NCBI GenBank assembly: GCA_015493635.1
Contig: WGCU01000013.1
Span: 25,006-89,005 of the forward strand
DNA length: 64,000 nt
From: Spirochaetaceae bacterium
GTDB lineage: Bacteria > Spirochaetota > Spirochaetia > B11-G9
Direction of reading: 5' to 3'
Shown here in pieces: positions 1 through 64,000 of this stretch. The position numbers were made by a program, and so were the translations under genes. Position 1 is the stretch's first letter; each line of letters begins with the position of its first letter. The notes under the pieces are model-generated. The model did no database searches and was not told the DNA's origin. It worked only from the letters and a program-made list of their open reading frames with translations.

Positions 1-35
1 TCGTAAAACTCTGATATTTTTACCTCCTAAAAGGT

Positions 36-64
36 TTGACAGTTATTGATTTTCTCATTAATCT
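36..64 (+). promoter_or_regulatory. sigma-70 promoter of the TPR gene
   Basis: TTGACA at 36-41, a 17-base spacer and TAATCT at 59-64, 17 bases before the ATG at 82. An AGGAG ribosome binding site lies between. Read directly from the sequence; activity is inferred from the consensus. Confidence 0.7.
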
Positions 65-81
65 TGCATTAGGAGAAGAGT

Positions 82-1476
82 ATGCCCCTAATAATAGTTC
101 TTATTTTAATCGTCGGCATTGTGCTGGGACTTATAACATTTTTTGTCATCAAGTCTGTTGTAAAACCTGGTAAACTTTCCAGTGTAGACAGCCTACTGAA
201 ACAAGGGAAAGCCGCAGCAGCAGCTAAAATGGCAAAACAGATTATAGCCAAGGATTCCCGCAGTACAGAAGCCCACTATCTTCTCGGTCTTGCATATATG
301 GCTGATAATAAACCTGAACTTGCTCTTGTGGAAATGAAAACAGTAAATCAGCTCGGCAATTTCGGTGGATATTGTCCCGAGGCTGCCTTCAGATCAAAAA
401 TGGGACAGCTTTTTGAGATGTTTAATCAGCCAGAAGAAGCTTTAAAGGAGTACCTGCTTCTCATAAAACAGCAGCCTGCGGAAGCAGAGCACTACCTTAA
501 AGCAGGAAATCTTTTTGAAACACGCAATAAATCAGCAAAGGCAATGCAGTACTACAGAAAGGCTCTACAGCTTAATCCCCGTCTGAGCCAGGCTCATTTC
601 AAAATCGGGTATCTTCTTTACCGGGGGAAAAAACATCTTGAAGCCAGGGACGAGTTTGAAAAAACATTAAAGTTTGAACCGACAAATTATGCCGCTCATT
701 TTTATCTGGCAAAAATTCTTAAAGATGGGCATGAGTACATACCGGCTCTTCTATCCTTTGAAAAAGCAACAAGGGATCAAACCTTTAAAATCCGTGCTCT
801 TGTCGAACGTGGTGCCTGCTACATGCAGATGAAAAATTATGATAAAGCAATTATAGAACTGGAACGTGCTATCAAACTATCAAAGAGTGAATCCGCTCAG
901 GAAATACTTTACGCACGGTATTTTCTTGCGATTTGCCATGAGAAAGAACGGGAAATAGAAAAAGCCATTGAACAATGGGAAGCTATATACAGTAAAAAAC
1001 CCGGATTCAGGGATGTCGCTGAGAAACTCAGTCAGTATCAGGAATTGAGAACCGATGATAAAATAAAGGACTTTCTTACCTCTACCGATGCAGAGTTTCA
1101 GGAAATATGTAAAGCAATTACTCTTTCTTTAAACCTAAGCCCTAACGATATCAGCTTGATTAGAAACGGATGCCAGATTATAGCAGTTGAAGACAGCTCA
1201 AAATGGAGGGGTACCCGCAAGATGCCGAAACTCATGTGGTTTTTAAGAGTTCCCGATATTATAGGAGAATCTACCGTTCGTTCGCTCCATGAGAAAATGA
1301 AATCCCTCAGTGTAACCCGTGGAATTCTTATTGTCAGCTCAACATTTTCACGCAGTGCCCAGGAATATGCTGAAAGCAGACCTATAGATCTTGTAAACAA
1401 GGATAAACTTCAGGAGGTTCTAAAAAAGGTTGATTTCAACTCTCTGCAGCCGGCATCCCCCCGAAAAAAACGGTGA
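82..1476 (+). CDS. membrane-anchored TPR protein with Mrr-like C-terminal domain
   Basis: A 464-residue protein. Residues about 3-26 form one hydrophobic N-terminal segment, so it is probably an inner-membrane anchor. Residues about 40-320 are tetratricopeptide repeats (for example around ALVEMKTV, KAMQYYRKALQLNP and KAIIELERAIKLS). The last about 90 residues resemble the Mrr/type IV restriction endonuclease-like fold: GILIVSSTFSRSAQEYAE followed by PIDLVNKDKL matches the family's typical end. The usual QxK catalytic pair appears to be replaced around WFLR, so nuclease activity is doubtful. TPR repeats imply protein-protein scaffolding; the partner is unknown. The start has a good AGGAG site. 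It overlaps the next gene by four bases (GTGA), so the two are translationally coupled. Confidence 0.8.
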   Translation: MPLIIVLILIVGIVLGLITFFVIKSVVKPGKLSSVDSLLKQGKAAAAAKMAKQIIAKDSRSTEAHYLLGLAYMADNKPELALVEMKTVNQLGNFGGYCPEAAFRSKMGQLFEMFNQPEEALKEYLLLIKQQPAEAEHYLKAGNLFETRNKSAKAMQYYRKALQLNPRLSQAHFKIGYLLYRGKKHLEARDEFEKTLKFEPTNYAAHFYLAKILKDGHEYIPALLSFEKATRDQTFKIRALVERGACYMQMKNYDKAIIELERAIKLSKSESAQEILYARYFLAICHEKEREIEKAIEQWEAIYSKKPGFRDVAEKLSQYQELRTDDKIKDFLTSTDAEFQEICKAITLSLNLSPNDISLIRNGCQIIAVEDSSKWRGTRKMPKLMWFLRVPDIIGESTVRSLHEKMKSLSVTRGILIVSSTFSRSAQEYAESRPIDLVNKDKLQEVLKKVDFNSLQPASPRKKR

Positions 1477-2150
1477 AAATACTCTGCATCGCAGACCATG
1501 TGGATCCTCTTATTTATTCGGCCGGTATCAAAAAGAGATACAATGATATTGAACTCATAATCAGTGCAGGTGATCTGGATCTGGAATATTACAGTTTCAT
1601 TGTCAGCTCTTTAAATAAACCACTCCTCTTTGTTTTTGGAAATCATAATCTGTCTCACATAGCGGAATACCGCATTGAGTACAGGAATACGATGCCTGCC
1701 CCACTCGCTTTGGGGCTAACACCCACAATAAGCGGCTCAACATACATCGGCGATAGAATAATTAAAAAAAAAGGACTGCTTATAGCCGGACTTGGCGGCA
1801 GCCGTAACTATAATAGAGGGAAGAATCAATTCACAGAAGCAGGCATGTTCTTTAAAATCCTTAAACTCGTTCCAGCTCTCCTTTACAACCGAATATTTCG
1901 GGGAAGATGGCTTGATATTCTTGTTACCCATGCTCCTCCTTACGGAATAAATGATAAAGAAGATGCCTGTCACCGCGGTTTTAAGATTTTTTTATTATTT
2001 TTAAAACTTTTTAAACCTGCATACCACCTTCATGGACATATTCATCTTTATGATCTGAACGCTCAGCGGGAGAGCCTGTACGGTAAAACACATGTTATAA
2101 ATGTTTACAACAACTATATTCTGGAGGTACATCCACCTAATGTCAGATAA
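1473..2150 (+). CDS. calcineurin-like metallophosphoesterase
   Basis: A 225-residue cytoplasmic protein with the metallophosphoesterase motif series: an N-terminal IADHVD (metal site I, normally DxH), GD in ISAGDLD, GNH in VFGNHN, THAPP, and the final HGHIH. The GTG start overlaps the TGA of the TPR gene. The substrate cannot be read from the sequence; families of this size include phosphodiesterases of unknown target. Co-transcription with the TPR protein and the ParB-like protein is likely from the overlaps. Confidence 0.8.
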   Translation: MKILCIADHVDPLIYSAGIKKRYNDIELIISAGDLDLEYYSFIVSSLNKPLLFVFGNHNLSHIAEYRIEYRNTMPAPLALGLTPTISGSTYIGDRIIKKKGLLIAGLGGSRNYNRGKNQFTEAGMFFKILKLVPALLYNRIFRGRWLDILVTHAPPYGINDKEDACHRGFKIFLLFLKLFKPAYHLHGHIHLYDLNAQRESLYGKTHVINVYNNYILEVHPPNVR

Positions 2151-3060
2151 TGCAACCTACTATAACCAAAAAGCAGGGGATGATTTTAACAAGGCAAAAT
2201 CACGGGCAACCATCTCAAGTATTCTTCATGCCCTTACTCCTGAACGACAGAAACTTTTATCCCTGGAAGATGTAAAAAATCTTGTAAAACCGAAATCTGA
2301 AACCTATATAGGAATGAAAGCGGTTCCTGTTAACCTTATCGTAGGGAGTGAGGGAAGATACAGGGATTTTAACAGGGCTTTCCTTCCGCGGAAAGAGTTC
2401 AGCAGATCCCGATGGGTTAATGTAGACAAGGCTCACCTGCAGTCAATTATCCTTCCTCCGATAAAGCTTTATGAAATTGGAGGGACGTACTTTGTAAGAG
2501 ATGGAAACCACCGGGTTTCTGTTGCAAAGATGCAGGGAGTATCATTTATAGACGCTGAGGTTATCCGTCTTGATACAGAGATCAAACTTGAACCGGGAAT
2601 AACACCTGATATACTTAAGAAAAAAATTATTGAATATGAAAAAAACCGTGTTTTTTCCGAAACCGGTCTAGATGAAATCATTGACAGGAATACTATTAAT
2701 TTCACCGCTACAGGAAGATTTTTTGAAATGCTCCGGCATATACAGGGACATAAATACTTTCTTAATGAAGAAGTAAAACATGAAATCCCTTTCCTTGAAG
2801 CAGCTGAATCATGGTACCGGAATCTCTATCTGCCTATTACTGATATTGTAAAGGAGGAGAAAATCCTGAACCGTTTTCCGGGGAGAACAGAAGGTGATCT
2901 GTACCTATGGATTATTAAACAGTGGGATGAACTCAAAAAACATTATGGAGACGATTTTTCACTTCATAAAGCTGCACTCGAATTTTCAAAGCAGTATGGA
3001 ATAGGTTTGTGGCCCCGGATTAAAATGATTTTAAAACGACATTATTATCAATTGAAATGA
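2140..3060 (+). CDS. ParB/Srx-fold domain protein
   Basis: The ORF track starts at 2101, but the ATG at 2140 (MSDNATYY) fits better: it follows GGAGG at 2123 and overlaps the preceding stop by 11 bases. That gives 306 residues. The core around residues 90-125 (KLYEIGGTYFVRDGNHRVSVAK) carries the GNHRV signature of ParB-like nuclease/CTPase-fold proteins. No helix-turn-helix of a true chromosome-partitioning ParB is evident, and no parA neighbour exists, so a partition role is not supported. The function is unknown. The 3' end overlaps the convergent lipoprotein gene by 41 bases. Confidence 0.65.
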   Translation: MSDNATYYNQKAGDDFNKAKSRATISSILHALTPERQKLLSLEDVKNLVKPKSETYIGMKAVPVNLIVGSEGRYRDFNRAFLPRKEFSRSRWVNVDKAHLQSIILPPIKLYEIGGTYFVRDGNHRVSVAKMQGVSFIDAEVIRLDTEIKLEPGITPDILKKKIIEYEKNRVFSETGLDEIIDRNTINFTATGRFFEMLRHIQGHKYFLNEEVKHEIPFLEAAESWYRNLYLPITDIVKEEKILNRFPGRTEGDLYLWIIKQWDELKKHYGDDFSLHKAALEFSKQYGIGLWPRIKMILKRHYYQLK

Positions 3061-3703
3061 CATATCCGTCATTGGTAGCAGTATCCACCGTGTAGAGTTC
3101 AAAGGTATGTATCTTTTCTTTTATTCCTTTTAAAACAAGCTCTGCAGGTATTGCTCCAGAAACTACTTTCATGGATTTTACAACCTGTCCGCCTGCATTT
3201 TTTAAGAAAATATAATTTTCTTTGTAAACAGAATCTACTAAAAAGGAACCATTCTCTAAGAGGGTAAGTCCAGGGAGTTTTCGGGAAGGGGCAGATTCAG
3301 GGATGAAAATCTCCCGGGTATCACGATCTCCTCCGGAATCAATCACAACAATTCTGTAGGTACCTGACGGGAGATCTGTATTATCCGGCATCTGAATTTT
3401 ATTTGAACCGATCCACCGCTCTTTACCAACAGTCTTTTCCGACCAGGACGTATCATTGTACTTCCAGAAAAGCTCTAATTTATCCTGTATAATGTAAAGA
3501 GAATCAATATCTTTCGGTCCGTCCTTATCGGAAACATCAATAAAAAGAGATAGATAGCGGGCGCTGACCGTCCCTCTCTTCAAGGAATAGATCCTCTGGT
3601 AGGAAATAGCATGTATCTCCGGAGGAGAACCCGAACATGAAACAAAAATAAAAAAGATGCCTCCGATCAAAAACAGTAATAATTTACCGTATCTGTTTTT
3701 CAA
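3020..3703 (-). CDS. predicted lipoprotein, unknown function
   Basis: A 227-residue protein beginning with a basic N-terminus, a hydrophobic stretch and a lipobox ending IFVSC-SG, so it is predicted to be lipid-anchored outside the cytoplasm. The remainder is beta-rich, with no domain I recognise. It overlaps the upstream acyltransferase gene by 20 bases on the same strand, and its last 41 bases overlap the convergent ParB-like gene. Confidence 0.65.
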   Translation of the reverse strand: MKNRYGKLLLFLIGGIFFIFVSCSGSPPEIHAISYQRIYSLKRGTVSARYLSLFIDVSDKDGPKDIDSLYIIQDKLELFWKYNDTSWSEKTVGKERWIGSNKIQMPDNTDLPSGTYRIVVIDSGGDRDTREIFIPESAPSRKLPGLTLLENGSFLVDSVYKENYIFLKNAGGQVVKSMKVVSGAIPAELVLKGIKEKIHTFELYTVDTATNDGYVISIDNNVVLKSF

Positions 3704-4805
3704 AACTCATAACCGGGTTGGCGTAAGATTCAAGAATAATATTCCGTACATATTCAGGCAGTCTTTTGTATCGTTTTAGAAACTTTTGAGCTTCTACCTT
3801 ATTGTATCTGTTACTGTATTTTTCAGATTTTGTAAACGTATCGTAGGCAATATAGTTTGTAGTCCATAACTTGTAACCCGTTTGTATTTTCGTATCGATG
3901 GCCTCGGCAACTTCCTTCACCGTATTAAATTCTCCCTCCAGGGGGCGGGAAAAAGAAAGATTTACATTCCCCTTAAATCCTTTCATTCCACGGGTAATAT
4001 GTATAAGGTCTTCGAATCTCCGTTTTATATGGTTGCCGTATGTCCGTTTCCGGTACAATGTCCATCCCTTCAATTCATCGGTCGGATCAAATTCGTAAGA
4101 GATAGATACAGGAACTACGGAAAGTTTTCTTATAAATTCAGTAAGAGACATCTTTTTCCGTTGGGCTAGATAGACCATCTTGATTACAGCAGGATTCGTT
4201 GTGTCAATTCCGTCTTTTGCACGGCCTTCCCGCTGAGCGACCCAGATGGAATTGTTGGCATCAAGTATACTATTGATAAACTCAGAGAGTCTTTTTGACT
4301 CTTTTACCTGCTCCCGGATTGTCAAATTCCGTTTAACGATAAATCCGCTGTTTATTCTGATAAGATCACCGACAATATCTTTCAGGATCAAGTTATCACC
4401 AAAAGCTATGTAGGGTATTTTGAATCCATTTTTTGACAGAACATGCACCAGTAACGCAGGATCAAGCACGATATCCCGATGATTTGAAATAAATACATAT
4501 CTCTTTTCAGGATCCAGATAATCAAGCCCCGTATAGGTAATATTACTTGTTGTATTCTTTATCAGGTCTTTAACAACGACGCCCAGAGATATTTTCCGCT
4601 TAAAATCGTCCGTTGTCTTAATACCGAGAAAGCGGATTCTCAGATACATCCGTATGTAAAAATTGATGAGAGACTTTAAGCTTTTTGATGAATGAGGCAT
4701 CATTGTTGTCCGAATACCATCAATCAGCCACTTGTCCCGAATAATTTTTTTTAAGACCCCTTGAAGCTCATCATTATTGTACGGCCTGATATCATCAAAG
4801 TTCAT
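3684..4805 (-). CDS. 1-acyl-glycerol-3-phosphate acyltransferase-like protein
   Basis: A 373-residue protein with an acyltransferase (PlsC-like) core. FISNHRDIVLDPALL is a variant of the NHx4D catalytic motif, and VAQREGRAKDGID corresponds to the substrate-binding EGT block. Family knowledge suggests transfer of a fatty acyl group to a glycerolipid at the inner membrane face, but the motif is atypical and the acceptor is uncertain. No clear transmembrane helix is seen. Its start overlaps the last base of the DHOD-like gene, and its end overlaps the lipoprotein gene, so the three probably form one transcript. Confidence 0.7.
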   Translation of the reverse strand: MNFDDIRPYNNDELQGVLKKIIRDKWLIDGIRTTMMPHSSKSLKSLINFYIRMYLRIRFLGIKTTDDFKRKISLGVVVKDLIKNTTSNITYTGLDYLDPEKRYVFISNHRDIVLDPALLVHVLSKNGFKIPYIAFGDNLILKDIVGDLIRINSGFIVKRNLTIREQVKESKRLSEFINSILDANNSIWVAQREGRAKDGIDTTNPAVIKMVYLAQRKKMSLTEFIRKLSVVPVSISYEFDPTDELKGWTLYRKRTYGNHIKRRFEDLIHITRGMKGFKGNVNLSFSRPLEGEFNTVKEVAEAIDTKIQTGYKLWTTNYIAYDTFTKSEKYSNRYNKVEAQKFLKRYKRLPEYVRNIILESYANPVMSFEKQIR

Positions 4806-5788
4806 CAGGAAATGCCAACCAGAGCCTTGATGTACTGTGACCGCTCATAGCTTTCAGGATGGGTGCTGCTTTTCTGGGAAAGGATTCCCTTGAAATCGGC
4901 TATAGTATTAAAGTTTTTTTCATTCATCCAACTCTCAATATACTGCTTCATCTCTGATATGGTATCAAGCCCTTCATTCATCAGTACTGAACAAAGCTGA
5001 ACAGATGAAGCTCCAGCGAGGATCTGTTTTACAATACTATTACCATCATGTATACCTGTCGCCGCGGAAATATCAGATGTTATCTCCCCGGAAAGAAGAG
5101 CTATCCATTGCAGAGACAAAGCCATTTCACCGGGACTGCTTATAAATCCGGCTGATTTTAATTTTAAATTCTTCGTATCAATATCTATCCGGTAGAATCG
5201 ATTAAACAGTACCAGGCCATCGGCACCTTGTCTGCTTAGTTTCCTGATAAAATTAGCCATCCCGGAAAAATGATATCCGATTTTTAGTGCAACAGGTATT
5301 TTTATGTGTTTTTTTACATCCCTGAGTATATCAAAATATGCCTCTTCAATAACAGAACCATCAGTATCCGGATTGGAGGGGAGGATAAACACATTCAGTT
5401 CCAGCGCATCAGCACCAACACTCACAAAACGCTCCGCATAGTCAATCCAGTTATGGGAGGAAACACAGTTTACACTGGGAATGACAGGAATAGACAGGGA
5501 AGCTTTTGCTTTCTCCACAAGTCCCAGATATTCATTCATATAATAATCTGTACCTGCAGTCGAAAACATATCATAGGCGTCGGTATGTGCATTGTAGTCC
5601 ATATCACCGATCATCCTCTCTGTATCCGACGTTATCTGCTCTTCAAAGAGTGATTTTAGTACCACCGCTCCTGCACCGGCATCTTCACAGCGTTTTACAC
5701 TGTCTAATGTTGAAGTCAAACTTGAACTTGCGACAATAATTGGATTCTTAAGTTTTAAACCCATATATAAGGTTGAAAGATCTGCCAT
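4805..5788 (-). CDS. dihydroorotate dehydrogenase-like flavoprotein
   Basis: A 327-residue TIM-barrel protein of the DHO dehydrogenase family (LYMGLKLKNPIIVASSSLT at the N-terminus; FMN-phosphate-type glycine-rich strands near the C-terminus). The catalytic segment of true dihydroorotate dehydrogenases (LNxSCPN) reads ELNVFILPSNPD here, so the active-site cysteine/serine is missing. It is therefore more likely the widespread DHOD-like family of unknown substrate than PyrD. No pyrimidine genes are nearby. It heads a three-gene minus-strand unit with the acyltransferase and lipoprotein genes. Confidence 0.75.
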   Translation of the reverse strand: MADLSTLYMGLKLKNPIIVASSSLTSTLDSVKRCEDAGAGAVVLKSLFEEQITSDTERMIGDMDYNAHTDAYDMFSTAGTDYYMNEYLGLVEKAKASLSIPVIPSVNCVSSHNWIDYAERFVSVGADALELNVFILPSNPDTDGSVIEEAYFDILRDVKKHIKIPVALKIGYHFSGMANFIRKLSRQGADGLVLFNRFYRIDIDTKNLKLKSAGFISSPGEMALSLQWIALLSGEITSDISAATGIHDGNSIVKQILAGASSVQLCSVLMNEGLDTISEMKQYIESWMNEKNFNTIADFKGILSQKSSTHPESYERSQYIKALVGIS

Positions 5789-5862
5789 GTGTACTCCTTA
5801 TTCAAACATAATCAACACTTTATTTATATCACATTTTTTATTAATTGTGCATATATAAATAT

Positions 5863-5892
5863 AAAAAAAGTGCCGGAGCGGACCCCGGCACT
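5863..5892 (-). terminator. rho-independent terminator of the ser-gcv operon
   Basis: An 8-bp perfect stem (AGTGCCGG/CCGGCACT, 5869-5876 with 5885-5892) and 8-base loop. On the minus strand it is followed by a run of T (5863-5869). It lies just beyond the gcvPB stop. Confidence 0.9.
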
Positions 5893-5906
5893 CATAAACA
5901 TTGTGT

Positions 5907-7361
5907 TTATTCCTTTACCCAGCGTAGAACGGGATTTTTAGCCGCAAGAACTTCATCAATTCTTTTTACAGGAGTATGTAAAGGAGCTTCTTTCAGCTTC
6001 TCAGGATTTTTAACAGCTTCATCATAAATCTTGAGCATAACGTCTACAAAATGATCCAGTGTCTGCTTGGATTCAGTTTCAGTCGGTTCTATCATCATCG
6101 CTTCATGTACTATCAGCGGGAAATAGATTGTCATAGGATGAAAACCGTTGTCAAGCAAAGCCTTTGCTACATCGAGAGCACTTATTCCATGTTCATCATG
6201 GAGTGTATCCGCTGAAAGAACAAACTCATGCATACACGTTGTATCATAGAAAAGATGATACGTTTTTTTAAGCCGCTCTTTGAGATAATTAGCATTGAGT
6301 ACAGCCATTTCCGATGCTTTCTTAAGACCGTCACTTCCCATGGTAAGAATGTACGCGTACGCCCGTACAATGACAGCAATATTTCCGTAAAACCCTGAAA
6401 TGCGCCCGATTGAATCCGGTTTATCATAGTTTAAGGTATATTTCCCGTCATGTTCTGTAATATCCGGAACGGGAAGAAAAGGTATAAGTTTATCACTGAC
6501 AAGTACAGGCCCTGATCCCGGGCCGCCGCCTCCGTGAGGTGTTGCAAACGTTTTGTGAAGATTAAGATGAATAACATCAAACCCCATATCACCGGGACGT
6601 ACTTTCCCCATAATGGCATTCATATTTGCGCCGTCGTAGTACAACAGTCCACCAGCTTCATGAACAAGGCCGGCTATTTCCACAATATCTTTCTCGAACA
6701 GACCGAGGGTATTGGGATTAGTAAGCATAATACCTGCAACTTCATCACTGAGGTGTTCTTTCAAACTGCTGACAGAGACGAGTCCCCGTTCATCAGCCTG
6801 CACTTCTTCAACATCAAACCCTGAGATATGGGATGAGGCAGGATTCGTGCCGTGTGCTGAAGTGGGGACAAGTACTTTGGTACGTTTCGTATCCCCTTTC
6901 TTTTTGAAGTACGCCTTGAAAAGTTTCATACCGGTAAACTCACCGTGGGCACCGGCAAAAGGCTGCAGGGTTCCCCATTTCATACCGGTAATTTCACACA
7001 GGCTTTCTGTTGTTTTATAGATAAGCTCCAATGTTCCCTGAACGGTATTCAACGGCTGCAGCGGATGGATATCCGCAAATCCCTGAAAAGATGCTACATC
7101 CTCATTGATCTTAGGATTGTACTTCATGGTACAGGAACCAAGGGGGTAAAATCCTGCATCTACACCAAAACTTTTAGATGCAAGTTCAGTATAGTGCCGA
7201 ATAACATCAACTTCACTCACCTGAGGGAGTGCCGCAGGTTTCTGACGGAAAAGATCTTTCTTAAGCATTGAATCCAGTGGAATCTCAGGGACATCAAGTG
7301 AAGGGAAACGGTAACCGATTCTGCCTTCAGTATTTAATTCAAAAATCAGTTTACTACTCAT
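5907..7361 (-). CDS. gcvPB: glycine dehydrogenase (decarboxylating) subunit 2
   Basis: The 484-residue PLP-binding subunit of the two-chain P-protein. With GcvPA it decarboxylates glycine and passes the aminomethyl group to the lipoyl arm of GcvH in the cytoplasm. The PLP lysine lies in [28 protein letters not shown] and [11 protein letters not shown] are typical subunit-2 blocks. Length is normal for the split form. Its ATG overlaps the gcvPA stop by four bases, and a strong terminator follows, so it is the last gene of the operon. Confidence 0.97.
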
Positions 7362-8695
7362 TTCAGTACCCTCTTTAAAAGATCAACAAAAAGATCAATT
7401 TCTTCTTTTGATCTTTTTTCGGTAACAGCAATTGTCACTGCATCCTTCATTTCAGGATAGAATTGCTTTAAAGCAACGCCCCCGTAAACTCCCTCTTTCT
7501 GGAGGTCAGCCAGAACCCGCTCCGCATCCGGAATAATGACGGTAAACTCATAAAGAAATTCATTGTCAGCTAAAGGTGCAAGGCTCAGTTCCTCTGTCAG
7601 ACGTTTGTACAGGTAATGAGCTTTCCGGGTACTCTGAAGAGCAGCTTCCCGGAGGCCTGACCATCCTACTGTCGACATGTATACAGCGTTCGCAAGAGCC
7701 GCAAGAGCCTGATTGGAACAGATATTGGACGTTGCCCGTTCCCGTTTTATATGCTGTTCTCTAGCCTGCAGGGTAAGAACAAAGGCTCTGTCACCGTCTC
7801 TGTCAACGGTCTGGCCGACGATACGTCCGGGAACCTTTCTCATAAGTTTTGACGTTGCCGCCATGTAACCGACCGAGGGTCCGCCGAAGTATTTATCAAG
7901 GCCGAAAACCTGTGTATCCCCGATAGCAATATCAGCTCCCCATTCTCCCTGAGGCTTTAAAATACCCAGAGTCATAGGATTCGAAGAAATAATAAAGAGT
8001 GATTTATTTTCATGAACGGCGTCAGCAAAACCTGTAAAATCCTCAACCCACCCAAAAAAGTTCGGTGTTTGTACAAGAACCGCAGCGACAGATTCATCCA
8101 GCTGAGCTTTCAAGTCAGAAAGGGATGTCCGGTAATTTTCTGACTTTATCATCTTGAATTTTACATCAACATCCGAGAAAAAGGTTTCAACAACTGCAAG
8201 AGTGTTTGGATGAACTGTTTCTGAAATGAGAACAGTATCAGCTTTCTTTCGTGTTTTCAACGCCATGGTTACTGATTCACTGGCAGCGGTATGGCCGTCA
8301 TACAGAGAAGCGTTTGAAACGTCAAGGCCCGTCAGCTCGCAGATATCGGTCTGGAACTCAAAGATGGACTGCAGAATCCCCTGAGATATTTCTCCCTGGT
8401 AAGGAGTATACGCTGTATAAAAATTTGGCTGCTGCAGAACGTGCTTGACAACGGAAGGTATGAGATGGTCGTAAGATCCGCACCCGAGGAAGGAAATCCC
8501 CCGTTTATTTTTCTGTGCCAGCGCTTCCATTGTTTTATAAACTTCGTATTCGGACTTTCCCTTCGGCAACGAAAGAAGTTCTTTCCGAACTATTGTATCA
8601 GGAATATCATAAAAAAGGTCATCAACATTTTCTACGCCGATAACCTTAAGCATTTCCTTGATATCCCCTTCTGTTTGTGGCAGATAAGGAAACAT
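7358..8695 (-). CDS. gcvPA: glycine dehydrogenase (decarboxylating) subunit 1
   Basis: The 445-residue partner of GcvPB and the non-PLP-lysine half of the P-protein. Characteristic blocks are [39 protein letters not shown] and the conserved [12 protein letters not shown]. It starts 8 bases after gcvH and overlaps gcvPB, which matches the equimolar complex. Nothing is missing relative to the family. Confidence 0.97.
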
Positions 8696-8703
8696 ATTTT
8701 CTC

Positions 8704-9081
8704 CTACTTTCCCAGAAATTTTTTGTATGCTGCAGCATCCATTAAACTGTCAAGTTCCGACGGATCTGACATTTCTACTGCAAAAATATATGCCGCATAA
8801 GCATCTTTATTAACCAGCTCTGCTTCATCTTCAAGGTCCTCATTAACCTTTACAATTTTACCGGAAACAGGGGAATTAACAGGAGCAGCTGCCTTTACTG
8901 ATTCAATGCTCGTTGCTTCCTCATCCTTTTCAACCTCTGTATCAATATCCGGAAGTTCTACATAGACGATATCACCCAATTCCTGCTGCGCATGATCGGT
9001 TATACCGACATACGCTACTTTTCCTTCAACCCGTGCCCATTCATGATCCTCGGTATACTTTAAATTTTCTGGAACATTCAT
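8704..9081 (-). CDS. gcvH: glycine cleavage system H protein
   Basis: The 125-residue lipoyl carrier that shuttles the aminomethyl intermediate between P-, T- and L-proteins. The lipoylated lysine is in SIESVKAAAPV, and the surrounding GITDHAQQELGDIVYVELP is the standard H-protein core. It lies between gcvT (12-base gap) and gcvPA (8-base gap). The L-protein (dihydrolipoamide dehydrogenase) gene is not in this window. Confidence 0.97.
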   Translation of the reverse strand: MNVPENLKYTEDHEWARVEGKVAYVGITDHAQQELGDIVYVELPDIDTEVEKDEEATSIESVKAAAPVNSPVSGKIVKVNEDLEDEAELVNKDAYAAYIFAVEMSDPSELDSLMDAAAYKKFLGK

Positions 9082-9093
9082 ATCATACTCTCC

Positions 9094-10224
9094 TTACTGT
9101 TGTGTTTGTTTTGTATTCTTAAAAAATGGAGTCTTTACCAACTTTGCTTTTTTCATTTTTCCGTTGATATTGACTTCTATTTCATCACCGATTTTTAATC
9201 CTGTTCCTCTTTTTATAAGGACAAGACCTAGAAACTTGTTCAGGATGGGCGACTTGGTTCCCGAAGTAACAAAGCCGATTTCCTTTCCGTTCAGATGCAC
9301 CGTATAACCGGCCCGGGGAACTCCCTTGTCAACCATCTCACATCCCCTCAGCGTACGGGGGATTCCATGTTCTTTTTGTGCTGCCAATGCCGCTTTCCCG
9401 CAGAAATCCTTTTTGTCCAGTTTGACAAAATAAGACAGATTCGCTTCCAGAGGAGAGATGTCTTTGGTAAGTTCATGCCCGTAGAGAGGAAGCTTTGATT
9501 CAAAACGGAGGGTATCCCTTGCTCCAAGCCCACAGGGAAGCACGCCTCTATCTTTGGTAGCATTCAGAAGGTAGTTCCAGACATCAGCCGCATCTTCATT
9601 TGCAAGATAAATTTCAAAACCATCTTCACCGGTATATCCTGTTCTCGAGATAATTGCTTTTTTGCCGTCTATCTTCAGATCATCCCTGAAGTGAAAAAAC
9701 TCTATATCAGCCACTTCAGGACTCACAAGTTCTTTCATGTAGCTTTCGGCTTTCGGACCTTGAAAAGCAATCTGTGACATTCTCCCTGAAATATTTTCAA
9801 GTACAGGTTTCTCAGAGGCTTTCTTAATCCATTCATTTTCCTTCGAAATCCAGGAGAAATCCTTATCCACATTGGAAGCGTTGACAACAAGCAGATACTT
9901 CCCTGTAGAATATCTGTATACAAGAAGATCATCCACAACCCCGCCGTCCGGATAGCACATGGGAGAATACATACACTGATTGTCATGCATTGCTGACACG
10001 TCATTCGTAACAAGATAGTTTATAAACTCTTCACTTGTATCACCTTCTACGGTAATTTCACCCATATGAGAGACATCAAAGAGCCCCGCATTTTCCCGCA
10101 CAGCCATATGTTCTCCGATAATTCCCTTTTCGAAATTAACGGGGAGTTCCCAGCCGCCAAAATCGATAAGCTTTACGCCATCGTAGTTTTTGTAAACATC
10201 GTACAAAACCGTTCTTTTCAGCAT
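9094..10224 (-). CDS. gcvT: aminomethyltransferase (glycine cleavage T protein)
   Basis: The 376-residue folate-dependent T-protein, which releases ammonia and makes 5,10-methylene-THF from the H-protein intermediate. Supporting blocks are FDVSHMGEITVEG, SRTGYTGEDGFEIY (folate-site region) and LGARDTLRFE. A GGAGGAAG ribosome binding site precedes the ATG. The 43-base gap after the lrp gene is the widest in this operon and contains a TATAAT on the minus strand, so an internal promoter is possible. Confidence 0.96.
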   Translation of the reverse strand: MLKRTVLYDVYKNYDGVKLIDFGGWELPVNFEKGIIGEHMAVRENAGLFDVSHMGEITVEGDTSEEFINYLVTNDVSAMHDNQCMYSPMCYPDGGVVDDLLVYRYSTGKYLLVVNASNVDKDFSWISKENEWIKKASEKPVLENISGRMSQIAFQGPKAESYMKELVSPEVADIEFFHFRDDLKIDGKKAIISRTGYTGEDGFEIYLANEDAADVWNYLLNATKDRGVLPCGLGARDTLRFESKLPLYGHELTKDISPLEANLSYFVKLDKKDFCGKAALAAQKEHGIPRTLRGCEMVDKGVPRAGYTVHLNGKEIGFVTSGTKSPILNKFLGLVLIKRGTGLKIGDEIEVNINGKMKKAKLVKTPFFKNTKQTQQ

Positions 10225-10267
10225 ACTTCCTCCTGAATCATAAATTTTTTATTATATACACAAAACA

Positions 10268-10717
10268 CTATAGTACATAGGGAACACGCAAGTCTATTCC
10301 CTGATATACCACAAATGTTTCAAAGTCCTGTATCTTATCGACTTTAGCGAGTTCCTCTGTAAAGAATTCAAGCAATCCGAATCCCTTCTCATCATTGAGG
10401 AGTACATACATAAGGATGTCGTACCTTCCGGTAACAACACTCACGGAAACAACACCTTTCAGCTCATTGAGTTCAACAGCTTTTTTTTCAAGCTCTACGG
10501 TATTAAGCTTCATGGCAACAATGATAACCTGATGTCCCGGCAGAGACTGAGGATCAATGAGACCGGTTATTTCCAAAACACCTTCTTCCATAAGACGGTT
10601 CACCCGGGATCTGACCGTGTTCTCTGTTAGGGACAGATCTTCAGCTATACTGCTGAAGGATTTACGTCCGTCTTTCAAGTGCTTGATGATGGCTAGATTA
10701 GTCTCATCGATCTTCAT
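10268..10717 (-). CDS. Lrp/AsnC family transcriptional regulator
   Basis: A 149-residue protein with an N-terminal winged helix-turn-helix (residues about 1-60, SSIAEDLSLTENTVRSRVNRL) and a C-terminal RAM effector domain (GVVSVSVVTGRYDILMYVL). Family members bind DNA as octamers and sense amino acids. Placed between serC (5-base gap) and gcvT, it is a good candidate to sense serine or glycine and control this operon. That role is inferred from position only. Confidence 0.9.
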   Translation of the reverse strand: MKIDETNLAIIKHLKDGRKSFSSIAEDLSLTENTVRSRVNRLMEEGVLEITGLIDPQSLPGHQVIIVAMKLNTVELEKKAVELNELKGVVSVSVVTGRYDILMYVLLNDEKGFGLLEFFTEELAKVDKIQDFETFVVYQGIDLRVPYVL

Positions 10718-10722
10718 ACGTA

Positions 10723-11805
10723 TTACCCTCTCTTTTTTGAAAAACTTTTCATGAAATCTGCAAGGGTTTTAACCATTTCAACAGGCATGGCATTGTAAAT
10801 GGATGCTCTGCAGCCGCCGACACTTCTATGACCTTTCAGGAACATCATCCCCTCTTTTTCAGATTCCGCCAGAAACTCCTTTTCAAGATTTTCATCTTTC
10901 AACCGGAAAACAACGTTCATTGTTGATCTGAACCGGGGATCTACGGGAGACACATAAAAACCGTCACTTCCGTCAATAGCATTGTAAAGCAGTGTTGATT
11001 TTTGATCAGCTCTGCGTTTCATTTCCGGGACTCCGCCGTTCTTTTTTACCCACTGCAGAAACAGTTTTACCGCCCATATCGTAAAAACGGGAGGGGTATT
11101 GTACATCGCATTTTTGGAGGCATGAAGTTTGAAGTTTAAATATGCGGGAAGAGAATCCGGAGACCTTTCAAGAAGGTCATCTTTTATAATCATGAAAGCC
11201 GCTCCGGCAGGTCCAAGATTCTTTTGTACTCCGCCGTATATCATGGAAAATTTGTCAACCGGTATTTCCCTGCTCATTATATCACTGGACATATCACAGA
11301 TAAGGGGAACAGTGCCGGTTTCAGGCCAGTTCTTCCACTGCAGACCTCCTATGGTCTCATTGGAAGTTATATGAAGATACGCAGAATCTTTGGAAGGCTT
11401 GACAGAAGCAGGGTCAGGAAGTACCGTATACCCGTTCTCTTTTCCGTCAAATACTATATTTGTCCTGCCCAGTTTATCCGCATCGCTCCATGCCTTTTTG
11501 GCCCATGCTCCGCTTAAAACATAATCAGCAGACTGTCCTTCTCCTCTAAAATTCATGGGAATCATGGCAAAAGTAAGGGTTGCTCCCCCTCCGAGAAAAA
11601 GGACAGAATAACCGTCTGGAATATTAAGGAGTTCTTTCATCAGCTGTATTGCTTCATTGTGAACATCATCGTAATATTTATGTCTGTGACTGTTCTCAAT
11701 AAGGGATAATCCGTGTCCTTCAAAATCTACGATATTGTCACGTATTTCCTCCAAAACCTCTACCGGCATAATACAGGGACCGGCTGAAAAATTCAGTTTT
11801 CTCAT
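10723..11805 (-). CDS. serC: phosphoserine aminotransferase
   Basis: A 360-residue PLP enzyme that converts 3-phosphohydroxypyruvate and glutamate to phosphoserine and 2-oxoglutarate. The N-terminal FSAGPCIMP, SRxIPV-type block MSREIPVDKFSMIYGGVQKNLGPAG (Schiff-base lysine) and GGCRASIYNAMP end are diagnostic. It starts right at the serA stop, with no gap. The dedicated phosphatase SerB is not in this window. Confidence 0.97.
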   Translation of the reverse strand: MRKLNFSAGPCIMPVEVLEEIRDNIVDFEGHGLSLIENSHRHKYYDDVHNEAIQLMKELLNIPDGYSVLFLGGGATLTFAMIPMNFRGEGQSADYVLSGAWAKKAWSDADKLGRTNIVFDGKENGYTVLPDPASVKPSKDSAYLHITSNETIGGLQWKNWPETGTVPLICDMSSDIMSREIPVDKFSMIYGGVQKNLGPAGAAFMIIKDDLLERSPDSLPAYLNFKLHASKNAMYNTPPVFTIWAVKLFLQWVKKNGGVPEMKRRADQKSTLLYNAIDGSDGFYVSPVDPRFRSTMNVVFRLKDENLEKEFLAESEKEGMMFLKGHRSVGGCRASIYNAMPVEMVKTLADFMKSFSKKRG

Positions 11806-12690
11806 TTACTTTCCTCCCTTGATAAATTCGCTGATAATTGCAGAAGCCTCTTCACCTATCCGGAGCAGGTTTTCCACAGTGCCAGCTCCGATGTGGGGTG
11901 TCATAAGCGTATTTTTTGCTTTTAATATAGGGTAATCAGGGGAAGGAGGATCAGTCGGCCAGACATCAGTCGCAAAATAGCGGAGCCGTCCATCTTCAAG
12001 GGCTGCAGCAACATCAACAGCATTGATACACCCCCCTCTTCCCGTGTTTACAAGAACAGGGTTTTTGGTACAGGCATCAATAATATCCTTATTGAGGAGC
12101 CCCTCGGTTTCAGAGGTTAGAGGAAGATGCATGGATATATAATCCGCATCTTTTACCGCGTCTTTTACCGAAGGCTTCATTTCAGCTGCGTCGCTTTGCT
12201 GCACATATTTATCGTAGGCTACAACCTTCATACCGAAAACTTTTGCCCGCTTTGCCACCTGACGTGCTATATTGCCAATGCCGAGAAGGCAGAGTGTTTT
12301 TCCATACAGTTCTGTCCTTTTCAGTTTCTTTTTAATCCATTCACCCTTAACCATACTTTCATGTCCTTCAACGATTCTGTTGGGAACAGCAAGCATGAAG
12401 GTAAAAGCCAGCTCTGCAACTGCAATGGAAGATGCTTTAGGGGTATTTCGAACCATAATACCCTTCGATTCTGCATACGTCTTGTCAATATTATCTATTC
12501 CAACTCCGCCGCGAATAATGAGCTTAAGATTTTTTGCACTGTCAATATAAGCTCTGTCGCATTTCGTTTTGCTTCTTACCAGCACAATATCGGCTTCCGG
12601 GAGCCGTGACTTATCATCAGTCACCTCCCCGTAAACTGACAACCGTTCAGGCAATGAACTGTCAAAAGCATCTGAGATTAATAGTAACAT
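11806..12690 (-). CDS. serA: D-3-phosphoglycerate dehydrogenase, short form
   Basis: A 294-residue 2-hydroxyacid dehydrogenase. NAD site LLGIGNIARQVAKRAK, catalytic Arg in VNTGRGGC, and catalytic His in MTPHIGAGT. It lacks the C-terminal ASB/ACT regulatory domains of long PGDHs, so classical allosteric serine inhibition is not expected. The substrate call rests on its place directly before serC. It is the first gene of the operon; a consensus promoter lies about 30 bases upstream. Confidence 0.88.
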   Translation of the reverse strand: MLLLISDAFDSSLPERLSVYGEVTDDKSRLPEADIVLVRSKTKCDRAYIDSAKNLKLIIRGGVGIDNIDKTYAESKGIMVRNTPKASSIAVAELAFTFMLAVPNRIVEGHESMVKGEWIKKKLKRTELYGKTLCLLGIGNIARQVAKRAKVFGMKVVAYDKYVQQSDAAEMKPSVKDAVKDADYISMHLPLTSETEGLLNKDIIDACTKNPVLVNTGRGGCINAVDVAAALEDGRLRYFATDVWPTDPPSPDYPILKAKNTLMTPHIGAGTVENLLRIGEEASAIISEFIKGGK

Positions 12691-12719
12691 TCTGACCTCC
12701 GCTACATAGATTTAAGAAT

Positions 12720-12748
12720 ATCCTAATCCTAAGTGGGGCTAATGTCAA
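12720..12748 (-). promoter_or_regulatory. sigma-70 promoter of the ser-gcv operon
   Basis: On the minus strand: TTGACA (12743-12748), 17-base spacer, TAGGAT (12720-12725). ATCCTA occurs twice in tandem on the plus strand (12720-12725 and 12726-12731), which may offer two -10 registers. The leader of about 25 bases is too short for a glycine riboswitch or T-box. Confidence 0.75.
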
Positions 12749-12788
12749 TTATTTATGTGATTTTTTATATTTTCATTAATAATTAGGC

Positions 12789-12831
12789 AAAAAAATAACA
12801 GAGACCGATATTTAGCAATATCGGATCTCTG
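12789..12831 (-). terminator. rho-independent terminator after rpsU
   Basis: A 14-bp stem with one bulge (CAGAGA-CCGATATT / AATATCGGATCTCTG) and TAGC loop at 12799-12831. On the minus strand a TTATTTTTTT tract follows (12789-12798). It separates rpsU from the serA promoter. Confidence 0.9.
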
Positions 12832-12847
12832 CACTTCTGAATGGAAG

Positions 12848-13066
12848 TCAATAACTCTTCATGGATTGAAGTTTCCGGACTTTCTTCATTTGTTTTCTTT
12901 TAAGAGCTTTATTCTTTCTGTTCTTGATTGTGGAAGGTTTTTCAAAATACTCTTTTTTCTTCCATTCCCTGATAATACCTTCTTTTTCCACCATCCGTTT
13001 AAAACGTTTAATCGCTTTTTCCAAAGGCTCTGTTTCATCAACTCGTACGAAAGCTATAAGAATCAC
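12848..13066 (-). CDS. rpsU: 30S ribosomal protein S21
   Basis: A small basic protein. [19 protein letters not shown] and the lysine/arginine-rich tail are the S21 family. The ORF track starts at a GTG (13066), but that GTG is embedded in the Shine-Dalgarno AAGGGGGTGATT itself. S21 proteins normally begin MAxV, which here would put the start at the ATA at 13057 (AFVRVDE), 8 bases after the GGGGG core. ATT at 13063 is another candidate. A non-AUG start is therefore likely and may limit expression or allow initiation-factor-dependent control. A terminator follows. Confidence 0.9.
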
Positions 13067-13122
13067 CCCCTTTCTGAATACTCAGCTGTGTATGGTTACC
13101 CTATACAGAATGGCTTCCCCTG

Positions 13123-15240
13123 TCAAGAGCCGCGTTTTATGTCAAGAACAGTAAGCTGCAGGCGCTCAGTATTCTGAAAATAATTCCTCCCCAGACGGAA
13201 TACAACATCTACCGTATCTCCAACTGAAAACTCAATGCCGACCCGCTCCGCCGCTCTCCAAAATACCCCCGGCCACTTGTACTGCCCTGAATCAAGGAGC
13301 AGCCGGACATGCTGCTGAGCACTTTTACCCATTATATCTGCAGAAGCAATTTTTAAACCTCTTGTAAGGAAAACAAGAGGCGGGTTTCCCTCACCGTACG
13401 GCTCAAACATTTCTACCGTTTTAATAAGGTCCGGCTGCAGGTATTTTAGGGGCAGTTCCGCATCAATCATCAGGGTTTCTTCCCTTTTTTGAAGTATTTC
13501 TGTTTTTCTTGCCTTGTTCCTTACGGAAAAAAGAAACTTCTCAAGGTTCGATTCGGGAAGGCTGAAACCTGCTGCATAATCATGTCCCCCATAATCGATA
13601 AAAAGATCTGAAAAATTCGAGAGGAACTCTTTTACTTTAAACCCGTTAATGCTCCTCATTGAACCGACGAGATTATTATCAACATACGCGATAACGAGAG
13701 CAGGAACACCAAAATAGGAAACAAGCCTCGAAGCAATAATACCGGTTATACCGCGCTTTATCTTCCGGTCAATGACAAGGACCATTTTCCCGTCCATGGT
13801 ATCAAGCTGCTTTTCGGCCTGAGAGATGACACTTCCCCACACCGATTCACCCAGCTTTTTTCTGGCTTTGTTCAATGACAGAATTTTAGCCGTTAAATCC
13901 GCCCGTTCTTCCGTTGAATTAGTAAGGAAAAGCTCTACCGCTCTGCCGGGTTCTCCCATTCTACCGGCAGCATTTATTACCGGTGTTATCTGCCAGCCGA
14001 CATCAGTTGTTCCGATCTTTTTCCCTAACAGGTTTTGCTGAAAGAGAAGCTCATGAAGCCCTTTTCTTTCAGCTTTGTTTAAAAGCTCCATCCCTCTTTT
14101 TACAAGAATTCGGTTCTCATTAGAAAGAGGCATCATATCAGCTATTGTGCCAAGGGCCACAAGATCAAAATTTTTTTCAAAAATGTCCGACTGTTTTTTA
14201 AACGATACGGTAAAATACGCCGTAAACAAACTGACAAGGATATCTAGTTCTTTTGGCATTTCTTCGGTATAGAGAGAAGCTCTGCTCTTTTCCCGAAGCT
14301 CCAGAAGACTTTTTCCCCGTAAAACCTGATATTCTTTCCACAAAACAGGAGCTATATCATGCACCTGTATATCAGTAGCATTACCAAAAACCTTTTTAAG
14401 CATCTTTACCTGCACATCTTCTTCATAGACAAAAATGTGCCGGCCCACAAGAAAATCCCTCAGCCGTGTCTGTTCAAGCTTCACGAGTCCGGGAACAATA
14501 TTTTCAGAAATTCGATCCATTTCAATCATGTTTACAAGGCGTACGGCATCGAGAATAAACGTTTCGTTTCCGGGATGCACATGAAGAAGAACAATCTCTT
14601 CTTTGTAAAAAGGAGTTTTTCCAAAAATCAAAGCCCAGATAACTTTCAGAGTAACTCCACAGCCTGCAAGGTGGGCAAAGGGATAACTGGTGTCAAACAT
14701 TTTAGGGTTAATTATGGCTACAGCAGGGGGAAGGTCATGGGCAGGAAGATGGTGATCAAGAATAATAGTATCTATGCCGCATTCAGCCGCATAGGTAATC
14801 TCTTTAATATTCGAAATACCACAGTCTACGGTTATAATAAGGCTGCCGTCCTCATGGGCAAACTTTTCAATTGCCTGGCGGGTTACTCCGTAGGGTTCAT
14901 CCCCTTCAGGAAGAGACCAACGGGCATCAATTCCTATTTCTGCCAAGGCTTCTTTTAATATAACCGTAGACGTTATACCGTCAACATCCCGGTCTCCGAG
15001 GATGATAACATGCTCTTCCTCGGAAGCTGCCTGTAAAATACGGTCAACCGCATCCTCCATCTCATCAAAGAGAAAAGGATTATGCAGATACCGCAGATCA
15101 CTCTCCAGGTAAAATAACAGTTCTGACGGCTTTGTAACACCCCGCCGTACTAAAATAGACGCCGACAGCAGAGAAAGATTAAAAATATCTGAAAGCTGCT
15201 TTACCTGGCTTTTATTTATATCTTTTTTATTCCATTTCAT
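13123..15240 (-). CDS. recJ: single-stranded-DNA-specific exonuclease RecJ
   Basis: A 705-residue DHH-family 5'-3' ssDNA exonuclease for recombination and base-excision repair. Motifs: DRDVDGITS (I), TVDCGISN (II), LDHHLP (DHH), the distal GGHDYAAGF of DHHA1, and a C-terminal OB-type region. It is longer than E. coli RecJ (about 577), mainly through an insert around residues 220-340, with further differences elsewhere. It follows recO by 17 bases, a natural RecFOR pathway pairing. Confidence 0.95.
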   Translation of the reverse strand: MKWNKKDINKSQVKQLSDIFNLSLLSASILVRRGVTKPSELLFYLESDLRYLHNPFLFDEMEDAVDRILQAASEEEHVIILGDRDVDGITSTVILKEALAEIGIDARWSLPEGDEPYGVTRQAIEKFAHEDGSLIITVDCGISNIKEITYAAECGIDTIILDHHLPAHDLPPAVAIINPKMFDTSYPFAHLAGCGVTLKVIWALIFGKTPFYKEEIVLLHVHPGNETFILDAVRLVNMIEMDRISENIVPGLVKLEQTRLRDFLVGRHIFVYEEDVQVKMLKKVFGNATDIQVHDIAPVLWKEYQVLRGKSLLELREKSRASLYTEEMPKELDILVSLFTAYFTVSFKKQSDIFEKNFDLVALGTIADMMPLSNENRILVKRGMELLNKAERKGLHELLFQQNLLGKKIGTTDVGWQITPVINAAGRMGEPGRAVELFLTNSTEERADLTAKILSLNKARKKLGESVWGSVISQAEKQLDTMDGKMVLVIDRKIKRGITGIIASRLVSYFGVPALVIAYVDNNLVGSMRSINGFKVKEFLSNFSDLFIDYGGHDYAAGFSLPESNLEKFLFSVRNKARKTEILQKREETLMIDAELPLKYLQPDLIKTVEMFEPYGEGNPPLVFLTRGLKIASADIMGKSAQQHVRLLLDSGQYKWPGVFWRAAERVGIEFSVGDTVDVVFRLGRNYFQNTERLQLTVLDIKRGS

Positions 15241-15257
15241 ACAGTATCCTTCGTATT

Positions 15258-16007
15258 CTACAGTAAATTGTTTTTCAATGAATTTAAGGGGTATTCAAGA
15301 AAATTCTGAATCATGGTAAGGAGCAGCTGTCTCAGAGGATGTACTGAAGATTTCACCAACCCTGTTTTTACCGCTCCTGTAAAGGGCAGCCTCGCTGTGT
15401 ACGCCAGATATTTTCTTTCGCCTCCATTTAAGGTGAAATTCCCTGCCGCACCGCACCTGCTGCATACAAAAGCATTTTCTTCCTGAGAGAATGTGAGAAG
15501 TTCACCAAGCCCAACCTGTCGTCCACACATACTACAGTAATTTAAATCAGGATTCATTCCTGAGAGAATTAAAAACCGCCACAAAAACTGAATAACAGTA
15601 CACTCAACCTGTGCCGGATTGCATGTATCAAGTATGGTTAATGCATCCCGCAGAAGAATAAAAATATCTTTTGAATCCCCTCCCCCGCCGTAAGATTTTA
15701 GTACAATTTCTGAAAAAAGAGAAGCCCTGTAAAAACGGGGAAGATCGTGCCGTATAATTGAAAAAGAGTTTTTTTCCTCGGCATCAATTACCTTGTACGT
15801 TTTCTTTACAGGATTATAGTACAGGTGAAGATGCAGCTGTGAAAAAGGTTCAGTGATGCCGGAATACTTCCCTTTCCCCTTGTACGCGCCGTACAACAGT
15901 ACATCGATGAGTCCCAGCTGAGGGGTTAAACATGATACCCCTTTATGATAATCTCCTATCCTCCGTGTTCGGAGAACAAGAGCATTTACAGTAACATTTC
16001 TCTGCAT
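15258..16007 (-). CDS. recO: DNA repair protein RecO
   Basis: A 249-residue RecO: N-terminal OB fold (residues about 1-80, ALVLRTRRIGDYHKGVS) and a helical domain with a four-cysteine zinc site, CSMCG at about 165 and CSRCG at about 190. It loads RecA on SSB-coated DNA together with RecR. It is the first gene of a recO-recJ unit. No strong Shine-Dalgarno is visible, only GGA near the ATG. Confidence 0.93.
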   Translation of the reverse strand: MQRNVTVNALVLRTRRIGDYHKGVSCLTPQLGLIDVLLYGAYKGKGKYSGITEPFSQLHLHLYYNPVKKTYKVIDAEEKNSFSIIRHDLPRFYRASLFSEIVLKSYGGGGDSKDIFILLRDALTILDTCNPAQVECTVIQFLWRFLILSGMNPDLNYCSMCGRQVGLGELLTFSQEENAFVCSRCGAAGNFTLNGGERKYLAYTARLPFTGAVKTGLVKSSVHPLRQLLLTMIQNFLEYPLNSLKNNLL

Positions 16008-16127
16008 TCCATGGTATGATAAAGCATGAAATACGATAGTGTACAGAGTAATTTAACTTTTTTAGTTGCTGAATCGATGTAATATAATTATTTTATAATA
16101 AATTAATGAAAAAGAGAGAGTGAGCAT

Positions 16128-18482
16128 ATGCCTGATAAGCAGATTATACCAGTTAATCAGATATTACCAAACAAACTTCTTATCATCCCCCTTCTCGGGA
16201 AACCTATTTTCCCCGGGATTTTTACTCCTTTGATTATAGAATCAGAACATGACATCACTGCCGTAGAAAAAGCACTTTCCAATGACGGTATGATTGGACT
16301 CCTCATGGAACGTAATGAGAATGAAGATTCCGCCGCTGATATACCCCAGAAGGAAAAGCTCTATTCGATCGGAACAGCTGCAAAAATTGTAAAGAAGATC
16401 AACCTGCCCGATGGAGGATTAAATATTTTTATTTCTACCCTCAAACGCTTTAAGGTAAAAAGGTTTCTGTCAAACTCAAATCCTGCTGCAGCAGCAGTTG
16501 AATATCTCAATGACACAAATGATACATCCATGGAAGTGCAGGCCCTTACCCGTTCGTTACTGACAGAAATGAAACAGCTTTCTGAAAATAATCCTCTTTT
16601 TTCCGAAGAGATGCGCCTCAATATGGTTAACATCGATCAACCGGGTAAAATTGCGGATTTCATAACATCCATCCTAAATATAGAAAGAGATGAACAGCAA
16701 AAAATTCTGGAAACCCTTGATGTACAGAAACGGATGGAAGATGTTCTTATTCATATCAAAAAAGAACAGGAACTTCTCAAAATACAGAAAAAAATACAAA
16801 AACAGATAAATGAGAAAATTGAAAAAAACCAGCGGGAATACTTTCTCAAAGAGGAACTGAAAGCAATTAAACAAGAACTCGGAATGGAAGTAGATGCCAA
16901 ATCAAGTGAATACAGGCGGTTTAAAGAAGCTTTTGAAAAATTCCATTTTGAAGGCGAAATAAAAGAACAGGTTGAAAAAGAACTTGAGAAATTCTCTCTC
17001 ATGGATCCGAATGCCTCGGAATTTATTGTAACCCGTAACTATCTTGATACTATTATTTCTCTTCCCTGGAATGCCTCAGAAGAACAGAAATCTTTCAATC
17101 TGGTTGAAGCAAAAAAAATTCTAGATAAAGATCATTATGGTCTTGAGGATGTAAAAGAACGGATTCTTGAATATCTCGCAATTCGAAAACTGAAGAAAGA
17201 TACAAAGGGTTCTATTATCTGTCTTGTCGGCGCTCCCGGTGTTGGAAAAACCTCTGTGGGTATTTCAATTGCAAGAGCGCTGAACAAAAAATTCTTTAGA
17301 TTCACTGTCGGTGGAATGCGGGACGAAGCGGAAATAAAGGGGCACAGAAGAACGTATGTGGGAGCAATGCCCGGAAAGATTATTCAGGGATTGAAAATTG
17401 TAAAAACAAATGATCCGGTTTTCATGATTGATGAAATTGACAAAATGGGTGCCTCATACAATGGAGACCCTTCTTCAGCTCTCCTTGAAGTTCTGGACCC
17501 GGAACAAAACGTTGCATTTCGGGATCATTACCTCGATATTCCCTTTGATGTCTCAAACATCCTCTTTATCGTTACAGCTAATACCCTTGATACCATACCC
17601 CGGCCCCTTCTGGACAGAATGGAAGTAATCAGGTTGTCAGGTTATATCAAGGAAGAAAAGATCGCTATCGCAAAGAAATATCTTATACCGAAATCACTTT
17701 CACGGACAGGTCTTCTTAAAAAGCATGTTACCTATTCAAAGGCCGCACTTACGGCCATTGCTGTCCATTATGCCAGAGAAGCCGGTATGAGAACCTACGA
17801 AAAAGCTCTTGATAAAATACATCGGAAAATAGCCAAGAAACTTATTCTGAAAGAAGCCAAGGCACCCTTTTCCATAAAACCTGAAAATCTTGAAGATTAT
17901 CTTGGTAAACCTGTTTTCAGAGAGGATGATGTAAAAACGGTAACGGGACCTGGAATGGTAACCGGTCTGGCATGGACAAACTTCGGAGGAGATACCCTGC
18001 TTATTGAAGCAATTACCATGCAGGGTAAGGGAAACTTTAAACTGACAGGTCAGATGGGTGACGTTATGAAAGAATCTGCTTCCATAGCCTATTCTGTTGT
18101 CAGGCATATAGCAGATGAATACGGTATAAACAGTGATTTCTTTGAGAAACAGACAATTCATCTCCATATACCTGAAGGAGCAACTCCTAAAGACGGACCC
18201 TCGGCAGGTGCGGCAATGGCCAGCGCGCTTCTTTCTCTGGCCCGGGGGAAGATAGTTAAGAAAAATCTTGCCATGACAGGGGAACTCTCTCTGACCGGCA
18301 AGATACTTCCTATCGGCGGACTAAAAGAAAAGGTAATCGCCGCCCGAAGGAACGGTATAAAAAAGATTATTATCCCAAAAACAAATATGCGTGATCTGGA
18401 TGAAATTCCCGATTACATAAAAAGAGGAATCAAGTTTTTTCCTGTTTCTGTTTTCAAGGAGGTTATAGACCTTATCTTTTAA
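16128..18482 (+). CDS. lon: ATP-dependent Lon protease
   Basis: A 784-residue full-length Lon. N-terminal substrate domain (residues about 10-200), coiled helices, AAA+ module with Walker A GAPGVGKTS and Walker B FMIDEIDKMG, then the peptidase with the catalytic serine in PKDGPSAGAAM and lysine in GGLKEKVIAARR. It degrades damaged and regulatory proteins in the cytoplasm. A TATAAT lies in the AT-rich upstream stretch but without a convincing -35. No HrcA or other heat-shock operator was recognised. It is followed after one base by the U32 gene. Confidence 0.97.
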   Translation: MPDKQIIPVNQILPNKLLIIPLLGKPIFPGIFTPLIIESEHDITAVEKALSNDGMIGLLMERNENEDSAADIPQKEKLYSIGTAAKIVKKINLPDGGLNIFISTLKRFKVKRFLSNSNPAAAAVEYLNDTNDTSMEVQALTRSLLTEMKQLSENNPLFSEEMRLNMVNIDQPGKIADFITSILNIERDEQQKILETLDVQKRMEDVLIHIKKEQELLKIQKKIQKQINEKIEKNQREYFLKEELKAIKQELGMEVDAKSSEYRRFKEAFEKFHFEGEIKEQVEKELEKFSLMDPNASEFIVTRNYLDTIISLPWNASEEQKSFNLVEAKKILDKDHYGLEDVKERILEYLAIRKLKKDTKGSIICLVGAPGVGKTSVGISIARALNKKFFRFTVGGMRDEAEIKGHRRTYVGAMPGKIIQGLKIVKTNDPVFMIDEIDKMGASYNGDPSSALLEVLDPEQNVAFRDHYLDIPFDVSNILFIVTANTLDTIPRPLLDRMEVIRLSGYIKEEKIAIAKKYLIPKSLSRTGLLKKHVTYSKAALTAIAVHYAREAGMRTYEKALDKIHRKIAKKLILKEAKAPFSIKPENLEDYLGKPVFREDDVKTVTGPGMVTGLAWTNFGGDTLLIEAITMQGKGNFKLTGQMGDVMKESASIAYSVVRHIADEYGINSDFFEKQTIHLHIPEGATPKDGPSAGAAMASALLSLARGKIVKKNLAMTGELSLTGKILPIGGLKEKVIAARRNGIKKIIIPKTNMRDLDEIPDYIKRGIKFFPVSVFKEVIDLIF

Positions 18483-18483
18483 T

Positions 18484-19707
18484 ATGGAATTATTATCTCC
18501 GGCAGGAAACATAGAGAAACTCTATTATGCATACACTTACGGCGCGGATGCCGCCTATATCGGAATAAAAAACTTCTCTCTCCGGGCAAAAGCTGATAAT
18601 TTCGGCAGTAACGAATGGGAAAAAATAAAAAAAATAAAGGGTACAAAGAAATTATTCGGAGCATTGAATATATTCTTCCACAACAAGGATCTCCGTTCCC
18701 TGGAAGAAAATATTGAGTATTTCAAACTTTATCCCTTTGATGCATTCATTATCAGTGATATTGGAATACTTTCTCTTATAAGAAAACATTTCCCGGATAT
18801 CCCCCTCCACCTGAGCACCCAGGCCAACTGTCTCAACAAGGAAGCTGCCAAACTATACCGGGATTTGGGATTTAAAAGAATTATTCTAGCCAGAGAAACC
18901 TCTCTTGATGAAATACGGGAAATCAGGGATTTTCTTCCCGACATAGAGCTTGAGGCTTTTGTCCACGGCGCCATGTGTCTTGCATACTCCGGGCGCTGTT
19001 TCTTAAGCCGTTACATGGCAGACCGCAGTGCAAACGAAGGCGACTGCGCTCACTCCTGCAGATGGCAGTACCGGTATCTTGAAGAAAAAGAACGGCCGGG
19101 AGAATATTTTCCTGTAATCGAGGGAGACGGTTTCACAACAATTTTATCATCAAAAGATATGTGCCTCATTGATCACCTTGATAAATTCAAGAAAGCCGGA
19201 GTTGATTCTTTGAAAATTGAAGGGAGAATGAAATCAATCTACTATACAGCTGTAGTCACCCGGGCCTACAGAAAGATGATAGACAGCATGGAAGGAAAGA
19301 CAATAGAAGATATTGACGGTTTTAGAAACGAACTTAATAAAGTAAGCCATCGGGAGTTTTCGACGGGGTTCTACTTAGGAAAAGACGAAATAGAACAGTC
19401 TACAGAGATAAGCTATCAAAGGGCGTTTATGTTTCTTGGTTCCATCGGCAGGAAAACCGGAGAAAACCGCTATGAACTCACCGTTAAAAACCAGATAAGA
19501 GAAAGCGACAAAGTAGAGTACATCGGACCGGATATCCTTTTTTTAGAGGATAAAGCCTTCAAACTTTACGATGAAAACGGAAACCGCACCGAAAAAGCGG
19601 ACCATGGTAAAATATACACCATTGAAACGCCGCTTCCGGTTAAAGAAGGGTATATTCTACGAAAACCAACGGCTATAAAACAGCCATTTTTTGAGAGGAA
19701 AGTATGA
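18484..19707 (+). CDS. peptidase U32 family protein, TrhP/YegQ-like tRNA hydroxylation protein
   Basis: A 407-residue U32 family member: MELLSPAGNIEKLYYAYTYGADA start, HLSTQANCLN, EAFVHGAMCLAYSGRCFLS, cysteines in CAHSCRW and the KIEGRMKSIYY signature. By family knowledge, proteins of this length (TrhP) are needed for 5-hydroxyuridine formation at the tRNA wobble base rather than proteolysis. It sits between lon (1-base gap) and the VanZ-like gene (ATGA overlap), so it is co-transcribed with both. Confidence 0.85.
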   Translation: MELLSPAGNIEKLYYAYTYGADAAYIGIKNFSLRAKADNFGSNEWEKIKKIKGTKKLFGALNIFFHNKDLRSLEENIEYFKLYPFDAFIISDIGILSLIRKHFPDIPLHLSTQANCLNKEAAKLYRDLGFKRIILARETSLDEIREIRDFLPDIELEAFVHGAMCLAYSGRCFLSRYMADRSANEGDCAHSCRWQYRYLEEKERPGEYFPVIEGDGFTTILSSKDMCLIDHLDKFKKAGVDSLKIEGRMKSIYYTAVVTRAYRKMIDSMEGKTIEDIDGFRNELNKVSHREFSTGFYLGKDEIEQSTEISYQRAFMFLGSIGRKTGENRYELTVKNQIRESDKVEYIGPDILFLEDKAFKLYDENGNRTEKADHGKIYTIETPLPVKEGYILRKPTAIKQPFFERKV

Positions 19708-20120
19708 AATATATCCCGGGATATGCGGTACACGCCATTACCCTTTTTACCGCTCTCTTTATCATCACCATTTCACTGCTTCCTCATCCGCCGAAAGTAC
19801 TGACCCCTTTTGAATTTTCTGACAAGATTTTCCATGCACTTGCCTATACTGTTTTTAGTATTCTTCTCTTTTTCAGCTTAAAAACCCGATATACCGCCTT
19901 CAGATGGACTGCACCCTTGGCTCTTGTCCTCGTCCTGCTTCTTGGAGGGATAATTGAGATTGTTCAACCCTATTTTTCACGTTCCAAAGACTTTTACGAT
20001 TTCCTTTCTGATACTGCAGGAGGAATTACCGGAATATTCCTGACAAAACAATTTATCCGGATTTTTCATCTTTCTTTCAATAAAAAAGGTGTCTCCTTTG
20101 ACAGGAAACACCCTCTTTAA
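19704..20120 (+). CDS. VanZ-like membrane protein
   Basis: A 138-residue protein with about four hydrophobic segments and the VanZ-family pattern: an N-terminal TM, then FEFSDKIFHALAYTVFSILLF (SDKxxHxxxY) and a SRSKDFYDFLSDTAGG motif (D-x-x-x-N/D-x-x-G). The function of stand-alone VanZ-like proteins is not established. The final codons double as the hairpin of the convergent glyA terminator. Confidence 0.8.
   Translation: MKYIPGYAVHAITLFTALFIITISLLPHPPKVLTPFEFSDKIFHALAYTVFSILLFFSLKTRYTAFRWTAPLALVLVLLLGGIIEIVQPYFSRSKDFYDFLSDTAGGITGIFLTKQFIRIFHLSFNKKGVSFDRKHPL
20082..20112 (-). terminator. rho-independent terminator of glyA, inside the VanZ-like 3' end
   Basis: Minus-strand RNA forms GGUGUUUCC/GGAGACACC (9 bp with one G-U wobble, 7-base loop; 20088-20112) followed by UUUUUU. 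The plus strand has a C-A mismatch at the same place, so the structure is built for the minus strand. Confidence 0.8.
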
Positions 20121-20138
20121 ATTTATATTCCCGCTGTC

Positions 20139-21656
20139 TTAATCCACAAACTTTTCTTTCATGTATTCAAGATCGAGCTCCGGATACAGGGGATATTCTT
20201 TCAGCAGTGCCGCTACCCGTTCCCGCGCTTTATTGACAACCTCCGGAGCAACATCATATTTTGCCCTGCTTTTCTTTCCTGCATTTTTTCCGCTGCTTAT
20301 AAGGGCCGGTTTTGCATTGGAAAGAAGGAAATATATAATGGATGCAATTTCCTTCATCTCTTTTTCACCCATGCCAAGGGTTGTCAAAGCAGCTGTTCCC
20401 AGTCGCAGCCCGCTGGTATACCACGGACCGTTGGGATCGAAAGGAAGAGCATTCCGGTTACAGGTGATACCACATTCCCGGAGCAGACTTTCCGCCTGAC
20501 GTCCGTTCAGATCAAAGCTCCGTACATCAAGGAGGAAAAGATGATTATCGGTTCCTCCAGTTGCTACCGTAATACCTTCGTCCATGCAGTATCCGGCAAG
20601 AGCCTGTGAGTTTTCAACGATCTTTTTTGCATATACCTTAAATTCCGGTTTAGATGCTTCGGTAAGGGCAACCGCTTTTGCAGCAATAATATGAGGCAGA
20701 GGACCACCCATAACAAGGGGACACGCCTTGTTTACAGAATCTGCAAACTCATCTTTACAGAGAATCAGACCGCTCCGGGGGCCGCGCAGTGTTTTATGGG
20801 TTGTTGTGGTAACCACATCGGCAAACGGAACAGGATTGTAATTTCCTGTCATTACCTGCCCTGCAACAAGTCCTGAAAAATGTGCCATATCCACCATAAA
20901 GACAGCTCCAACTTTATCAGCAATCTCTTTCATCCGTTTAAAATCTATTAACCGCGGATACGCACTGTATCCTGTAAGGAGGATGAGGGGTCTTATCTCC
21001 ATTGCCATTTTTTCTATTTCATCATAATCGAGAAGACCCGTTTCCTTATTAACACTGTAAGTATACGCATCAAACATCTTTGCTGAGACATTAAAACGGT
21101 ATCCATGGGTCAGGTGACCGCCGGAATAGTAATCCAGGCCGAGGAGTTTCTGGTTTCCGAGAGCTTCCCGAACCTTGTCCCATTCCTCCCGTGACAAATG
21201 GGCAGGATTCATGTCTCCAAGCTCTTCGAGGAGAGGCGTTTCGATCCGTGTTGTCAGAATTGCCCAGTATGCGATAAGGTTCGCATCCGCTCCGCTGTGG
21301 GGTTGAACAAAGGCATTTTCAGCACCGAAGATCTTCTTTGCCATATCAACAGCGTATGCCTCAATATCATCAACATTATCACATCCTGCGTAAAAGCGGT
21401 GATAGGGATACCCCTCAGCATAGTTGTCAGTCAAAAGATTTCCTGCAGCAAGCTGTGTTGCAAGAGAGGTAAAGTTTTCACTTGCAATAAGCTTTAGATT
21501 TGTCCGCTGATTCTCAAATTCCTTAACAATCGATGCTGCTGTTTCTTTAGAAACCTTCTGTACCATCTCCAGTGAAGAAAGATACGCGAGAAATCCCGTA
21601 TCAATCTCATCGGATTTTCTACCTGATAGATATTCCCTAACTGCCGAATTACTCAT
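20139..21656 (-). CDS. glyA: serine hydroxymethyltransferase
   Basis: A 505-residue PLP enzyme interconverting serine + THF and glycine + 5,10-methylene-THF. The Schiff-base lysine is in VVTTTTHKTLRGPRSGL, with ENFTSLATQLAAG and FYAGCDNVDDIE as family blocks. It is longer than the usual 415-430 residues owing to an N-terminal extension and an insert after SGADANLIAYW, a known long variant. It links the serA/serC and gcv steps encoded 8 kb away. On the minus strand TTGCTA-N16-TATATT lies upstream as a plausible promoter. Confidence 0.95.
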   Translation of the reverse strand: MSNSAVREYLSGRKSDEIDTGFLAYLSSLEMVQKVSKETAASIVKEFENQRTNLKLIASENFTSLATQLAAGNLLTDNYAEGYPYHRFYAGCDNVDDIEAYAVDMAKKIFGAENAFVQPHSGADANLIAYWAILTTRIETPLLEELGDMNPAHLSREEWDKVREALGNQKLLGLDYYSGGHLTHGYRFNVSAKMFDAYTYSVNKETGLLDYDEIEKMAMEIRPLILLTGYSAYPRLIDFKRMKEIADKVGAVFMVDMAHFSGLVAGQVMTGNYNPVPFADVVTTTTHKTLRGPRSGLILCKDEFADSVNKACPLVMGGPLPHIIAAKAVALTEASKPEFKVYAKKIVENSQALAGYCMDEGITVATGGTDNHLFLLDVRSFDLNGRQAESLLRECGITCNRNALPFDPNGPWYTSGLRLGTAALTTLGMGEKEMKEIASIIYFLLSNAKPALISSGKNAGKKSRAKYDVAPEVVNKARERVAALLKEYPLYPELDLEYMKEKFVD

Positions 21657-21746
21657 TTTACACTCCTTCTTATTAGCTATAACTAAATATTCACACTCTA
21701 TATTTACTAATATAACATATTTCAGGTATATAGCAATAGAAATATA

Positions 21747-24407
21747 TTATTTTTCAAGTTCTTTGAGGTATTTTTGTATTTTTTTTCTTCCTTCATCAAA
21801 TTCGGCTAATTTTTTCTTCTCTTTGAGAACGACTGATTCAGGTGCATGAGCCAGAAATTTCTCGTTGGACAGTTTTTTTTCAGCTGCGGTGTAAAGCTTT
21901 TCCGTCTTTTGCAGCTCTTTCTTCAACTTTGCTGTTTCAGCGGGAATATCCAGTGCTTCCCGGACAAAAACATACGATTCATACCCTTTTCCTGCTGCAG
22001 GTATACTTCCCGAAGGGTCTGGTTTTTCATAACCGATGGTAAGGACCGAAGCTCCGGTTAGCACCTTGATCAGATCGTAGAAGTCATTAAAATACTCAGA
22101 ACCCTGAAAATCCTTTTCCATAACGACGGCCACAGGAATTTTTTTCTCAGGCGGGATAGTAAATTCACTTCGTATCGTTCTGATACTTTTTATAAGATTC
22201 TGTACAAGTGAAAACTTTCTCTCAATGTCCGGATGATTCCTCTCATCGGTTTCCTCCGGGTAAGGCACTATGATAATTGCATCATTAACCCCGGGCAGCT
22301 GCTGATATATCTCTTCGGTTATAAAAGAAAGAAAGGGGTGGAGAAGCCGGAGAGATTCTTTCAGAATATTTATCAAATGTGTGATGGCTCTATCCGCACG
22401 AGCCCCGTCGTTACTGTACAGATCCAGCTTTGAGGCTTCAAGATACCAATCACAGAGATCATTCCAGAAAAAGTCATACACAGTTCCGGCTGCATCATTA
22501 AACCGGTATCCTTCAATTGCCCGTTTCACTGCACCGGCTGCATTATTCAGACGGGAGTAAATCCATAGATCAATCGTCTGGTAGGTAATATCCGACTCAG
22601 GAATCAAAGTTTTGCCTTCGAGGTTCATAAGCATGAAACGGGTAGCATTCCATACCTTATTGGCAAATTTTGAACCGAATTTAAATGAATCCTTGTCTAT
22701 GAGAATATCCTGCCCCTGTGCGGCAAGAAAAACAAGGGTAAACTTCATGGCATCAGCACCATACTCGTCTACAATCTCCAGAGGGTCCAGACCGTTTCCG
22801 AGTGATTTTGACATCTTTCGGCCTTTTTTGTCACGGACAAGCCCCGTAAGATAGACGTCTCGGAAAGGGACTTCACCCATAAACTCTTCACTGGCCATAA
22901 TCATTCTGGCTACCCAGAAAAAGAGAATATCATACCCTGTTACCAGCGTTGATGTCGGAAAGAATTTTTCAAGATCCGGGGTCTTTTCAGGCCATCCCAG
23001 GGTAGAAAAAGGCCACAGCCACGAAGAAAACCATGTATCAAGTACATCTTCATCCTGATGGAGAGAAGTGCTCCCGCATGCCGGACACCGGGCAGGATCG
23101 TCCCTTGCCACAATCATTTCACCGCAGTCATCACAGTACCAGACCGGTATCCGGTGCCCCCACCAGAGCTGTCTGCTTATACACCAATCCCGAATGCCAT
23201 TGAGCCAGTGAGTGTACGTATTCTCCCATTTTTTTGGAAAAAAACGTACTCTTCCCTCTTTCCAGGCATCAAGAGCTTTAATGGCCATTCCTTTCATACT
23301 GACAAACCACTGTTCCGACATGTATGGTTCAATAACGGTATGACACCGGTAACAATGTCCTACCTGATGGTTATGTTCCTCTTCCCTTAAGAATACTCCT
23401 TCAGCCTTTAAATCCTCAACAACCATTTCCCGGGCTTTCTCAGGCATCAGTCCCCTGTACTTCCCAGGAACGGCATCGTTAAGTGTTCCATCGGGATTGA
23501 GAATATTTATTTTTTCCAGATTGTGCCGGTTACCGATAGCCCAGTCGTTAGGATCATGTCCGGGAGTTATTTTTACCGCACCGCTCCCGAACTTCCTGTC
23601 AACATAAGCATCGGCAATAATTTCAATGGTACGGTCCGTCAGCGGTAAATGTACGTACTTTCCAACCAGATGCCGATACCGCTCATCATCCGGATGAACG
23701 GCCACCGCAGTGTCACCAAACATCGTCTCAGGCCGTGTTGTCGCAATTTCAATATGCCCATCCCCCTCTACCAGGGGATAAAAATAGTGGTACAGCTTGC
23801 CGGGAAGTTCCTGATGCTCTACCTCATCATCAGCAAGAGCTGTTCCGCATGAAGAACACCAATTTACAAGGTAATTACCTTTATAGATGAGTTTTTTTTC
23901 ATAGAGTGATACAAACACCTCTCTGACTGCATGGGACAGCCCTTCATCAAGGGTAAACCGCTCCCGCTTCCAGTCACAGGAAGCACCTATCTTCTGCAGC
24001 TGTTTTGTAATAATCGAATGGTGCTCATCCTTAACCTTCCAGGTTTCTTCCACAAACTTTTCTCTGCCGAGATCCGCCCGTTCAATACCTTTAGCCCGCA
24101 GCTTTTTCTCTACAATATTCTGTGTTGCAATACCCGCATGATCGGTACCGGGAAGCCAGAGCGTCGGCCGGCCGGTCATCCGGTAATACCGTATAAGAAT
24201 ATCCTGAAGTACATTATTAAGACCATGTCCCATATGGAGAACACCAGTCACATTGGGAGGGGGAATAACAATGGTAAACGGATGCTTGTTCTTTTCCTTG
24301 TCGGGATTATCCCGTGGTGAAAAGAGATCATTTTCCATCCAGTACCGATATATTCTTTCTTCAAAATCAGATGGATTGTATACTTTCGATAGCTCAACTG
24401 CCTTCAT
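21747..24407 (-). CDS. valS: valyl-tRNA synthetase
   Basis: An 886-residue class I synthetase. HIGH motif in PPPNVTGVLHMGHGLNN, KMSKS in GRKMSKSLGNGLD, cysteine pairs CSSCG, CYRC, and CDDCG with CPACGS as zinc sites, and a C-terminal coiled coil typical of ValRS (residues about 815-885). It charges tRNA-Val and edits threonine. It has its own promoter. Confidence 0.98.
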   Translation of the reverse strand: MKAVELSKVYNPSDFEERIYRYWMENDLFSPRDNPDKEKNKHPFTIVIPPPNVTGVLHMGHGLNNVLQDILIRYYRMTGRPTLWLPGTDHAGIATQNIVEKKLRAKGIERADLGREKFVEETWKVKDEHHSIITKQLQKIGASCDWKRERFTLDEGLSHAVREVFVSLYEKKLIYKGNYLVNWCSSCGTALADDEVEHQELPGKLYHYFYPLVEGDGHIEIATTRPETMFGDTAVAVHPDDERYRHLVGKYVHLPLTDRTIEIIADAYVDRKFGSGAVKITPGHDPNDWAIGNRHNLEKINILNPDGTLNDAVPGKYRGLMPEKAREMVVEDLKAEGVFLREEEHNHQVGHCYRCHTVIEPYMSEQWFVSMKGMAIKALDAWKEGRVRFFPKKWENTYTHWLNGIRDWCISRQLWWGHRIPVWYCDDCGEMIVARDDPARCPACGSTSLHQDEDVLDTWFSSWLWPFSTLGWPEKTPDLEKFFPTSTLVTGYDILFFWVARMIMASEEFMGEVPFRDVYLTGLVRDKKGRKMSKSLGNGLDPLEIVDEYGADAMKFTLVFLAAQGQDILIDKDSFKFGSKFANKVWNATRFMLMNLEGKTLIPESDITYQTIDLWIYSRLNNAAGAVKRAIEGYRFNDAAGTVYDFFWNDLCDWYLEASKLDLYSNDGARADRAITHLINILKESLRLLHPFLSFITEEIYQQLPGVNDAIIIVPYPEETDERNHPDIERKFSLVQNLIKSIRTIRSEFTIPPEKKIPVAVVMEKDFQGSEYFNDFYDLIKVLTGASVLTIGYEKPDPSGSIPAAGKGYESYVFVREALDIPAETAKLKKELQKTEKLYTAAEKKLSNEKFLAHAPESVVLKEKKKLAEFDEGRKKIQKYLKELEK

Positions 24408-24440
24408 TTCTGACTCCTGCTCGTTTGCATTTAAAACCGA

Positions 24441-24469
24441 ATAGTATCAAACTAAGGAGACAACTTCAA
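24441..24469 (-). promoter_or_regulatory. sigma-70 promoter of valS
   Basis: On the minus strand TTGAAG (24464-24469), 17-base spacer, TACTAT (24441-24446). The transcript leader is only about 27 bases and holds an AGGAG site. It leaves no room for a T-box. Confidence 0.65.
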
Positions 24470-24490
24470 GCTGGAGTTTTTAAAGAAAAA

Positions 24491-25720
24491 TTACCGCCGG
24501 GCAGCAGCAGCTTTTCGTGAACGGGCAATCCTTTCCATTTTACGGTAATACTTTGCCTGTTTGTCAATCTCTTCAAGGTTGGAAACCCGAATTTTATTTT
24601 CAACTATCTTCAATTTACTATTTTGGAAAAGAAGACGCAGCTGGGTATTCCCGTCAACCTTTGAAAGACCCACCATATTTACAAGTTCTTTGGGACCGAA
24701 ATCAAAGGTATATGCATTATTACTGATAGGAACCCGCAGCTTTTCAAGCTGAATGGAAAGTGCATCATACATCCTCCCGAGAGGATCACTTATCTGGGTG
24801 TTTGCAAGCTGTTTATAGATGAACCAGATTCTTTCTGAAAGCAGCTGGGTCAACCGGGTTATAATTTGCGGCTGAGATTTAACCATAAGTCTGAAATTCG
24901 CTTTATTTACGGCAAGCAGCACCGCATCTTCATGCGCAATTGCTGAAGCACTTCTTGGTTTGTCCTCAAGAAGAGACATTTCTCCAAAAATATCACCGGT
25001 TTTCAGCAGTGCAAGCATTACTTCGTTGTCATTTACAATTTTTGTTATTTTAATACTGCCTTTCTGAATGATATACAGCTCCTGACCCGGCTGACTTTCA
25101 GAAAAAACCATCGTTCCTTTGGGATACCCGCGGGTAAACTCTTCGGTACTTCCATCAAGATAAACGGCTTTAGAGTATGGACGTATTTTACCCATCCTCT
25201 CTCTGGCAGTTTTTATATTCTCACCGTTCGGACAATATTTTATATACTGATGGTATGCATAGTATGCCAGGTTATACTGACTCTGCCTGGCATAATATTC
25301 CGCAACTCTAAAAAGGTGATCTATCTTTGTATCGCCTGAACTTTTCAGGGTAATCCGTGTCAACTCCTCATCAAGATATCGCATCTTTTTACTGAACTGC
25401 TGGATAATTTTCATTGCAACGGGGGTGTTTTTTTCAATTAAGAGACCGTACTGATCTCTGTGAACCGAAATAAGTACAACATCGGTAACAGCCCGGGCAG
25501 TTTCAATGTGGCTATGAGAGGACATTGTTGAAACAACACCGAAGAAATCTCCTGGAGAAAGCAGATTCCCCCCCTCCTCTTCAACAATTTCAACCTCTTT
25601 GCTTATCTGAACTTTCCCCTGGCGGAGTATATAAAAGAAGTCAGCTTTCTGTTTGCCTTCAACAATTATATACGCACCCTTTCGGAAATTTACAAGTGAA
25701 AGCTGCAATGGATTATTCAT
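24491..25720 (-). CDS. protein with two cyclic-nucleotide-binding domains
   Basis: A 409-residue protein with two CRP-type domains: residues about 5-125 (FRKGAYIIVEGKQKADFFYILRQGKV) and about 200-310 (PGQELYIIQKGSIKI). The second has the phosphate-binding cassette FGEMSLLEDKPRSASA. The first has FGVVSTMSSHSHIETA, a degenerate cassette unlikely to bind cAMP/cGMP. A helical linker of about 75 residues separates them. The C-terminal 100 residues could hold a winged helix (ELVNMVGLSKVDGNTQLRLL), so it may be a transcription factor, but this is not clear-cut. Confidence 0.8.
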   Translation of the reverse strand: MNNPLQLSLVNFRKGAYIIVEGKQKADFFYILRQGKVQISKEVEIVEEEGGNLLSPGDFFGVVSTMSSHSHIETARAVTDVVLISVHRDQYGLLIEKNTPVAMKIIQQFSKKMRYLDEELTRITLKSSGDTKIDHLFRVAEYYARQSQYNLAYYAYHQYIKYCPNGENIKTARERMGKIRPYSKAVYLDGSTEEFTRGYPKGTMVFSESQPGQELYIIQKGSIKITKIVNDNEVMLALLKTGDIFGEMSLLEDKPRSASAIAHEDAVLLAVNKANFRLMVKSQPQIITRLTQLLSERIWFIYKQLANTQISDPLGRMYDALSIQLEKLRVPISNNAYTFDFGPKELVNMVGLSKVDGNTQLRLLFQNSKLKIVENKIRVSNLEEIDKQAKYYRKMERIARSRKAAAARR

Positions 25721-25750
25721 ATACCACCTAACAAATTATTTACTTATTAT

Positions 25751-25780
25751 AGTATAGGAGCCAGTATACATCTTTGTCAA
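25751..25780 (-). promoter_or_regulatory. sigma-70 promoter of the cNMP-binding protein gene
   Basis: On the minus strand TTGACA (25775-25780), 18-base spacer, TATACT (25751-25756). It lies 30 bases upstream of the ATG. Confidence 0.7.
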
Positions 25781-25818
25781 TTATAAAACAAACGATTATT
25801 TCTGTTACCCTGTTCTTT

Positions 25819-27447
25819 TTACCACCAGTCTATTACCTGTATATCATTCCACCGGGATTTATAGCTCTTAATAGTATCCGAATATTCTTCCTGCACCGTC
25901 TGAAGTGAATAAGAACGCATTTTTTGTACTGTTTTTCCATCCGGATTGATTGGTTTTATATCAATAACGCCCTTTGAAAAGGTTATCCGCTGGTTATCAA
26001 CATTCCCGAAATAGTACCTTTCCGGATTCTCCGGTATTTTTATTCCGACAATATCCATTCCATCACCAAGAGCCGTATCAACAGGAACCCAACCGAATCC
26101 TTCAAGATAGAATTCCGACCACCAGTGTTTCCGGGTCTGCTTATCTCCATAGACAAGGTATCCGGCTACAGTACGGGCCGGAATACCGGCACTCCTGCAC
26201 AAAGCAGTAAACAGGATGGCATAGTCAAAGGCATCGCCTTTTTTCTTTGCAAGACTCTCGAGAGGAGTTATGAAGGGAGATTTACCGCTGTATTCAAGGC
26301 GTTTCAGCAGATATGAATATATTTTTTCTGCTTTTCTATAGGGATTTGATTCCCTCCTTGTCAGGGAGGAAGCAATATTGCGGATAGTTTTATTATCTAC
26401 GGGAGTAATAGTATTTGCGGAGGTATAATAAGAGAACAACTTTCTTTCTGTATTGTACTTTTTAATAACCCTCTGGGTGTTGATATCAGTTTCTACAGCA
26501 TAACGTTCAAACCAATAGCTCTGGGTGAATTTATACACACGCCAGGGATCTATTTTATCGATCTGATACATCATAAGGCCCTTGTAATCCTTCCACATCG
26601 GTTCGGGATCAAACACGGCTTCCATATTCCGCTGGGCCTGATTCTTTTGGACACCCGGTACCCATAGTTCAAACTCACTTTTCTTACCTTGGGCGACAAC
26701 AATATCTGAAACGGATACATCGTACTGTATCTGATAGCCTCTTTTTTTATCGTAAAGTTTTGTACCCACAGGATTAACAACCTCAAAGTAAAAAGAATTA
26801 CTGTCTCCTCTGTCAGTAGAAACCTTAACCTCCCCTGATGTCGCACCATCGGGAACAAAGACAACGACCTTCTGGCTGTCCCATGAAATATAATCAAAAT
26901 CAAGAGGGGAACAGCTTATATAGTTGGTTCCTCCAGCTTCTTTCCCGGAATAAAAACTAAAAAAAACCTTCCCTGCCCCCTGGGACAATCCAAAATTAAG
27001 ACCTTCAATAGTAACCTTCTGTCCTACACGCCCTTTTAAAGGAGAAACACTCCGGATATACGGTTCTCCCGGTTTGGAAGGACCTTTAATAACAACAGGA
27101 ACATACTCTTTATTGATAAAGAGAGGGCCGTTACTGATACCTGATTCTGTCTTCACATACAGTCTGCCGGATTTTACATCATCCGGAACCTTTAATACTA
27201 TTTCATGAGAATTCCATGAGATATAGTTTGAGAGGGTTGGTTTTATACCGGCAATAATAACCTCATTTCCGCTTTGGTTTTTACCGAAGTTCTTCCCGGT
27301 TATGATAATTTTCTCTCCCGGTAATGCTACCGACGGCGTCAGTTTGTATATTTCCGGAGGTTTATTAATCAGAAGCAGAGAAACTATGAGAAGAATAACA
27401 AAAAAAACAAATAAAACAAAAGGCAGTAATTTTTTACTGAAAACCAT
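25819..27447 (-). CDS. exported TIG-domain transglutaminase-like protein
   Basis: A 542-residue protein. One N-terminal hydrophobic anchor (residues about 7-27), two IPT/TIG beta-sandwich domains (about 34-110 and 128-225, each starting xxSPxxGxxGxxVTIxGxNFG), then a transglutaminase-like core with the Cys-His-Asp triad visible in LFTALCRSAGIPART, HWWSEFYLEG and WVPVDTALGD. It is probably a periplasmic cysteine peptidase or cross-linking enzyme; the target is unknown. It is the last gene of the sigma/anti-sigma unit, 4 bases after the small exported protein. Confidence 0.85.
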   Translation of the reverse strand: MVFSKKLLPFVLFVFFVILLIVSLLLINKPPEIYKLTPSVALPGEKIIITGKNFGKNQSGNEVIIAGIKPTLSNYISWNSHEIVLKVPDDVKSGRLYVKTESGISNGPLFINKEYVPVVIKGPSKPGEPYIRSVSPLKGRVGQKVTIEGLNFGLSQGAGKVFFSFYSGKEAGGTNYISCSPLDFDYISWDSQKVVVFVPDGATSGEVKVSTDRGDSNSFYFEVVNPVGTKLYDKKRGYQIQYDVSVSDIVVAQGKKSEFELWVPGVQKNQAQRNMEAVFDPEPMWKDYKGLMMYQIDKIDPWRVYKFTQSYWFERYAVETDINTQRVIKKYNTERKLFSYYTSANTITPVDNKTIRNIASSLTRRESNPYRKAEKIYSYLLKRLEYSGKSPFITPLESLAKKKGDAFDYAILFTALCRSAGIPARTVAGYLVYGDKQTRKHWWSEFYLEGFGWVPVDTALGDGMDIVGIKIPENPERYYFGNVDNQRITFSKGVIDIKPINPDGKTVQKMRSYSLQTVQEEYSDTIKSYKSRWNDIQVIDWW

Positions 27448-27451
27448 ACCG

Positions 27452-27943
27452 TTATTTACTAACTCCCGTAATAGTGTTGAGATCGGGATTCTGCACTACC
27501 TGGATTTCCAGCTCGATGGTATATGTCTCCAAAGAAGCCTTGATAATACCCAGCGGGAAAAAGAAAACCCGCTCACCCGAATTCACTGGAATACTTTTAA
27601 TCGTCGCGTAATGACGCACTGTATCAGAACTGGAGGAACCAATCCATACTTCTCCCTGTGAAACAAGAAGAATAGTATTATTTTCATGTAAATACGGAGT
27701 TATATCGGCAATAACAAGGACATTGAGTCCGGATATTTTTATCTTTACCGATCTTCCATTGATGGTAATTTTACTGAGCTCAGTCGTCCAGATATTTTTA
27801 CCGGTACTATCAAGGACATTCGTTGTTACATGTAACAGCAGTATATTATCTTTTAAATATGAAAGCGCATTCTGAAGTTCCAACCCACTGACCGATACGA
27901 CACTCTGAACAAGCAATAAAAAAATAATAAGATTTTTACGCAC
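27452..27943 (-). CDS. small exported protein of unknown function
   Basis: A 163-residue protein with a clear signal peptide (MRKNLIIFLLLVQSVVSVSG) and a beta-rich mature part. I recognise no family. It lies between the anti-sigma gene (2-base gap) and the transglutaminase-like gene (4-base gap), so it is likely to act with the latter in the envelope. Confidence 0.6.
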   Translation of the reverse strand: MRKNLIIFLLLVQSVVSVSGLELQNALSYLKDNILLLHVTTNVLDSTGKNIWTTELSKITINGRSVKIKISGLNVLVIADITPYLHENNTILLVSQGEVWIGSSSSDTVRHYATIKSIPVNSGERVFFFPLGIIKASLETYTIELEIQVVQNPDLNTITGVSK

Positions 27944-27945
27944 TT

Positions 27946-28500
27946 CTAGCGGCCTCTTACATAGTCAGCTTCTTTTAAGAACTGCGGCTCTCCAAGGTAT
28001 TGAAAAGTATGTCCCAACGGGAGATCAATGGTAATCTCCACTGTTTTATCCTGTGAATTCAAATAACGGATAACACTATTCATGGAATCGGCAGTCAAAA
28101 CGTCAGTTTTAGAAGAGGTTATAACCGGTACAACCTCAGCAACAGCCGCAGGTCCTGTCCTCCTGGTACTGAAAAAGAAAAGGCTTAAACCTACCAAAAC
28201 GAGGGATACAGCAGCAACTGCGACCGCTGTTTTTGACAGATATATCTTCCGGTACCAGAATCCCAGCTCCTTCTCCGAGGATATGGAATGGTGAATTCTT
28301 TCAAGAACAACTTCTTTTTGAAACGTATAATCCGGAGTCTTGTACGTACGAAGAATACTACGGACATTCCTGAATGATGCAACCTTTGCTGAGCAAAGAG
28401 GACAGGAAGAAAGGTGCTCTTCAACCTTTTTTTTCCATGTTTCTTCAAGTTCATCATCAAAATATGCTGACAGTATCGTATCATCAAAGCACATAGACAT
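27946..28500 (-). CDS. zinc-type anti-sigma factor
   Basis: A 184-residue protein with an N-terminal zf-HC2 anti-sigma domain (YFDDELEETWKKKVEEHLSSCPLC, His-x3-Cys-x2-Cys), a single transmembrane helix at about 92-112 (VAVAAVSLVLVGLSLFFF), and an extracytoplasmic tail of about 70 residues. This is the usual architecture of a ZAS-type anti-sigma factor that holds its ECF sigma factor at the membrane. It overlaps the sigma gene by 17 bases, implying coupled translation and stoichiometric control. Confidence 0.85.
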   Translation of the reverse strand: MSMCFDDTILSAYFDDELEETWKKKVEEHLSSCPLCSAKVASFRNVRSILRTYKTPDYTFQKEVVLERIHHSISSEKELGFWYRKIYLSKTAVAVAAVSLVLVGLSLFFFSTRRTGPAAVAEVVPVITSSKTDVLTADSMNSVIRYLNSQDKTVEITIDLPLGHTFQYLGEPQFLKEADYVRGR

Positions 28501-29011
28501 CCTCTTTATCTATCATATTTTCAAGAATATTTCTTGCTCTGAAAGCTCGTATCTTAACATTATTCTCCGAAATATGAAGAATCTTCGCAATTTCCCTGTA
28601 CGTCAGACCACCATACTCCTTTAATATCAGAACTGATCTCAATTTTGCAGGAACGGCATCAAGGGCATGTCTAACAATCCGTTCTGTTTCATCCTTGAAC
28701 ACCGCATCAATTCCTCCATCATCAAACGTTCTACTTTCATTCCCCAGTTTAACAACAGCTCTACCTTCCCGTTCTCTCCTTTTATAAAAATTAAAGGAAA
28801 GATTTTTTGCTACTCTGATAAGCCAGTAACGTTTATCATTATCCGAAGAAAACCTGACACCGCTCTTATAAAACCTGATAAACGTCTCCTGGCATATATC
28901 TTCGGCAACATCCATACTGCCGACAATATGGTATACAACCTTGATCAGGACAGGAAACACCTGTTCATAGATCTTGTTAAACTGTGTTATATCATCAGCC
29001 CCATCTACCAT
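28484..29011 (-). CDS. ECF-type RNA polymerase sigma factor
   Basis: A 175-residue protein with sigma-70 region 2 (DVAEDICQETFIRFYKS, residues about 35-95, including YWLIRVAKNLSFNFYKR) and region 4 (VLILKEYGGLTYREIAKILHISENNVKIRAFRAR, about 125-165). Lengths and lack of region 3 place it in the extracytoplasmic-function group. It lies 24 bases after cysS and immediately before its anti-sigma factor. It probably directs RNA polymerase to envelope genes, perhaps including its own operon. Confidence 0.92.
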   Translation of the reverse strand: MVDGADDITQFNKIYEQVFPVLIKVVYHIVGSMDVAEDICQETFIRFYKSGVRFSSDNDKRYWLIRVAKNLSFNFYKRREREGRAVVKLGNESRTFDDGGIDAVFKDETERIVRHALDAVPAKLRSVLILKEYGGLTYREIAKILHISENNVKIRAFRARNILENMIDKEDVYVL

Positions 29012-29035
29012 AGAGACAACAAACCTCTCTGAAAG

Positions 29036-30448
29036 TTACACATTTTTTGTCCATTTCGTTCCTTCAGGAGTATCTTTAATACTGATCCCTCTCTGCAGTA
29101 AAAGATCCCGGAGGGTATCGGCTTTTGCCCAGTCCCTTCTTTCCCGAGCTTTTTCCCGTTCTTTTATAAGATCCATTATTTCATCATCGAGGACCTCAAC
29201 ACTTGCTTGTTCGAGCTGTTCTAGATTAAATCCGAAAACTTCATCCATTTTATAAAGGACTGTCAGTTTTTCGCGGGGAGAAATATCCTTGTCTTTCAGG
29301 AGCATCCACATTTCTGACAGTGCTTTAGGAGTATTAAGATCATAAGCAAGAGCAGCTTCGTAATGACCAAGGTATGTGCGTGCTTTGTCTCCAAGCTGAC
29401 TAAAAGGACAGGGAGAAGCATCTTCTTTAAGCCGAAGCGTCCTATCGTATAAGTTCTCTCTAGCTTTCCGGGCAGCATCGAGGGATTCATAGGAAAACTG
29501 CAGCTGAGAACGGTAGTGCCCGCCGAGAGAAAAATAACGATAATCGAGAGGGGTGTAGCCCTTATCCACCAGAACGGAAAGCGTAAGAAATTCACCGGAA
29601 GATTTTGCCATCTTACCTTTTCCAATAATAAGGAACTCGTTATGCATCCAGTAATTAACCCACTTCCTTCCTGTAGCAGCTTCCGACTGGGCTATTTCGT
29701 TTGTATGATGTATCGGTATGTGGTCAATTCCGCCGCAGTGGATATCGAACTGTTCTCCAAGATACTTCATACTCATGGCACTGCATTCAATATGCCACCC
29801 GGGATATCCCCGTCCCCATGGAGAATCCCAAAGCATCGAATGATGTTCAAACTTTGAGTGGGTAAACCACAGAACAAAGTCATGCGGATTGCGTTTATTG
29901 GAATCTACTGCTATCCGTGCTCCCGCGTGAAGGTTCTGTTTGTCCCGCATGCTGAGTTTACCGTAGTCCGGAAATTTATCAATACTGAAGTAAATATTGC
30001 CTCCTGCTTCATAGGTAAATCCTCTGTCCTCCAACCGTTTTATCAGAGCTATCATATCCTGAATGTGGTCAGTTGCTTTACAGGACACTGACGGCCGTTT
30101 AATATGAAGGCTGTCAATATCATGAAAAAAGGCTTCCGTATAAAATGCCGCAATATCCCAGACTGATTTCCCGGTTTCCCGGGAGCTTTTGAGCATTTTA
30201 TCTTCCCCTTCATCCTCATCATCCGTCAGATGGCCTACATCGGTAATATTCATGACATGCGTTACATCATATCCGAAGTATTCAAGGGTACGCCGGAGAA
30301 CATCATCAAAAAGATATGCCCGCAGATTTCCAATATGGGCGTAATTGTAAACAGTAGGGCCGCAGCAGTACATTCCAACATGATGATCATGCAGCGGTGT
30401 AAAAAGCTGCATACTTCTACCCATGGTATTATAAAAATGAAGTTCCAT
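29036..30448 (-). CDS. cysS: cysteinyl-tRNA synthetase
   Basis: A 470-residue class I synthetase. HIGH-type motif YNYAHIGNLRAYLFDD, zinc ligands starting at CCGPTVYNY, WHIECSAMS, and GKMAKSSGEFLT as the KMSKS loop. A C-terminal helical anticodon-binding region follows. Divergent from murB with a 47-base gap. Confidence 0.97.
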   Translation of the reverse strand: MELHFYNTMGRSMQLFTPLHDHHVGMYCCGPTVYNYAHIGNLRAYLFDDVLRRTLEYFGYDVTHVMNITDVGHLTDDEDEGEDKMLKSSRETGKSVWDIAAFYTEAFFHDIDSLHIKRPSVSCKATDHIQDMIALIKRLEDRGFTYEAGGNIYFSIDKFPDYGKLSMRDKQNLHAGARIAVDSNKRNPHDFVLWFTHSKFEHHSMLWDSPWGRGYPGWHIECSAMSMKYLGEQFDIHCGGIDHIPIHHTNEIAQSEAATGRKWVNYWMHNEFLIIGKGKMAKSSGEFLTLSVLVDKGYTPLDYRYFSLGGHYRSQLQFSYESLDAARKARENLYDRTLRLKEDASPCPFSQLGDKARTYLGHYEAALAYDLNTPKALSEMWMLLKDKDISPREKLTVLYKMDEVFGFNLEQLEQASVEVLDDEIMDLIKEREKARERRDWAKADTLRDLLLQRGISIKDTPEGTKWTKNV

Positions 30449-30495
30449 ATTTCCCTCCGGATTCCGGCGTATTTTTTTTAAAACAGGTAGTATTC

Positions 30496-31446
30496 ATGCC
30501 CGCTTTTACGTATGATAGAACCGTGGATTCAAATGTACGTAAAATACTGGAAAAAATCAATATAAGGGGCGAATTGAAAAAAAATGAGCCCATGTCTTCT
30601 CATACGACCTTTAAAACAGGCGGCCCCGCCGAGTTTTTTTTCATTCCCCGGTCACTTGAAGACTTAAAAGCCATACTTTATTTCTGCAAAGAATACGGGG
30701 TGCCGTATTTTATTCTCGGCGGAGGAGCAAACATTCTTGTGTCTGACAGGGGAATAAACGGAATAGTTATTGACATGAGGCATTTCAACCGGATTGGATT
30801 CAGAGACACTATCTGTTATGCCGAAAGCGGTGCATCGATAAGCCGAACTGCAGAACAGGCAGGGAGAAAAGGGTTTTCCGGTTTTGAGTTTATCTATGCC
30901 ATGCCCGGTACTGTTGGAGGGGCAATATGGATGAATGCACGCTGTTACGGATCCTCTCTTTCTGATATTCTTTATTCCGTAGACTATCTTGATGAGAATC
31001 TTTCCCTAAAAAAACTTACAAGAAAAATGATTCTTGAAACATCCGGTTATAAAAAATCAGTTTTTCAAACCTCAAACAGTATTATTTTAAAGGGAGAATT
31101 TCTCCTTAAAACGGGAGAGAAAGGTGAAATTGCAGACCGCATGGAAACGTATAAAAAAGACAGAGAACGCAAGGGGCACTTTCTTTTCCCCAGTGCCGGA
31201 TCTATCTTTAAAAACAACAGAGAGTTCGGAGAACCGACAGGAGCCATTATTGATTCCCTTGGTTTAAGAGGGCGGAGTATAGGGGGGGCTCAGATTGCGC
31301 CATTTCATGGAAACATTATCATAAACACAGGGACAGCAACCTCCCGGAATATCAGAGATCTCATTGAGATTTGTAAACAAGAGGCAAAACTAAAACGCGG
31401 GATACTGTTGGAACGTGAAGTACAGTACGTGGGAACATGGCAATAA
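30496..31446 (+). CDS. murB: UDP-N-acetylenolpyruvoylglucosamine reductase
   Basis: A 316-residue FAD enzyme reducing UDP-GlcNAc-enolpyruvate to UDP-MurNAc for peptidoglycan. FAD-binding YFILGGGANILVSDRG, active-site serine in FPSAGSIFKNN and the terminal glutamate in LLEREVQYVG are present. The shorter spacing between blocks fits the type IIb MurB of Gram-positives and spirochaetes. It is followed by mgtE after 9 bases. Confidence 0.96.
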   Translation: MPAFTYDRTVDSNVRKILEKINIRGELKKNEPMSSHTTFKTGGPAEFFFIPRSLEDLKAILYFCKEYGVPYFILGGGANILVSDRGINGIVIDMRHFNRIGFRDTICYAESGASISRTAEQAGRKGFSGFEFIYAMPGTVGGAIWMNARCYGSSLSDILYSVDYLDENLSLKKLTRKMILETSGYKKSVFQTSNSIILKGEFLLKTGEKGEIADRMETYKKDRERKGHFLFPSAGSIFKNNREFGEPTGAIIDSLGLRGRSIGGAQIAPFHGNIIINTGTATSRNIRDLIEICKQEAKLKRGILLEREVQYVGTWQ

Positions 31447-31455
31447 GGAGGCAGC

Positions 31456-32802
31456 ATGAGTACCTGGGTTGAACATTTCAGAGAGTTCTCAAAAATAATG
31501 AAACATGAAGAAATGCGGGAGTTTGTTCATTCACTCGACATATCTGAATTACTGGACCAATGGAGGGTCCTTTCTGAAGAAGAAGCGGATACTGTTTTCA
31601 AAAATCTCCCGATAACAAAAAAACGGGATCTTATTGTCGAACTTCCCGATGCGGAGCAGGAACGGATTATCCGTTCGCTATCTGCACAGAATAAAAAAGA
31701 GCTCTTCAAAGAGATGGAGCCGGATGACCTGGTAGATATTGTTCAGACGGTCAGTCACGAAGTACGGAATGCGGTGTGGGAAAGTCTGAGTGACGATGCA
31801 AAAAAGGAAACGTTGTTTCTTCTGCGGTTTGAAGAAGATGACGCAGCAGGACTCATGACACCACGGTACCTTGCGATACGTGCGTCGATCACTGTTCAGC
31901 AGGCGATCCACTTTATCAGAAACAACTGTGACAAGGTAGAATACCTTTATAATATCTATGTACTGGATGATCTGCAGCGTCTCATTGGAATTGTATCCAT
32001 TAAAGATATCCTTGCGGCAAAAGACGGTACCATTATTTCAGATATTATGGATAGAAATTTCACTTCTGTCAGAGAAGATACTGACCAGGAAGAAGTCGCA
32101 AAAATTCTTGAAGCAAATGATCTTATTTCTGTTCCTGTTGTTGATCAGAATAATCTCCTCCTTGGTGATATTACCTTTGATGATGTTATGGATGTTATCA
32201 GGGAAGAGCAGACTGAAGACATCTACAAGATGGGTGCTCTTTCAGGAGCTGCTGATGACTATACTGAAATTTCCATCTGGGGAATGGTAAAAAAAAGAGT
32301 CCCATGGCTTATTTTACTGCTGCTGGTCGGCACGATTACAACCAACGTTCTTAAACATTACGAACATATTATTCTTGGTGCCGCATTTCTCTTTATCTTT
32401 ATGCCTGTCATAACGGAAACAGGAGGAAATACAGGGAGTCAGGCTTCAACCCTCATGATCAGGGGACTTGCGACAGGGGACATTCATTTCAGGGAGATAT
32501 GGAGCATTGTTCTGAAAGAACTTTTTATAGGATTGATCATGGGAATTATCACTGGTATTGTTCTTATACTGCGGAGTATACTGCTCCCTCCGGGACTGAC
32601 ACTTCCACAATCTTTAGCTATTGGTGCATCACTTATCTTTGTCGTTGTCATAAGCAATTTGATAGGGACGCTTGCACCTCTTACCATTCATAAACTGGGC
32701 TATGATCCTGCGGCCATGTCCGGTCCTCTTATGGCAACTATTATCGATGTAGCAGGACTTTCAATCTATTTCGAGACGGCACGTTTCTTTCTCAAATTGT
32801 AG
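31456..32802 (+). CDS. mgtE: magnesium transporter MgtE
   Basis: A 448-residue Mg2+ channel. Cytoplasmic N-domain (residues about 20-125), paired CBS domains (about 130-255, starting MTPRYLAIRASITVQQAI), a plug helix, then five transmembrane helices with the selectivity signature ETGGNTGSQAST. Mg2+ bound at the cytosolic domains is known to close the family's channel. No magnesium riboswitch is possible, since murB ends 9 bases upstream. The 3' end overlaps the convergent gene by 11 bases. Confidence 0.95.
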   Translation: MSTWVEHFREFSKIMKHEEMREFVHSLDISELLDQWRVLSEEEADTVFKNLPITKKRDLIVELPDAEQERIIRSLSAQNKKELFKEMEPDDLVDIVQTVSHEVRNAVWESLSDDAKKETLFLLRFEEDDAAGLMTPRYLAIRASITVQQAIHFIRNNCDKVEYLYNIYVLDDLQRLIGIVSIKDILAAKDGTIISDIMDRNFTSVREDTDQEEVAKILEANDLISVPVVDQNNLLLGDITFDDVMDVIREEQTEDIYKMGALSGAADDYTEISIWGMVKKRVPWLILLLLVGTITTNVLKHYEHIILGAAFLFIFMPVITETGGNTGSQASTLMIRGLATGDIHFREIWSIVLKELFIGLIMGIITGIVLILRSILLPPGLTLPQSLAIGASLIFVVVISNLIGTLAPLTIHKLGYDPAAMSGPLMATIIDVAGLSIYFETARFFLKL

Positions 32803-34072
32803 TATCAAACCCAATGGAATAATGCATTTCGCCGGTATGCGCGCTTTTCCTGAAGGAAAATGAGATAACAGCGTTTTGAGTATACATTTCTGCCGCAACC
32901 CCTCCCTCCAGACAAAGAAGAGGAGATGTATGGATATCCTTTATAAGGGAAACTGTTACACTCAGTAAAAAAGCTGAGGTTTTACCGCTTAGCGACAGTG
33001 TTCCCTTTCTTCTGAAGGGGTGTCCCTCTTCTCCTTTTTCTGCAAAAAGCAATTTTCCAGAAAAAGGCCCCTCTGCCGCCTTTACGCTGCCTTCCACTGA
33101 ATAACAGGTATCGGCACTTCCAGAAGGGTTAAAAACAGCTGCATCTGCCCCCTTCACCGTCAACAGAAAAGGGTCTTTCCCAAACTGGATACAGATGCCC
33201 CCATGGAACATGCTGCCGGTAAAAAAAACAGGGTATGCCGGTTTTTTATCAATTCGGTATTTTCCATCTACGGTGATGGAGAACCATTTAAGGGGAAAAA
33301 ATGTAACGGTACCGCTGCTTAAAAGGTGTCCTTTTTCCAGTTTCCCTGAAGGCAGCATAAAATCTTTATCAGCGTACACCTCCAATACACTTATTTCCCA
33401 CGGAAACAGAAAAGCCTGTATCACATTTCGTACAAGCAAACCCGATCGAAAATAAGGATTACCGGATAAAACAAAGAGAGTCTTCATGCTCAAAAAATTG
33501 AATATGCTCTGCACTTCCATTCCTGAATAAAACGGTTCAGAGATGGCTGTGTCCGGATAATCGTTTCTCCATTCATCAGAAGCAAATGCTTTTTTTTCGT
33601 CAGCACGAAACAGTACATGAAAAGAAAGCTGATCAGACACTTTTATGGTTGTCATACTACCTGCCCATAATTCAGGCTGCAATATGCAGGTAAGAGAAGT
33701 CTCAAAAGGAAGCAAAATTGAAATACCTTGTACACCGCCGGTACTGTTTTCAAATTTTTTTTCTGCACCAGTTTCTTCCCGGTAAACCAACGATTCGGCC
33801 CGGTAGCTGAAAGGATGAAAAAGTTCCCGCCAAATTCCGGAAGGCTTTAACCGTCCTGCTTTTATACGGTCACTGTAAAAAGAAAAACTGTACTGATACG
33901 AATTCATTAAACTGTCATGAACTCCGGTAAGAGCAAGTGAATACCATTGATTATACCGTATATATCGTACTCTCTGCAAAGAATCTTCTGCTCTGGCTGA
34001 TATTTTCTCTTCCGTCTCTGCATAAACTGCAGTAACAAGAAGTAAAAGGAAAGCATAAATTTTCATCCTCAT
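32792..34072 (-). CDS. exported protein of unknown function, possible outer-membrane barrel
   Basis: A 426-residue protein with a signal peptide (IYAFLLLLVTAVYA). The mature part has many alternating hydrophobic/polar stretches with aromatic residues (for example KWFSITVDGKYRID and ending in FSFRKSAHTGEMHYSIGFDTTI), which would suit a beta-barrel. No family is recognised. It stands alone between mgtE (convergent, 11-base overlap) and ackA (divergent). Confidence 0.6.
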   Translation of the reverse strand: MRMKIYAFLLLLVTAVYAETEEKISARAEDSLQRVRYIRYNQWYSLALTGVHDSLMNSYQYSFSFYSDRIKAGRLKPSGIWRELFHPFSYRAESLVYREETGAEKKFENSTGGVQGISILLPFETSLTCILQPELWAGSMTTIKVSDQLSFHVLFRADEKKAFASDEWRNDYPDTAISEPFYSGMEVQSIFNFLSMKTLFVLSGNPYFRSGLLVRNVIQAFLFPWEISVLEVYADKDFMLPSGKLEKGHLLSSGTVTFFPLKWFSITVDGKYRIDKKPAYPVFFTGSMFHGGICIQFGKDPFLLTVKGADAAVFNPSGSADTCYSVEGSVKAAEGPFSGKLLFAEKGEEGHPFRRKGTLSLSGKTSAFLLSVTVSLIKDIHTSPLLCLEGGVAAEMYTQNAVISFSFRKSAHTGEMHYSIGFDTTI

Positions 34073-34169
34073 ATGCTATATTTACAACAAAGATACCTCT
34101 GCTGCTTGAAGAACACTTTACTTTTTACAAAAAAAAGTTATGATGTACTTTTTAAATGAGGAGGAATTG

Positions 34170-35510
34170 ATGATTATTTTAACTTTAAACTGCGGAAGTT
34201 CATCTGCTAAATATCAGGTTTACGACTGGAAAAACAAGAACGTTCTTGCCAACGGTATCGTTGAAAGAGTGGGACAAAGCGATAGCCTCATAGAACACAA
34301 CAGGACTGGAGAAACTCCCTATACTCTGAAGCACAGCTGTCCCGACCATAAAGAAGCTATTCAGCTTATTATAAATACCATTATTGATCCGGAAGTTGGG
34401 GCTATTTCCGATATAAATCAAATCAAAGCAGTGGGACACAGAGTAGTTCAGGGTGGTGAAAAATTCAATAAATCTCTTATCATAGACAAAGAGGCTCTGG
34501 ATACCTTTAAGGAAGTCCAGGATCTTGCTCCTCTTCATAATCCTGCCAATATTCTGGGCATAGAAGCTGCCCAGGAGGTTCTTCCTTCTGTTCCCCACTG
34601 TGCCATTATGGATACAGCATGGCACCAGACAATGCCTGAAAGTGCCTACATCTACGCGCTCCCCTACGAATGGTATGAAAAATACAATGTCCGCAGGTAC
34701 GGATACCATGGAACTTCCTTTCTCTACGTTTCAAAACGGACATCGGTGCTCCTGGGAAAGGATCCTCTGGAAACCAATGCAATTATCTGTCATATAGGAA
34801 ACGGCGCAAGTATCTGCGCTGTTAAAAATGGTATTTCTGTTGACACCTCAATGGGGCTTACCCCTCTTGAAGGATTGGTTATGGGGACAAGAAGCGGAGA
34901 CTTTGATCCTGCAATTATCTTTTATCTCATGAATAAAACTGAGCTTAAACCTGATGAAATTGAAAAAGCTCTTAATAAGAAGAGCGGTGTCCTTGGTATT
35001 TCCGGAAAATATATTGACAGAAGAGATATTCAAAAAGCGGCGGCGGAAGGAGATGCCCGCTCTCAGCTTGCTCTTGATATAGAAGTATACCGCCTTAAAA
35101 AATACATCGGCGCGTATGCAGCTGCTCTTGGAAGGGTTGATGCTCTTGTTTTTACTGCCGGTGTAGGTGAAATGGCCCCGGCAATACGGACAAGGATACT
35201 TGACGGACTTGACAATATTGGTATTTCTGCTGATCTTGATAAATCAATGCTTTCACATACAAGAAATACCGAAACAGATATTACCAAAGAAGGATCCGCA
35301 ACGAAGGTCTTTGTTATTCCCACAGATGAAGAACTTGTCATGACTGAAGATACCTACGCGTTAATGGCGGGTACGTACGATGTTCACACTCATTTTACCT
35401 ATTCATTCCAGGATAAACATTATATCAACAAAGTCCGGGAAGCGGGACTTAAACGTGATCTTGAATCACAGCCTGAACTCGCATCCATCATTGCAAAAAT
35501 ACCTGAATGA
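34170..35510 (+). CDS. ackA: acetate kinase
   Basis: ASKHA-fold enzyme making acetate + ATP from acetyl phosphate, the energy-yielding end of fermentation. The ORF track starts at 34140, but ATG 34170 ([14 protein letters not shown]) sits 5 bases after GAGGAGG and is the family start; 446 residues result. [34 protein letters not shown] and [12 protein letters not shown] are diagnostic. The canonical protein ends near [13 protein letters not shown]; about 45 further residues form a C-terminal extension. No pta is nearby. Confidence 0.95.
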
Positions 35511-35519
35511 AACTATTCA

Positions 35520-35553
35520 AAAGCGCACACGGCTGTTCTACCCTGTGCGCTTT
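35520..35553. terminator. bidirectional terminator between ackA and the DJ-1 gene
   Basis: A 10-bp perfect stem AAAGCGCACA/TGTGCGCTTT plus inner GG/CC. It reads into TTTC on the plus strand and TTTTGAA on the minus strand. It is placed between two convergent genes. Confidence 0.75.
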
Positions 35554-35555
35554 CA

Positions 35556-36122
35556 TTATACATCTTCGTCAGCTGAAAAAAGAACAGACGAGGCAATCTC
35601 ATCGGCAATTTCACTGCCGCGTAGATATTTCAATATAGCAAACGCATAGTGGAATGCCGTACCGGGGCCTCTGCTTGTAATAAAATTGCCATCGGTAACC
35701 ACATTATCTTCGGTAAAGGTCAGTGTATCGGTAAACTGGAATTCAGTTCCCGGATAACCGGTTACTTTTTTATGAGTAAGCAGTCCCCGGGGGGAAAGGA
35801 CAAGAGCAGGAGAAGCACAGATAGCTGCAGTAAGTTTGCCCTCAGTCTGCATGGTATCCAGAAACCTGCCTACCACCGTAGAGTCTGCAAGATTATTGGC
35901 TCCCGGTATACCTCCCGGTAGGACAACCCCGTCAAAATCAGAAGGAGATACCTTATCAGCAGCAACATCAGCATGTATCGTCAGGCCATGAGCCCCGGTT
36001 ACTGAATCTCCATTCACTCCGGCAACGGTGACTTCTATTCCGCCTCTTCTCAGTACATCAATGGGAATAACCGCTTCAATTTCCTCAAATCCTTCTGCCA
36101 AAAAAACAACAACCTTTTTCAC
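35556..36122 (-). CDS. DJ-1/PfpI family protein
   Basis: A 188-residue single-domain protein. N-terminal VVVFLAEGFEEIEAV with the conserved glutamate, VVLPGGIPGANNL, and the reactive nucleophile-elbow cysteine in TAAICASPALVL. By family it is a ThiJ/YajL-like protein connected with glyoxal or oxidative damage handling; the actual activity is unsettled. It is the last gene of the ArsC-like/MBL/DAHP synthase unit, 11 bases after the latter, and is followed by a terminator. Confidence 0.88.
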   Translation of the reverse strand: MKKVVVFLAEGFEEIEAVIPIDVLRRGGIEVTVAGVNGDSVTGAHGLTIHADVAADKVSPSDFDGVVLPGGIPGANNLADSTVVGRFLDTMQTEGKLTAAICASPALVLSPRGLLTHKKVTGYPGTEFQFTDTLTFTEDNVVTDGNFITSRGPGTAFHYAFAILKYLRGSEIADEIASSVLFSADEDV

Positions 36123-36133
36123 TGTTCACCTCC

Positions 36134-37192
36134 TCATTTCTTCCGCAGAGTTTCCGCGGCCTTCATCAAAAGCGACTCTGTTTCATCCCATCCTATGCAG
36201 GCATCAGTTATGGAAACACCGTACCTAAGCAGGGAAATATCTGCAGGTATTTTCTGATTTCCCTCAAACAGATTGCTCTCAAGCATAACCCCTGCAACAT
36301 CTTTTTGTCCATAAAGAATTTGATCAATAACAGAGCGGAAGACACGCCGCTGTCTTGTAAATTTTTTACCTGAGTTTGCATGTGAACAGTCTACAACGAG
36401 GGCAGAATAGATATCCGCTTTTTTCATAAGTACCACTGCTTCCTCAACATCCTCTTCATAATAGTTGGGACCGGAGTCTCCCCCCCGGAGAATAATATGA
36501 CACGAATCATTCCCCGTTGTACGGAAAACAGCAGTTCCCCCGCTCTGATCTATACCGATAAAACTCGCCTGCTGTGATGCTGTCTTCATGGCATTAACCG
36601 CCAGCTGCAGATTTCCGCTTGTTCCGTTTTTGAATCCCACAGGCATTGACAGGCCGCTCGCCAGATTCCGATGGACCTGGCTTTCCGTTGTGCGTGCCCC
36701 AATAGCAGCCCAAGACAGGAAATCAGATATATACTGGGGAATAATGGGATCAAGCATCTCGGAGCCTGCCGGTACCCCTATTTCGCTTATATCCTTAAGA
36801 AGCTGCCGGGCTATTCCTATGCCCTTCTCAATATCATAAGAACCATCCATATCGGGGTCTAAAATCATACCCCGCCATCCTACCGTTGTCCTGGGTTTTT
36901 CAAAATAGATACGCATAACAATAAAAAACTGATCCTGAACTTCCAGGGAGAGTTTCTTGAGCTTTTGAGCATACTCCATCGCTGCTTTTCGGTCATGTAT
37001 TGAACAAGGTCCGACTATTGCAAGAAGCCGTCGATCTTCACGTTTCAAGATCTTTTTTATTGTTTCTCTGCTTTCTCGTACAAGTTTTTTTGTAATTTCA
37101 CTTGGTGGATACTTCTTTTTCAGTGCTTCTGGAGATATCAGAGGCTGAATTTGTTTAATGTGCAGATTGTTAATTGTATTTGGATTATTCAT
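36134..37192 (-). CDS. 3-deoxy-7-phosphoheptulonate synthase, type I-alpha
   Basis: Condenses PEP and erythrose-4-phosphate at the entry to the shikimate pathway. The ORF track starts at 37213; the ATG at 37192 (MNNPNTIN) follows GGAAGG by five bases and is preferred, giving 352 residues. LAIVGPCSIHDRKAAMEYA, RIYFEKPRTTVGWRG, ARTTESQVHRNLASGLSMPVGFKNG and DCSHANSGK are AroF/G/H blocks. Which aromatic amino acid inhibits it cannot be told. It overlaps the MBL gene by 8 bases. Confidence 0.94.
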   Translation of the reverse strand: MNNPNTINNLHIKQIQPLISPEALKKKYPPSEITKKLVRESRETIKKILKREDRRLLAIVGPCSIHDRKAAMEYAQKLKKLSLEVQDQFFIVMRIYFEKPRTTVGWRGMILDPDMDGSYDIEKGIGIARQLLKDISEIGVPAGSEMLDPIIPQYISDFLSWAAIGARTTESQVHRNLASGLSMPVGFKNGTSGNLQLAVNAMKTASQQASFIGIDQSGGTAVFRTTGNDSCHIILRGGDSGPNYYEEDVEEAVVLMKKADIYSALVVDCSHANSGKKFTRQRRVFRSVIDQILYGQKDVAGVMLESNLFEGNQKIPADISLLRYGVSITDACIGWDETESLLMKAAETLRKK

Positions 37193-37949
37193 TTTTACCT
37201 TCCAATGCTTCACCTTTATGACAGATGATTATTTTTCTCGTTTTCTGTGCATGACTGTTTTTTACCATCTCTTCAAGAATTTTAACAGAGTTATTCGTAT
37301 CGGACAGATGGCATAGATAAACGGTGGATGGACCTTTTGTTTTATCAAGACTTTCAAGAAACGTAAGAGCAGATTCATTTGAAAGATGTCCCTCTCTAGA
37401 GGCAATTCGTTTTTTAAGATAGGGTGGATACGGACCGTTAGCCAGCATATCCTCATCATAGTTTGTTTCCAGAAAAAGGACATCTGACCGCATGATAAAA
37501 CTGCCGGCATCTTCGGGGATAACGCCGGTATCAGTTAACAGAGTAAAACGAGTCCCCCCGATAGCAAAATAAAACCCGATAGAATATGGTGCGTCATGGG
37601 ACGTGAGAAAGGGTACAAAGGTTAACGTGTCAAATGAATATTCCTTCCCCGGTACCACATCCAGACGTGAAAAAGGAGAAATTTTATCCGCCTCGGATCT
37701 GGATAGATCCTGATGCATCACAACAGGAATTTTCAACTTTCGGGAAAGCCTTCCAACTCCCCGGCAGTGATCCTGATGAGTATGGGTTAGCATGATAAAT
37801 TTAAGTTTACGAATATCAAAACGAAAAGCTTTCGCCCGGTTCATAACCTCCTTCATGGAAAATCCGTTATCTATAAGAAAACTGAAAGCACCATTCTCAA
37901 ATATATATGCGTTCGCACTTGATCCGCTTCCGAGTACTGCATATTTCAT
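37185..37949 (-). CDS. MBL-fold metallohydrolase, YycJ-like
   Basis: About 254 residues of metallo-beta-lactamase fold. N-terminal VLGSGSSANAYIFE, metal-binding THTHQDHCRG (HxHxDH), later HDAPYS, LLTDTG and the final LCHLSDTNNS. The ORF track starts at 37967; ATG 37949 overlaps the preceding TGA (ATGA) and gives the MKxxVLGSGSS start typical of the family. Related proteins are dsDNA 5'-exonuclease-like YycJ/WalJ; the substrate here is inferred only from family. Confidence 0.85.
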   Translation of the reverse strand: MKYAVLGSGSSANAYIFENGAFSFLIDNGFSMKEVMNRAKAFRFDIRKLKFIMLTHTHQDHCRGVGRLSRKLKIPVVMHQDLSRSEADKISPFSRLDVVPGKEYSFDTLTFVPFLTSHDAPYSIGFYFAIGGTRFTLLTDTGVIPEDAGSFIMRSDVLFLETNYDEDMLANGPYPPYLKKRIASREGHLSNESALTFLESLDKTKGPSTVYLCHLSDTNNSVKILEEMVKNSHAQKTRKIIICHKGEALEGKNE

Positions 37950-38281
37950 TTCAACCATACCGCCCATTCTTTCACGGCATCTCCGATAGTAACTTCATTA
38001 CCGTTACGGACAACAGGTGTAATCATAAGCTGATTATTTTCCTGTATTTCTTCCAGAGCATCAAACTCCATATACACATACCCTTTCTTCTTATATATTT
38101 TTGAATTCTTGTCTACAAGCTCTTCAGGATTTATTTTCCGGATAATATTACGAAGTTCTCCGTCAGAAAGACTCCGTTCCTGTAAATCTACAAAATGGAA
38201 AGGGACATTCCTCTCTTTAAAAAACCGTATTGCCTTTTTTGTGTTATTACATTTTTTGGTACCTATTATCTGAATATTCAT
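37946..38281 (-). CDS. ArsC/Spx family protein
   Basis: A 111-residue thioredoxin-like protein with one N-terminal cysteine, GTKKCNNTKKAIRFF, the arsenate-reductase-family position. The CxxC of Spx is absent, because the residue three positions on is threonine. LVDKNSKIYKKKG and MITPVVRNG match the ArsC-like fold. Real arsenate reduction is unproven, and no arsenic genes are nearby. It is the first gene of a four-gene unit with the MBL, DAHP synthase and DJ-1 genes. Confidence 0.82.
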   Translation of the reverse strand: MNIQIIGTKKCNNTKKAIRFFKERNVPFHFVDLQERSLSDGELRNIIRKINPEELVDKNSKIYKKKGYVYMEFDALEEIQENNQLMITPVVRNGNEVTIGDAVKEWAVWLK

Positions 38282-38387
38282 ATTCTTTCTCCGTACGTTA
38301 CTTTAATATGCTTTGGCATGGTTCTTCAAGCATCAATCCCCCTTTTTTAAAATTGACTTTACAGAAAAATTATGTTACCCCATACAC

Positions 38388-39770
38388 ATGAAAACAAGAA
38401 TAAAAGATATACTTCAATCTTCCGGTGATGGACGTGAAATTACCGTAGAAGGATGGATAAGAACAAAAAGAGATTCAAAGAGTGTCTGCTTTATGGAAGT
38501 AACTGACGGGTCTTGTCTTAAAAATCTTCAGGTTATTATTGATAAAAATGTATTTGATCTTACCCGTGAAATTGAAAAGATTTCTACCGGAGCGAGTGTC
38601 GTTATACAAGGAAAGCTTGTTGCATCCCCGGGAAAAAATCAGAATGTTGAACTTCAGGGGCATAAAATTAAAATTCTGGGAGAATCTCCTGAAGACTATC
38701 CATTGCAGAAAAAACGTCATTCCTTTGAATTCCTGAGAGAGATTGCCCACCTCAGACCCCGGACCAATACTATTGCGGCTGTAAGCAGAGTACGCAATGC
38801 CTTAAGTTTCGGTATTCATAAATTTTTTCAGGAAAATGGCTTTATCTATGTTCACACACCCCTTATTTCAGCCAGTGATGCCGAAGGAGCGGGAGAAATG
38901 TTTCAGGTTACTACCCTTGACCTGGAAAATCCGCCGAAAGCCCAGGGGAAGGTGGATTACACAAAGGATTTTTTCGGTAAAAAAGCAAATCTGACAGTAA
39001 GCGGACAGCTTGAGGCTGAAATTTATGCAACAGCATTGAAAAATGTGTATACCTTTGGTCCGACATTTAGGGCGGAAAACTCCAATACTTCGAGACATCT
39101 TGCTGAATTCTGGATGATTGAACCGGAAATGGCTTTCTGTACACTTGAAGGGGATATGAATACCGCTGAAGAATTCTTGAAATATATTCTTTCCTACACG
39201 ATGGAAACATGTACTGAAGATATGGAATTTTTTGATAAATTCATTCAGAAGGGGCTTCTTGAAAGTCTGACCCATGTTAAAGAAACATCATTTACCCACA
39301 TTACCTACACGGAAGCAGTACGGGAGCTTGAAAAAGCTTCAGCAAAATTTGATTTCCCCATATCCTGGGGAAAAGACCTGCAGTCCGAACATGAGAAATA
39401 TCTAACAGAAATAGTTTTTAATGGCCCTGTTATTGTCACCGATTACCCGAAAGGGATAAAAGCATTCTATATGAAGTTGAATGATGACGGCAAAACCGTC
39501 AGAGCCATGGATGTTCTTGTCCCCAGGTTAGGAGAAATAATAGGTGGCAGTGAACGTGAAAATGATTATGCAAAACTTCTTACGAGGCTGCACGAACTGC
39601 ACCTGAACGAAAAAGATTACTGGTGGTATCTCGATCTGCGGAAATATGGAAGTGTTCCGCATTCCGGATTCGGCCTTGGATTTGAACGTATTGTGCAGTA
39701 CGTGACAGGGATGCAGAATATTCGAGATGTCATTCCCTTCCCCAGAACGGTCAAAACTGCTGAATTTTAA
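38388..39770 (+). CDS. asnS: asparaginyl-tRNA synthetase
   Basis: A class IIb synthetase of 460 residues from ATG 38388 (MKTRIKDILQ). The 25 extra residues in the ORF track have no match to the family. N-terminal OB anticodon-binding domain (EVTVEGWIRTKRDSKS-like), motif 2 TFRAENSNTSRHLAEFWMIEPEMAF and motif 3 GFGLGFERIVQYVTG. No good Shine-Dalgarno precedes 38388. Presence of AsnRS means that tRNA-Asn can be charged directly. Confidence 0.95.
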   Translation: MKTRIKDILQSSGDGREITVEGWIRTKRDSKSVCFMEVTDGSCLKNLQVIIDKNVFDLTREIEKISTGASVVIQGKLVASPGKNQNVELQGHKIKILGESPEDYPLQKKRHSFEFLREIAHLRPRTNTIAAVSRVRNALSFGIHKFFQENGFIYVHTPLISASDAEGAGEMFQVTTLDLENPPKAQGKVDYTKDFFGKKANLTVSGQLEAEIYATALKNVYTFGPTFRAENSNTSRHLAEFWMIEPEMAFCTLEGDMNTAEEFLKYILSYTMETCTEDMEFFDKFIQKGLLESLTHVKETSFTHITYTEAVRELEKASAKFDFPISWGKDLQSEHEKYLTEIVFNGPVIVTDYPKGIKAFYMKLNDDGKTVRAMDVLVPRLGEIIGGSERENDYAKLLTRLHELHLNEKDYWWYLDLRKYGSVPHSGFGLGFERIVQYVTGMQNIRDVIPFPRTVKTAEF

Positions 39771-39794
39771 GTTTTTTTTGAGAATGAAGCGATT

Positions 39795-41123
39795 TTATAA
39801 AACGGCGGTATCAATGAGTTTGTTCGGACGATGACGCTTGATAAAAGAGAGCAGGTCTGAGCGGGAAATAATACCGACAGGTTTGTCCGCTTCCACAATG
39901 GGAAGATGCCCAATATTATTAACATACATAAGCTTTTCAACTTCTCTGATCGGCGTTTTTTTCCCTGTTTTTATCACTTTCACTGTCATGTATCCTTTCA
40001 CTGGAGCATGCATCAGGTCAGCTTTGCGGCCTTTCATAATATCCCGCAAAGTAATGAATCCCGTTATGCTACCCTTTTCATCTATGACAGGTGCACCCGT
40101 ATGATCTATTGATTCAAGGAAGAGAGATGCCTTTTTCAACGACCAATCCTGCTCAATAAGCTGTACATCAGGAGCCATGATATGTTCCGCACATACTGCG
40201 GGAATAATATTTTCTTCCAGATACTCTATAAGATCAGTATAGATTCCTCTGCCGAACCGGTTCTTAAACAATACGGAAGCAGCCATGGCATGCCCTCCTC
40301 CACCGAGTGCTCCAAGAAGATCACTTAAATTTATTGCCTCTTTCTGACTTCTTGCAATAACAATGGACGACTGGGATTTTTCAAAAGAGAAAACAGCAAA
40401 GAAAGCATCAGGATTTTCTACATCAAAAACTTTCTCAACAACTGACGCAAGACCAGCTACCTGCTTTTCCAGCTCAAGATAACTAAAAACAATAAAATGC
40501 CCTTTTATCTCTCTGTAAACAAGATGATTCAGAATTTCATGAAACATTAATATCTGATGGTCTTCTTTCAGGGTTTTCAGAAATTCCCGTATTATGGCAA
40601 TATCTGCCCCCTCATTCATAAGAAAATGAGCAACACTGAAATCCTCAATTGTTACATTTTCATGAGTAAAATTTCCCGTATCGGCAAAAATACCTGTCAG
40701 GGCTATTGTCGCTTCATCAGGAGTAACTGATAGACCTTTTTCTATGATCTCAAGTCCCAGTATTGTTGTATTGGAACCGTAGGCTCTGTAACGGAGATCA
40801 TCTGTTTCTATATCCATGGAATCTGATGGGTGATGATCATACACGATAACTTTTTCAGGGGGACTTTTAAAAAGATCCATGTACTCGGCGATCCTTTTTT
40901 GGGAACGGGTATCAACAACAATAAGACTTTCAACCTCAGCATTTTTAATGTCCTTTGCAGTAAGAAAGGAAAAATACTTTTCATACAAGCTGAACAGTTT
41001 TTTTGCCACCGGATGAATATGCCTGCTGGTGACAAGCTGGTGATCAGGATAAAGTATTTTTGCCAGAGCCATAGAACCGAGACAATCCATGTCCATGTTA
41101 GTATGTCCAACGATAAGTTTCAT
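39795..41123 (-). CDS. DHH/DHHA1 phosphoesterase with paired CBS domains
   Basis: A 442-residue protein. DHH domain with VGHTNMDMDCLGS (motif I), VVDTRS, VYDHHPSD and FADTGNFTHENVT; DHHA1 with ALGGGGHAMAASV; then two CBS repeats from about residue 305 (HIMAPDVQLIEQDWSLKKA and MTVKVIKTGKKTPIREVEKLM). This equals the N-terminal half of the CBS-containing CCA-adding enzymes but has no nucleotidyltransferase part. It could be a nanoRNase or cyclic-dinucleotide phosphodiesterase regulated by adenylates; this is inference. It begins 3 bases after the TRAP permease stop. Confidence 0.85.
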   Translation of the reverse strand: MKLIVGHTNMDMDCLGSMALAKILYPDHQLVTSRHIHPVAKKLFSLYEKYFSFLTAKDIKNAEVESLIVVDTRSQKRIAEYMDLFKSPPEKVIVYDHHPSDSMDIETDDLRYRAYGSNTTILGLEIIEKGLSVTPDEATIALTGIFADTGNFTHENVTIEDFSVAHFLMNEGADIAIIREFLKTLKEDHQILMFHEILNHLVYREIKGHFIVFSYLELEKQVAGLASVVEKVFDVENPDAFFAVFSFEKSQSSIVIARSQKEAINLSDLLGALGGGGHAMAASVLFKNRFGRGIYTDLIEYLEENIIPAVCAEHIMAPDVQLIEQDWSLKKASLFLESIDHTGAPVIDEKGSITGFITLRDIMKGRKADLMHAPVKGYMTVKVIKTGKKTPIREVEKLMYVNNIGHLPIVEADKPVGIISRSDLLSFIKRHRPNKLIDTAVL

Positions 41124-41126
41124 ATT

Positions 41127-42992
41127 TTACCTCAGTAATCCCAGAGAAAACCATGGGACGTACGTGATCAGGAGTACTGCAACAAGCAGGAGAATAAAAA
41201 ACGGGATGACCGTCCTGTATATTTTTGAAAGAGGTTTTTCAAACCGGTATGCTGCCAAAAAAAGATTCAGGCCCACAGGAGGGGTAAGATAACCAAGTTC
41301 AAGATTTGCAAGGAATATAATACCAAGATGGACAGGATTAATACCAAACAGCTTCCCTAAAGGGAGAATAAGAGGAACAACAACCATAATTGCGGAGAAA
41401 ATGTCCATCAGCATACCGGTTACAAGTAAGGCAAGATTAAGAAGGATGAGAAACACATACCGGGAACTTATATGCAGTTCAACCCAGGCAGCAAGCTTCA
41501 TAGGTATTTCAGCGTCAACAATATAATATGAAAGTCCCCGTGATGCTGCTAGAATAATAAGAACGCCGCCAATAATAGGAAGGCTCTTTATAAACACGTC
41601 CCCAATATTTTTTAAAGGGATGTCCCGATGAATAAGCATTTCAGCAATCAGCGCATATATCACTGCAATGGCACCAGTTTCTACTATTGTGGTAATACCG
41701 CCAAAATAAAAAATCATGATAATAAAAGGGAGAAGAATTTCCCAGAACGAATCCACAAAGGTACGAGACACTTCCCGAGCCTGAAAAGGTATTCTCGGGA
41801 CCTTCTGCTTAACTGCGGCTACAACACCGAAAACAGAGAGGGCAACCACCATCAGGACTCCTGGAATAACCCCTCCCAAAAACATATCCTTAATACTGAC
41901 CTGGGCAACAACGCCATAAAGGATTATGGGCAGACTGGGCGGAAACAGTAATCCTATACTCCCGGAAGAAGTAAGCAGCCCATGGGCAAAGTTTTCATTA
42001 TAGCCGCCTTTCTTTACAAGTATGTAGGAAAGAAGGCCTCCAAGCGCCAGTATTGTTACCCCTGATGCACCGGTAAATGTTGTAAAAAATGCGCTGACGA
42101 AAACAGCGACAACAGCCATACCTCCGGGAACCCAGCCGAAAAGTGCACGGAAAAAGCCGATAAGACGCTCTCCCGCTTTACTCTCTGACAGAATAAATCC
42201 TGAAAGAGTAAACATGGGGATTGCGGCAATGGTTTTTCCCGTCAACATTGTATAGGCTTCATTCGGAATAAGTTCCAGACTCCCGCCTGCTCCTGCAAAG
42301 AGAATATAAGCAGCACCGCCGAGAACGATAAAAAGCGGAAGACCGAAAAAAGCAGCTACGGCAATAAAAAGCACTACGTAAACATGCACAGCCTGAAAAA
42401 CCAGAGTATACACTGCAACTGCGTTATCCCAGAAAGGCGGAAGATCTGGGATGTAGATATACAAAATATTAACCAGAGAAGGGAGTGCAAGAATAACACC
42501 AAACAGTATGCCGGAACGGACGATTAGCCGTTCCGATACAGATAATTGGGATGAAAGAGAAAACCGGAACGAAATAATAAGATATCCAAGGGGCATAATG
42601 GAAGCAAGCAGCCGTGTTGAAAAAATCCCGGTCATCTGCCCGGGATCAAAGGCCAAAAGTATCATTGAGACACTGCTTACCGCAAATGCACTGGTAATAA
42701 CGGCCGCTACAAAGCTGTTCAAAGTAACAACATGCTGTTTGAATCTGCCTTTTAATATATCCATTCCCACACTGACAGACAGATGCTGCTCTTCCCGGGA
42801 GGTTATCATGCCTCCTAAAAAGGTAATCCAGAGAACAAGATGAGCCGTATAATCATATCCGGCTGACAACCCCGTCCTGAAAACCATCCGCAGAACAATT
42901 TCAACGAAAGGTATAAAGGCAAGGAGAAAGAGGAAAACGGACGCAATAGTATTTTCCAGTTTAAAAACGAATGCTTTAGTTGCCGGAGCCAT
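41127..42992 (-). CDS. fused TRAP transporter permease (DctQ-DctM, TatQM-like)
   Basis: A polytopic membrane protein of about 620 residues. The N-terminal 4-helix small-permease part (RMVFRTGLSAGYDYTAHLVLW, ISSREEQHLSV-type block TSREEQHLSVSVG) is fused through extra helices to the large DctM permease (GASGVTILALGGLLSYIL, LLFPPSLPIILYG, LELGYLTPPVGLNLF). It drives Na+-coupled uptake of the ligand delivered by the periplasmic binding protein. The ORF track starts at 43040; ATG 42992 (MAPATKAF) gives a 17-base overlap with the binding-protein gene and is preferred, though not certain. Confidence 0.92.
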   Translation of the reverse strand: MAPATKAFVFKLENTIASVFLFLLAFIPFVEIVLRMVFRTGLSAGYDYTAHLVLWITFLGGMITSREEQHLSVSVGMDILKGRFKQHVVTLNSFVAAVITSAFAVSSVSMILLAFDPGQMTGIFSTRLLASIMPLGYLIISFRFSLSSQLSVSERLIVRSGILFGVILALPSLVNILYIYIPDLPPFWDNAVAVYTLVFQAVHVYVVLFIAVAAFFGLPLFIVLGGAAYILFAGAGGSLELIPNEAYTMLTGKTIAAIPMFTLSGFILSESKAGERLIGFFRALFGWVPGGMAVVAVFVSAFFTTFTGASGVTILALGGLLSYILVKKGGYNENFAHGLLTSSGSIGLLFPPSLPIILYGVVAQVSIKDMFLGGVIPGVLMVVALSVFGVVAAVKQKVPRIPFQAREVSRTFVDSFWEILLPFIIMIFYFGGITTIVETGAIAVIYALIAEMLIHRDIPLKNIGDVFIKSLPIIGGVLIILAASRGLSYYIVDAEIPMKLAAWVELHISSRYVFLILLNLALLVTGMLMDIFSAIMVVVPLILPLGKLFGINPVHLGIIFLANLELGYLTPPVGLNLFLAAYRFEKPLSKIYRTVIPFFILLLVAVLLITYVPWFSLGLLR

Positions 42993-43992
42993 GCTGTTTC
43001 CGATATTCTTTAGCGTAGCCTGTTGCCTCGTCAAAAACATCTCTGGAAATTACTGTTCCTATTATTCCCTCTTTTTTATAAAATTTTTCAATTAAGGTAG
43101 TCCATGCAGCATCTATTTCAGGAGTAGCCTCTGTAACATTAAGGCCATGATCGAGAAGAAGCTGGAAAGCTTTTCCCTCTAGTTCCTGACTAGCCAGATC
43201 AAGTTTTTTCACCTCCTCTGCAACAACAGAAAGGAACTCATCATGATACTGTGCAGGAATCTTTCTCCATGCTCTGTCACTGAGAACAATAGCACCAAGC
43301 AGAGGAGAAATCGGATAGTCGAGCATATTATCAGCAAGGGTAAACACCTGGTATGCGGCAGCAATAAGGGGAGATATCAACAAAGCATCAACCCTCCCGC
43401 TCTGCAGACTCGAAAGCCAGTCTATTGAATCCGAAGGAATAACACGGAATCCCATATCCTTTAAAAGCTGGGTTAAAACCTCTTCTCCGGAAGTAAACCC
43501 CAGTTTCTGGTTCATAAGATCCTTCGGATATCTAACAGGATTCCGGGAGAAAATCTTCATCCACCCTGCCATTGCCCATCCAATTAACTTAAATTTCTTC
43601 TTCTGCATTATTTTTTCATAGGTAGGTTCAATTTTATCCATAACATAGTCAAGTTCAGGTTTGGTTTTAATAACAAGCGGCATGGTAAGAATAAGCAGGT
43701 CGGGTGATATTTTGTTAAGTCCCATGGAAGAAAGAACAGCTCCGTCAAGAGCGCCTAATTTTACTTTTCGAAGCATGTCTCCTTCAGCTCCGGCAATACC
43801 TCCCGGGTATATTTTCAACGAAACTCTCCCTCCTGAAATTTCACTCCATCTTCCGCTTATGGCTGTAAGTGCTTTATCCCAGGGAGAGTTGCGGGGTGCA
43901 ACACTTCCCACTTTTATTGTCAGAGAGAAAAGAGGAGAAATCATCAGCAGCAAGAGTGCTAAAAAATATACTTTTTTGCCCGTCAATTTCAT
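42976..43992 (-). CDS. TRAP transporter substrate-binding protein (DctP/TatP-like)
   Basis: A 338-residue periplasmic protein. Signal peptide (VYFLALLLLMISPLFSL), then TIKVGSVAPRNSPWDKAL and the DctP-family ligand-carboxylate region around KIFSRNPVRYPKDLMNQKLG with the conserved arginine. The ligand is unknown. The gene order TatT, TatP, TatQM equals the T. pallidum Tp0956-Tp0958 arrangement. Confidence 0.92.
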   Translation of the reverse strand: MKLTGKKVYFLALLLLMISPLFSLTIKVGSVAPRNSPWDKALTAISGRWSEISGGRVSLKIYPGGIAGAEGDMLRKVKLGALDGAVLSSMGLNKISPDLLILTMPLVIKTKPELDYVMDKIEPTYEKIMQKKKFKLIGWAMAGWMKIFSRNPVRYPKDLMNQKLGFTSGEEVLTQLLKDMGFRVIPSDSIDWLSSLQSGRVDALLISPLIAAAYQVFTLADNMLDYPISPLLGAIVLSDRAWRKIPAQYHDEFLSVVAEEVKKLDLASQELEGKAFQLLLDHGLNVTEATPEIDAAWTTLIEKFYKKEGIIGTVISRDVFDEATGYAKEYRKQHGSGN

Positions 43993-44008
43993 ATATACTC
44001 CTTAGGTT

Positions 44009-45028
44009 TTACGGTAAAATAAAATAGTCATCACTGTGCGCAAGAAACCACCGGGCTTTCCGCTGTGCAATAACATTCGCAAGCCGGTCCGGAATATCCT
44101 TATTTATATCGATCTTCAAGGCATCCTGAAGATAACCTTTAAACTGAGTATAGTTTTGATCTTTTATACAGACTGAAGTTGCATAAGCAACATAGGGAGA
44201 AGCTTTCAACCCCTTTGACAGATATACCGCTCTGTTAAAATGGAAAAGTGCCTTCTCTTTGTTTGTTAACGTATCAAAATCCCTGTCATGTGCTCTGAAG
44301 TAGTTTTTAAATATTTTATACACTGAAAAATTGTCTTTTTTATCATCTACCCGGTAGATGAGGGAATCCGGCATAGATGCAAATACAGATATAAGAAGTT
44401 CATTCAACGCGCCCTTATTATAGTCCGGTTCAAGGGATAATGACTCAGCTAGATAGGCAATTCCTTTAGGAACATGAAGCATCAGTTCAGGATTGAAACT
44501 GTCAATAGAAAATTCACCGAGAATAGCAGCTGCTTTCCAGTACAAAAACGGAACATCTTTTACCGTAATATCTTTAAAAGCACTGCTCCAGCTGCCCTTG
44601 TCCATTTTTTCAGAAAATCCCGGATGTCTTAAATCCAGAGCTCTTGAAATGTAAGCTGAACCCCTGCGGTACAAACTTGTTGCCCGGGTCAACATGCCTT
44701 CCTTTTCCGCATGCTGTGCATAACCCATAAGTTCTGCAGGGGATTGAAGAAACGCATTCGCGTATGAAATAAATCCTGACCCTGTTGTAAGCAGCAAATT
44801 TACATTCTTCGGATCAGACTGCAAGAGACTTTCATACATTTTCAGGGCAAAGGGAAGCGCTTCAGCAATGAGCTCAGGGTCATTATCTCCGGTAAATACC
44901 GTACTGCTGCCGCTTCCTGAAAGCGCATCCGCCACCATGTGAACAGCAATTCTGTTTAATGAACAGGCACTGAGAAGAAAAAGCAAAACAGTGATGATAA
45001 CTAAATCAAAGATACTATTTTTTTTCAT
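44009..45028 (-). CDS. TatT-like TRAP-associated TPR lipoprotein
   Basis: A 339-residue protein with a lipobox ending FLLSAC-S, so it is a periplasmic lipoprotein, and helical repeats (ALPFALKMYESLLQSDPKNVNLLLTTGSGFISYANAF) typical of the TatT component described for T. pallidum Tp0956. TatT is known to trimerise and bind the TatP binding protein, forming a putative ligand conduit for hydrophobic ligands. It lies 16 bases upstream of the TatP-like gene and has a GGGAG ribosome binding site. Confidence 0.9.
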   Translation of the reverse strand: MKKNSIFDLVIITVLLFLLSACSLNRIAVHMVADALSGSGSSTVFTGDNDPELIAEALPFALKMYESLLQSDPKNVNLLLTTGSGFISYANAFLQSPAELMGYAQHAEKEGMLTRATSLYRRGSAYISRALDLRHPGFSEKMDKGSWSSAFKDITVKDVPFLYWKAAAILGEFSIDSFNPELMLHVPKGIAYLAESLSLEPDYNKGALNELLISVFASMPDSLIYRVDDKKDNFSVYKIFKNYFRAHDRDFDTLTNKEKALFHFNRAVYLSKGLKASPYVAYATSVCIKDQNYTQFKGYLQDALKIDINKDIPDRLANVIAQRKARWFLAHSDDYFILP

Positions 45029-45072
45029 AAACTCCCTCTCCTAATATGACACTTAACCCCACAGAATTCAAC

Positions 45073-45534
45073 CTAGTTTTTTATTTTATTGATCCATTGC
45101 CGGAGTCTCCGGTCAAAGGCATTAGCAAACTGCTGAATATCGCGGTTTGTCATGGGCTTTGTTGTTTCAGACTGAATCCCGTAACTTCGCAGTTCGGTCA
45201 TAGCATTCCGAAGGGAAAGTCTCTGACGCGCATTATCTTTATCCACGATGCCGCCCCGATCATCAAGAACAAGTATATCTTTGTCTGATAAATCAGCAGC
45301 CAGGGGGATATCACGGGTTACAGCCAGATCCCCGGATACAGACTGTTCCATAATGTACCTGTCCGCAACACCTTCTCCCTTTTCTACTACAATCAACGAA
45401 GTTGTTGCTGTTTCCACCCCGGGTATAACACGATTTGCAACAAAAACAGCAGCAATACCCGTTCGCCCCGAAGCACGGACAATTATTTCCCGAATTCTTA
45501 CGGGACAAGAATCCGCATCAACCCATATGGTCAC
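45073..45534 (-). CDS. YaiI/YqxD family protein (DUF188)
   Basis: A 153-residue protein. IWVDADSCPVRIREII at the N-terminus and DIPLAADL, RGGIVDKDNARQRL are the DUF188 signature; the fold is PIN-like, with acidic residues suggestive of a nuclease, but function is unknown. The ORF track starts at 45588; the GTG at 45534 overlaps the manA TGA (GTGA) and gives the usual family start TIWVDADSCP. Confidence 0.88.
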   Translation of the reverse strand: MTIWVDADSCPVRIREIIVRASGRTGIAAVFVANRVIPGVETATTSLIVVEKGEGVADRYIMEQSVSGDLAVTRDIPLAADLSDKDILVLDDRGGIVDKDNARQRLSLRNAMTELRSYGIQSETTKPMTNRDIQQFANAFDRRLRQWINKIKN

Positions 45535-46730
45535 TTTAGACCTGCCGTAGAAGCAATGAAACACTCTCCGAATCCCTGTACGGTACACGGAGGCAGCGAT
45601 GCCGGAAGGAAGAAACTTTCCCCTTTAGAAAAAGGGACAGACTGTCCGCCTGATAGAAGCGTCCCTTTCCCGCTGATACTTAAAAAGATTTGTGCCGAGG
45701 AACTGTTTTCAAAAGAGACAGAGCACCCTTTATCCAGAAGAATCCGTCTCAGGAGGAATTCTTCTACCGGAGTTTCATAGCGGGATACACAGGGAAGTTC
45801 AGGCACCCCTTTTAACACTGAAGGGCGGCCTTCGCTGCATGAAAGAATTTTAAGCAGTTCCTCTTTATCAATATTTTTTGAAGTCATCCCTCCGCGGAGA
45901 ACGTTGTCTGAGTTTGCCATTAGTTCAATTCCGGTACCCTTTACATACGCATGAAGTTCTCCCGGTCCCTGAAAGAGTGCTTCTCCTGGTTTCAGTTCAA
46001 AAACATTAAGGTAAAGCGGAGCAAGAACACCGGGGTCTGTACCGTTTCGTTTAAAAAAATCAGCTATAAGACGAGATTCCAGATTATTTTCCCCTTCGAT
46101 ACTCTTCAAAATTTCTTTCAGCAATACAGTCAGAACAGATGGTTCCAATTCCATGTAGGCTCTAAAGAAACTCCTCAAAGCTGATGGATTTTCTGATATA
46201 AGGAACTTTCTTAAGTACTCCGCATATACCCTGCTCCCTGTTTTTGAAAAAAGGGCGTCAATCTCTTCCCGTTTTTTAAAACCGCACATCGCAGTAAAAG
46301 GAGTAAGGGCACAGATAATTTCCGGTTTATGGTTATTATCCCGGTAATTTCTGTTATATGCATCAAGGGAGATACCCGCTCTGTTTTCACGCAGAAACCC
46401 CTCTTCTGCCTGCTCCTTGTCTGGATGAGCCTGGATAGAGAGAGGATCGGCAGCAGAAAGTACTTTAAAAAGAAAAGGGAGAGACTCTCCATATACAGCT
46501 GCTGTTTTTTCTCCCAGAATCTCTTCCGGCGACTGATGAATATATTCCCGTAAAGATAGTTTACCGGAATCTGTTACAACCATGGAAGGTCCCCGGGGAT
46601 GGTCCCCCATCCAGAGCTCAGCATAGGGGGCGTTATCTTTATTCTCAACGCCAAGCAAAGCAGGTATGTAATCTGTTGTTCCCCAAGGATAGTGTTGTAC
46701 GGTATTCTTTAATTTTACAATTTTGAACAT
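45531..46730 (-). CDS. manA: mannose-6-phosphate isomerase, class I
   Basis: A 399-residue cupin enzyme interconverting fructose-6-phosphate and mannose-6-phosphate. Zinc ligands visible: QAHPDKEQAEEGF (QxH), NHKPEI (Glu) and the distal His in PGELHAYVKGTGIELMANSDNVLRGG. The -10 of its promoter lies only five bases before the ATG, so the mRNA may be leaderless. Divergent from pfp, which also uses fructose-6-phosphate. Confidence 0.95.
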   Translation of the reverse strand: MFKIVKLKNTVQHYPWGTTDYIPALLGVENKDNAPYAELWMGDHPRGPSMVVTDSGKLSLREYIHQSPEEILGEKTAAVYGESLPFLFKVLSAADPLSIQAHPDKEQAEEGFLRENRAGISLDAYNRNYRDNNHKPEIICALTPFTAMCGFKKREEIDALFSKTGSRVYAEYLRKFLISENPSALRSFFRAYMELEPSVLTVLLKEILKSIEGENNLESRLIADFFKRNGTDPGVLAPLYLNVFELKPGEALFQGPGELHAYVKGTGIELMANSDNVLRGGMTSKNIDKEELLKILSCSEGRPSVLKGVPELPCVSRYETPVEEFLLRRILLDKGCSVSFENSSSAQIFLSISGKGTLLSGGQSVPFSKGESFFLPASLPPCTVQGFGECFIASTAGLK

Positions 46731-46735
46731 GATCC

Positions 46736-46764
46736 AGTGTATCGTTACTCAAGATACTGGTCAA
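46736..46764 (-). promoter_or_regulatory. sigma-70 promoter of manA
   Basis: Minus strand: TTGACC (46759-46764), 17-base spacer, TACACT (46736-46741). Start codon at 46730. The -35 overlaps the left arm of the inverted repeat at 46761-46787. Confidence 0.7.
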
Positions 46765-46787
46765 TAAAAACAGTTTATTTTTATTGA
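46761..46787. promoter_or_regulatory. 10-bp inverted repeat spanning the manA and pfp -35 boxes
   Basis: TCAATAAAAA-N7-TTTTTATTGA, a perfect dyad. Each arm carries the beginning of the outward-facing -35 element (TTGACC for manA, TTGATA for pfp). It could be an operator for a dimeric regulator or simply paired AT-rich upstream elements. Confidence 0.55.
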
Positions 46788-46813
46788 TACTTCCTTCCCT
46801 TTTGTTGTATAAA
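46784..46813 (+). promoter_or_regulatory. sigma-70 promoter of pfp
   Basis: TTGATA (46784-46789), 18-base spacer, TATAAA (46808-46813). Leader of about 35 bases ending in AAAGGAG before the ATG at 46856. Confidence 0.65.
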
Positions 46814-46855
46814 AACATTAAGATAGTAATAAATTACGTATAAAGGAGCAGTACT

Positions 46856-48514
46856 ATGGACTATTCTCCCCTGCAAAAAGCACGATTTACCTATAAACCC
46901 AAGCTTCCACCGGTATTACAGGGTTCCCTTTTAAAACTTACCGTAAAGGAAGGGCAGAAAACGGCAGCCCAGGCCCAGGGAGAACAGATCTCAACACTGT
47001 TCCCGGCAACCTATGGCGCGCCGCTTATTGAAACGGTCGAAGGGACATCAGAAAAACCGTCTTCACCTATAAGTATCGGTGTCGTCCTCTCCGGCGGACA
47101 GGCTCCCGGCGGCCACAATGTTATCTGTGGTCTTTTCGATGCTGTCAAAAAATTCCATAGTGAATCAAAACTTATCGGCTTCCTTGGCGGTCCGTCAGGC
47201 ATTCTTGAAAACAAGACACTGGAACTGACAGATACTATTGTAGACAGATACCGCAATACCGGAGGATTTGACATCATCGGTTCGGGAAGAACAAAACTGG
47301 AAAATGAAGAACAGTTTGATATCTGCGCCGATGTATGCAGACTTCATGATATTTCATCCATTGTAATTATCGGAGGGGATGATTCCAACACTAATGCGGC
47401 AGTACTTGCTGAGTATTTCAAGCAAAAGGAAACTGGTATCTCTGTTATCGGGGTCCCGAAAACCATTGACGGTGATCTTAAAAATAAGTATATAGAGGTT
47501 TCCTTCGGTTTTGATACAGCAACAAAAACCTACTCCGAACTTATCGGGAATATAGAACGTGATGCAAACTCTGCTAAAAAATACTGGCATTTTATCAAGC
47601 TTATGGGTCGCAGTGCTTCCCACATTTGTCTGGAATGCGCTTTACAGACACATCCTAATATTGCACTCATATCAGAAGAAATAGAAGAAAAAAAGCAGAC
47701 CCTTAATGAAATTGTCGATTCCATCGTTTCCATTATTATGAAACGCAGTGAGCTCGGTGAAAATTTCGGCATTGTTCTTGTCCCTGAAGGACTTATTGAA
47801 TTTATACCTGAAATGAAAATCCTCATCGATGAAATCAACACCCTTCTTGCGGAACATGTTGATCACTTTAAAACCCTTAACACGTTTGAAGAGCAGGCAA
47901 GATGGATCAATAAAAACCTGTCCAAAGATTCTTCGTACGTTTTTTCCTCACTTCCGGACAATATTCAACGCCAGCTCCTCATGGATAGAGACCCTCATGG
48001 TAATGTTCAGGTATCAAGAATTGAAACGGAAAAACTTCTCATAGAAATGGCAAGTTCCCGTATCGCTGAAAAAAAGAACGAAGGGAGATTCAAGGGTGTA
48101 TTTTCTCCTCAACATCATTTCTTTGGTTACGAAGGCCGTTGTGCATTCCCCTCCAATTTTGATGCTGACTACTGCTATTCTCTTGGATATAACGCATTTG
48201 TTCTTATTGCAAAAGGTTTGACAGGGTACATATCAACAATCAGGAATACAGCTCAGAGTACAGACCATTGGACAGCCGGAGGAACACCCGCTACCATGAT
48301 GATGAATATGGAAAAAAGAAAAGGGAAAATGAAACCGGTTATCAGAAAAGCCCTCGTAGACCTGAATGGGAAACCGTTTCTTACCTTCAAGGAAAAACGG
48401 GAACAGTGGGCTATAAAGTCTGACTATTTCTATCCCGGCGCCATACAATATTTCGGTCCGGCTGAAGTATGCGATGTCCCGACACAGACCGTATTGCTGG
48501 AAAGTACTGTATAG
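46856..48514 (+). CDS. pfp: diphosphate-fructose-6-phosphate 1-phosphotransferase, long form
   Basis: A 552-residue PPi-dependent phosphofructokinase, reversible between fructose-6-phosphate and fructose-1,6-bisphosphate. Signatures: [26 protein letters not shown] (GGDD instead of the ATP-type GGDG, favouring PPi), [12 protein letters not shown] and [16 protein letters not shown]. The length matches the beta-subunit-like clade found in plants and in Borrelia/Treponema. It implies a PPi-saving glycolysis. Confidence 0.95.
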
Positions 48515-48526
48515 GAATTAATGCTG

Positions 48527-49972
48527 TCAGATATCTCCCTTCAGGTGAGCAAGATATTTTGAGATTGCTTCTGCGGCTCTGCTTCCCTCATTAATTCCCC
48601 GCACAACAAGGGAAGCTCCGGTGGAAGCATCTCCGGCAGTGAAAATTCCTTTACTACTTGTCATAAAACGGTCATCCCTCTTTATATTCCCCCGGGAGTC
48701 CAGCTCAACATCCAGATTTTTAACAAGTCCGGTATGATCCACATGCAAAAAACCCATGGCAAGAAGCACAAGATCAACCTTCAGGGTGAACTCAGTACCG
48801 GGAAGTTCTTTCATTTCAAAGCGCTTTTTATGTTCATTGTATAACCATTCAACCCGTGAAAAATGTGCTTCATTAAGGTGAATCCCATCCCGAGATGAAA
48901 AAAAGCGGGTGGATATACCCCAGTCCCGTACAGCTCCTTCATCCTGGGAAGTTGATGTCCTTAAAATTTTTGGCCAATCCGGCCACTCAGGATTCCAGCT
49001 TTCTTTCCATTCTCTCGGTTTCGGCATTATCTCATACTGGTGGACGCTTTCCGCGCCCTGCCTAATGGCTGTTCCAACACAGTCGGAACCAGTGTCTCCA
49101 CCGCCGATAACAAGAACCTTTTTATCTTTTGCAGATATAATATCGGAGTACGGAACACTTCCTTCAACGTACCTGTTTGATCCGGACAGATAATCAAGGG
49201 CAAAGTGGATCCCTTCAAGGCCTCTCCCGCCGGCAGGAAGATCACGGGGAGTTCCAGCCCCGAGAGCAAGGAGGACCGCATCAAAGGATTTTTTTAAATA
49301 CCGTACCGATATATCTTCACCAATTGATACATCCGTTTTAAAAATTATCCCCTCACGCTCCATGAGAGAAATTCTCCTGTCAAGAATACGTTTATCAAGC
49401 TTAAAATTTGGAATACCGTACCGTAAAAGACCACCGGCCCGGGACGATTTTTCAAAAACGGTAACAGAATGTCCAGCCCTTCTCAGAGCCTGAGCCGCAG
49501 AAAGACCTGTAGGTCCGGAGCCGACAACCGCAACACTTTTTCCTGTTTCCCGTACTGGAATCTCAGGGATAACCCAGCCCTCTTTAAATGCACGTTCAGC
49601 TATGGCAAATTCAATCTGTTTAATCGTCACCGGTGCATCATTGATGGACAGAGTGCATGAGGTTTCACAGGGGGCAGGACAGACACGTCCGGTAAACTCA
49701 GGAAAACTATTGGTCACAGAAAGTCTCCTCCATGCCTCTTTCCAGTCATTCCTGTATACAAGGTCATTCCATTCAGGAATAAGGTTTCCGAGAGGACACC
49801 CGAGGGAATGGCAGAACGGGAGACCGCAGTCCATACACCGTGCTCCTTGGATCTGTATTTCTTCATCAGATAGATAGGTGGTAAATTCATTGTAGTGTTT
49901 AATCCGGTTTTCGATCTTTTCATACGTTCCCGAAGCTCTTTTATACTCAATAAAACCTGTTATTTTTCCCAT
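48527..49972 (-). CDS. gltD: glutamate synthase, small (NADPH) subunit
   Basis: A 481-residue FAD/NAD(P) subunit. Two [4Fe-4S] cysteine groups (CMDCGLPFCHSLGCPLGN and CPAPCETSC), FAD Rossmann motif VVGSGPTGLSAAQALRRAG, and the pyridine nucleotide site LVIGGGDTGSDC. It feeds electrons to GltB. Start overlaps the gltB end by 13 bases. It faces pfp with a 12-base gap and no clear terminator between. Confidence 0.96.
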   Translation of the reverse strand: MGKITGFIEYKRASGTYEKIENRIKHYNEFTTYLSDEEIQIQGARCMDCGLPFCHSLGCPLGNLIPEWNDLVYRNDWKEAWRRLSVTNSFPEFTGRVCPAPCETSCTLSINDAPVTIKQIEFAIAERAFKEGWVIPEIPVRETGKSVAVVGSGPTGLSAAQALRRAGHSVTVFEKSSRAGGLLRYGIPNFKLDKRILDRRISLMEREGIIFKTDVSIGEDISVRYLKKSFDAVLLALGAGTPRDLPAGGRGLEGIHFALDYLSGSNRYVEGSVPYSDIISAKDKKVLVIGGGDTGSDCVGTAIRQGAESVHQYEIMPKPREWKESWNPEWPDWPKILRTSTSQDEGAVRDWGISTRFFSSRDGIHLNEAHFSRVEWLYNEHKKRFEMKELPGTEFTLKVDLVLLAMGFLHVDHTGLVKNLDVELDSRGNIKRDDRFMTSSKGIFTAGDASTGASLVVRGINEGSRAAEAISKYLAHLKGDI

Positions 49973-52900
49973 ATATCTACTCCTTCCGCCTGCATCTTTT
50001 CCAGAGCTTTACGGTATTCAACGGGAATCACCTTTACAAACGATGGAAGAGATTCTTCCCAGTGTCCCAATATTTTAGAAGCCTGTTCACTCTGTGTGCA
50101 TCTATGATGCTCCTCAATGCATTCCTTAAGACGGGTTATATCATCCTGTGCACTGACCGGTTCTATATCAACCATCTCCAGATTACAACGGGTATCAAAG
50201 AGCTGATCATCATCGAGAACGTACGCTATCCCTCCGCTCATACCCGCGGCAAAATTCAAGCCAGTCCGTCCGAGAACAACAACGACCCCCCCTGTCATAT
50301 ACTCACATCCATGATCTCCCACCCCTTCTACAACTGCTGTTGCGCCTGAATTCCGTACAGCAAAGCGCTCCCCTGCCATTCCGTTTACTAAAAGAACTCC
50401 TTCCGTGGCTCCGAAGAGAGCAACATTCCCTATTAGAATGTTATTTTCCGGCCTAAAAGTCGTTCCGGGAGACGGCGTAATGATAATTTTCCCTCCCGAC
50501 AGCCCTTTTCCCACATAATCGTTTGCAATACCGGTCAACTTCAAACTCATGCCCTTACATAGAAATGCACCGAAGCTTTGCCCGGCGCCCCCCTGTACTT
50601 CAAAAACCAATGAATCATCATCAAGACTTTCCTTACCGTACCGTTTAACAATTTCTCCGCTCATGTATGTGCCGAAAGATCTGTTACTGTTACGGATCTG
50701 TACAGGCAGGGTCAGCCTCTCTTTTTTTTCAATAACAGGAAGAATTTTCTTGAATACGACACTATCCAGGGTACCATCTATAAATTCCCAGCCTGTCATG
50801 TTCTTGCGTGTACACCGGTAACTTCCTCCCGGAGGCAGCGGTGGTTTTTGCAGCAGAGCACTAAAATCCAACCCCCTGTCTTTCCAGTAGGATACCGCTT
50901 CATTTACCTCAAGAATATCACTCTGCCCGATCATATCATCAAATTTACGGAATCCGAGGGACGCCATTATCTCCCTGACATCCTCTGCAACAAACATCAT
51001 GTAGTTGACAAGGTACTCAGGTTTCCCCTTGAAACGTTTCCGGAGTTCCGGATTCTGTGTCGCCACACCGACCGGACAGGTATTAAGATGGCACTTCCGC
51101 ATGAGAACACACCCCATCGTTACAAGACTTATGGTAGCAAACCCGAATTCCTCGGCCCCCAGAAGAGCCGCGATAACGACATCACGGCCGGTACGCAGCT
51201 GCCCGTCAGTCTGTATGCGAATACCTGACCGGAGATTATTGAGCACCAGCGTCTGTTGTGTTTCAGAAAGGCCAATTTCCCAGGGGATTCCTGCGTACTT
51301 GATTGAGGAAAGGGGAGAAGCTCCTGTACCGCCGTCATGTCCGCTGATAAGTACCATATCTGCTTTCCCTTTAGCCACACCGGCAGCTATAGTTCCTACA
51401 CCAACTTCCGAAACCAGTTTTACCGAAACCCGTGCATCCGGATTAGCGTTATGAAGATCGTATATTAACTGGGAAAGGTCTTCGATAGAATAGATATCAT
51501 GATGAGGCGGCGGGGATATCAGCGTAACCCCCGGAATGGAATGTCTGATCCGTGCAATGTTTATATCAACCTTGTGTCCGGGCAGCTGGCCACCCTCTCC
51601 TGGTTTTGCCCCCTGAGCCATCTTGATCTGCATCTCCCGGGCATTTACGAGGTAATTGATCGTTACACCGAAACGGCCGGATGATACCTGCTTTACGAAT
51701 GTTTTCGCAAGATCTCCGCCGGGAAGCGGTGCAAACCGTACTTCATCTTCCCCACCCTCACCGGAATTACTCATGGCGCCAAGTCTGTTCATTGCAATAG
51801 CTATCGTTTCGTGAGCTTCTTTACTGATTGAACCCATGGACATGGCTGATGAAGCAAAGCGTTTTACAATTTCCTCAGCGCTTTCAACCTCTTCCAGGGG
51901 GACAGGCTCTCTTTTTCTGAACGTAAACAAGCCGCGGAGGGTACAGAGATTTTTGCCGGCATTGTTGATGGCCCGGGCAAATTCACGATATTTTTCATAA
52001 CTCTTTTCCCGGACCGCTTTCTGAATGGTTACAACAACCTCAGGTGTCATAAGATGCTTTTCCGAATGCCTCCGATAATGGATAGTACCACCGGAATCAA
52101 GAGGAGGGAAAGGCGTGCTCTGCCCTTTAAACACCAGACGGTGCCGCTTTTCGATGGAAGCAGCAATTTCCTTTAAACCTACCCCTCCTATCCGTGTCGG
52201 AGTCCCGGGAAAATATTTTTCTATAAATGAAGGATGAAGTCCTACTGCTTCAAAAATCTGTGCCCCCTTGTAGCTCCTGATGGTGGATACACCCATCTTT
52301 GACATTATTTTTAAAAGTCCCTTTTTCAGGGATGCAATATAATTTTCAAACGCTTTATCCAGTTTGTCCAGTCCGTTTAATTTCCCCCTGTCCATGCGGT
52401 CTTTTATAATTTCAAACGCAAGATACGGATTAACCGCACTTGCACCATAACCGATGAGGGCAGCCATCTGCATGACATCTCTCACCTCTCCTGTTTCCAC
52501 GAGAAGTCCCGCCAGTTGTCTCCGCCGGGAATAGACAAGATGCTGATTTACTACGGAAATTGCCAGGAGAGCGGGAATGGGATATTCCTCTTCAGCCACA
52601 CCGCGGTCACTGAGAATAAGAAATGTATTTCCCTGGTCTATGAGTTCATCCGCCCTGGCACAAATATGTTCAAGAGATTCTTCAAGAGTTCTTCCCGGCT
52701 GCTCAGGATTGTATAGAATATCAATAACAGCTGCTGTCTGACCTTCCACATTTGCTTTTTTAAACATCAGCATATCATCGTTGGACAATACCGGATGGGA
52801 AAGCTTTAACTGTTTACAGTGAAGGGGGCCTTCCTCCAGTAGATTATGCTCCCTGCCTATAAAACTCATGAGAGACATGACAAGATTTTCACGGTACGGA

Positions 52901-54474
52901 TCAATGGGCGGATTGGTTACCTGGGCAAAAACCTGTCTGAAATAATTGTATAGAAGCTGAGGACGGTCAGACAGAACAGCAAGGGAAGCATCATTACCCA
53001 TGGAACTTATCGGCTCACTTCCCTGTACTGCCATAGGAATAAGTATTTTGTCTATTTCTTCAAGGGTATACCCGAAAACCCGTTCAAGTTTCTCAATATC
53101 ATCTTTCACCTCCAGATCGGTATCCGGAGCACGGAAAAGCCCTTTAAGCTCAATCCTGTTTTCATCAAGCCAGCGCCGGTACGGTTTCCGGCGGGATATT
53201 TTTGATTTAATTTCATGATCATACATAATCCGCTTCTGTCCGGTATCTACCATAAGCATCCTTCCCGGGCCGAGGCGTCCGTTTTTGAGAATATTTTCAG
53301 GCGGTATATCGAGAACACCCGCCTCCGATGCAAGAATAACTCTCCCGTCCTTTGTAACGAGCCACCGGGCTGGACGCAGACCGTTCCGGTCAAGGGATGC
53401 ACCGACCTTTATTCCATCAGAAAACACGAGAGCGGCCGGACCGTCCCATGGTTCAAGTATCGAAGCATGATACTCATAGAAGGTTCTTCGGTCTTCACTT
53501 ATATGATAACGCTTACCAAATGGCTCCGGTACCATCATCATCATGGTATGTTCCATTGAGCGCCCTCCCTGTACAAGGAGTTCAAAAGCAGTATCAAAAA
53601 TGGCAGAATCACTCTGCGTACTGTCAATGAGAGGGAAGATACGCTTTAAATCATCGCCAAAGAGCGGCGATGACAACATGGATTCCCGGGCACGCATCTT
53701 GCTGATATTCCCCCGTAAGGTGTTAATCTCACCATTATGCGCGATATATCTGAAAGGCTGAGCTAAAGACCATGAGGGGAATGTATTGGTGCTGTACCGT
53801 TGATGAACAAGTGCAATGGCACTCTTGAAGGTACGGTCCTGCAGATCCGGATAAAACTGCTCAAGCTGAGGAGCCACAAACATCCCTTTATAGATAATAG
53901 TCCTTGCTGAAAATGATGGGATATACAAGTCTTCAATCGTATAGCCCTTTAAAGCAGCGGCTTTTTCCACCAGACGACGCAGTACGTAAAGCTTTCGTTC
54001 CAGCTCATCTCCTGTAAGCCCCGGTACAGATACGAACATCTGGACAACAAACGGCATTGATAACCGGGCAGTTTCTCCAAGACAGTCCGGATTAACAGGG
54101 ACATCCCTCTGACCGATTATTTTTCCGCCGTTCTCCTCCAGGGTATTGTGAACGAGAAGCAGCAGAGCATCCCGTTTTTTACGGTCTGTTGGAAAAAACA
54201 TGACTCCCAGTCCGTAAGAACCCTGATCAGGAAGGCTGAAACCCAGAGATGACGCGGTCTTTGCAAAAAACTCTGCCGGTATCTGGGTTAAAATCCCTGC
54301 TCCATCCCCTGTATTGATGTCTCCTCCCACCGCGCCCCTATGAACAAGGTTCTTCAGTATCGTTATACCATCCTGTACCGTTTTAAAAGAGGGTATACCA
54401 TTAACCTCAGCAATAAACCCGACACCGCAGTTATCATGTTCAAATTCAGGATTGTAGAGTCCCTGTTTTTCCAT
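49960..54474 (-). CDS. gltB: glutamate synthase, large subunit
   Basis: A 1504-residue enzyme converting glutamine + 2-oxoglutarate to two glutamates. N-terminal Ntn amidotransferase with the catalytic Cys16 (HDNCGVGF, to be exposed by removing a 15-residue propeptide), central domain, FMN/synthase domain (SSGRFGVTINYLVNAREMQIKMAQGAKPGEGGQLPG), the [3Fe-4S] cysteines in CVLMRKCHLNTCPVG, and the C-terminal GXGXG beta-helix. Has its own strong promoter, with a dyad at the transcription start that probably binds the neighbouring NrpR-like repressor. Confidence 0.97.
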   Translation of the reverse strand: MEKQGLYNPEFEHDNCGVGFIAEVNGIPSFKTVQDGITILKNLVHRGAVGGDINTGDGAGILTQIPAEFFAKTASSLGFSLPDQGSYGLGVMFFPTDRKKRDALLLLVHNTLEENGGKIIGQRDVPVNPDCLGETARLSMPFVVQMFVSVPGLTGDELERKLYVLRRLVEKAAALKGYTIEDLYIPSFSARTIIYKGMFVAPQLEQFYPDLQDRTFKSAIALVHQRYSTNTFPSWSLAQPFRYIAHNGEINTLRGNISKMRARESMLSSPLFGDDLKRIFPLIDSTQSDSAIFDTAFELLVQGGRSMEHTMMMMVPEPFGKRYHISEDRRTFYEYHASILEPWDGPAALVFSDGIKVGASLDRNGLRPARWLVTKDGRVILASEAGVLDIPPENILKNGRLGPGRMLMVDTGQKRIMYDHEIKSKISRRKPYRRWLDENRIELKGLFRAPDTDLEVKDDIEKLERVFGYTLEEIDKILIPMAVQGSEPISSMGNDASLAVLSDRPQLLYNYFRQVFAQVTNPPIDPYRENLVMSLMSFIGREHNLLEEGPLHCKQLKLSHPVLSNDDMLMFKKANVEGQTAAVIDILYNPEQPGRTLEESLEHICARADELIDQGNTFLILSDRGVAEEEYPIPALLAISVVNQHLVYSRRRQLAGLLVETGEVRDVMQMAALIGYGASAVNPYLAFEIIKDRMDRGKLNGLDKLDKAFENYIASLKKGLLKIMSKMGVSTIRSYKGAQIFEAVGLHPSFIEKYFPGTPTRIGGVGLKEIAASIEKRHRLVFKGQSTPFPPLDSGGTIHYRRHSEKHLMTPEVVVTIQKAVREKSYEKYREFARAINNAGKNLCTLRGLFTFRKREPVPLEEVESAEEIVKRFASSAMSMGSISKEAHETIAIAMNRLGAMSNSGEGGEDEVRFAPLPGGDLAKTFVKQVSSGRFGVTINYLVNAREMQIKMAQGAKPGEGGQLPGHKVDINIARIRHSIPGVTLISPPPHHDIYSIEDLSQLIYDLHNANPDARVSVKLVSEVGVGTIAAGVAKGKADMVLISGHDGGTGASPLSSIKYAGIPWEIGLSETQQTLVLNNLRSGIRIQTDGQLRTGRDVVIAALLGAEEFGFATISLVTMGCVLMRKCHLNTCPVGVATQNPELRKRFKGKPEYLVNYMMFVAEDVREIMASLGFRKFDDMIGQSDILEVNEAVSYWKDRGLDFSALLQKPPLPPGGSYRCTRKNMTGWEFIDGTLDSVVFKKILPVIEKKERLTLPVQIRNSNRSFGTYMSGEIVKRYGKESLDDDSLVFEVQGGAGQSFGAFLCKGMSLKLTGIANDYVGKGLSGGKIIITPSPGTTFRPENNILIGNVALFGATEGVLLVNGMAGERFAVRNSGATAVVEGVGDHGCEYMTGGVVVVLGRTGLNFAAGMSGGIAYVLDDDQLFDTRCNLEMVDIEPVSAQDDITRLKECIEEHHRCTQSEQASKILGHWEESLPSFVKVIPVEYRKALEKMQAEGVDIWEK

Positions 54475-54490
54475 ATGCTTTATCCTCCGA

Positions 54491-54520
54491 TATTTTATGG
54501 CATTTTATTGCCGTAAAATA
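54491..54520. promoter_or_regulatory. 30-bp inverted repeat at the gltB transcription start, candidate NrpR operator
   Basis: TATTTTATGGC-N8-GCCGTAAAATA, 10 of 11 positions symmetric. The core is GGCA-N6-TGCC. It begins at the expected +1 of the gltB promoter. The archaeal NrpR operator in Methanococcus maripaludis is GGAA-N6-TTCC, the same geometry with a different third base. Operator identity is inferred. Confidence 0.65.
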
Positions 54521-54526
54521 TTTTTA

Positions 54527-54555
54527 AGCATAGTACTATTCTCTCATGATGTCAA
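54527..54555 (-). promoter_or_regulatory. sigma-70 promoter of gltB
   Basis: Minus strand: TTGACA (54550-54555), 17-base spacer, TATGCT (54527-54532), near consensus. Predicted +1 at about 54520, the edge of the dyad. CGGAGGA ribosome binding site follows. Confidence 0.8.
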
Positions 54556-54573
54556 CGAAAACAAAAACAAGAA

Positions 54574-55569
54574 TTAAAACATTCTTTTAAGTTCGTGGAA
54601 TTCAACAAGAGAGCTGTATTCAACCAAGCCGCTTATTGCCTTGGAAATAACAGATATTCCACTCTCTTCCAGATAAGCAACCGGATTCAAACCGCCGACA
54701 ATAACTCCGCCAAGCCGGCCCCAGTCTATTGGTATCTGCAAAAGTGAGTGCCCCGGCCAGCCAAGACGTAAAAATCCCCCAAGCCCGTCACGCTCCATTA
54801 TTTTTCCAATTTCCACCACCCTCTTTAGAGAATCTGCCGGTACTTCCAGAAAATTTGCCCCTATGCTTCCGCTGCCGGAGTGAACAACCTCACGATAACG
54901 GATCATCCCGCTTTTAATAAAAATTTCGAGAGGATCAATACTTGTACCATCATACCTGACTATCTGGGTAAACCGGAGAGGGTCCCTGTTTTCAATCTCC
55001 AGGATTCCTCCAAAAATAGCCCGGACAGGTATTCCGTTCCTGCCGATTACACCATGGAGTGTTACAGAACAAACGGTTCCGATACCGACATAACCGGAAG
55101 GAATTGTTTCGCCTCCGACACTTTCTCCTGAAAGATAAATTCCGATAAGTCTGCCCATGGAGAATCCGCTCTCAAATGCAGTTACAAGCATGGATGAGGC
55201 TTCTTTCATAAACCTTTCTTCAATAAGGCTGATATTTACAACAACGGTACCTGCTTTCCTGTCAGGATCGTAGTTCATCTTATAAGTAAGGAGATCTATC
55301 TTTGCGGTAATAAATCCCACTTTTTCAAAAACACGGGATTTTTCCAGTTCATCCGAACCCTTCTCGGTAATAACTCTCCCGTGCTTTTTTACATACGCTG
55401 TAAGACCCTGTCTATCCAGCTCTATAAGATGAAGGCGCACCGTTCGTTCACTCATATCAATACCCATACGGGAAAATGCTTCGGTAAGTTTCGCACTGGA
55501 AACAGGATGATCACTCTCACTGAGTATACGGAGAATTGCCAATCTCTTTTTTTCTATTCTTTCTCTCAT
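54574..55569 (-). CDS. NrpR-like transcriptional repressor
   Basis: A 331-residue protein. N-terminal winged helix (residues about 1-70, KKRLAILRILSESDHPVSSAKLTEAFSRMG; ERTVRLHLIELDRQGL) followed by a single NrpR domain (about 80-325, DUF128-type, for example RLIGIYLSGESVGGETIPSGYVGIGTVCSV and GGVIVGGLNPVAYLEE). In methanogens NrpR represses nitrogen genes and is released by 2-oxoglutarate. The archaeal protein often has two such domains; this one has one. It lies between gltB and the NifA-like activator. No Shine-Dalgarno precedes the ATG. A role as nitrogen repressor is inferred from family plus context. Confidence 0.88.
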   Translation of the reverse strand: MRERIEKKRLAILRILSESDHPVSSAKLTEAFSRMGIDMSERTVRLHLIELDRQGLTAYVKKHGRVITEKGSDELEKSRVFEKVGFITAKIDLLTYKMNYDPDRKAGTVVVNISLIEERFMKEASSMLVTAFESGFSMGRLIGIYLSGESVGGETIPSGYVGIGTVCSVTLHGVIGRNGIPVRAIFGGILEIENRDPLRFTQIVRYDGTSIDPLEIFIKSGMIRYREVVHSGSGSIGANFLEVPADSLKRVVEIGKIMERDGLGGFLRLGWPGHSLLQIPIDWGRLGGVIVGGLNPVAYLEESGISVISKAISGLVEYSSLVEFHELKRMF

Positions 55570-55577
55570 AGACTTGC

Positions 55578-55604
55578 TTTATAACAGAATATGACCGATG
55601 TCAA
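55578..55604 (-). promoter_or_regulatory. probable promoter of the NrpR-like gene
   Basis: Minus strand: TTGACA (55599-55604), 15-base spacer, TATAAA (55578-55583). The ATG follows the -10 after 8 bases, so the transcript would be leaderless or nearly so. The short spacer makes the exact -10 uncertain. Confidence 0.5.
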
Positions 55605-55628
55605 TGATTTTCTTTACTTGAAAACAAC

Positions 55629-55657
55629 TTGATAATAATCCTACATTTATGTAGTAT
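55629..55657 (+). promoter_or_regulatory. promoter of the NifA-like gene with embedded dyad
   Basis: TTGATA (55629-55634), 17-base spacer, TAGTAT (55652-55657). The ATG at 55665 begins 7 bases after the -10, so +1 is about the A of ATG. The dyad CTACATTTATGTAG (55641-55654) covers the spacer and half the -10; a bound regulator would block polymerase. Confidence 0.6.
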
Positions 55658-55664
55658 TTATTTT

Positions 55665-57194
55665 ATGGAGAGAGAACATTACAAACGCAAGATTCAGGAA
55701 CTTACGCTGTTGTATGATATAAGCCAGAAACTTGATCAAAGTCTCGATCTTGACAAAATCATTCAGCCGGTGCTCATGTCAATGGCTGAAGATATGGGTC
55801 TTATCCGCGGGATGGTAACCCTCTACAACCGGCAGACTGAAAGAATTCAGATAGCAGCATCCTACGGCCTTTCCGACAAAGAGGAACAGAGAGGGGCCTA
55901 TCAACCTGGAGAAGGTATCATTGGAAGGGTATTTAAAACCGGAAAAGCCGTTACCATTCCTGAAATAAAGAACGAACCGCATTTTCTTAATAAAACAGGC
56001 GTAAGAAAAGAGGAATCCATTAAAAATCTTGCGTTTATCTGTGCTCCCATAAAAATAGAAAATACACCCATAGGAACAATCAGTGCCGACAGACCCTACT
56101 CCGACAGTAAAAAACTTGAAGAAGATGTAAAACTTCTTTCGATAATAGGGTCCATGATTGCGGGAGCTGTAAAGATCAGACGGAGAGTTGATGAGGAAAA
56201 AGAACTTCTCAGGGAGGAACTTACCTCAAAATATAAACCGGACAATCTCATCGGAACCTCGACAGCCATGCTTGAAGTGTATGAGCTTATCAATCAGGTC
56301 GCAAAAAGTGATGCGACAGTTCTCATACGTGGGGAAAGCGGAACAGGAAAAGAACTCGCCGCTCACGCTATCCACATGAACAGCCTCCGGTCGGACAAGC
56401 CTTTTATCAAGGTAAACTGTGCCGCGCTCCCGGAATCAATCATTGAAAGCGAGCTTTTCGGCCACGAGAAAGGAGCATTTACCAATGCAATAAACAAACG
56501 GATAGGACGGTTTGAACTTGCTGATAACGGTACCATTTTTCTCGATGAAATAGGCGATCTTACCCCTGCTACCCAGGTTAAGCTCCTCAGAGTTCTTCAG
56601 GAAAAAGAGTTTGAACGGGTAGGAGGTTCAAAAACACATTCTATAAATGTCCGGGTTATTGCCGCAACAAACAGACCCCTGGAAAAGCTTATAGCTGAAA
56701 ACAGGTTCAGGGAAGACCTGTATTACCGGCTTAATGTTTTTCCTATCCACCTGCCCCCGCTGAGGGACCGGAGGAGTGACGTCATGCTCCTTACCGATTA
56801 TTTTACCGAAAAATACAGCAAAACAAACGGAAAGCCGATAAAACGCATCTCAACCCCTGCCATAGAACTTCTCATGAGTTATCACTGGCCGGGAAACGTC
56901 AGAGAGCTTGAAAACTGCATTGAGCGGGCGGTTCTCCTCAGTACCGATGGAGTTATCCACGGGCACCATCTACCGCCAAGTCTCCAGAGCGCCGAATCCA
57001 CAGGGACGAGTATTCACGAGACTCTCGAAGACGCCGTAGCAAAACTTGAAAAAGAACTTATTCTCGATGCTCTGAAATCAACAAAAGGGAACCGGGCAAA
57101 GGCGGCGCGGATTCTCGGACTGACAGAACGAAAAATGGGTCTGCGTATCAATAAGTATTCCCTCATGCCTTCCATATTCCATACATTTTCGTAG
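55665..57194 (+). CDS. NifA-like sigma-54-dependent activator
   Basis: ORF track starts at a TTG (55629) that would put a promoter-like dyad inside the gene; ATG 55665 (MEREHYKRK) is preferred, giving 509 residues. N-terminal GAF domain (about 15-165), central AAA+ domain (about 195-425: GESGTGKELAAHAIH, GTIFLDEIGDL), and a C-terminal Fis-type helix-turn-helix (RAKAARILGLTERKMGLRI). The sigma-54 contact loop reads GAFTNA rather than GAFTGA. No Shine-Dalgarno. It is followed by a -24/-12 promoter for amtB-glnK-glnN, its likely target. No nif structural genes are present here. Confidence 0.9.
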   Translation: MEREHYKRKIQELTLLYDISQKLDQSLDLDKIIQPVLMSMAEDMGLIRGMVTLYNRQTERIQIAASYGLSDKEEQRGAYQPGEGIIGRVFKTGKAVTIPEIKNEPHFLNKTGVRKEESIKNLAFICAPIKIENTPIGTISADRPYSDSKKLEEDVKLLSIIGSMIAGAVKIRRRVDEEKELLREELTSKYKPDNLIGTSTAMLEVYELINQVAKSDATVLIRGESGTGKELAAHAIHMNSLRSDKPFIKVNCAALPESIIESELFGHEKGAFTNAINKRIGRFELADNGTIFLDEIGDLTPATQVKLLRVLQEKEFERVGGSKTHSINVRVIAATNRPLEKLIAENRFREDLYYRLNVFPIHLPPLRDRRSDVMLLTDYFTEKYSKTNGKPIKRISTPAIELLMSYHWPGNVRELENCIERAVLLSTDGVIHGHHLPPSLQSAESTGTSIHETLEDAVAKLEKELILDALKSTKGNRAKAARILGLTERKMGLRINKYSLMPSIFHTFS

Positions 57195-57199
57195 GTTTT

Positions 57200-57224
57200 T
57201 GTTTTATATTCTACATTTTTGTAG
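57200..57224. promoter_or_regulatory. candidate upstream activator sites for amtB
   Basis: CTACATTTTTGTAG (57211-57224) repeats the dyad CTACA-N4-TGTAG of the NifA-like gene's promoter. Overlapping it is TGT-N10-ACA (57200-57215), the classical NifA site pattern. Both lie about 110-130 bases before the -24 element, the normal distance for enhancer binding. The dyad is followed by T6, so a weak terminator for the upstream gene is an alternative reading. Confidence 0.55.
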
Positions 57225-57330
57225 TTTTTTAAAATATTAATTCTGATAGTATTTTCATCTCATCACTTGTCACATTCCTATCTTCTTCCCACACATATTT
57301 TTAACATTTAATATTTTCCCGGATTTTATT

Positions 57331-57348
57331 TTGGCATAACTTATGCTT
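57331..57348 (+). promoter_or_regulatory. sigma-54 (-24/-12) promoter of amtB-glnK-glnN
   Basis: TTGGCATAACTTATGCTT: GG at 57333-57334 and GC at 57345-57346 with exactly 10 bases between, as sigma-54 requires. It lies 24 bases before the GTG of amtB and behind an activator gene. Confidence 0.85.
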
Positions 57349-57371
57349 GTAGCTTATCAAAGGAGAATTGT

Positions 57372-58613
57372 GTGGGAGATCTTAAAAACGCGCTAGACAT
57401 GATATGGATAATTACAGCTGCCTCACTTGTTTTTTTTATGCAGGCGGGATTTACCCTGGTTGAAACCGGTCTGACGAGAGCAAAAAATGCGGGGAATATC
57501 ATTATGAAGAATCTAATGGATTTTTCTGCGGGAGTAATCATGTTCTGGATGTTCGGCTGGGCCGTTATGTACGGGACTTCAAAACTCGGACTTTTTGGAA
57601 CAAATCAGTTTTTTCTTTCAGGGACTAACCCTTTACGTTTCAGAAACTGGATGTTTCAGGCAGTATTTGCCGCAACCGCTGCGACTATTGTTTCAGGAGC
57701 TGTCGCAGAACGTACAAAATTCAAGGCATATCTGATTTACACCGTTTTTATTTCCGCCGTTATCTACCCTGTTGCCGGACACTGGATCTGGAATCCTTCC
57801 GGCTGGCTGAAATCCATCGGGTTTATTGATTTCTCAGGATCAACGGTTGTACACTCTACCGGAGGATGGGCAGCCCTTATGGGGGCAATGCTTCTCGGAC
57901 CGAGACGGGGGAAATATGTTAAAGTAAACGGAAAAATAACCGCTAAGGCCCTACCCGGCCACAACCTTCCCCTTGTCGCACTGGGAGTCTTCATACTCTG
58001 GTTCGGCTGGTTTGGATTCAATGCCGGCAGCACCCTTTCAGGGAGTGATGCACGGATTGGAATAATTACCGTTGTGACAACACTTTCGGGAGCGGCGGGT
58101 GCTGTTACCGCCATGTTTACTACATGGTTCCTCTTTGGAAAACCAGAACCCAGCATGACGCTTAACGGTGTTCTTGCGGGGCTCGTCGGAATCACCGCCG
58201 GGTGTTCGCTTGTATCACCTGCTGCCGCGGTTATCATTGGATCTGTTGCCGGTATTCTTGTCGTCCTTTCAGTTGAAGTTATTGACAAGAAGCTGCATAT
58301 AGATGATCCGGTAAGAGCGGTATCTGTCCATGGCATTTCAGGGGTATGGGGGACCATCGCCGTCGGCCTCTTTGCGAATTCCGGAACTGTCAGGGGACTC
58401 TTCTTTGGAGGAGGATTAAAACAGACCGGTATTCAGCTCATTGGAATTATAAGTATCTTACTATGGGTCTGCGGCACCTCTTTTATCCTGTTTTCCCTTA
58501 TAAAAGCAACGACGGGGCTGCGGGTCAATGAAGAAAACGAAATGGCAGGCCTTGATGTGGGGGAACACGGTGTTGAGGCCTACAGCGGCTTTCAAATTTT
58601 TACGACAATGTAA
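57372..58613 (+). CDS. amtB: ammonium transporter
   Basis: A 413-residue Amt/MEP channel with about 11 transmembrane helices. Signatures: AGFTLVETGLTRAKN, GAVAERTKFKAY, FSGSTVVHSTGGWAAL (first pore histidine), WFGWFGFNAGS and VSVHGISGVWGT (second pore histidine region). GTG start 6 bases after AGGAG. First gene of the sigma-54 unit; GlnK encoded just downstream is the usual gate of this channel. Confidence 0.97.
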   Translation: MGDLKNALDMIWIITAASLVFFMQAGFTLVETGLTRAKNAGNIIMKNLMDFSAGVIMFWMFGWAVMYGTSKLGLFGTNQFFLSGTNPLRFRNWMFQAVFAATAATIVSGAVAERTKFKAYLIYTVFISAVIYPVAGHWIWNPSGWLKSIGFIDFSGSTVVHSTGGWAALMGAMLLGPRRGKYVKVNGKITAKALPGHNLPLVALGVFILWFGWFGFNAGSTLSGSDARIGIITVVTTLSGAAGAVTAMFTTWFLFGKPEPSMTLNGVLAGLVGITAGCSLVSPAAAVIIGSVAGILVVLSVEVIDKKLHIDDPVRAVSVHGISGVWGTIAVGLFANSGTVRGLFFGGGLKQTGIQLIGIISILLWVCGTSFILFSLIKATTGLRVNEENEMAGLDVGEHGVEAYSGFQIFTTM

Positions 58614-58625
58614 AGGAAAAAAACC

Positions 58626-58967
58626 ATGAAACTCATTACAGTGTATATTCAACCCTACAAACTGAACAAGGTTAAGCAGGAACTCTTTAAAGAAAAAATT
58701 TACAAGGTTTCTGTCACAAATGCCCTGGGGTGCGGACAGCAGAAAGGTTTCACAGAGTCATATCGGGGTATTGATATAGAAGTTAACCTTCTTAAAAAAA
58801 TAAGAATAGAGATTGCCGTTAATGAAGCTTTTGTCGAACCGACAGTCCAGGCAATTATAGCCGGCTCACGGACAGGTAACATTGGCGATGGAAAAATCTT
58901 CATTACCCCTATTGAAGAATGTATAAGAATCAGAAGCGGAGAAACAGGCCGAAAGGCCATAGGATAA
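58626..58967 (+). CDS. glnK: P-II nitrogen regulatory protein without Tyr51
   Basis: A 113-residue trimeric P-II protein. T-loop QKGFTESYRGIDIEVNLL: Tyr46 is kept but the uridylylation tyrosine 51 is isoleucine. The B-loop TGNIGDGKIFI and C-loop that bind ATP/ADP and 2-oxoglutarate are present. It presumably blocks AmtB when 2-oxoglutarate is low. Regulation must be by nucleotides and 2-oxoglutarate alone, since GlnD has no target residue. Twelve bases after amtB and 27 before glnN. Confidence 0.95.
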   Translation: MKLITVYIQPYKLNKVKQELFKEKIYKVSVTNALGCGQQKGFTESYRGIDIEVNLLKKIRIEIAVNEAFVEPTVQAIIAGSRTGNIGDGKIFITPIEECIRIRSGETGRKAIG

Positions 58968-58994
58968 AAATAAAACGAAGAGAGGAAAACAGAC

Positions 58995-61115
58995 ATGAAC
59001 AATTCCATTGATTTTAAAACAGTACCTATGAATGAAGTGTACGGCAGCAGATCATTCAGCGATGCTAAAATGCGCGAATACCTTCCGAAAACAATCTATA
59101 AAGAGGTAAAACTTGTCCAGAAAGGGTTTCGTGAACTTTCCCTGGACGTTGCTGAAGTTGTAGCCAGTGCCATGAAAGACTGGGCGCTTAAACACGGTGC
59201 AACCCATTATACTCACTGGTTTCAACCTCTGACAGGGCTTACCGCGGAAAAGCACGACTCGTTCATCTCTCCTGCTGAAGACGGAAGAGTTATTATGGAA
59301 TTCTCCGGAAAAGAGCTCATCAAAGGAGAACCGGATGCGTCATCTTTTCCCAGCGGGGGATTACGGGCTACCTTTGAGGCCCGCGGATATACAGCATGGG
59401 ACACTACCTCACCGGCTTTCCTTAAGGAAGACCTTTCAGGAAGCGTCATCCTCTGTATCCCTACTGCTTTTGTTTCGTATACCGGGGAAGCTCTTGATAA
59501 AAAGGTCCCTCTTCTCCGTTCCATGGAAGCACTGAACACCCAGGCTTTGAGAATTTTGAGCATGCTCGGAATCAACGCAGAAAGAGTAACAACGACGGTA
59601 GGAGCAGAACAGGAATATTTTCTCGTTGATAAAAACTTCTACAACCGCCGCCCGGATCTTATACTGACAGGACGGACGGTTATAGGCGCCATGCCTCCCA
59701 AAGGGCAGGAGATGGATGATCATTATTTCGGAGTTATCAAGGAACGGGCAAGTGCTTTTATGAGTGAACTGAACTTTGAACTTTGGAAAATTGGAATTTC
59801 CGCAAAAACCCAGCACAATGAAGTAGCACCGAACCAGTTTGAACTTGCTACAATCTATGATACATCAAACGTTGCCACTGACCGGAACCAGATGGTTATG
59901 GAAACTATGAGAAAGGTTGCAGAACGCCATAACCTGGTAGCCCTTCTTCACGAAAAGCCTTTTGCAGGGGTCAACGGTTCGGGAAAACACAACAACTGGT
60001 CAATCGCTACAGATACAGGGCTTAACCTTCTTGAACCGGGGGATCTGCCTGAAAAAAATATTTCCTTTCTCATTTTTCTGACTGCGGTTATTGAAGCGGT
60101 AGACAAGTATGCACCGCTGCTGCGAATGTCAGCAGCAAACGCCGGAAACGATCACCGGCTCGGAGCAAATGAAGCTCCTCCCGCAATTGTTTCCATTTTT
60201 CTCGGAGAATCGCTGACCAATCTTCTGGAACAGCTGTCAAGAGGTGAAACGGTTACACAAGAGAAAGCAGAGACCCTGGGGACCGGGATTCCCTCAATTC
60301 CAAAACTGCCGAAAGATCTGACCGACCGGAACAGAACATCCCCCTTTGCATTTACCGGAAACAAGTTCGAGTTCAGAATGGTTCCTTCATCAATTTCAAT
60401 TGCCGGGCCGAATACCGTACTCAATACCGCTGTCGCAGATGTGTTAAAAGAATTCGCAGACAAACTTGAAAAAGCTGCCGACATCAACAAGACAATAAAA
60501 GACCTTGTTGCATCAAGCTACCAGGCACATAAGAGAATCATTTATAACGGAAATAATTATACGGAAGAATGGCTGACAATAGCAAAAGAACGGGGACTTG
60601 CAAATATCGATAATTCTGTGGATGCTTTTGGAGAAAGTATCAAGAGCTACGCAGTTAAACTCTTTTCCAGACACGGTGTTTATACAAAAAAAGAACTTGT
60701 ATCCCGTAACGAGATCTACCTTGAATCCTACAGCCATCAGATTAATGTTGAAGCGGGAGTCATGATCGAACTATGCAGAAAGAACATATTCACTGCTGTT
60801 ATCAGATACATGAATACTCTTGCGGATACTGCCAATGCCATGGATACAGCAGGGATTTCCGCCCCTCCCCTCATCAATACCCTGAAAGAAATAAACAGCC
60901 TGTATATCCGCCTTCACAAAGAAATAGATACGCTAAACACCCTGCTTACAGCAGCCAGGACGGAGAAGGATATCCTGAAGCAGGCAAAGCTGTACAGAAA
61001 TACCGTCTTCACAGCAATGGCTGAAGCACGTGTATCCGCGGATGAACTGGAAAGACTTATACCGGAAGATATCTGGCCCCTGCCGACCTACTTTGATCTG
61101 CTTTTTAAACTGTAA
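58995..61115 (+). CDS. glnN: glutamine synthetase, type III
   Basis: A 706-residue GSIII, the dodecameric type of Bacteroides, cyanobacteria and spirochaetes; makes glutamine from glutamate, ammonia and ATP. Blocks: HWFQPLTGLTAEKHDSF, SFPSGGLRATFEARGYTAWD, GAEQEYFLVDK, HNEVAPNQFELA, KHNNWSI and GNDHRLGANEAPPAIVS. GSIII is not known to be adenylylated by GlnE. GAGAGG ribosome binding site. Co-transcribed with amtB and glnK, it completes a GS/GOGAT set with gltBD. Confidence 0.97.
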   Translation: MNNSIDFKTVPMNEVYGSRSFSDAKMREYLPKTIYKEVKLVQKGFRELSLDVAEVVASAMKDWALKHGATHYTHWFQPLTGLTAEKHDSFISPAEDGRVIMEFSGKELIKGEPDASSFPSGGLRATFEARGYTAWDTTSPAFLKEDLSGSVILCIPTAFVSYTGEALDKKVPLLRSMEALNTQALRILSMLGINAERVTTTVGAEQEYFLVDKNFYNRRPDLILTGRTVIGAMPPKGQEMDDHYFGVIKERASAFMSELNFELWKIGISAKTQHNEVAPNQFELATIYDTSNVATDRNQMVMETMRKVAERHNLVALLHEKPFAGVNGSGKHNNWSIATDTGLNLLEPGDLPEKNISFLIFLTAVIEAVDKYAPLLRMSAANAGNDHRLGANEAPPAIVSIFLGESLTNLLEQLSRGETVTQEKAETLGTGIPSIPKLPKDLTDRNRTSPFAFTGNKFEFRMVPSSISIAGPNTVLNTAVADVLKEFADKLEKAADINKTIKDLVASSYQAHKRIIYNGNNYTEEWLTIAKERGLANIDNSVDAFGESIKSYAVKLFSRHGVYTKKELVSRNEIYLESYSHQINVEAGVMIELCRKNIFTAVIRYMNTLADTANAMDTAGISAPPLINTLKEINSLYIRLHKEIDTLNTLLTAARTEKDILKQAKLYRNTVFTAMAEARVSADELERLIPEDIWPLPTYFDLLFKL

Positions 61116-61134
61116 ACCATGGAGTGCAGCATCG

Positions 61135-61165
61135 GGATCCCCCACCTTTTTAGGAGGGGGCATCC
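61135..61165. repeat. strong GC-rich hairpin after glnN
   Basis: GGATCCCCCACCT-TTTT-AGGAGGGGGCATCC, about 12 bp paired with one bulge and one A-A mismatch. No U-tract follows on either strand, so it is not a textbook terminator; it may protect the glnN 3' end or be a copy of a REP-like repeat. Confidence 0.6.
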
Positions 61166-61257
61166 TGTCAGCGATAAAGTTCACGTGTATTTTGAATCGT
61201 AGCGGTAAAATATCGAGCGAAACGATTTGTTTCACATTTATTTTTTTTCAACGGTGA

Positions 61258-61475
61258 GTATATGAGGCGTTGGGCGTTTTGAAACACCAAATTTTCAATT
61301 TATCATTCCGTTTATTAATATTCACAATCTATCTATTTAGCTATCACTCGCCCAATGCCTTATATACATTGTTGTGCTTTCGTGCTTTATTTTCCTCTGC
61401 CTGAGCGGTGGCGTGAAAGCTCTTTGCAACCGCAGGAACGAGGATTGCAATGTGCTTGAACTGAGGGTTGGCTTT
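61258..61475. repeat. large folded, attC-like non-coding element
   Basis: Within the 369-base gene-free stretch 61116-61484. A 19-bp inverted repeat (61258-61276 with 61349-61367) pairs fully if two G-T wobbles are allowed and carries GTTGGGC and GCCCAAT, resembling integron attC core sites (GTTRRRY/RYYYAAY). Directly after, ACATTG (61366-61371) pairs with CAATGT (61448-61453), enclosing CCTgaGCGGT paired with ACCGCAGG. No ORF is present. The attC reading is tentative. Confidence 0.4.
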
Positions 61476-61484
61476 ACATTCATT

Positions 61485-63095
61485 TTATATTGTTTTTAAT
61501 CCCAATTCTTTTAAAAATTTATTGTGCTCCTCAGTTTTTTGTTCAATTCGTTCATTGATTGAAGTCAATTTTTTATTTACTTCTTCCAAATCAATTTGCA
61601 CCTCATCTTCTGCTGTACTTACATATCGCGAAATGTTCAGATTGTAACCGTTCTTTTCAATTTCTTCCATCGAAACTTTTCGCGAAAAGCGTTCGGTTTC
61701 TTGTCTGTATTTGTAGGTTTCTACAATGACTTTTATGTGCTTTTTGCCCAAAGTATTTTGGCGTCTGCCGGTTTCATATTGTTCGCTAGCATTAATGAAT
61801 AAAACATCATCTTCCTTTTTGCACTTTTTTAAAACAAGGATACAAACAGGAATTCCTGTTGAATAGAACAATTTAGAAGGCAAGCCAATAACCGTATCAA
61901 TATTATTGTCTTTTAATAGTTTGGTGCGAATTCGTTCTTCTGCACCGCCACGGAACAAAACTCCATGAGGCAGAATAATTGCCATTGTTCCCTCTGTACC
62001 GAGATAATGGAAACCATGCAATAGAAAAGCAAAATCAGCAGCGGATTTTGGGGCAAGTCCGTAACTCTTAAAACGAAAATCTTCTGCCAGCGTATCATTT
62101 GGTTCCCAACGCAGACTGAATGGAGGATTGGCTACAACGGCATCGAACTCCGGTTTTTTAGCCGGATTCATTTCGTTGAGCATATCCCACTGATTGAGCA
62201 AAGTATCTCCGTGAAATATCTCAAACTCCGTATCTTTCATACCGTGCAAAAGCATGTTCATGCGGGCAAGGTTGTAGGTTGTGATGTTCTTTTCCTGTCC
62301 GAAGATTTTTCCGATACTTCCACCGCTCTCTTGTAAGCGCTTTCGCACATTTAATAACAACGAACCCGAACCACAGGCAAAATCGAGTACTTTATCCAGC
62401 TTGCTTTTCTTTCCCGTGCTTGGGTCTTGACTGTCTAGAGTAACAATTTCGGAAAGAATGGTAGATATTTGTTGAGGCGTATAAAATTCGCCTGCTTTTT
62501 TACCCGAACCGGCTGCAAACTGACCAATTAGATATTCATACGCATCTCCCAAGGTATCGGTATCGGTAGAAAAATCAGCAATGCCTTCTGCGATTTTCTG
62601 AATGATGGTGCAAAGTTTTTTGTTTCGCTCGGGGGATGTTTTCCCCAGTTTTTCGGAGTTCAGATTAATTTCTGAAAATAAGCCCTGAAATGTGCTTTCA
62701 AAGGATTCGTTTTCGATGTATTTAAAACCGGCTTCCAGGGTTTGTAATAGTTCACTGTTTTGGGTACGAGCCATTTCTGCAATGTTTCCCCAAAGGTGTT
62801 GGGGTTTAATAACATAATGCACTTTCCTGCGCATCTGTTTTTCAAACTCCGGTACATCCGTTTGATTTTTTTCGTACCAAAGGCTAAGAGCAGTACCGTT
62901 TTCGTCTGATTCCGTTTTAGGGTAATCTCTTCCCAGTTCTTTTTTGGCAGATGCTACATAATTTGCTGATAAATAGCGGAGAAAAAGAAACGAAAGCATA
63001 TAATCACGAAAATCATCCGCATTCATTGCACCTCGCAGATTATCTGCGATAGCCCAAAGGGTTTTACCTAATTTATCTTGTTCTACTTTTGTCAT
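61485..63095 (-). CDS. hsdM: type I restriction-modification methyltransferase subunit (orphan)
   Basis: A 536-residue N6-adenine methyltransferase subunit. N-terminal HsdM helical domain (MNADDFRDYMLSFLFLRYLS), AdoMet motif I VLDFACGSGSLLLNV, catalytic motif IV VVANPPFSL, and a C-terminal coiled coil (VNKKLTSINERIEQKTEEHNKFLKEL). Complete in length. No hsdS or hsdR follows; downstream is the attC-like element and then glnN. Twelve bases upstream is a truncated PrrC-like gene. Base and codon use look unlike the neighbours. Without HsdS it should have no target specificity unless HsdS is encoded elsewhere. Confidence 0.93.
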   Translation of the reverse strand: MTKVEQDKLGKTLWAIADNLRGAMNADDFRDYMLSFLFLRYLSANYVASAKKELGRDYPKTESDENGTALSLWYEKNQTDVPEFEKQMRRKVHYVIKPQHLWGNIAEMARTQNSELLQTLEAGFKYIENESFESTFQGLFSEINLNSEKLGKTSPERNKKLCTIIQKIAEGIADFSTDTDTLGDAYEYLIGQFAAGSGKKAGEFYTPQQISTILSEIVTLDSQDPSTGKKSKLDKVLDFACGSGSLLLNVRKRLQESGGSIGKIFGQEKNITTYNLARMNMLLHGMKDTEFEIFHGDTLLNQWDMLNEMNPAKKPEFDAVVANPPFSLRWEPNDTLAEDFRFKSYGLAPKSAADFAFLLHGFHYLGTEGTMAIILPHGVLFRGGAEERIRTKLLKDNNIDTVIGLPSKLFYSTGIPVCILVLKKCKKEDDVLFINASEQYETGRRQNTLGKKHIKVIVETYKYRQETERFSRKVSMEEIEKNGYNLNISRYVSTAEDEVQIDLEEVNKKLTSINERIEQKTEEHNKFLKELGLKTI

Positions 63096-63107
63096 AGTTA
63101 TAAGTTC

Positions 63108-63836
63108 CTAATTGTGGATTATGAAATCGTACTTTTCTTGAATTTTGTTGTAAATTTCCTCAAGCAATTCTGCATCCTTAGGATTTAAATCTGCAGGCTG
63201 TTGTTTGGCATCTTTATGTGATAAGGAATTTACTTGGTTACTTATCATATCTAAATTGTCTCTGTAACCGATATCTTTAAGGGCTTTCTTTATTCCTCCG
63301 GTTCCTAGGAAAGAAGAAATTATTTCCAAAAGTTGGCGCAACAAAATAAAATGGTAACCCATAACTTTTCTTTCTGTTATACATTCATATAAAATTTGCA
63401 TTAAGTATAAGTGATAAAGAAATACATCTTTGTCATGATTTTTTAATGTCAACTCATCATTTTGAATACTTAGAATACTACGATTTGTGTTGTTTTTATG
63501 AGTGCTATTCATGAGTCTATCTGACAGAACTGAGAATAGACCAATGTGATGTGTAGTTATTATAAATCGCTTTTCTGATTTTGCAATTTTGTCATCAATA
63601 ATGTGAATAATAGAATCGGCTGTAAGAAATACATTATTGTCGTCCAAACTTGAGACAGGGTCGTCTATAAAAAAATGAGCATCTTGCTCACCAGTCCATG
63701 CATCAGCTTCAAATAATGCTAGAAAAAAGCACCAAATAAAAATCCGTTCTTCGCCCCTAGATATTTTAATATTGATCTCCTCATCTCTGGAAAAGCGAAC
63801 AGCATCAATTCCAATCTCAGGTGTTGATTCCCGCAC
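63108..63836 (-). pseudogene. 5'-truncated PrrC-like anticodon nuclease gene
   Basis: A 242-residue reading frame beginning at a GTG immediately after an in-frame TAG. It contains the second half of an ABC-type ATPase (signature ISRGEERIF at about 25, Walker B and D-loop HFFIDDPVSSLDDNN at 54-68, H-loop TTHH at 94-97) but no Walker A. The C-terminal part keeps R167-x3-E171 and His207 in SLSHKDA, matching the Arg-Glu-His nuclease triad reported for PrrC. PrrC is classically linked to hsd loci, as here. The missing N-terminus makes it a probable remnant. Confidence 0.7.
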
Positions 63837-64000
63837 CTAAATTAAATAATAGGAGAAAATTTCCCGAAAAGAATTCTTGTTAAAGGATTTGAAAAGGGAG
63901 GATAAACCGGGAAAAAGGTACGAGTTAGAGCTCTGCTTATTCCCGGCTTACCCAAAATAATACTACTCAATATTTCGGAAACAGAGTATCCACACTTTAT
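63837..64000. other. sequence upstream of the truncated gene, no gene recognised
   Basis: The minus-strand frame of the PrrC-like gene is closed at 63837-63839, and no N-terminal ATPase sequence is readable in other frames. A 7-bp inverted repeat CCGGGAA/TTCCCGG (63907-63913, 63940-63946) is present. Possibly the far side of an insertion or deletion junction; the window ends before this can be settled. Confidence 0.3.

Follow-up and report, generated by a model that had tools for sequence, protein, structure and literature searches.

The window analysed here is a 64-kb stretch of a Spirochaetaceae genome in which the genes for a predicted nitrogen regulator (nrpR) and glutamate synthase (gltB) lie on the same strand, with nrpR upstream and 99 bp between them. 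ORF starts were assigned mechanically. The locus comprises the following features:

54574..55569, minus strand: nrpR, 331 aa, with an HTH_12 winged helix and one NRD1_2 domain (Pfam, own-genome search and 3NEK matches)
54527..54555, minus strand: sigma-70-type gltB promoter, with TTGACA at 54550-54555, N17 and TATGCT at 54527-54532
54490..54521, minus strand: candidate NrpR operator, a 32-bp dyad ATATTTTACGGCA-ATAAAA-TGCCATAAAATAT (sequence, shuffles and conservation)
49960..54474, minus strand: gltB, glutamate synthase large subunit, 1504 aa, the proposed regulated gene (ORF; PF00310 match at G000:C13:78175-79434)

The original prediction placed an NrpR-like gene about 100 bases from gltB. 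We found that this gene encodes a true NrpR, with the N-terminal DNA-binding domain typical of the family (Pfam accession PF08461, HTH_12, 60 bits, residues 11-75) and an NRD regulatory domain (Pfam accession PF01995, 248.6 bits). The closest solved structure is the NrpR-like protein MJ0159 (3NEK; sequence match 1e-24), and a structural model of the protein (mean pLDDT 88) adopts the 3NEK fold (TM 0.9 on target, rmsd 2.0). Methanosarcina NrpRI has one HTH plus an NRD, a layout that the protein shares. The genome encodes a single NRD protein and thus lacks an NRD-only partner of the Methanosarcina type (NrpRII). The presence of NrpR in Bacteria is already known, as homologues of the same family have been noted in ‘certain Bacteria’ (PMC2723118, citing Lie et al. 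2007). We identified related nrpR loci in Spirochaetes, Deltaproteobacteria/Desulfobacterales, Nitrospirae, Omnitrophota, Planctomycetota, Actinomycetota, WOR-1 and other lineages.

Read along the minus strand, the region runs TTGACA-N17-TATGCT-TAAAA-ATATTTTACGGCA-ATAAAA-TGCCATAAAATAT-CGGAGG...ATG(gltB). The dyad predicted from the sequence, TATTTTATGGC-N8-GCCGTAAAATA at 54491-54520, is present letter for letter and extends by one further pair on each side, so that 12 of 13 arm pairs match over 32 bp. Its core, GGCA-N6-TGCC, spans 54499-54512 (GGCA at 54499-54502 and TGCC at 54509-54512). The promoter reads as proposed, placing the dyad between promoter and gltB start codon, and the predicted +1 (~54520) falls at the edge of the dyad, in line with the claim that the two coincide.

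The dyad is not a chance palindrome: when the 99-bp nrpR–gltB gap was shuffled 5000 times with dinucleotide content preserved, no shuffle reached 12 of 13 arm pairs, and the GGCA-N6-TGCC core arose in two. The bare 8-base core is unremarkable by itself (one found vs 0.7 expected in the window), so it is the long arms and the conservation that carry the case. The full dyad pattern occurs once without mismatch in the 3.27-Mb genome, at gltB. The search before nitrogen genes that had been proposed as a check thus bore out the gltB site as the sole perfect match; no GGCA-N6 dyad was found upstream of amtB, and the whole-genome pattern search yielded no second zero-mismatch site that would mark a wider regulon. 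Most of the one- and two-mismatch matches that we checked fall within ORFs, and many are a contig-end repeat. In a separate observation, TTTTTGGCTTTTAGATGCTCTAAA lies no more than ~60 bases from the start of many G000 contigs (for example, C5:34-57, C30:28-51 and C57:34-57), indicating that a multi-copy repeat breaks this assembly.

The dyad is conserved among relatives. All 11 loci in which nrpR adjoins gltB, including the locus described here, have it before gltB. The consensus of 27 gltB sites is TTTWRYGGCAATnnATTGCCRYAAAA, and N6 is the preferred spacing, with cores of GGCA-N6-TGCC in 26 sites and GGTA-N6-TGCC in one. A TTGAC-type -35 element with N16-18 and a -10-like hexamer precedes 25 of the 27. 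All 27 dyads lie between the inside of the -10 element and ~20 bp past it: the distance from the -10 to the core start is mostly 13-16 bp in families f1 and f5 and mostly 3-6 bp in f26, and in most of f23 the core overlaps the -10. When helical phasing was considered, the offsets from the -10 formed only three clusters (-8, +4 and +14). These placements are repressor positions.

Presence of the gltB site tracks presence of NrpR. The NRD domain occurs in 40 of 198 Spirochaetia genomes (39 above the curated cut-off). We compared 101 Spirochaetia genomes with a gltB upstream region, 38 with NrpR and 63 in which NrpR was not detected, absence being judged from draft genomes. Exact GGCA-N6-TGCC precedes gltB in 24/38 genomes with NrpR and 2/63 without (Fisher p = 2e-11), and the looser GGYA-N6-TRCC in 25/38 and 5/63 (p = 1e-9); because the genomes are related, these p-values overstate independence, and a within-family contrast is the safer figure. 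Within the four families chosen because they use the site, it is present in 25/25 evaluable genomes with NrpR vs 2/7 without (p = 1e-4). Absence of the motif from NrpR-keeping relatives, which the original prediction had named as evidence against it, was thus not seen in these families. Spacing of N4 was found before gltB in seven genomes with NrpR and none without (Fisher p = 7e-4), and spacings other than N6 and N4 in 0-2 genomes per group.

The association also holds in trans. Five congeneric genomes (G026, G090, G101, G121 and G129) keep the gltB site although nrpR is distant from gltB or on another contig, so the association cannot be put down to adjacency. Two genomes keep the site without a detected NrpR (G075, 89% complete, and G186, 71% complete), and their kin groups otherwise have nrpR; assembly gaps or recent loss of nrpR would explain both. 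The NrpR-containing families f6, f13, f16, f29 and f32 have no gltB site, and in a few of them none was found near nrpR either. Families with NrpR and no gltB site mostly have one before glutamate dehydrogenase (GDH) or a short glutamate synthase adjoining nrpR. Some f26 genomes also have N6 sites directly upstream of nrpR, and G144 has further sites before an SNF-family symporter and a periplasmic binding protein.

Similar dyads occur at nrpR loci of other phyla. When spacings were counted over 80 named nrpR loci, GGCAA-Nn-TTGCC was commonest with N2 (29) and N4 (24), which correspond to GGCA-N4 and GGCA-N6. GGTAA-N4-TTACC was found nine times vs 0-2 at other spacings, and GGAA dyads showed no spacing peak in these bacterial loci. 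In Desulfobacterota, Omnitrophota, Planctomycetota and others, N6 dyads of the GGCA or GGTA type stand before the GDH gene, a short glutamate synthase gene or glnA:

N6 dyad beside GDH: L007, L010, L087, L096, L101, L102, L104, L129, L135, L151
N6 dyad beside short glutamate synthase: L089, L097, L100, L103, L124, L133, L148
N6 dyad beside GlnA: L155

The dyads are thus found at nitrogen-assimilation promoters (gltB, gdh, short glutamate synthase and glnA), and GGYA-N6-TRCC dyads of nrpR loci precede nrpR itself as well. Many non-spirochaete nrpR loci contained no strict-pattern site, so the operator code is incomplete outside Spirochaetia and Desulfobacterota. No clear single recognition-helix residue was seen to track GGCA vs GGTA half-sites. 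In Nitrospirota, we also observed GGTA-N6-TACC dyads before a ~420-aa HTH_3 protein (L115:2941-4203, L120:2944-4206 and L123:2894-4165), and the L120 protein has a KaiC-like ATPase match.

A second dyad class, CGGCAA-N2-TTGCCG (GGCA-N4-TGCC), lies about 110-280 bp from its N6 partner and, in many loci, 50-115 bp ahead of nrpR:

N4 dyad examples: L087:7021, L096:7225, L108:3285, L127:1597, L133:5905, L142:5888, others

The N4 dyad is a candidate autoregulatory or looping site, and a pattern search found no perfect copy in the genome described here. We tentatively raise the possibility, which we rate at somewhat below even, that the same bacterial NrpR uses two operator classes, GGCA-N6-TGCC at the target and GGCA-N4-TGCC 110-280 bp away, for autoregulation and DNA looping. 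An NrpR dimer that tolerates a 2-bp change in spacing would be unusual.

Several observations bear on which factor, if any, reads the gltB dyad. The dyad might be the operator of another transcription factor that tends to be kept or lost together with nrpR, such as the divergently encoded GAF-AAA-HTH_8 activator, whose gene adjoins nrpR both here and in family f23. We consider this unlikely: the activator is not beside nrpR or gltB in the dyad-keeping loci L009, L018, L026, L028 and L031, it has a separate candidate site, CTACATTTWTGTAG, and dyads occur at nrpR loci of many phyla, with nrpR the gene in common. The only two zero-mismatch copies of CTACATTTWTGTAG in the genome are just before the gene for this sigma-54 activator (window 55641-55654; likely ATG 55666) and before amtB-glnK-glnN (57211-57224). 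The sequence likewise lies close to the beginning of the activator gene in relatives L014, L015, L016, L033 and L264, and it is likely the activator's own binding site.

Another reading is that the dyad forms a hairpin in the gltB leader RNA, serving as an attenuator, a stabiliser or a control of the ribosome site. Such a fold is possible in the transcript (-10.2 kcal/mol, z -3.5), and the ribosome-binding site is adjacent. Such a role is disfavoured and appears very improbable. Across the 27 gltB sites, the two arms covary no more than shuffled arms do (106 of 500 shuffled-arm sets reached their score), and the dyad has no Rfam match. At the variable RY positions, the choice in one half is independent of that in the other, as expected for two half-sites read by protein. 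In family f23 the dyad encloses the -10, and its full length would therefore not be transcribed. Finally, the TGGCA-N-TTGC part resembles TGGCAC-N5-TTGC, the sigma-54 -24/-12 promoter, and lies not far from the gene for a sigma-54 activator, but sigma-54 promoters require GG-N10-GC, the spacing is GG-N9-GC in 27/27 sites, and the dyad is symmetric and accompanied by a TTGACA/TATAAT-type promoter, which together leave this reading practically no chance. Before amtB, TGGCATAACTTATGCTT (window 57332-57348) has GG-N10-GC spacing and looks like a sigma-54 -24/-12 element, whereas gltB has a sigma-70 promoter.

The archaeal NrpR operator of Methanococcus maripaludis, GGAA-N6-TTCC, precedes nif, glnK-amtB, glnA and other genes (PMC2723118). 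As the original prediction noted, the bacterial dyad agrees with this published operator in half-site length and N6 spacing. Both are inverted repeats of four-base half-sites starting with GG, and the two systems share a repressor with a winged helix and NRD as well as nitrogen-assimilation targets. The exact archaeal sequence is not matched, as the third base is C in the bacterial sites, or T in GGTA types. The protein is therefore a member of the NrpR family, and its operator a variant of the archaeal one. Unlike archaeal sites, the bacterial ones lie at a sigma-70-type promoter, and their targets are mainly glutamate synthase (GOGAT) and GDH, with amtB, glnK and nif not prominent.

We conclude that the dyad is very probably the operator of the NrpR encoded upstream, located at the gltB -10/+1, from which NrpR would repress gltB until released by 2-oxoglutarate. 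We infer physical binding and repression as follows. Each winged helix of an NrpR dimer would contact one RYGGCA half-site across the fixed N6 spacer, and NrpR on the -10/+1 of the sigma-70 promoter would block the start by RNA polymerase. By analogy with archaeal NrpR, 2-oxoglutarate would rise when nitrogen is low and bind the NRD domain; NrpR would then leave the DNA, allowing glutamate synthase to be made. The best reading is that a bacterial NrpR acts through this operator to repress glutamate-forming enzymes.

So far NrpR has been studied as a nitrogen repressor of archaeal methanogens. Bacterial homologues have been noted, and the literature searched, with key subscription papers outside its reach, contained no study of them and no bacterial NrpR operator or regulon. 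Our analysis predicts a bacterial operator code (RYGGCA-N6-TGCCRY, or the GGTA type) and a coherent set of targets, GOGAT and GDH, enzymes that consume 2-oxoglutarate. Code and targets together would provide a nitrogen-control circuit for uncultured members of several bacterial phyla, with one repressor family acting at both archaeal and sigma-70 promoters.
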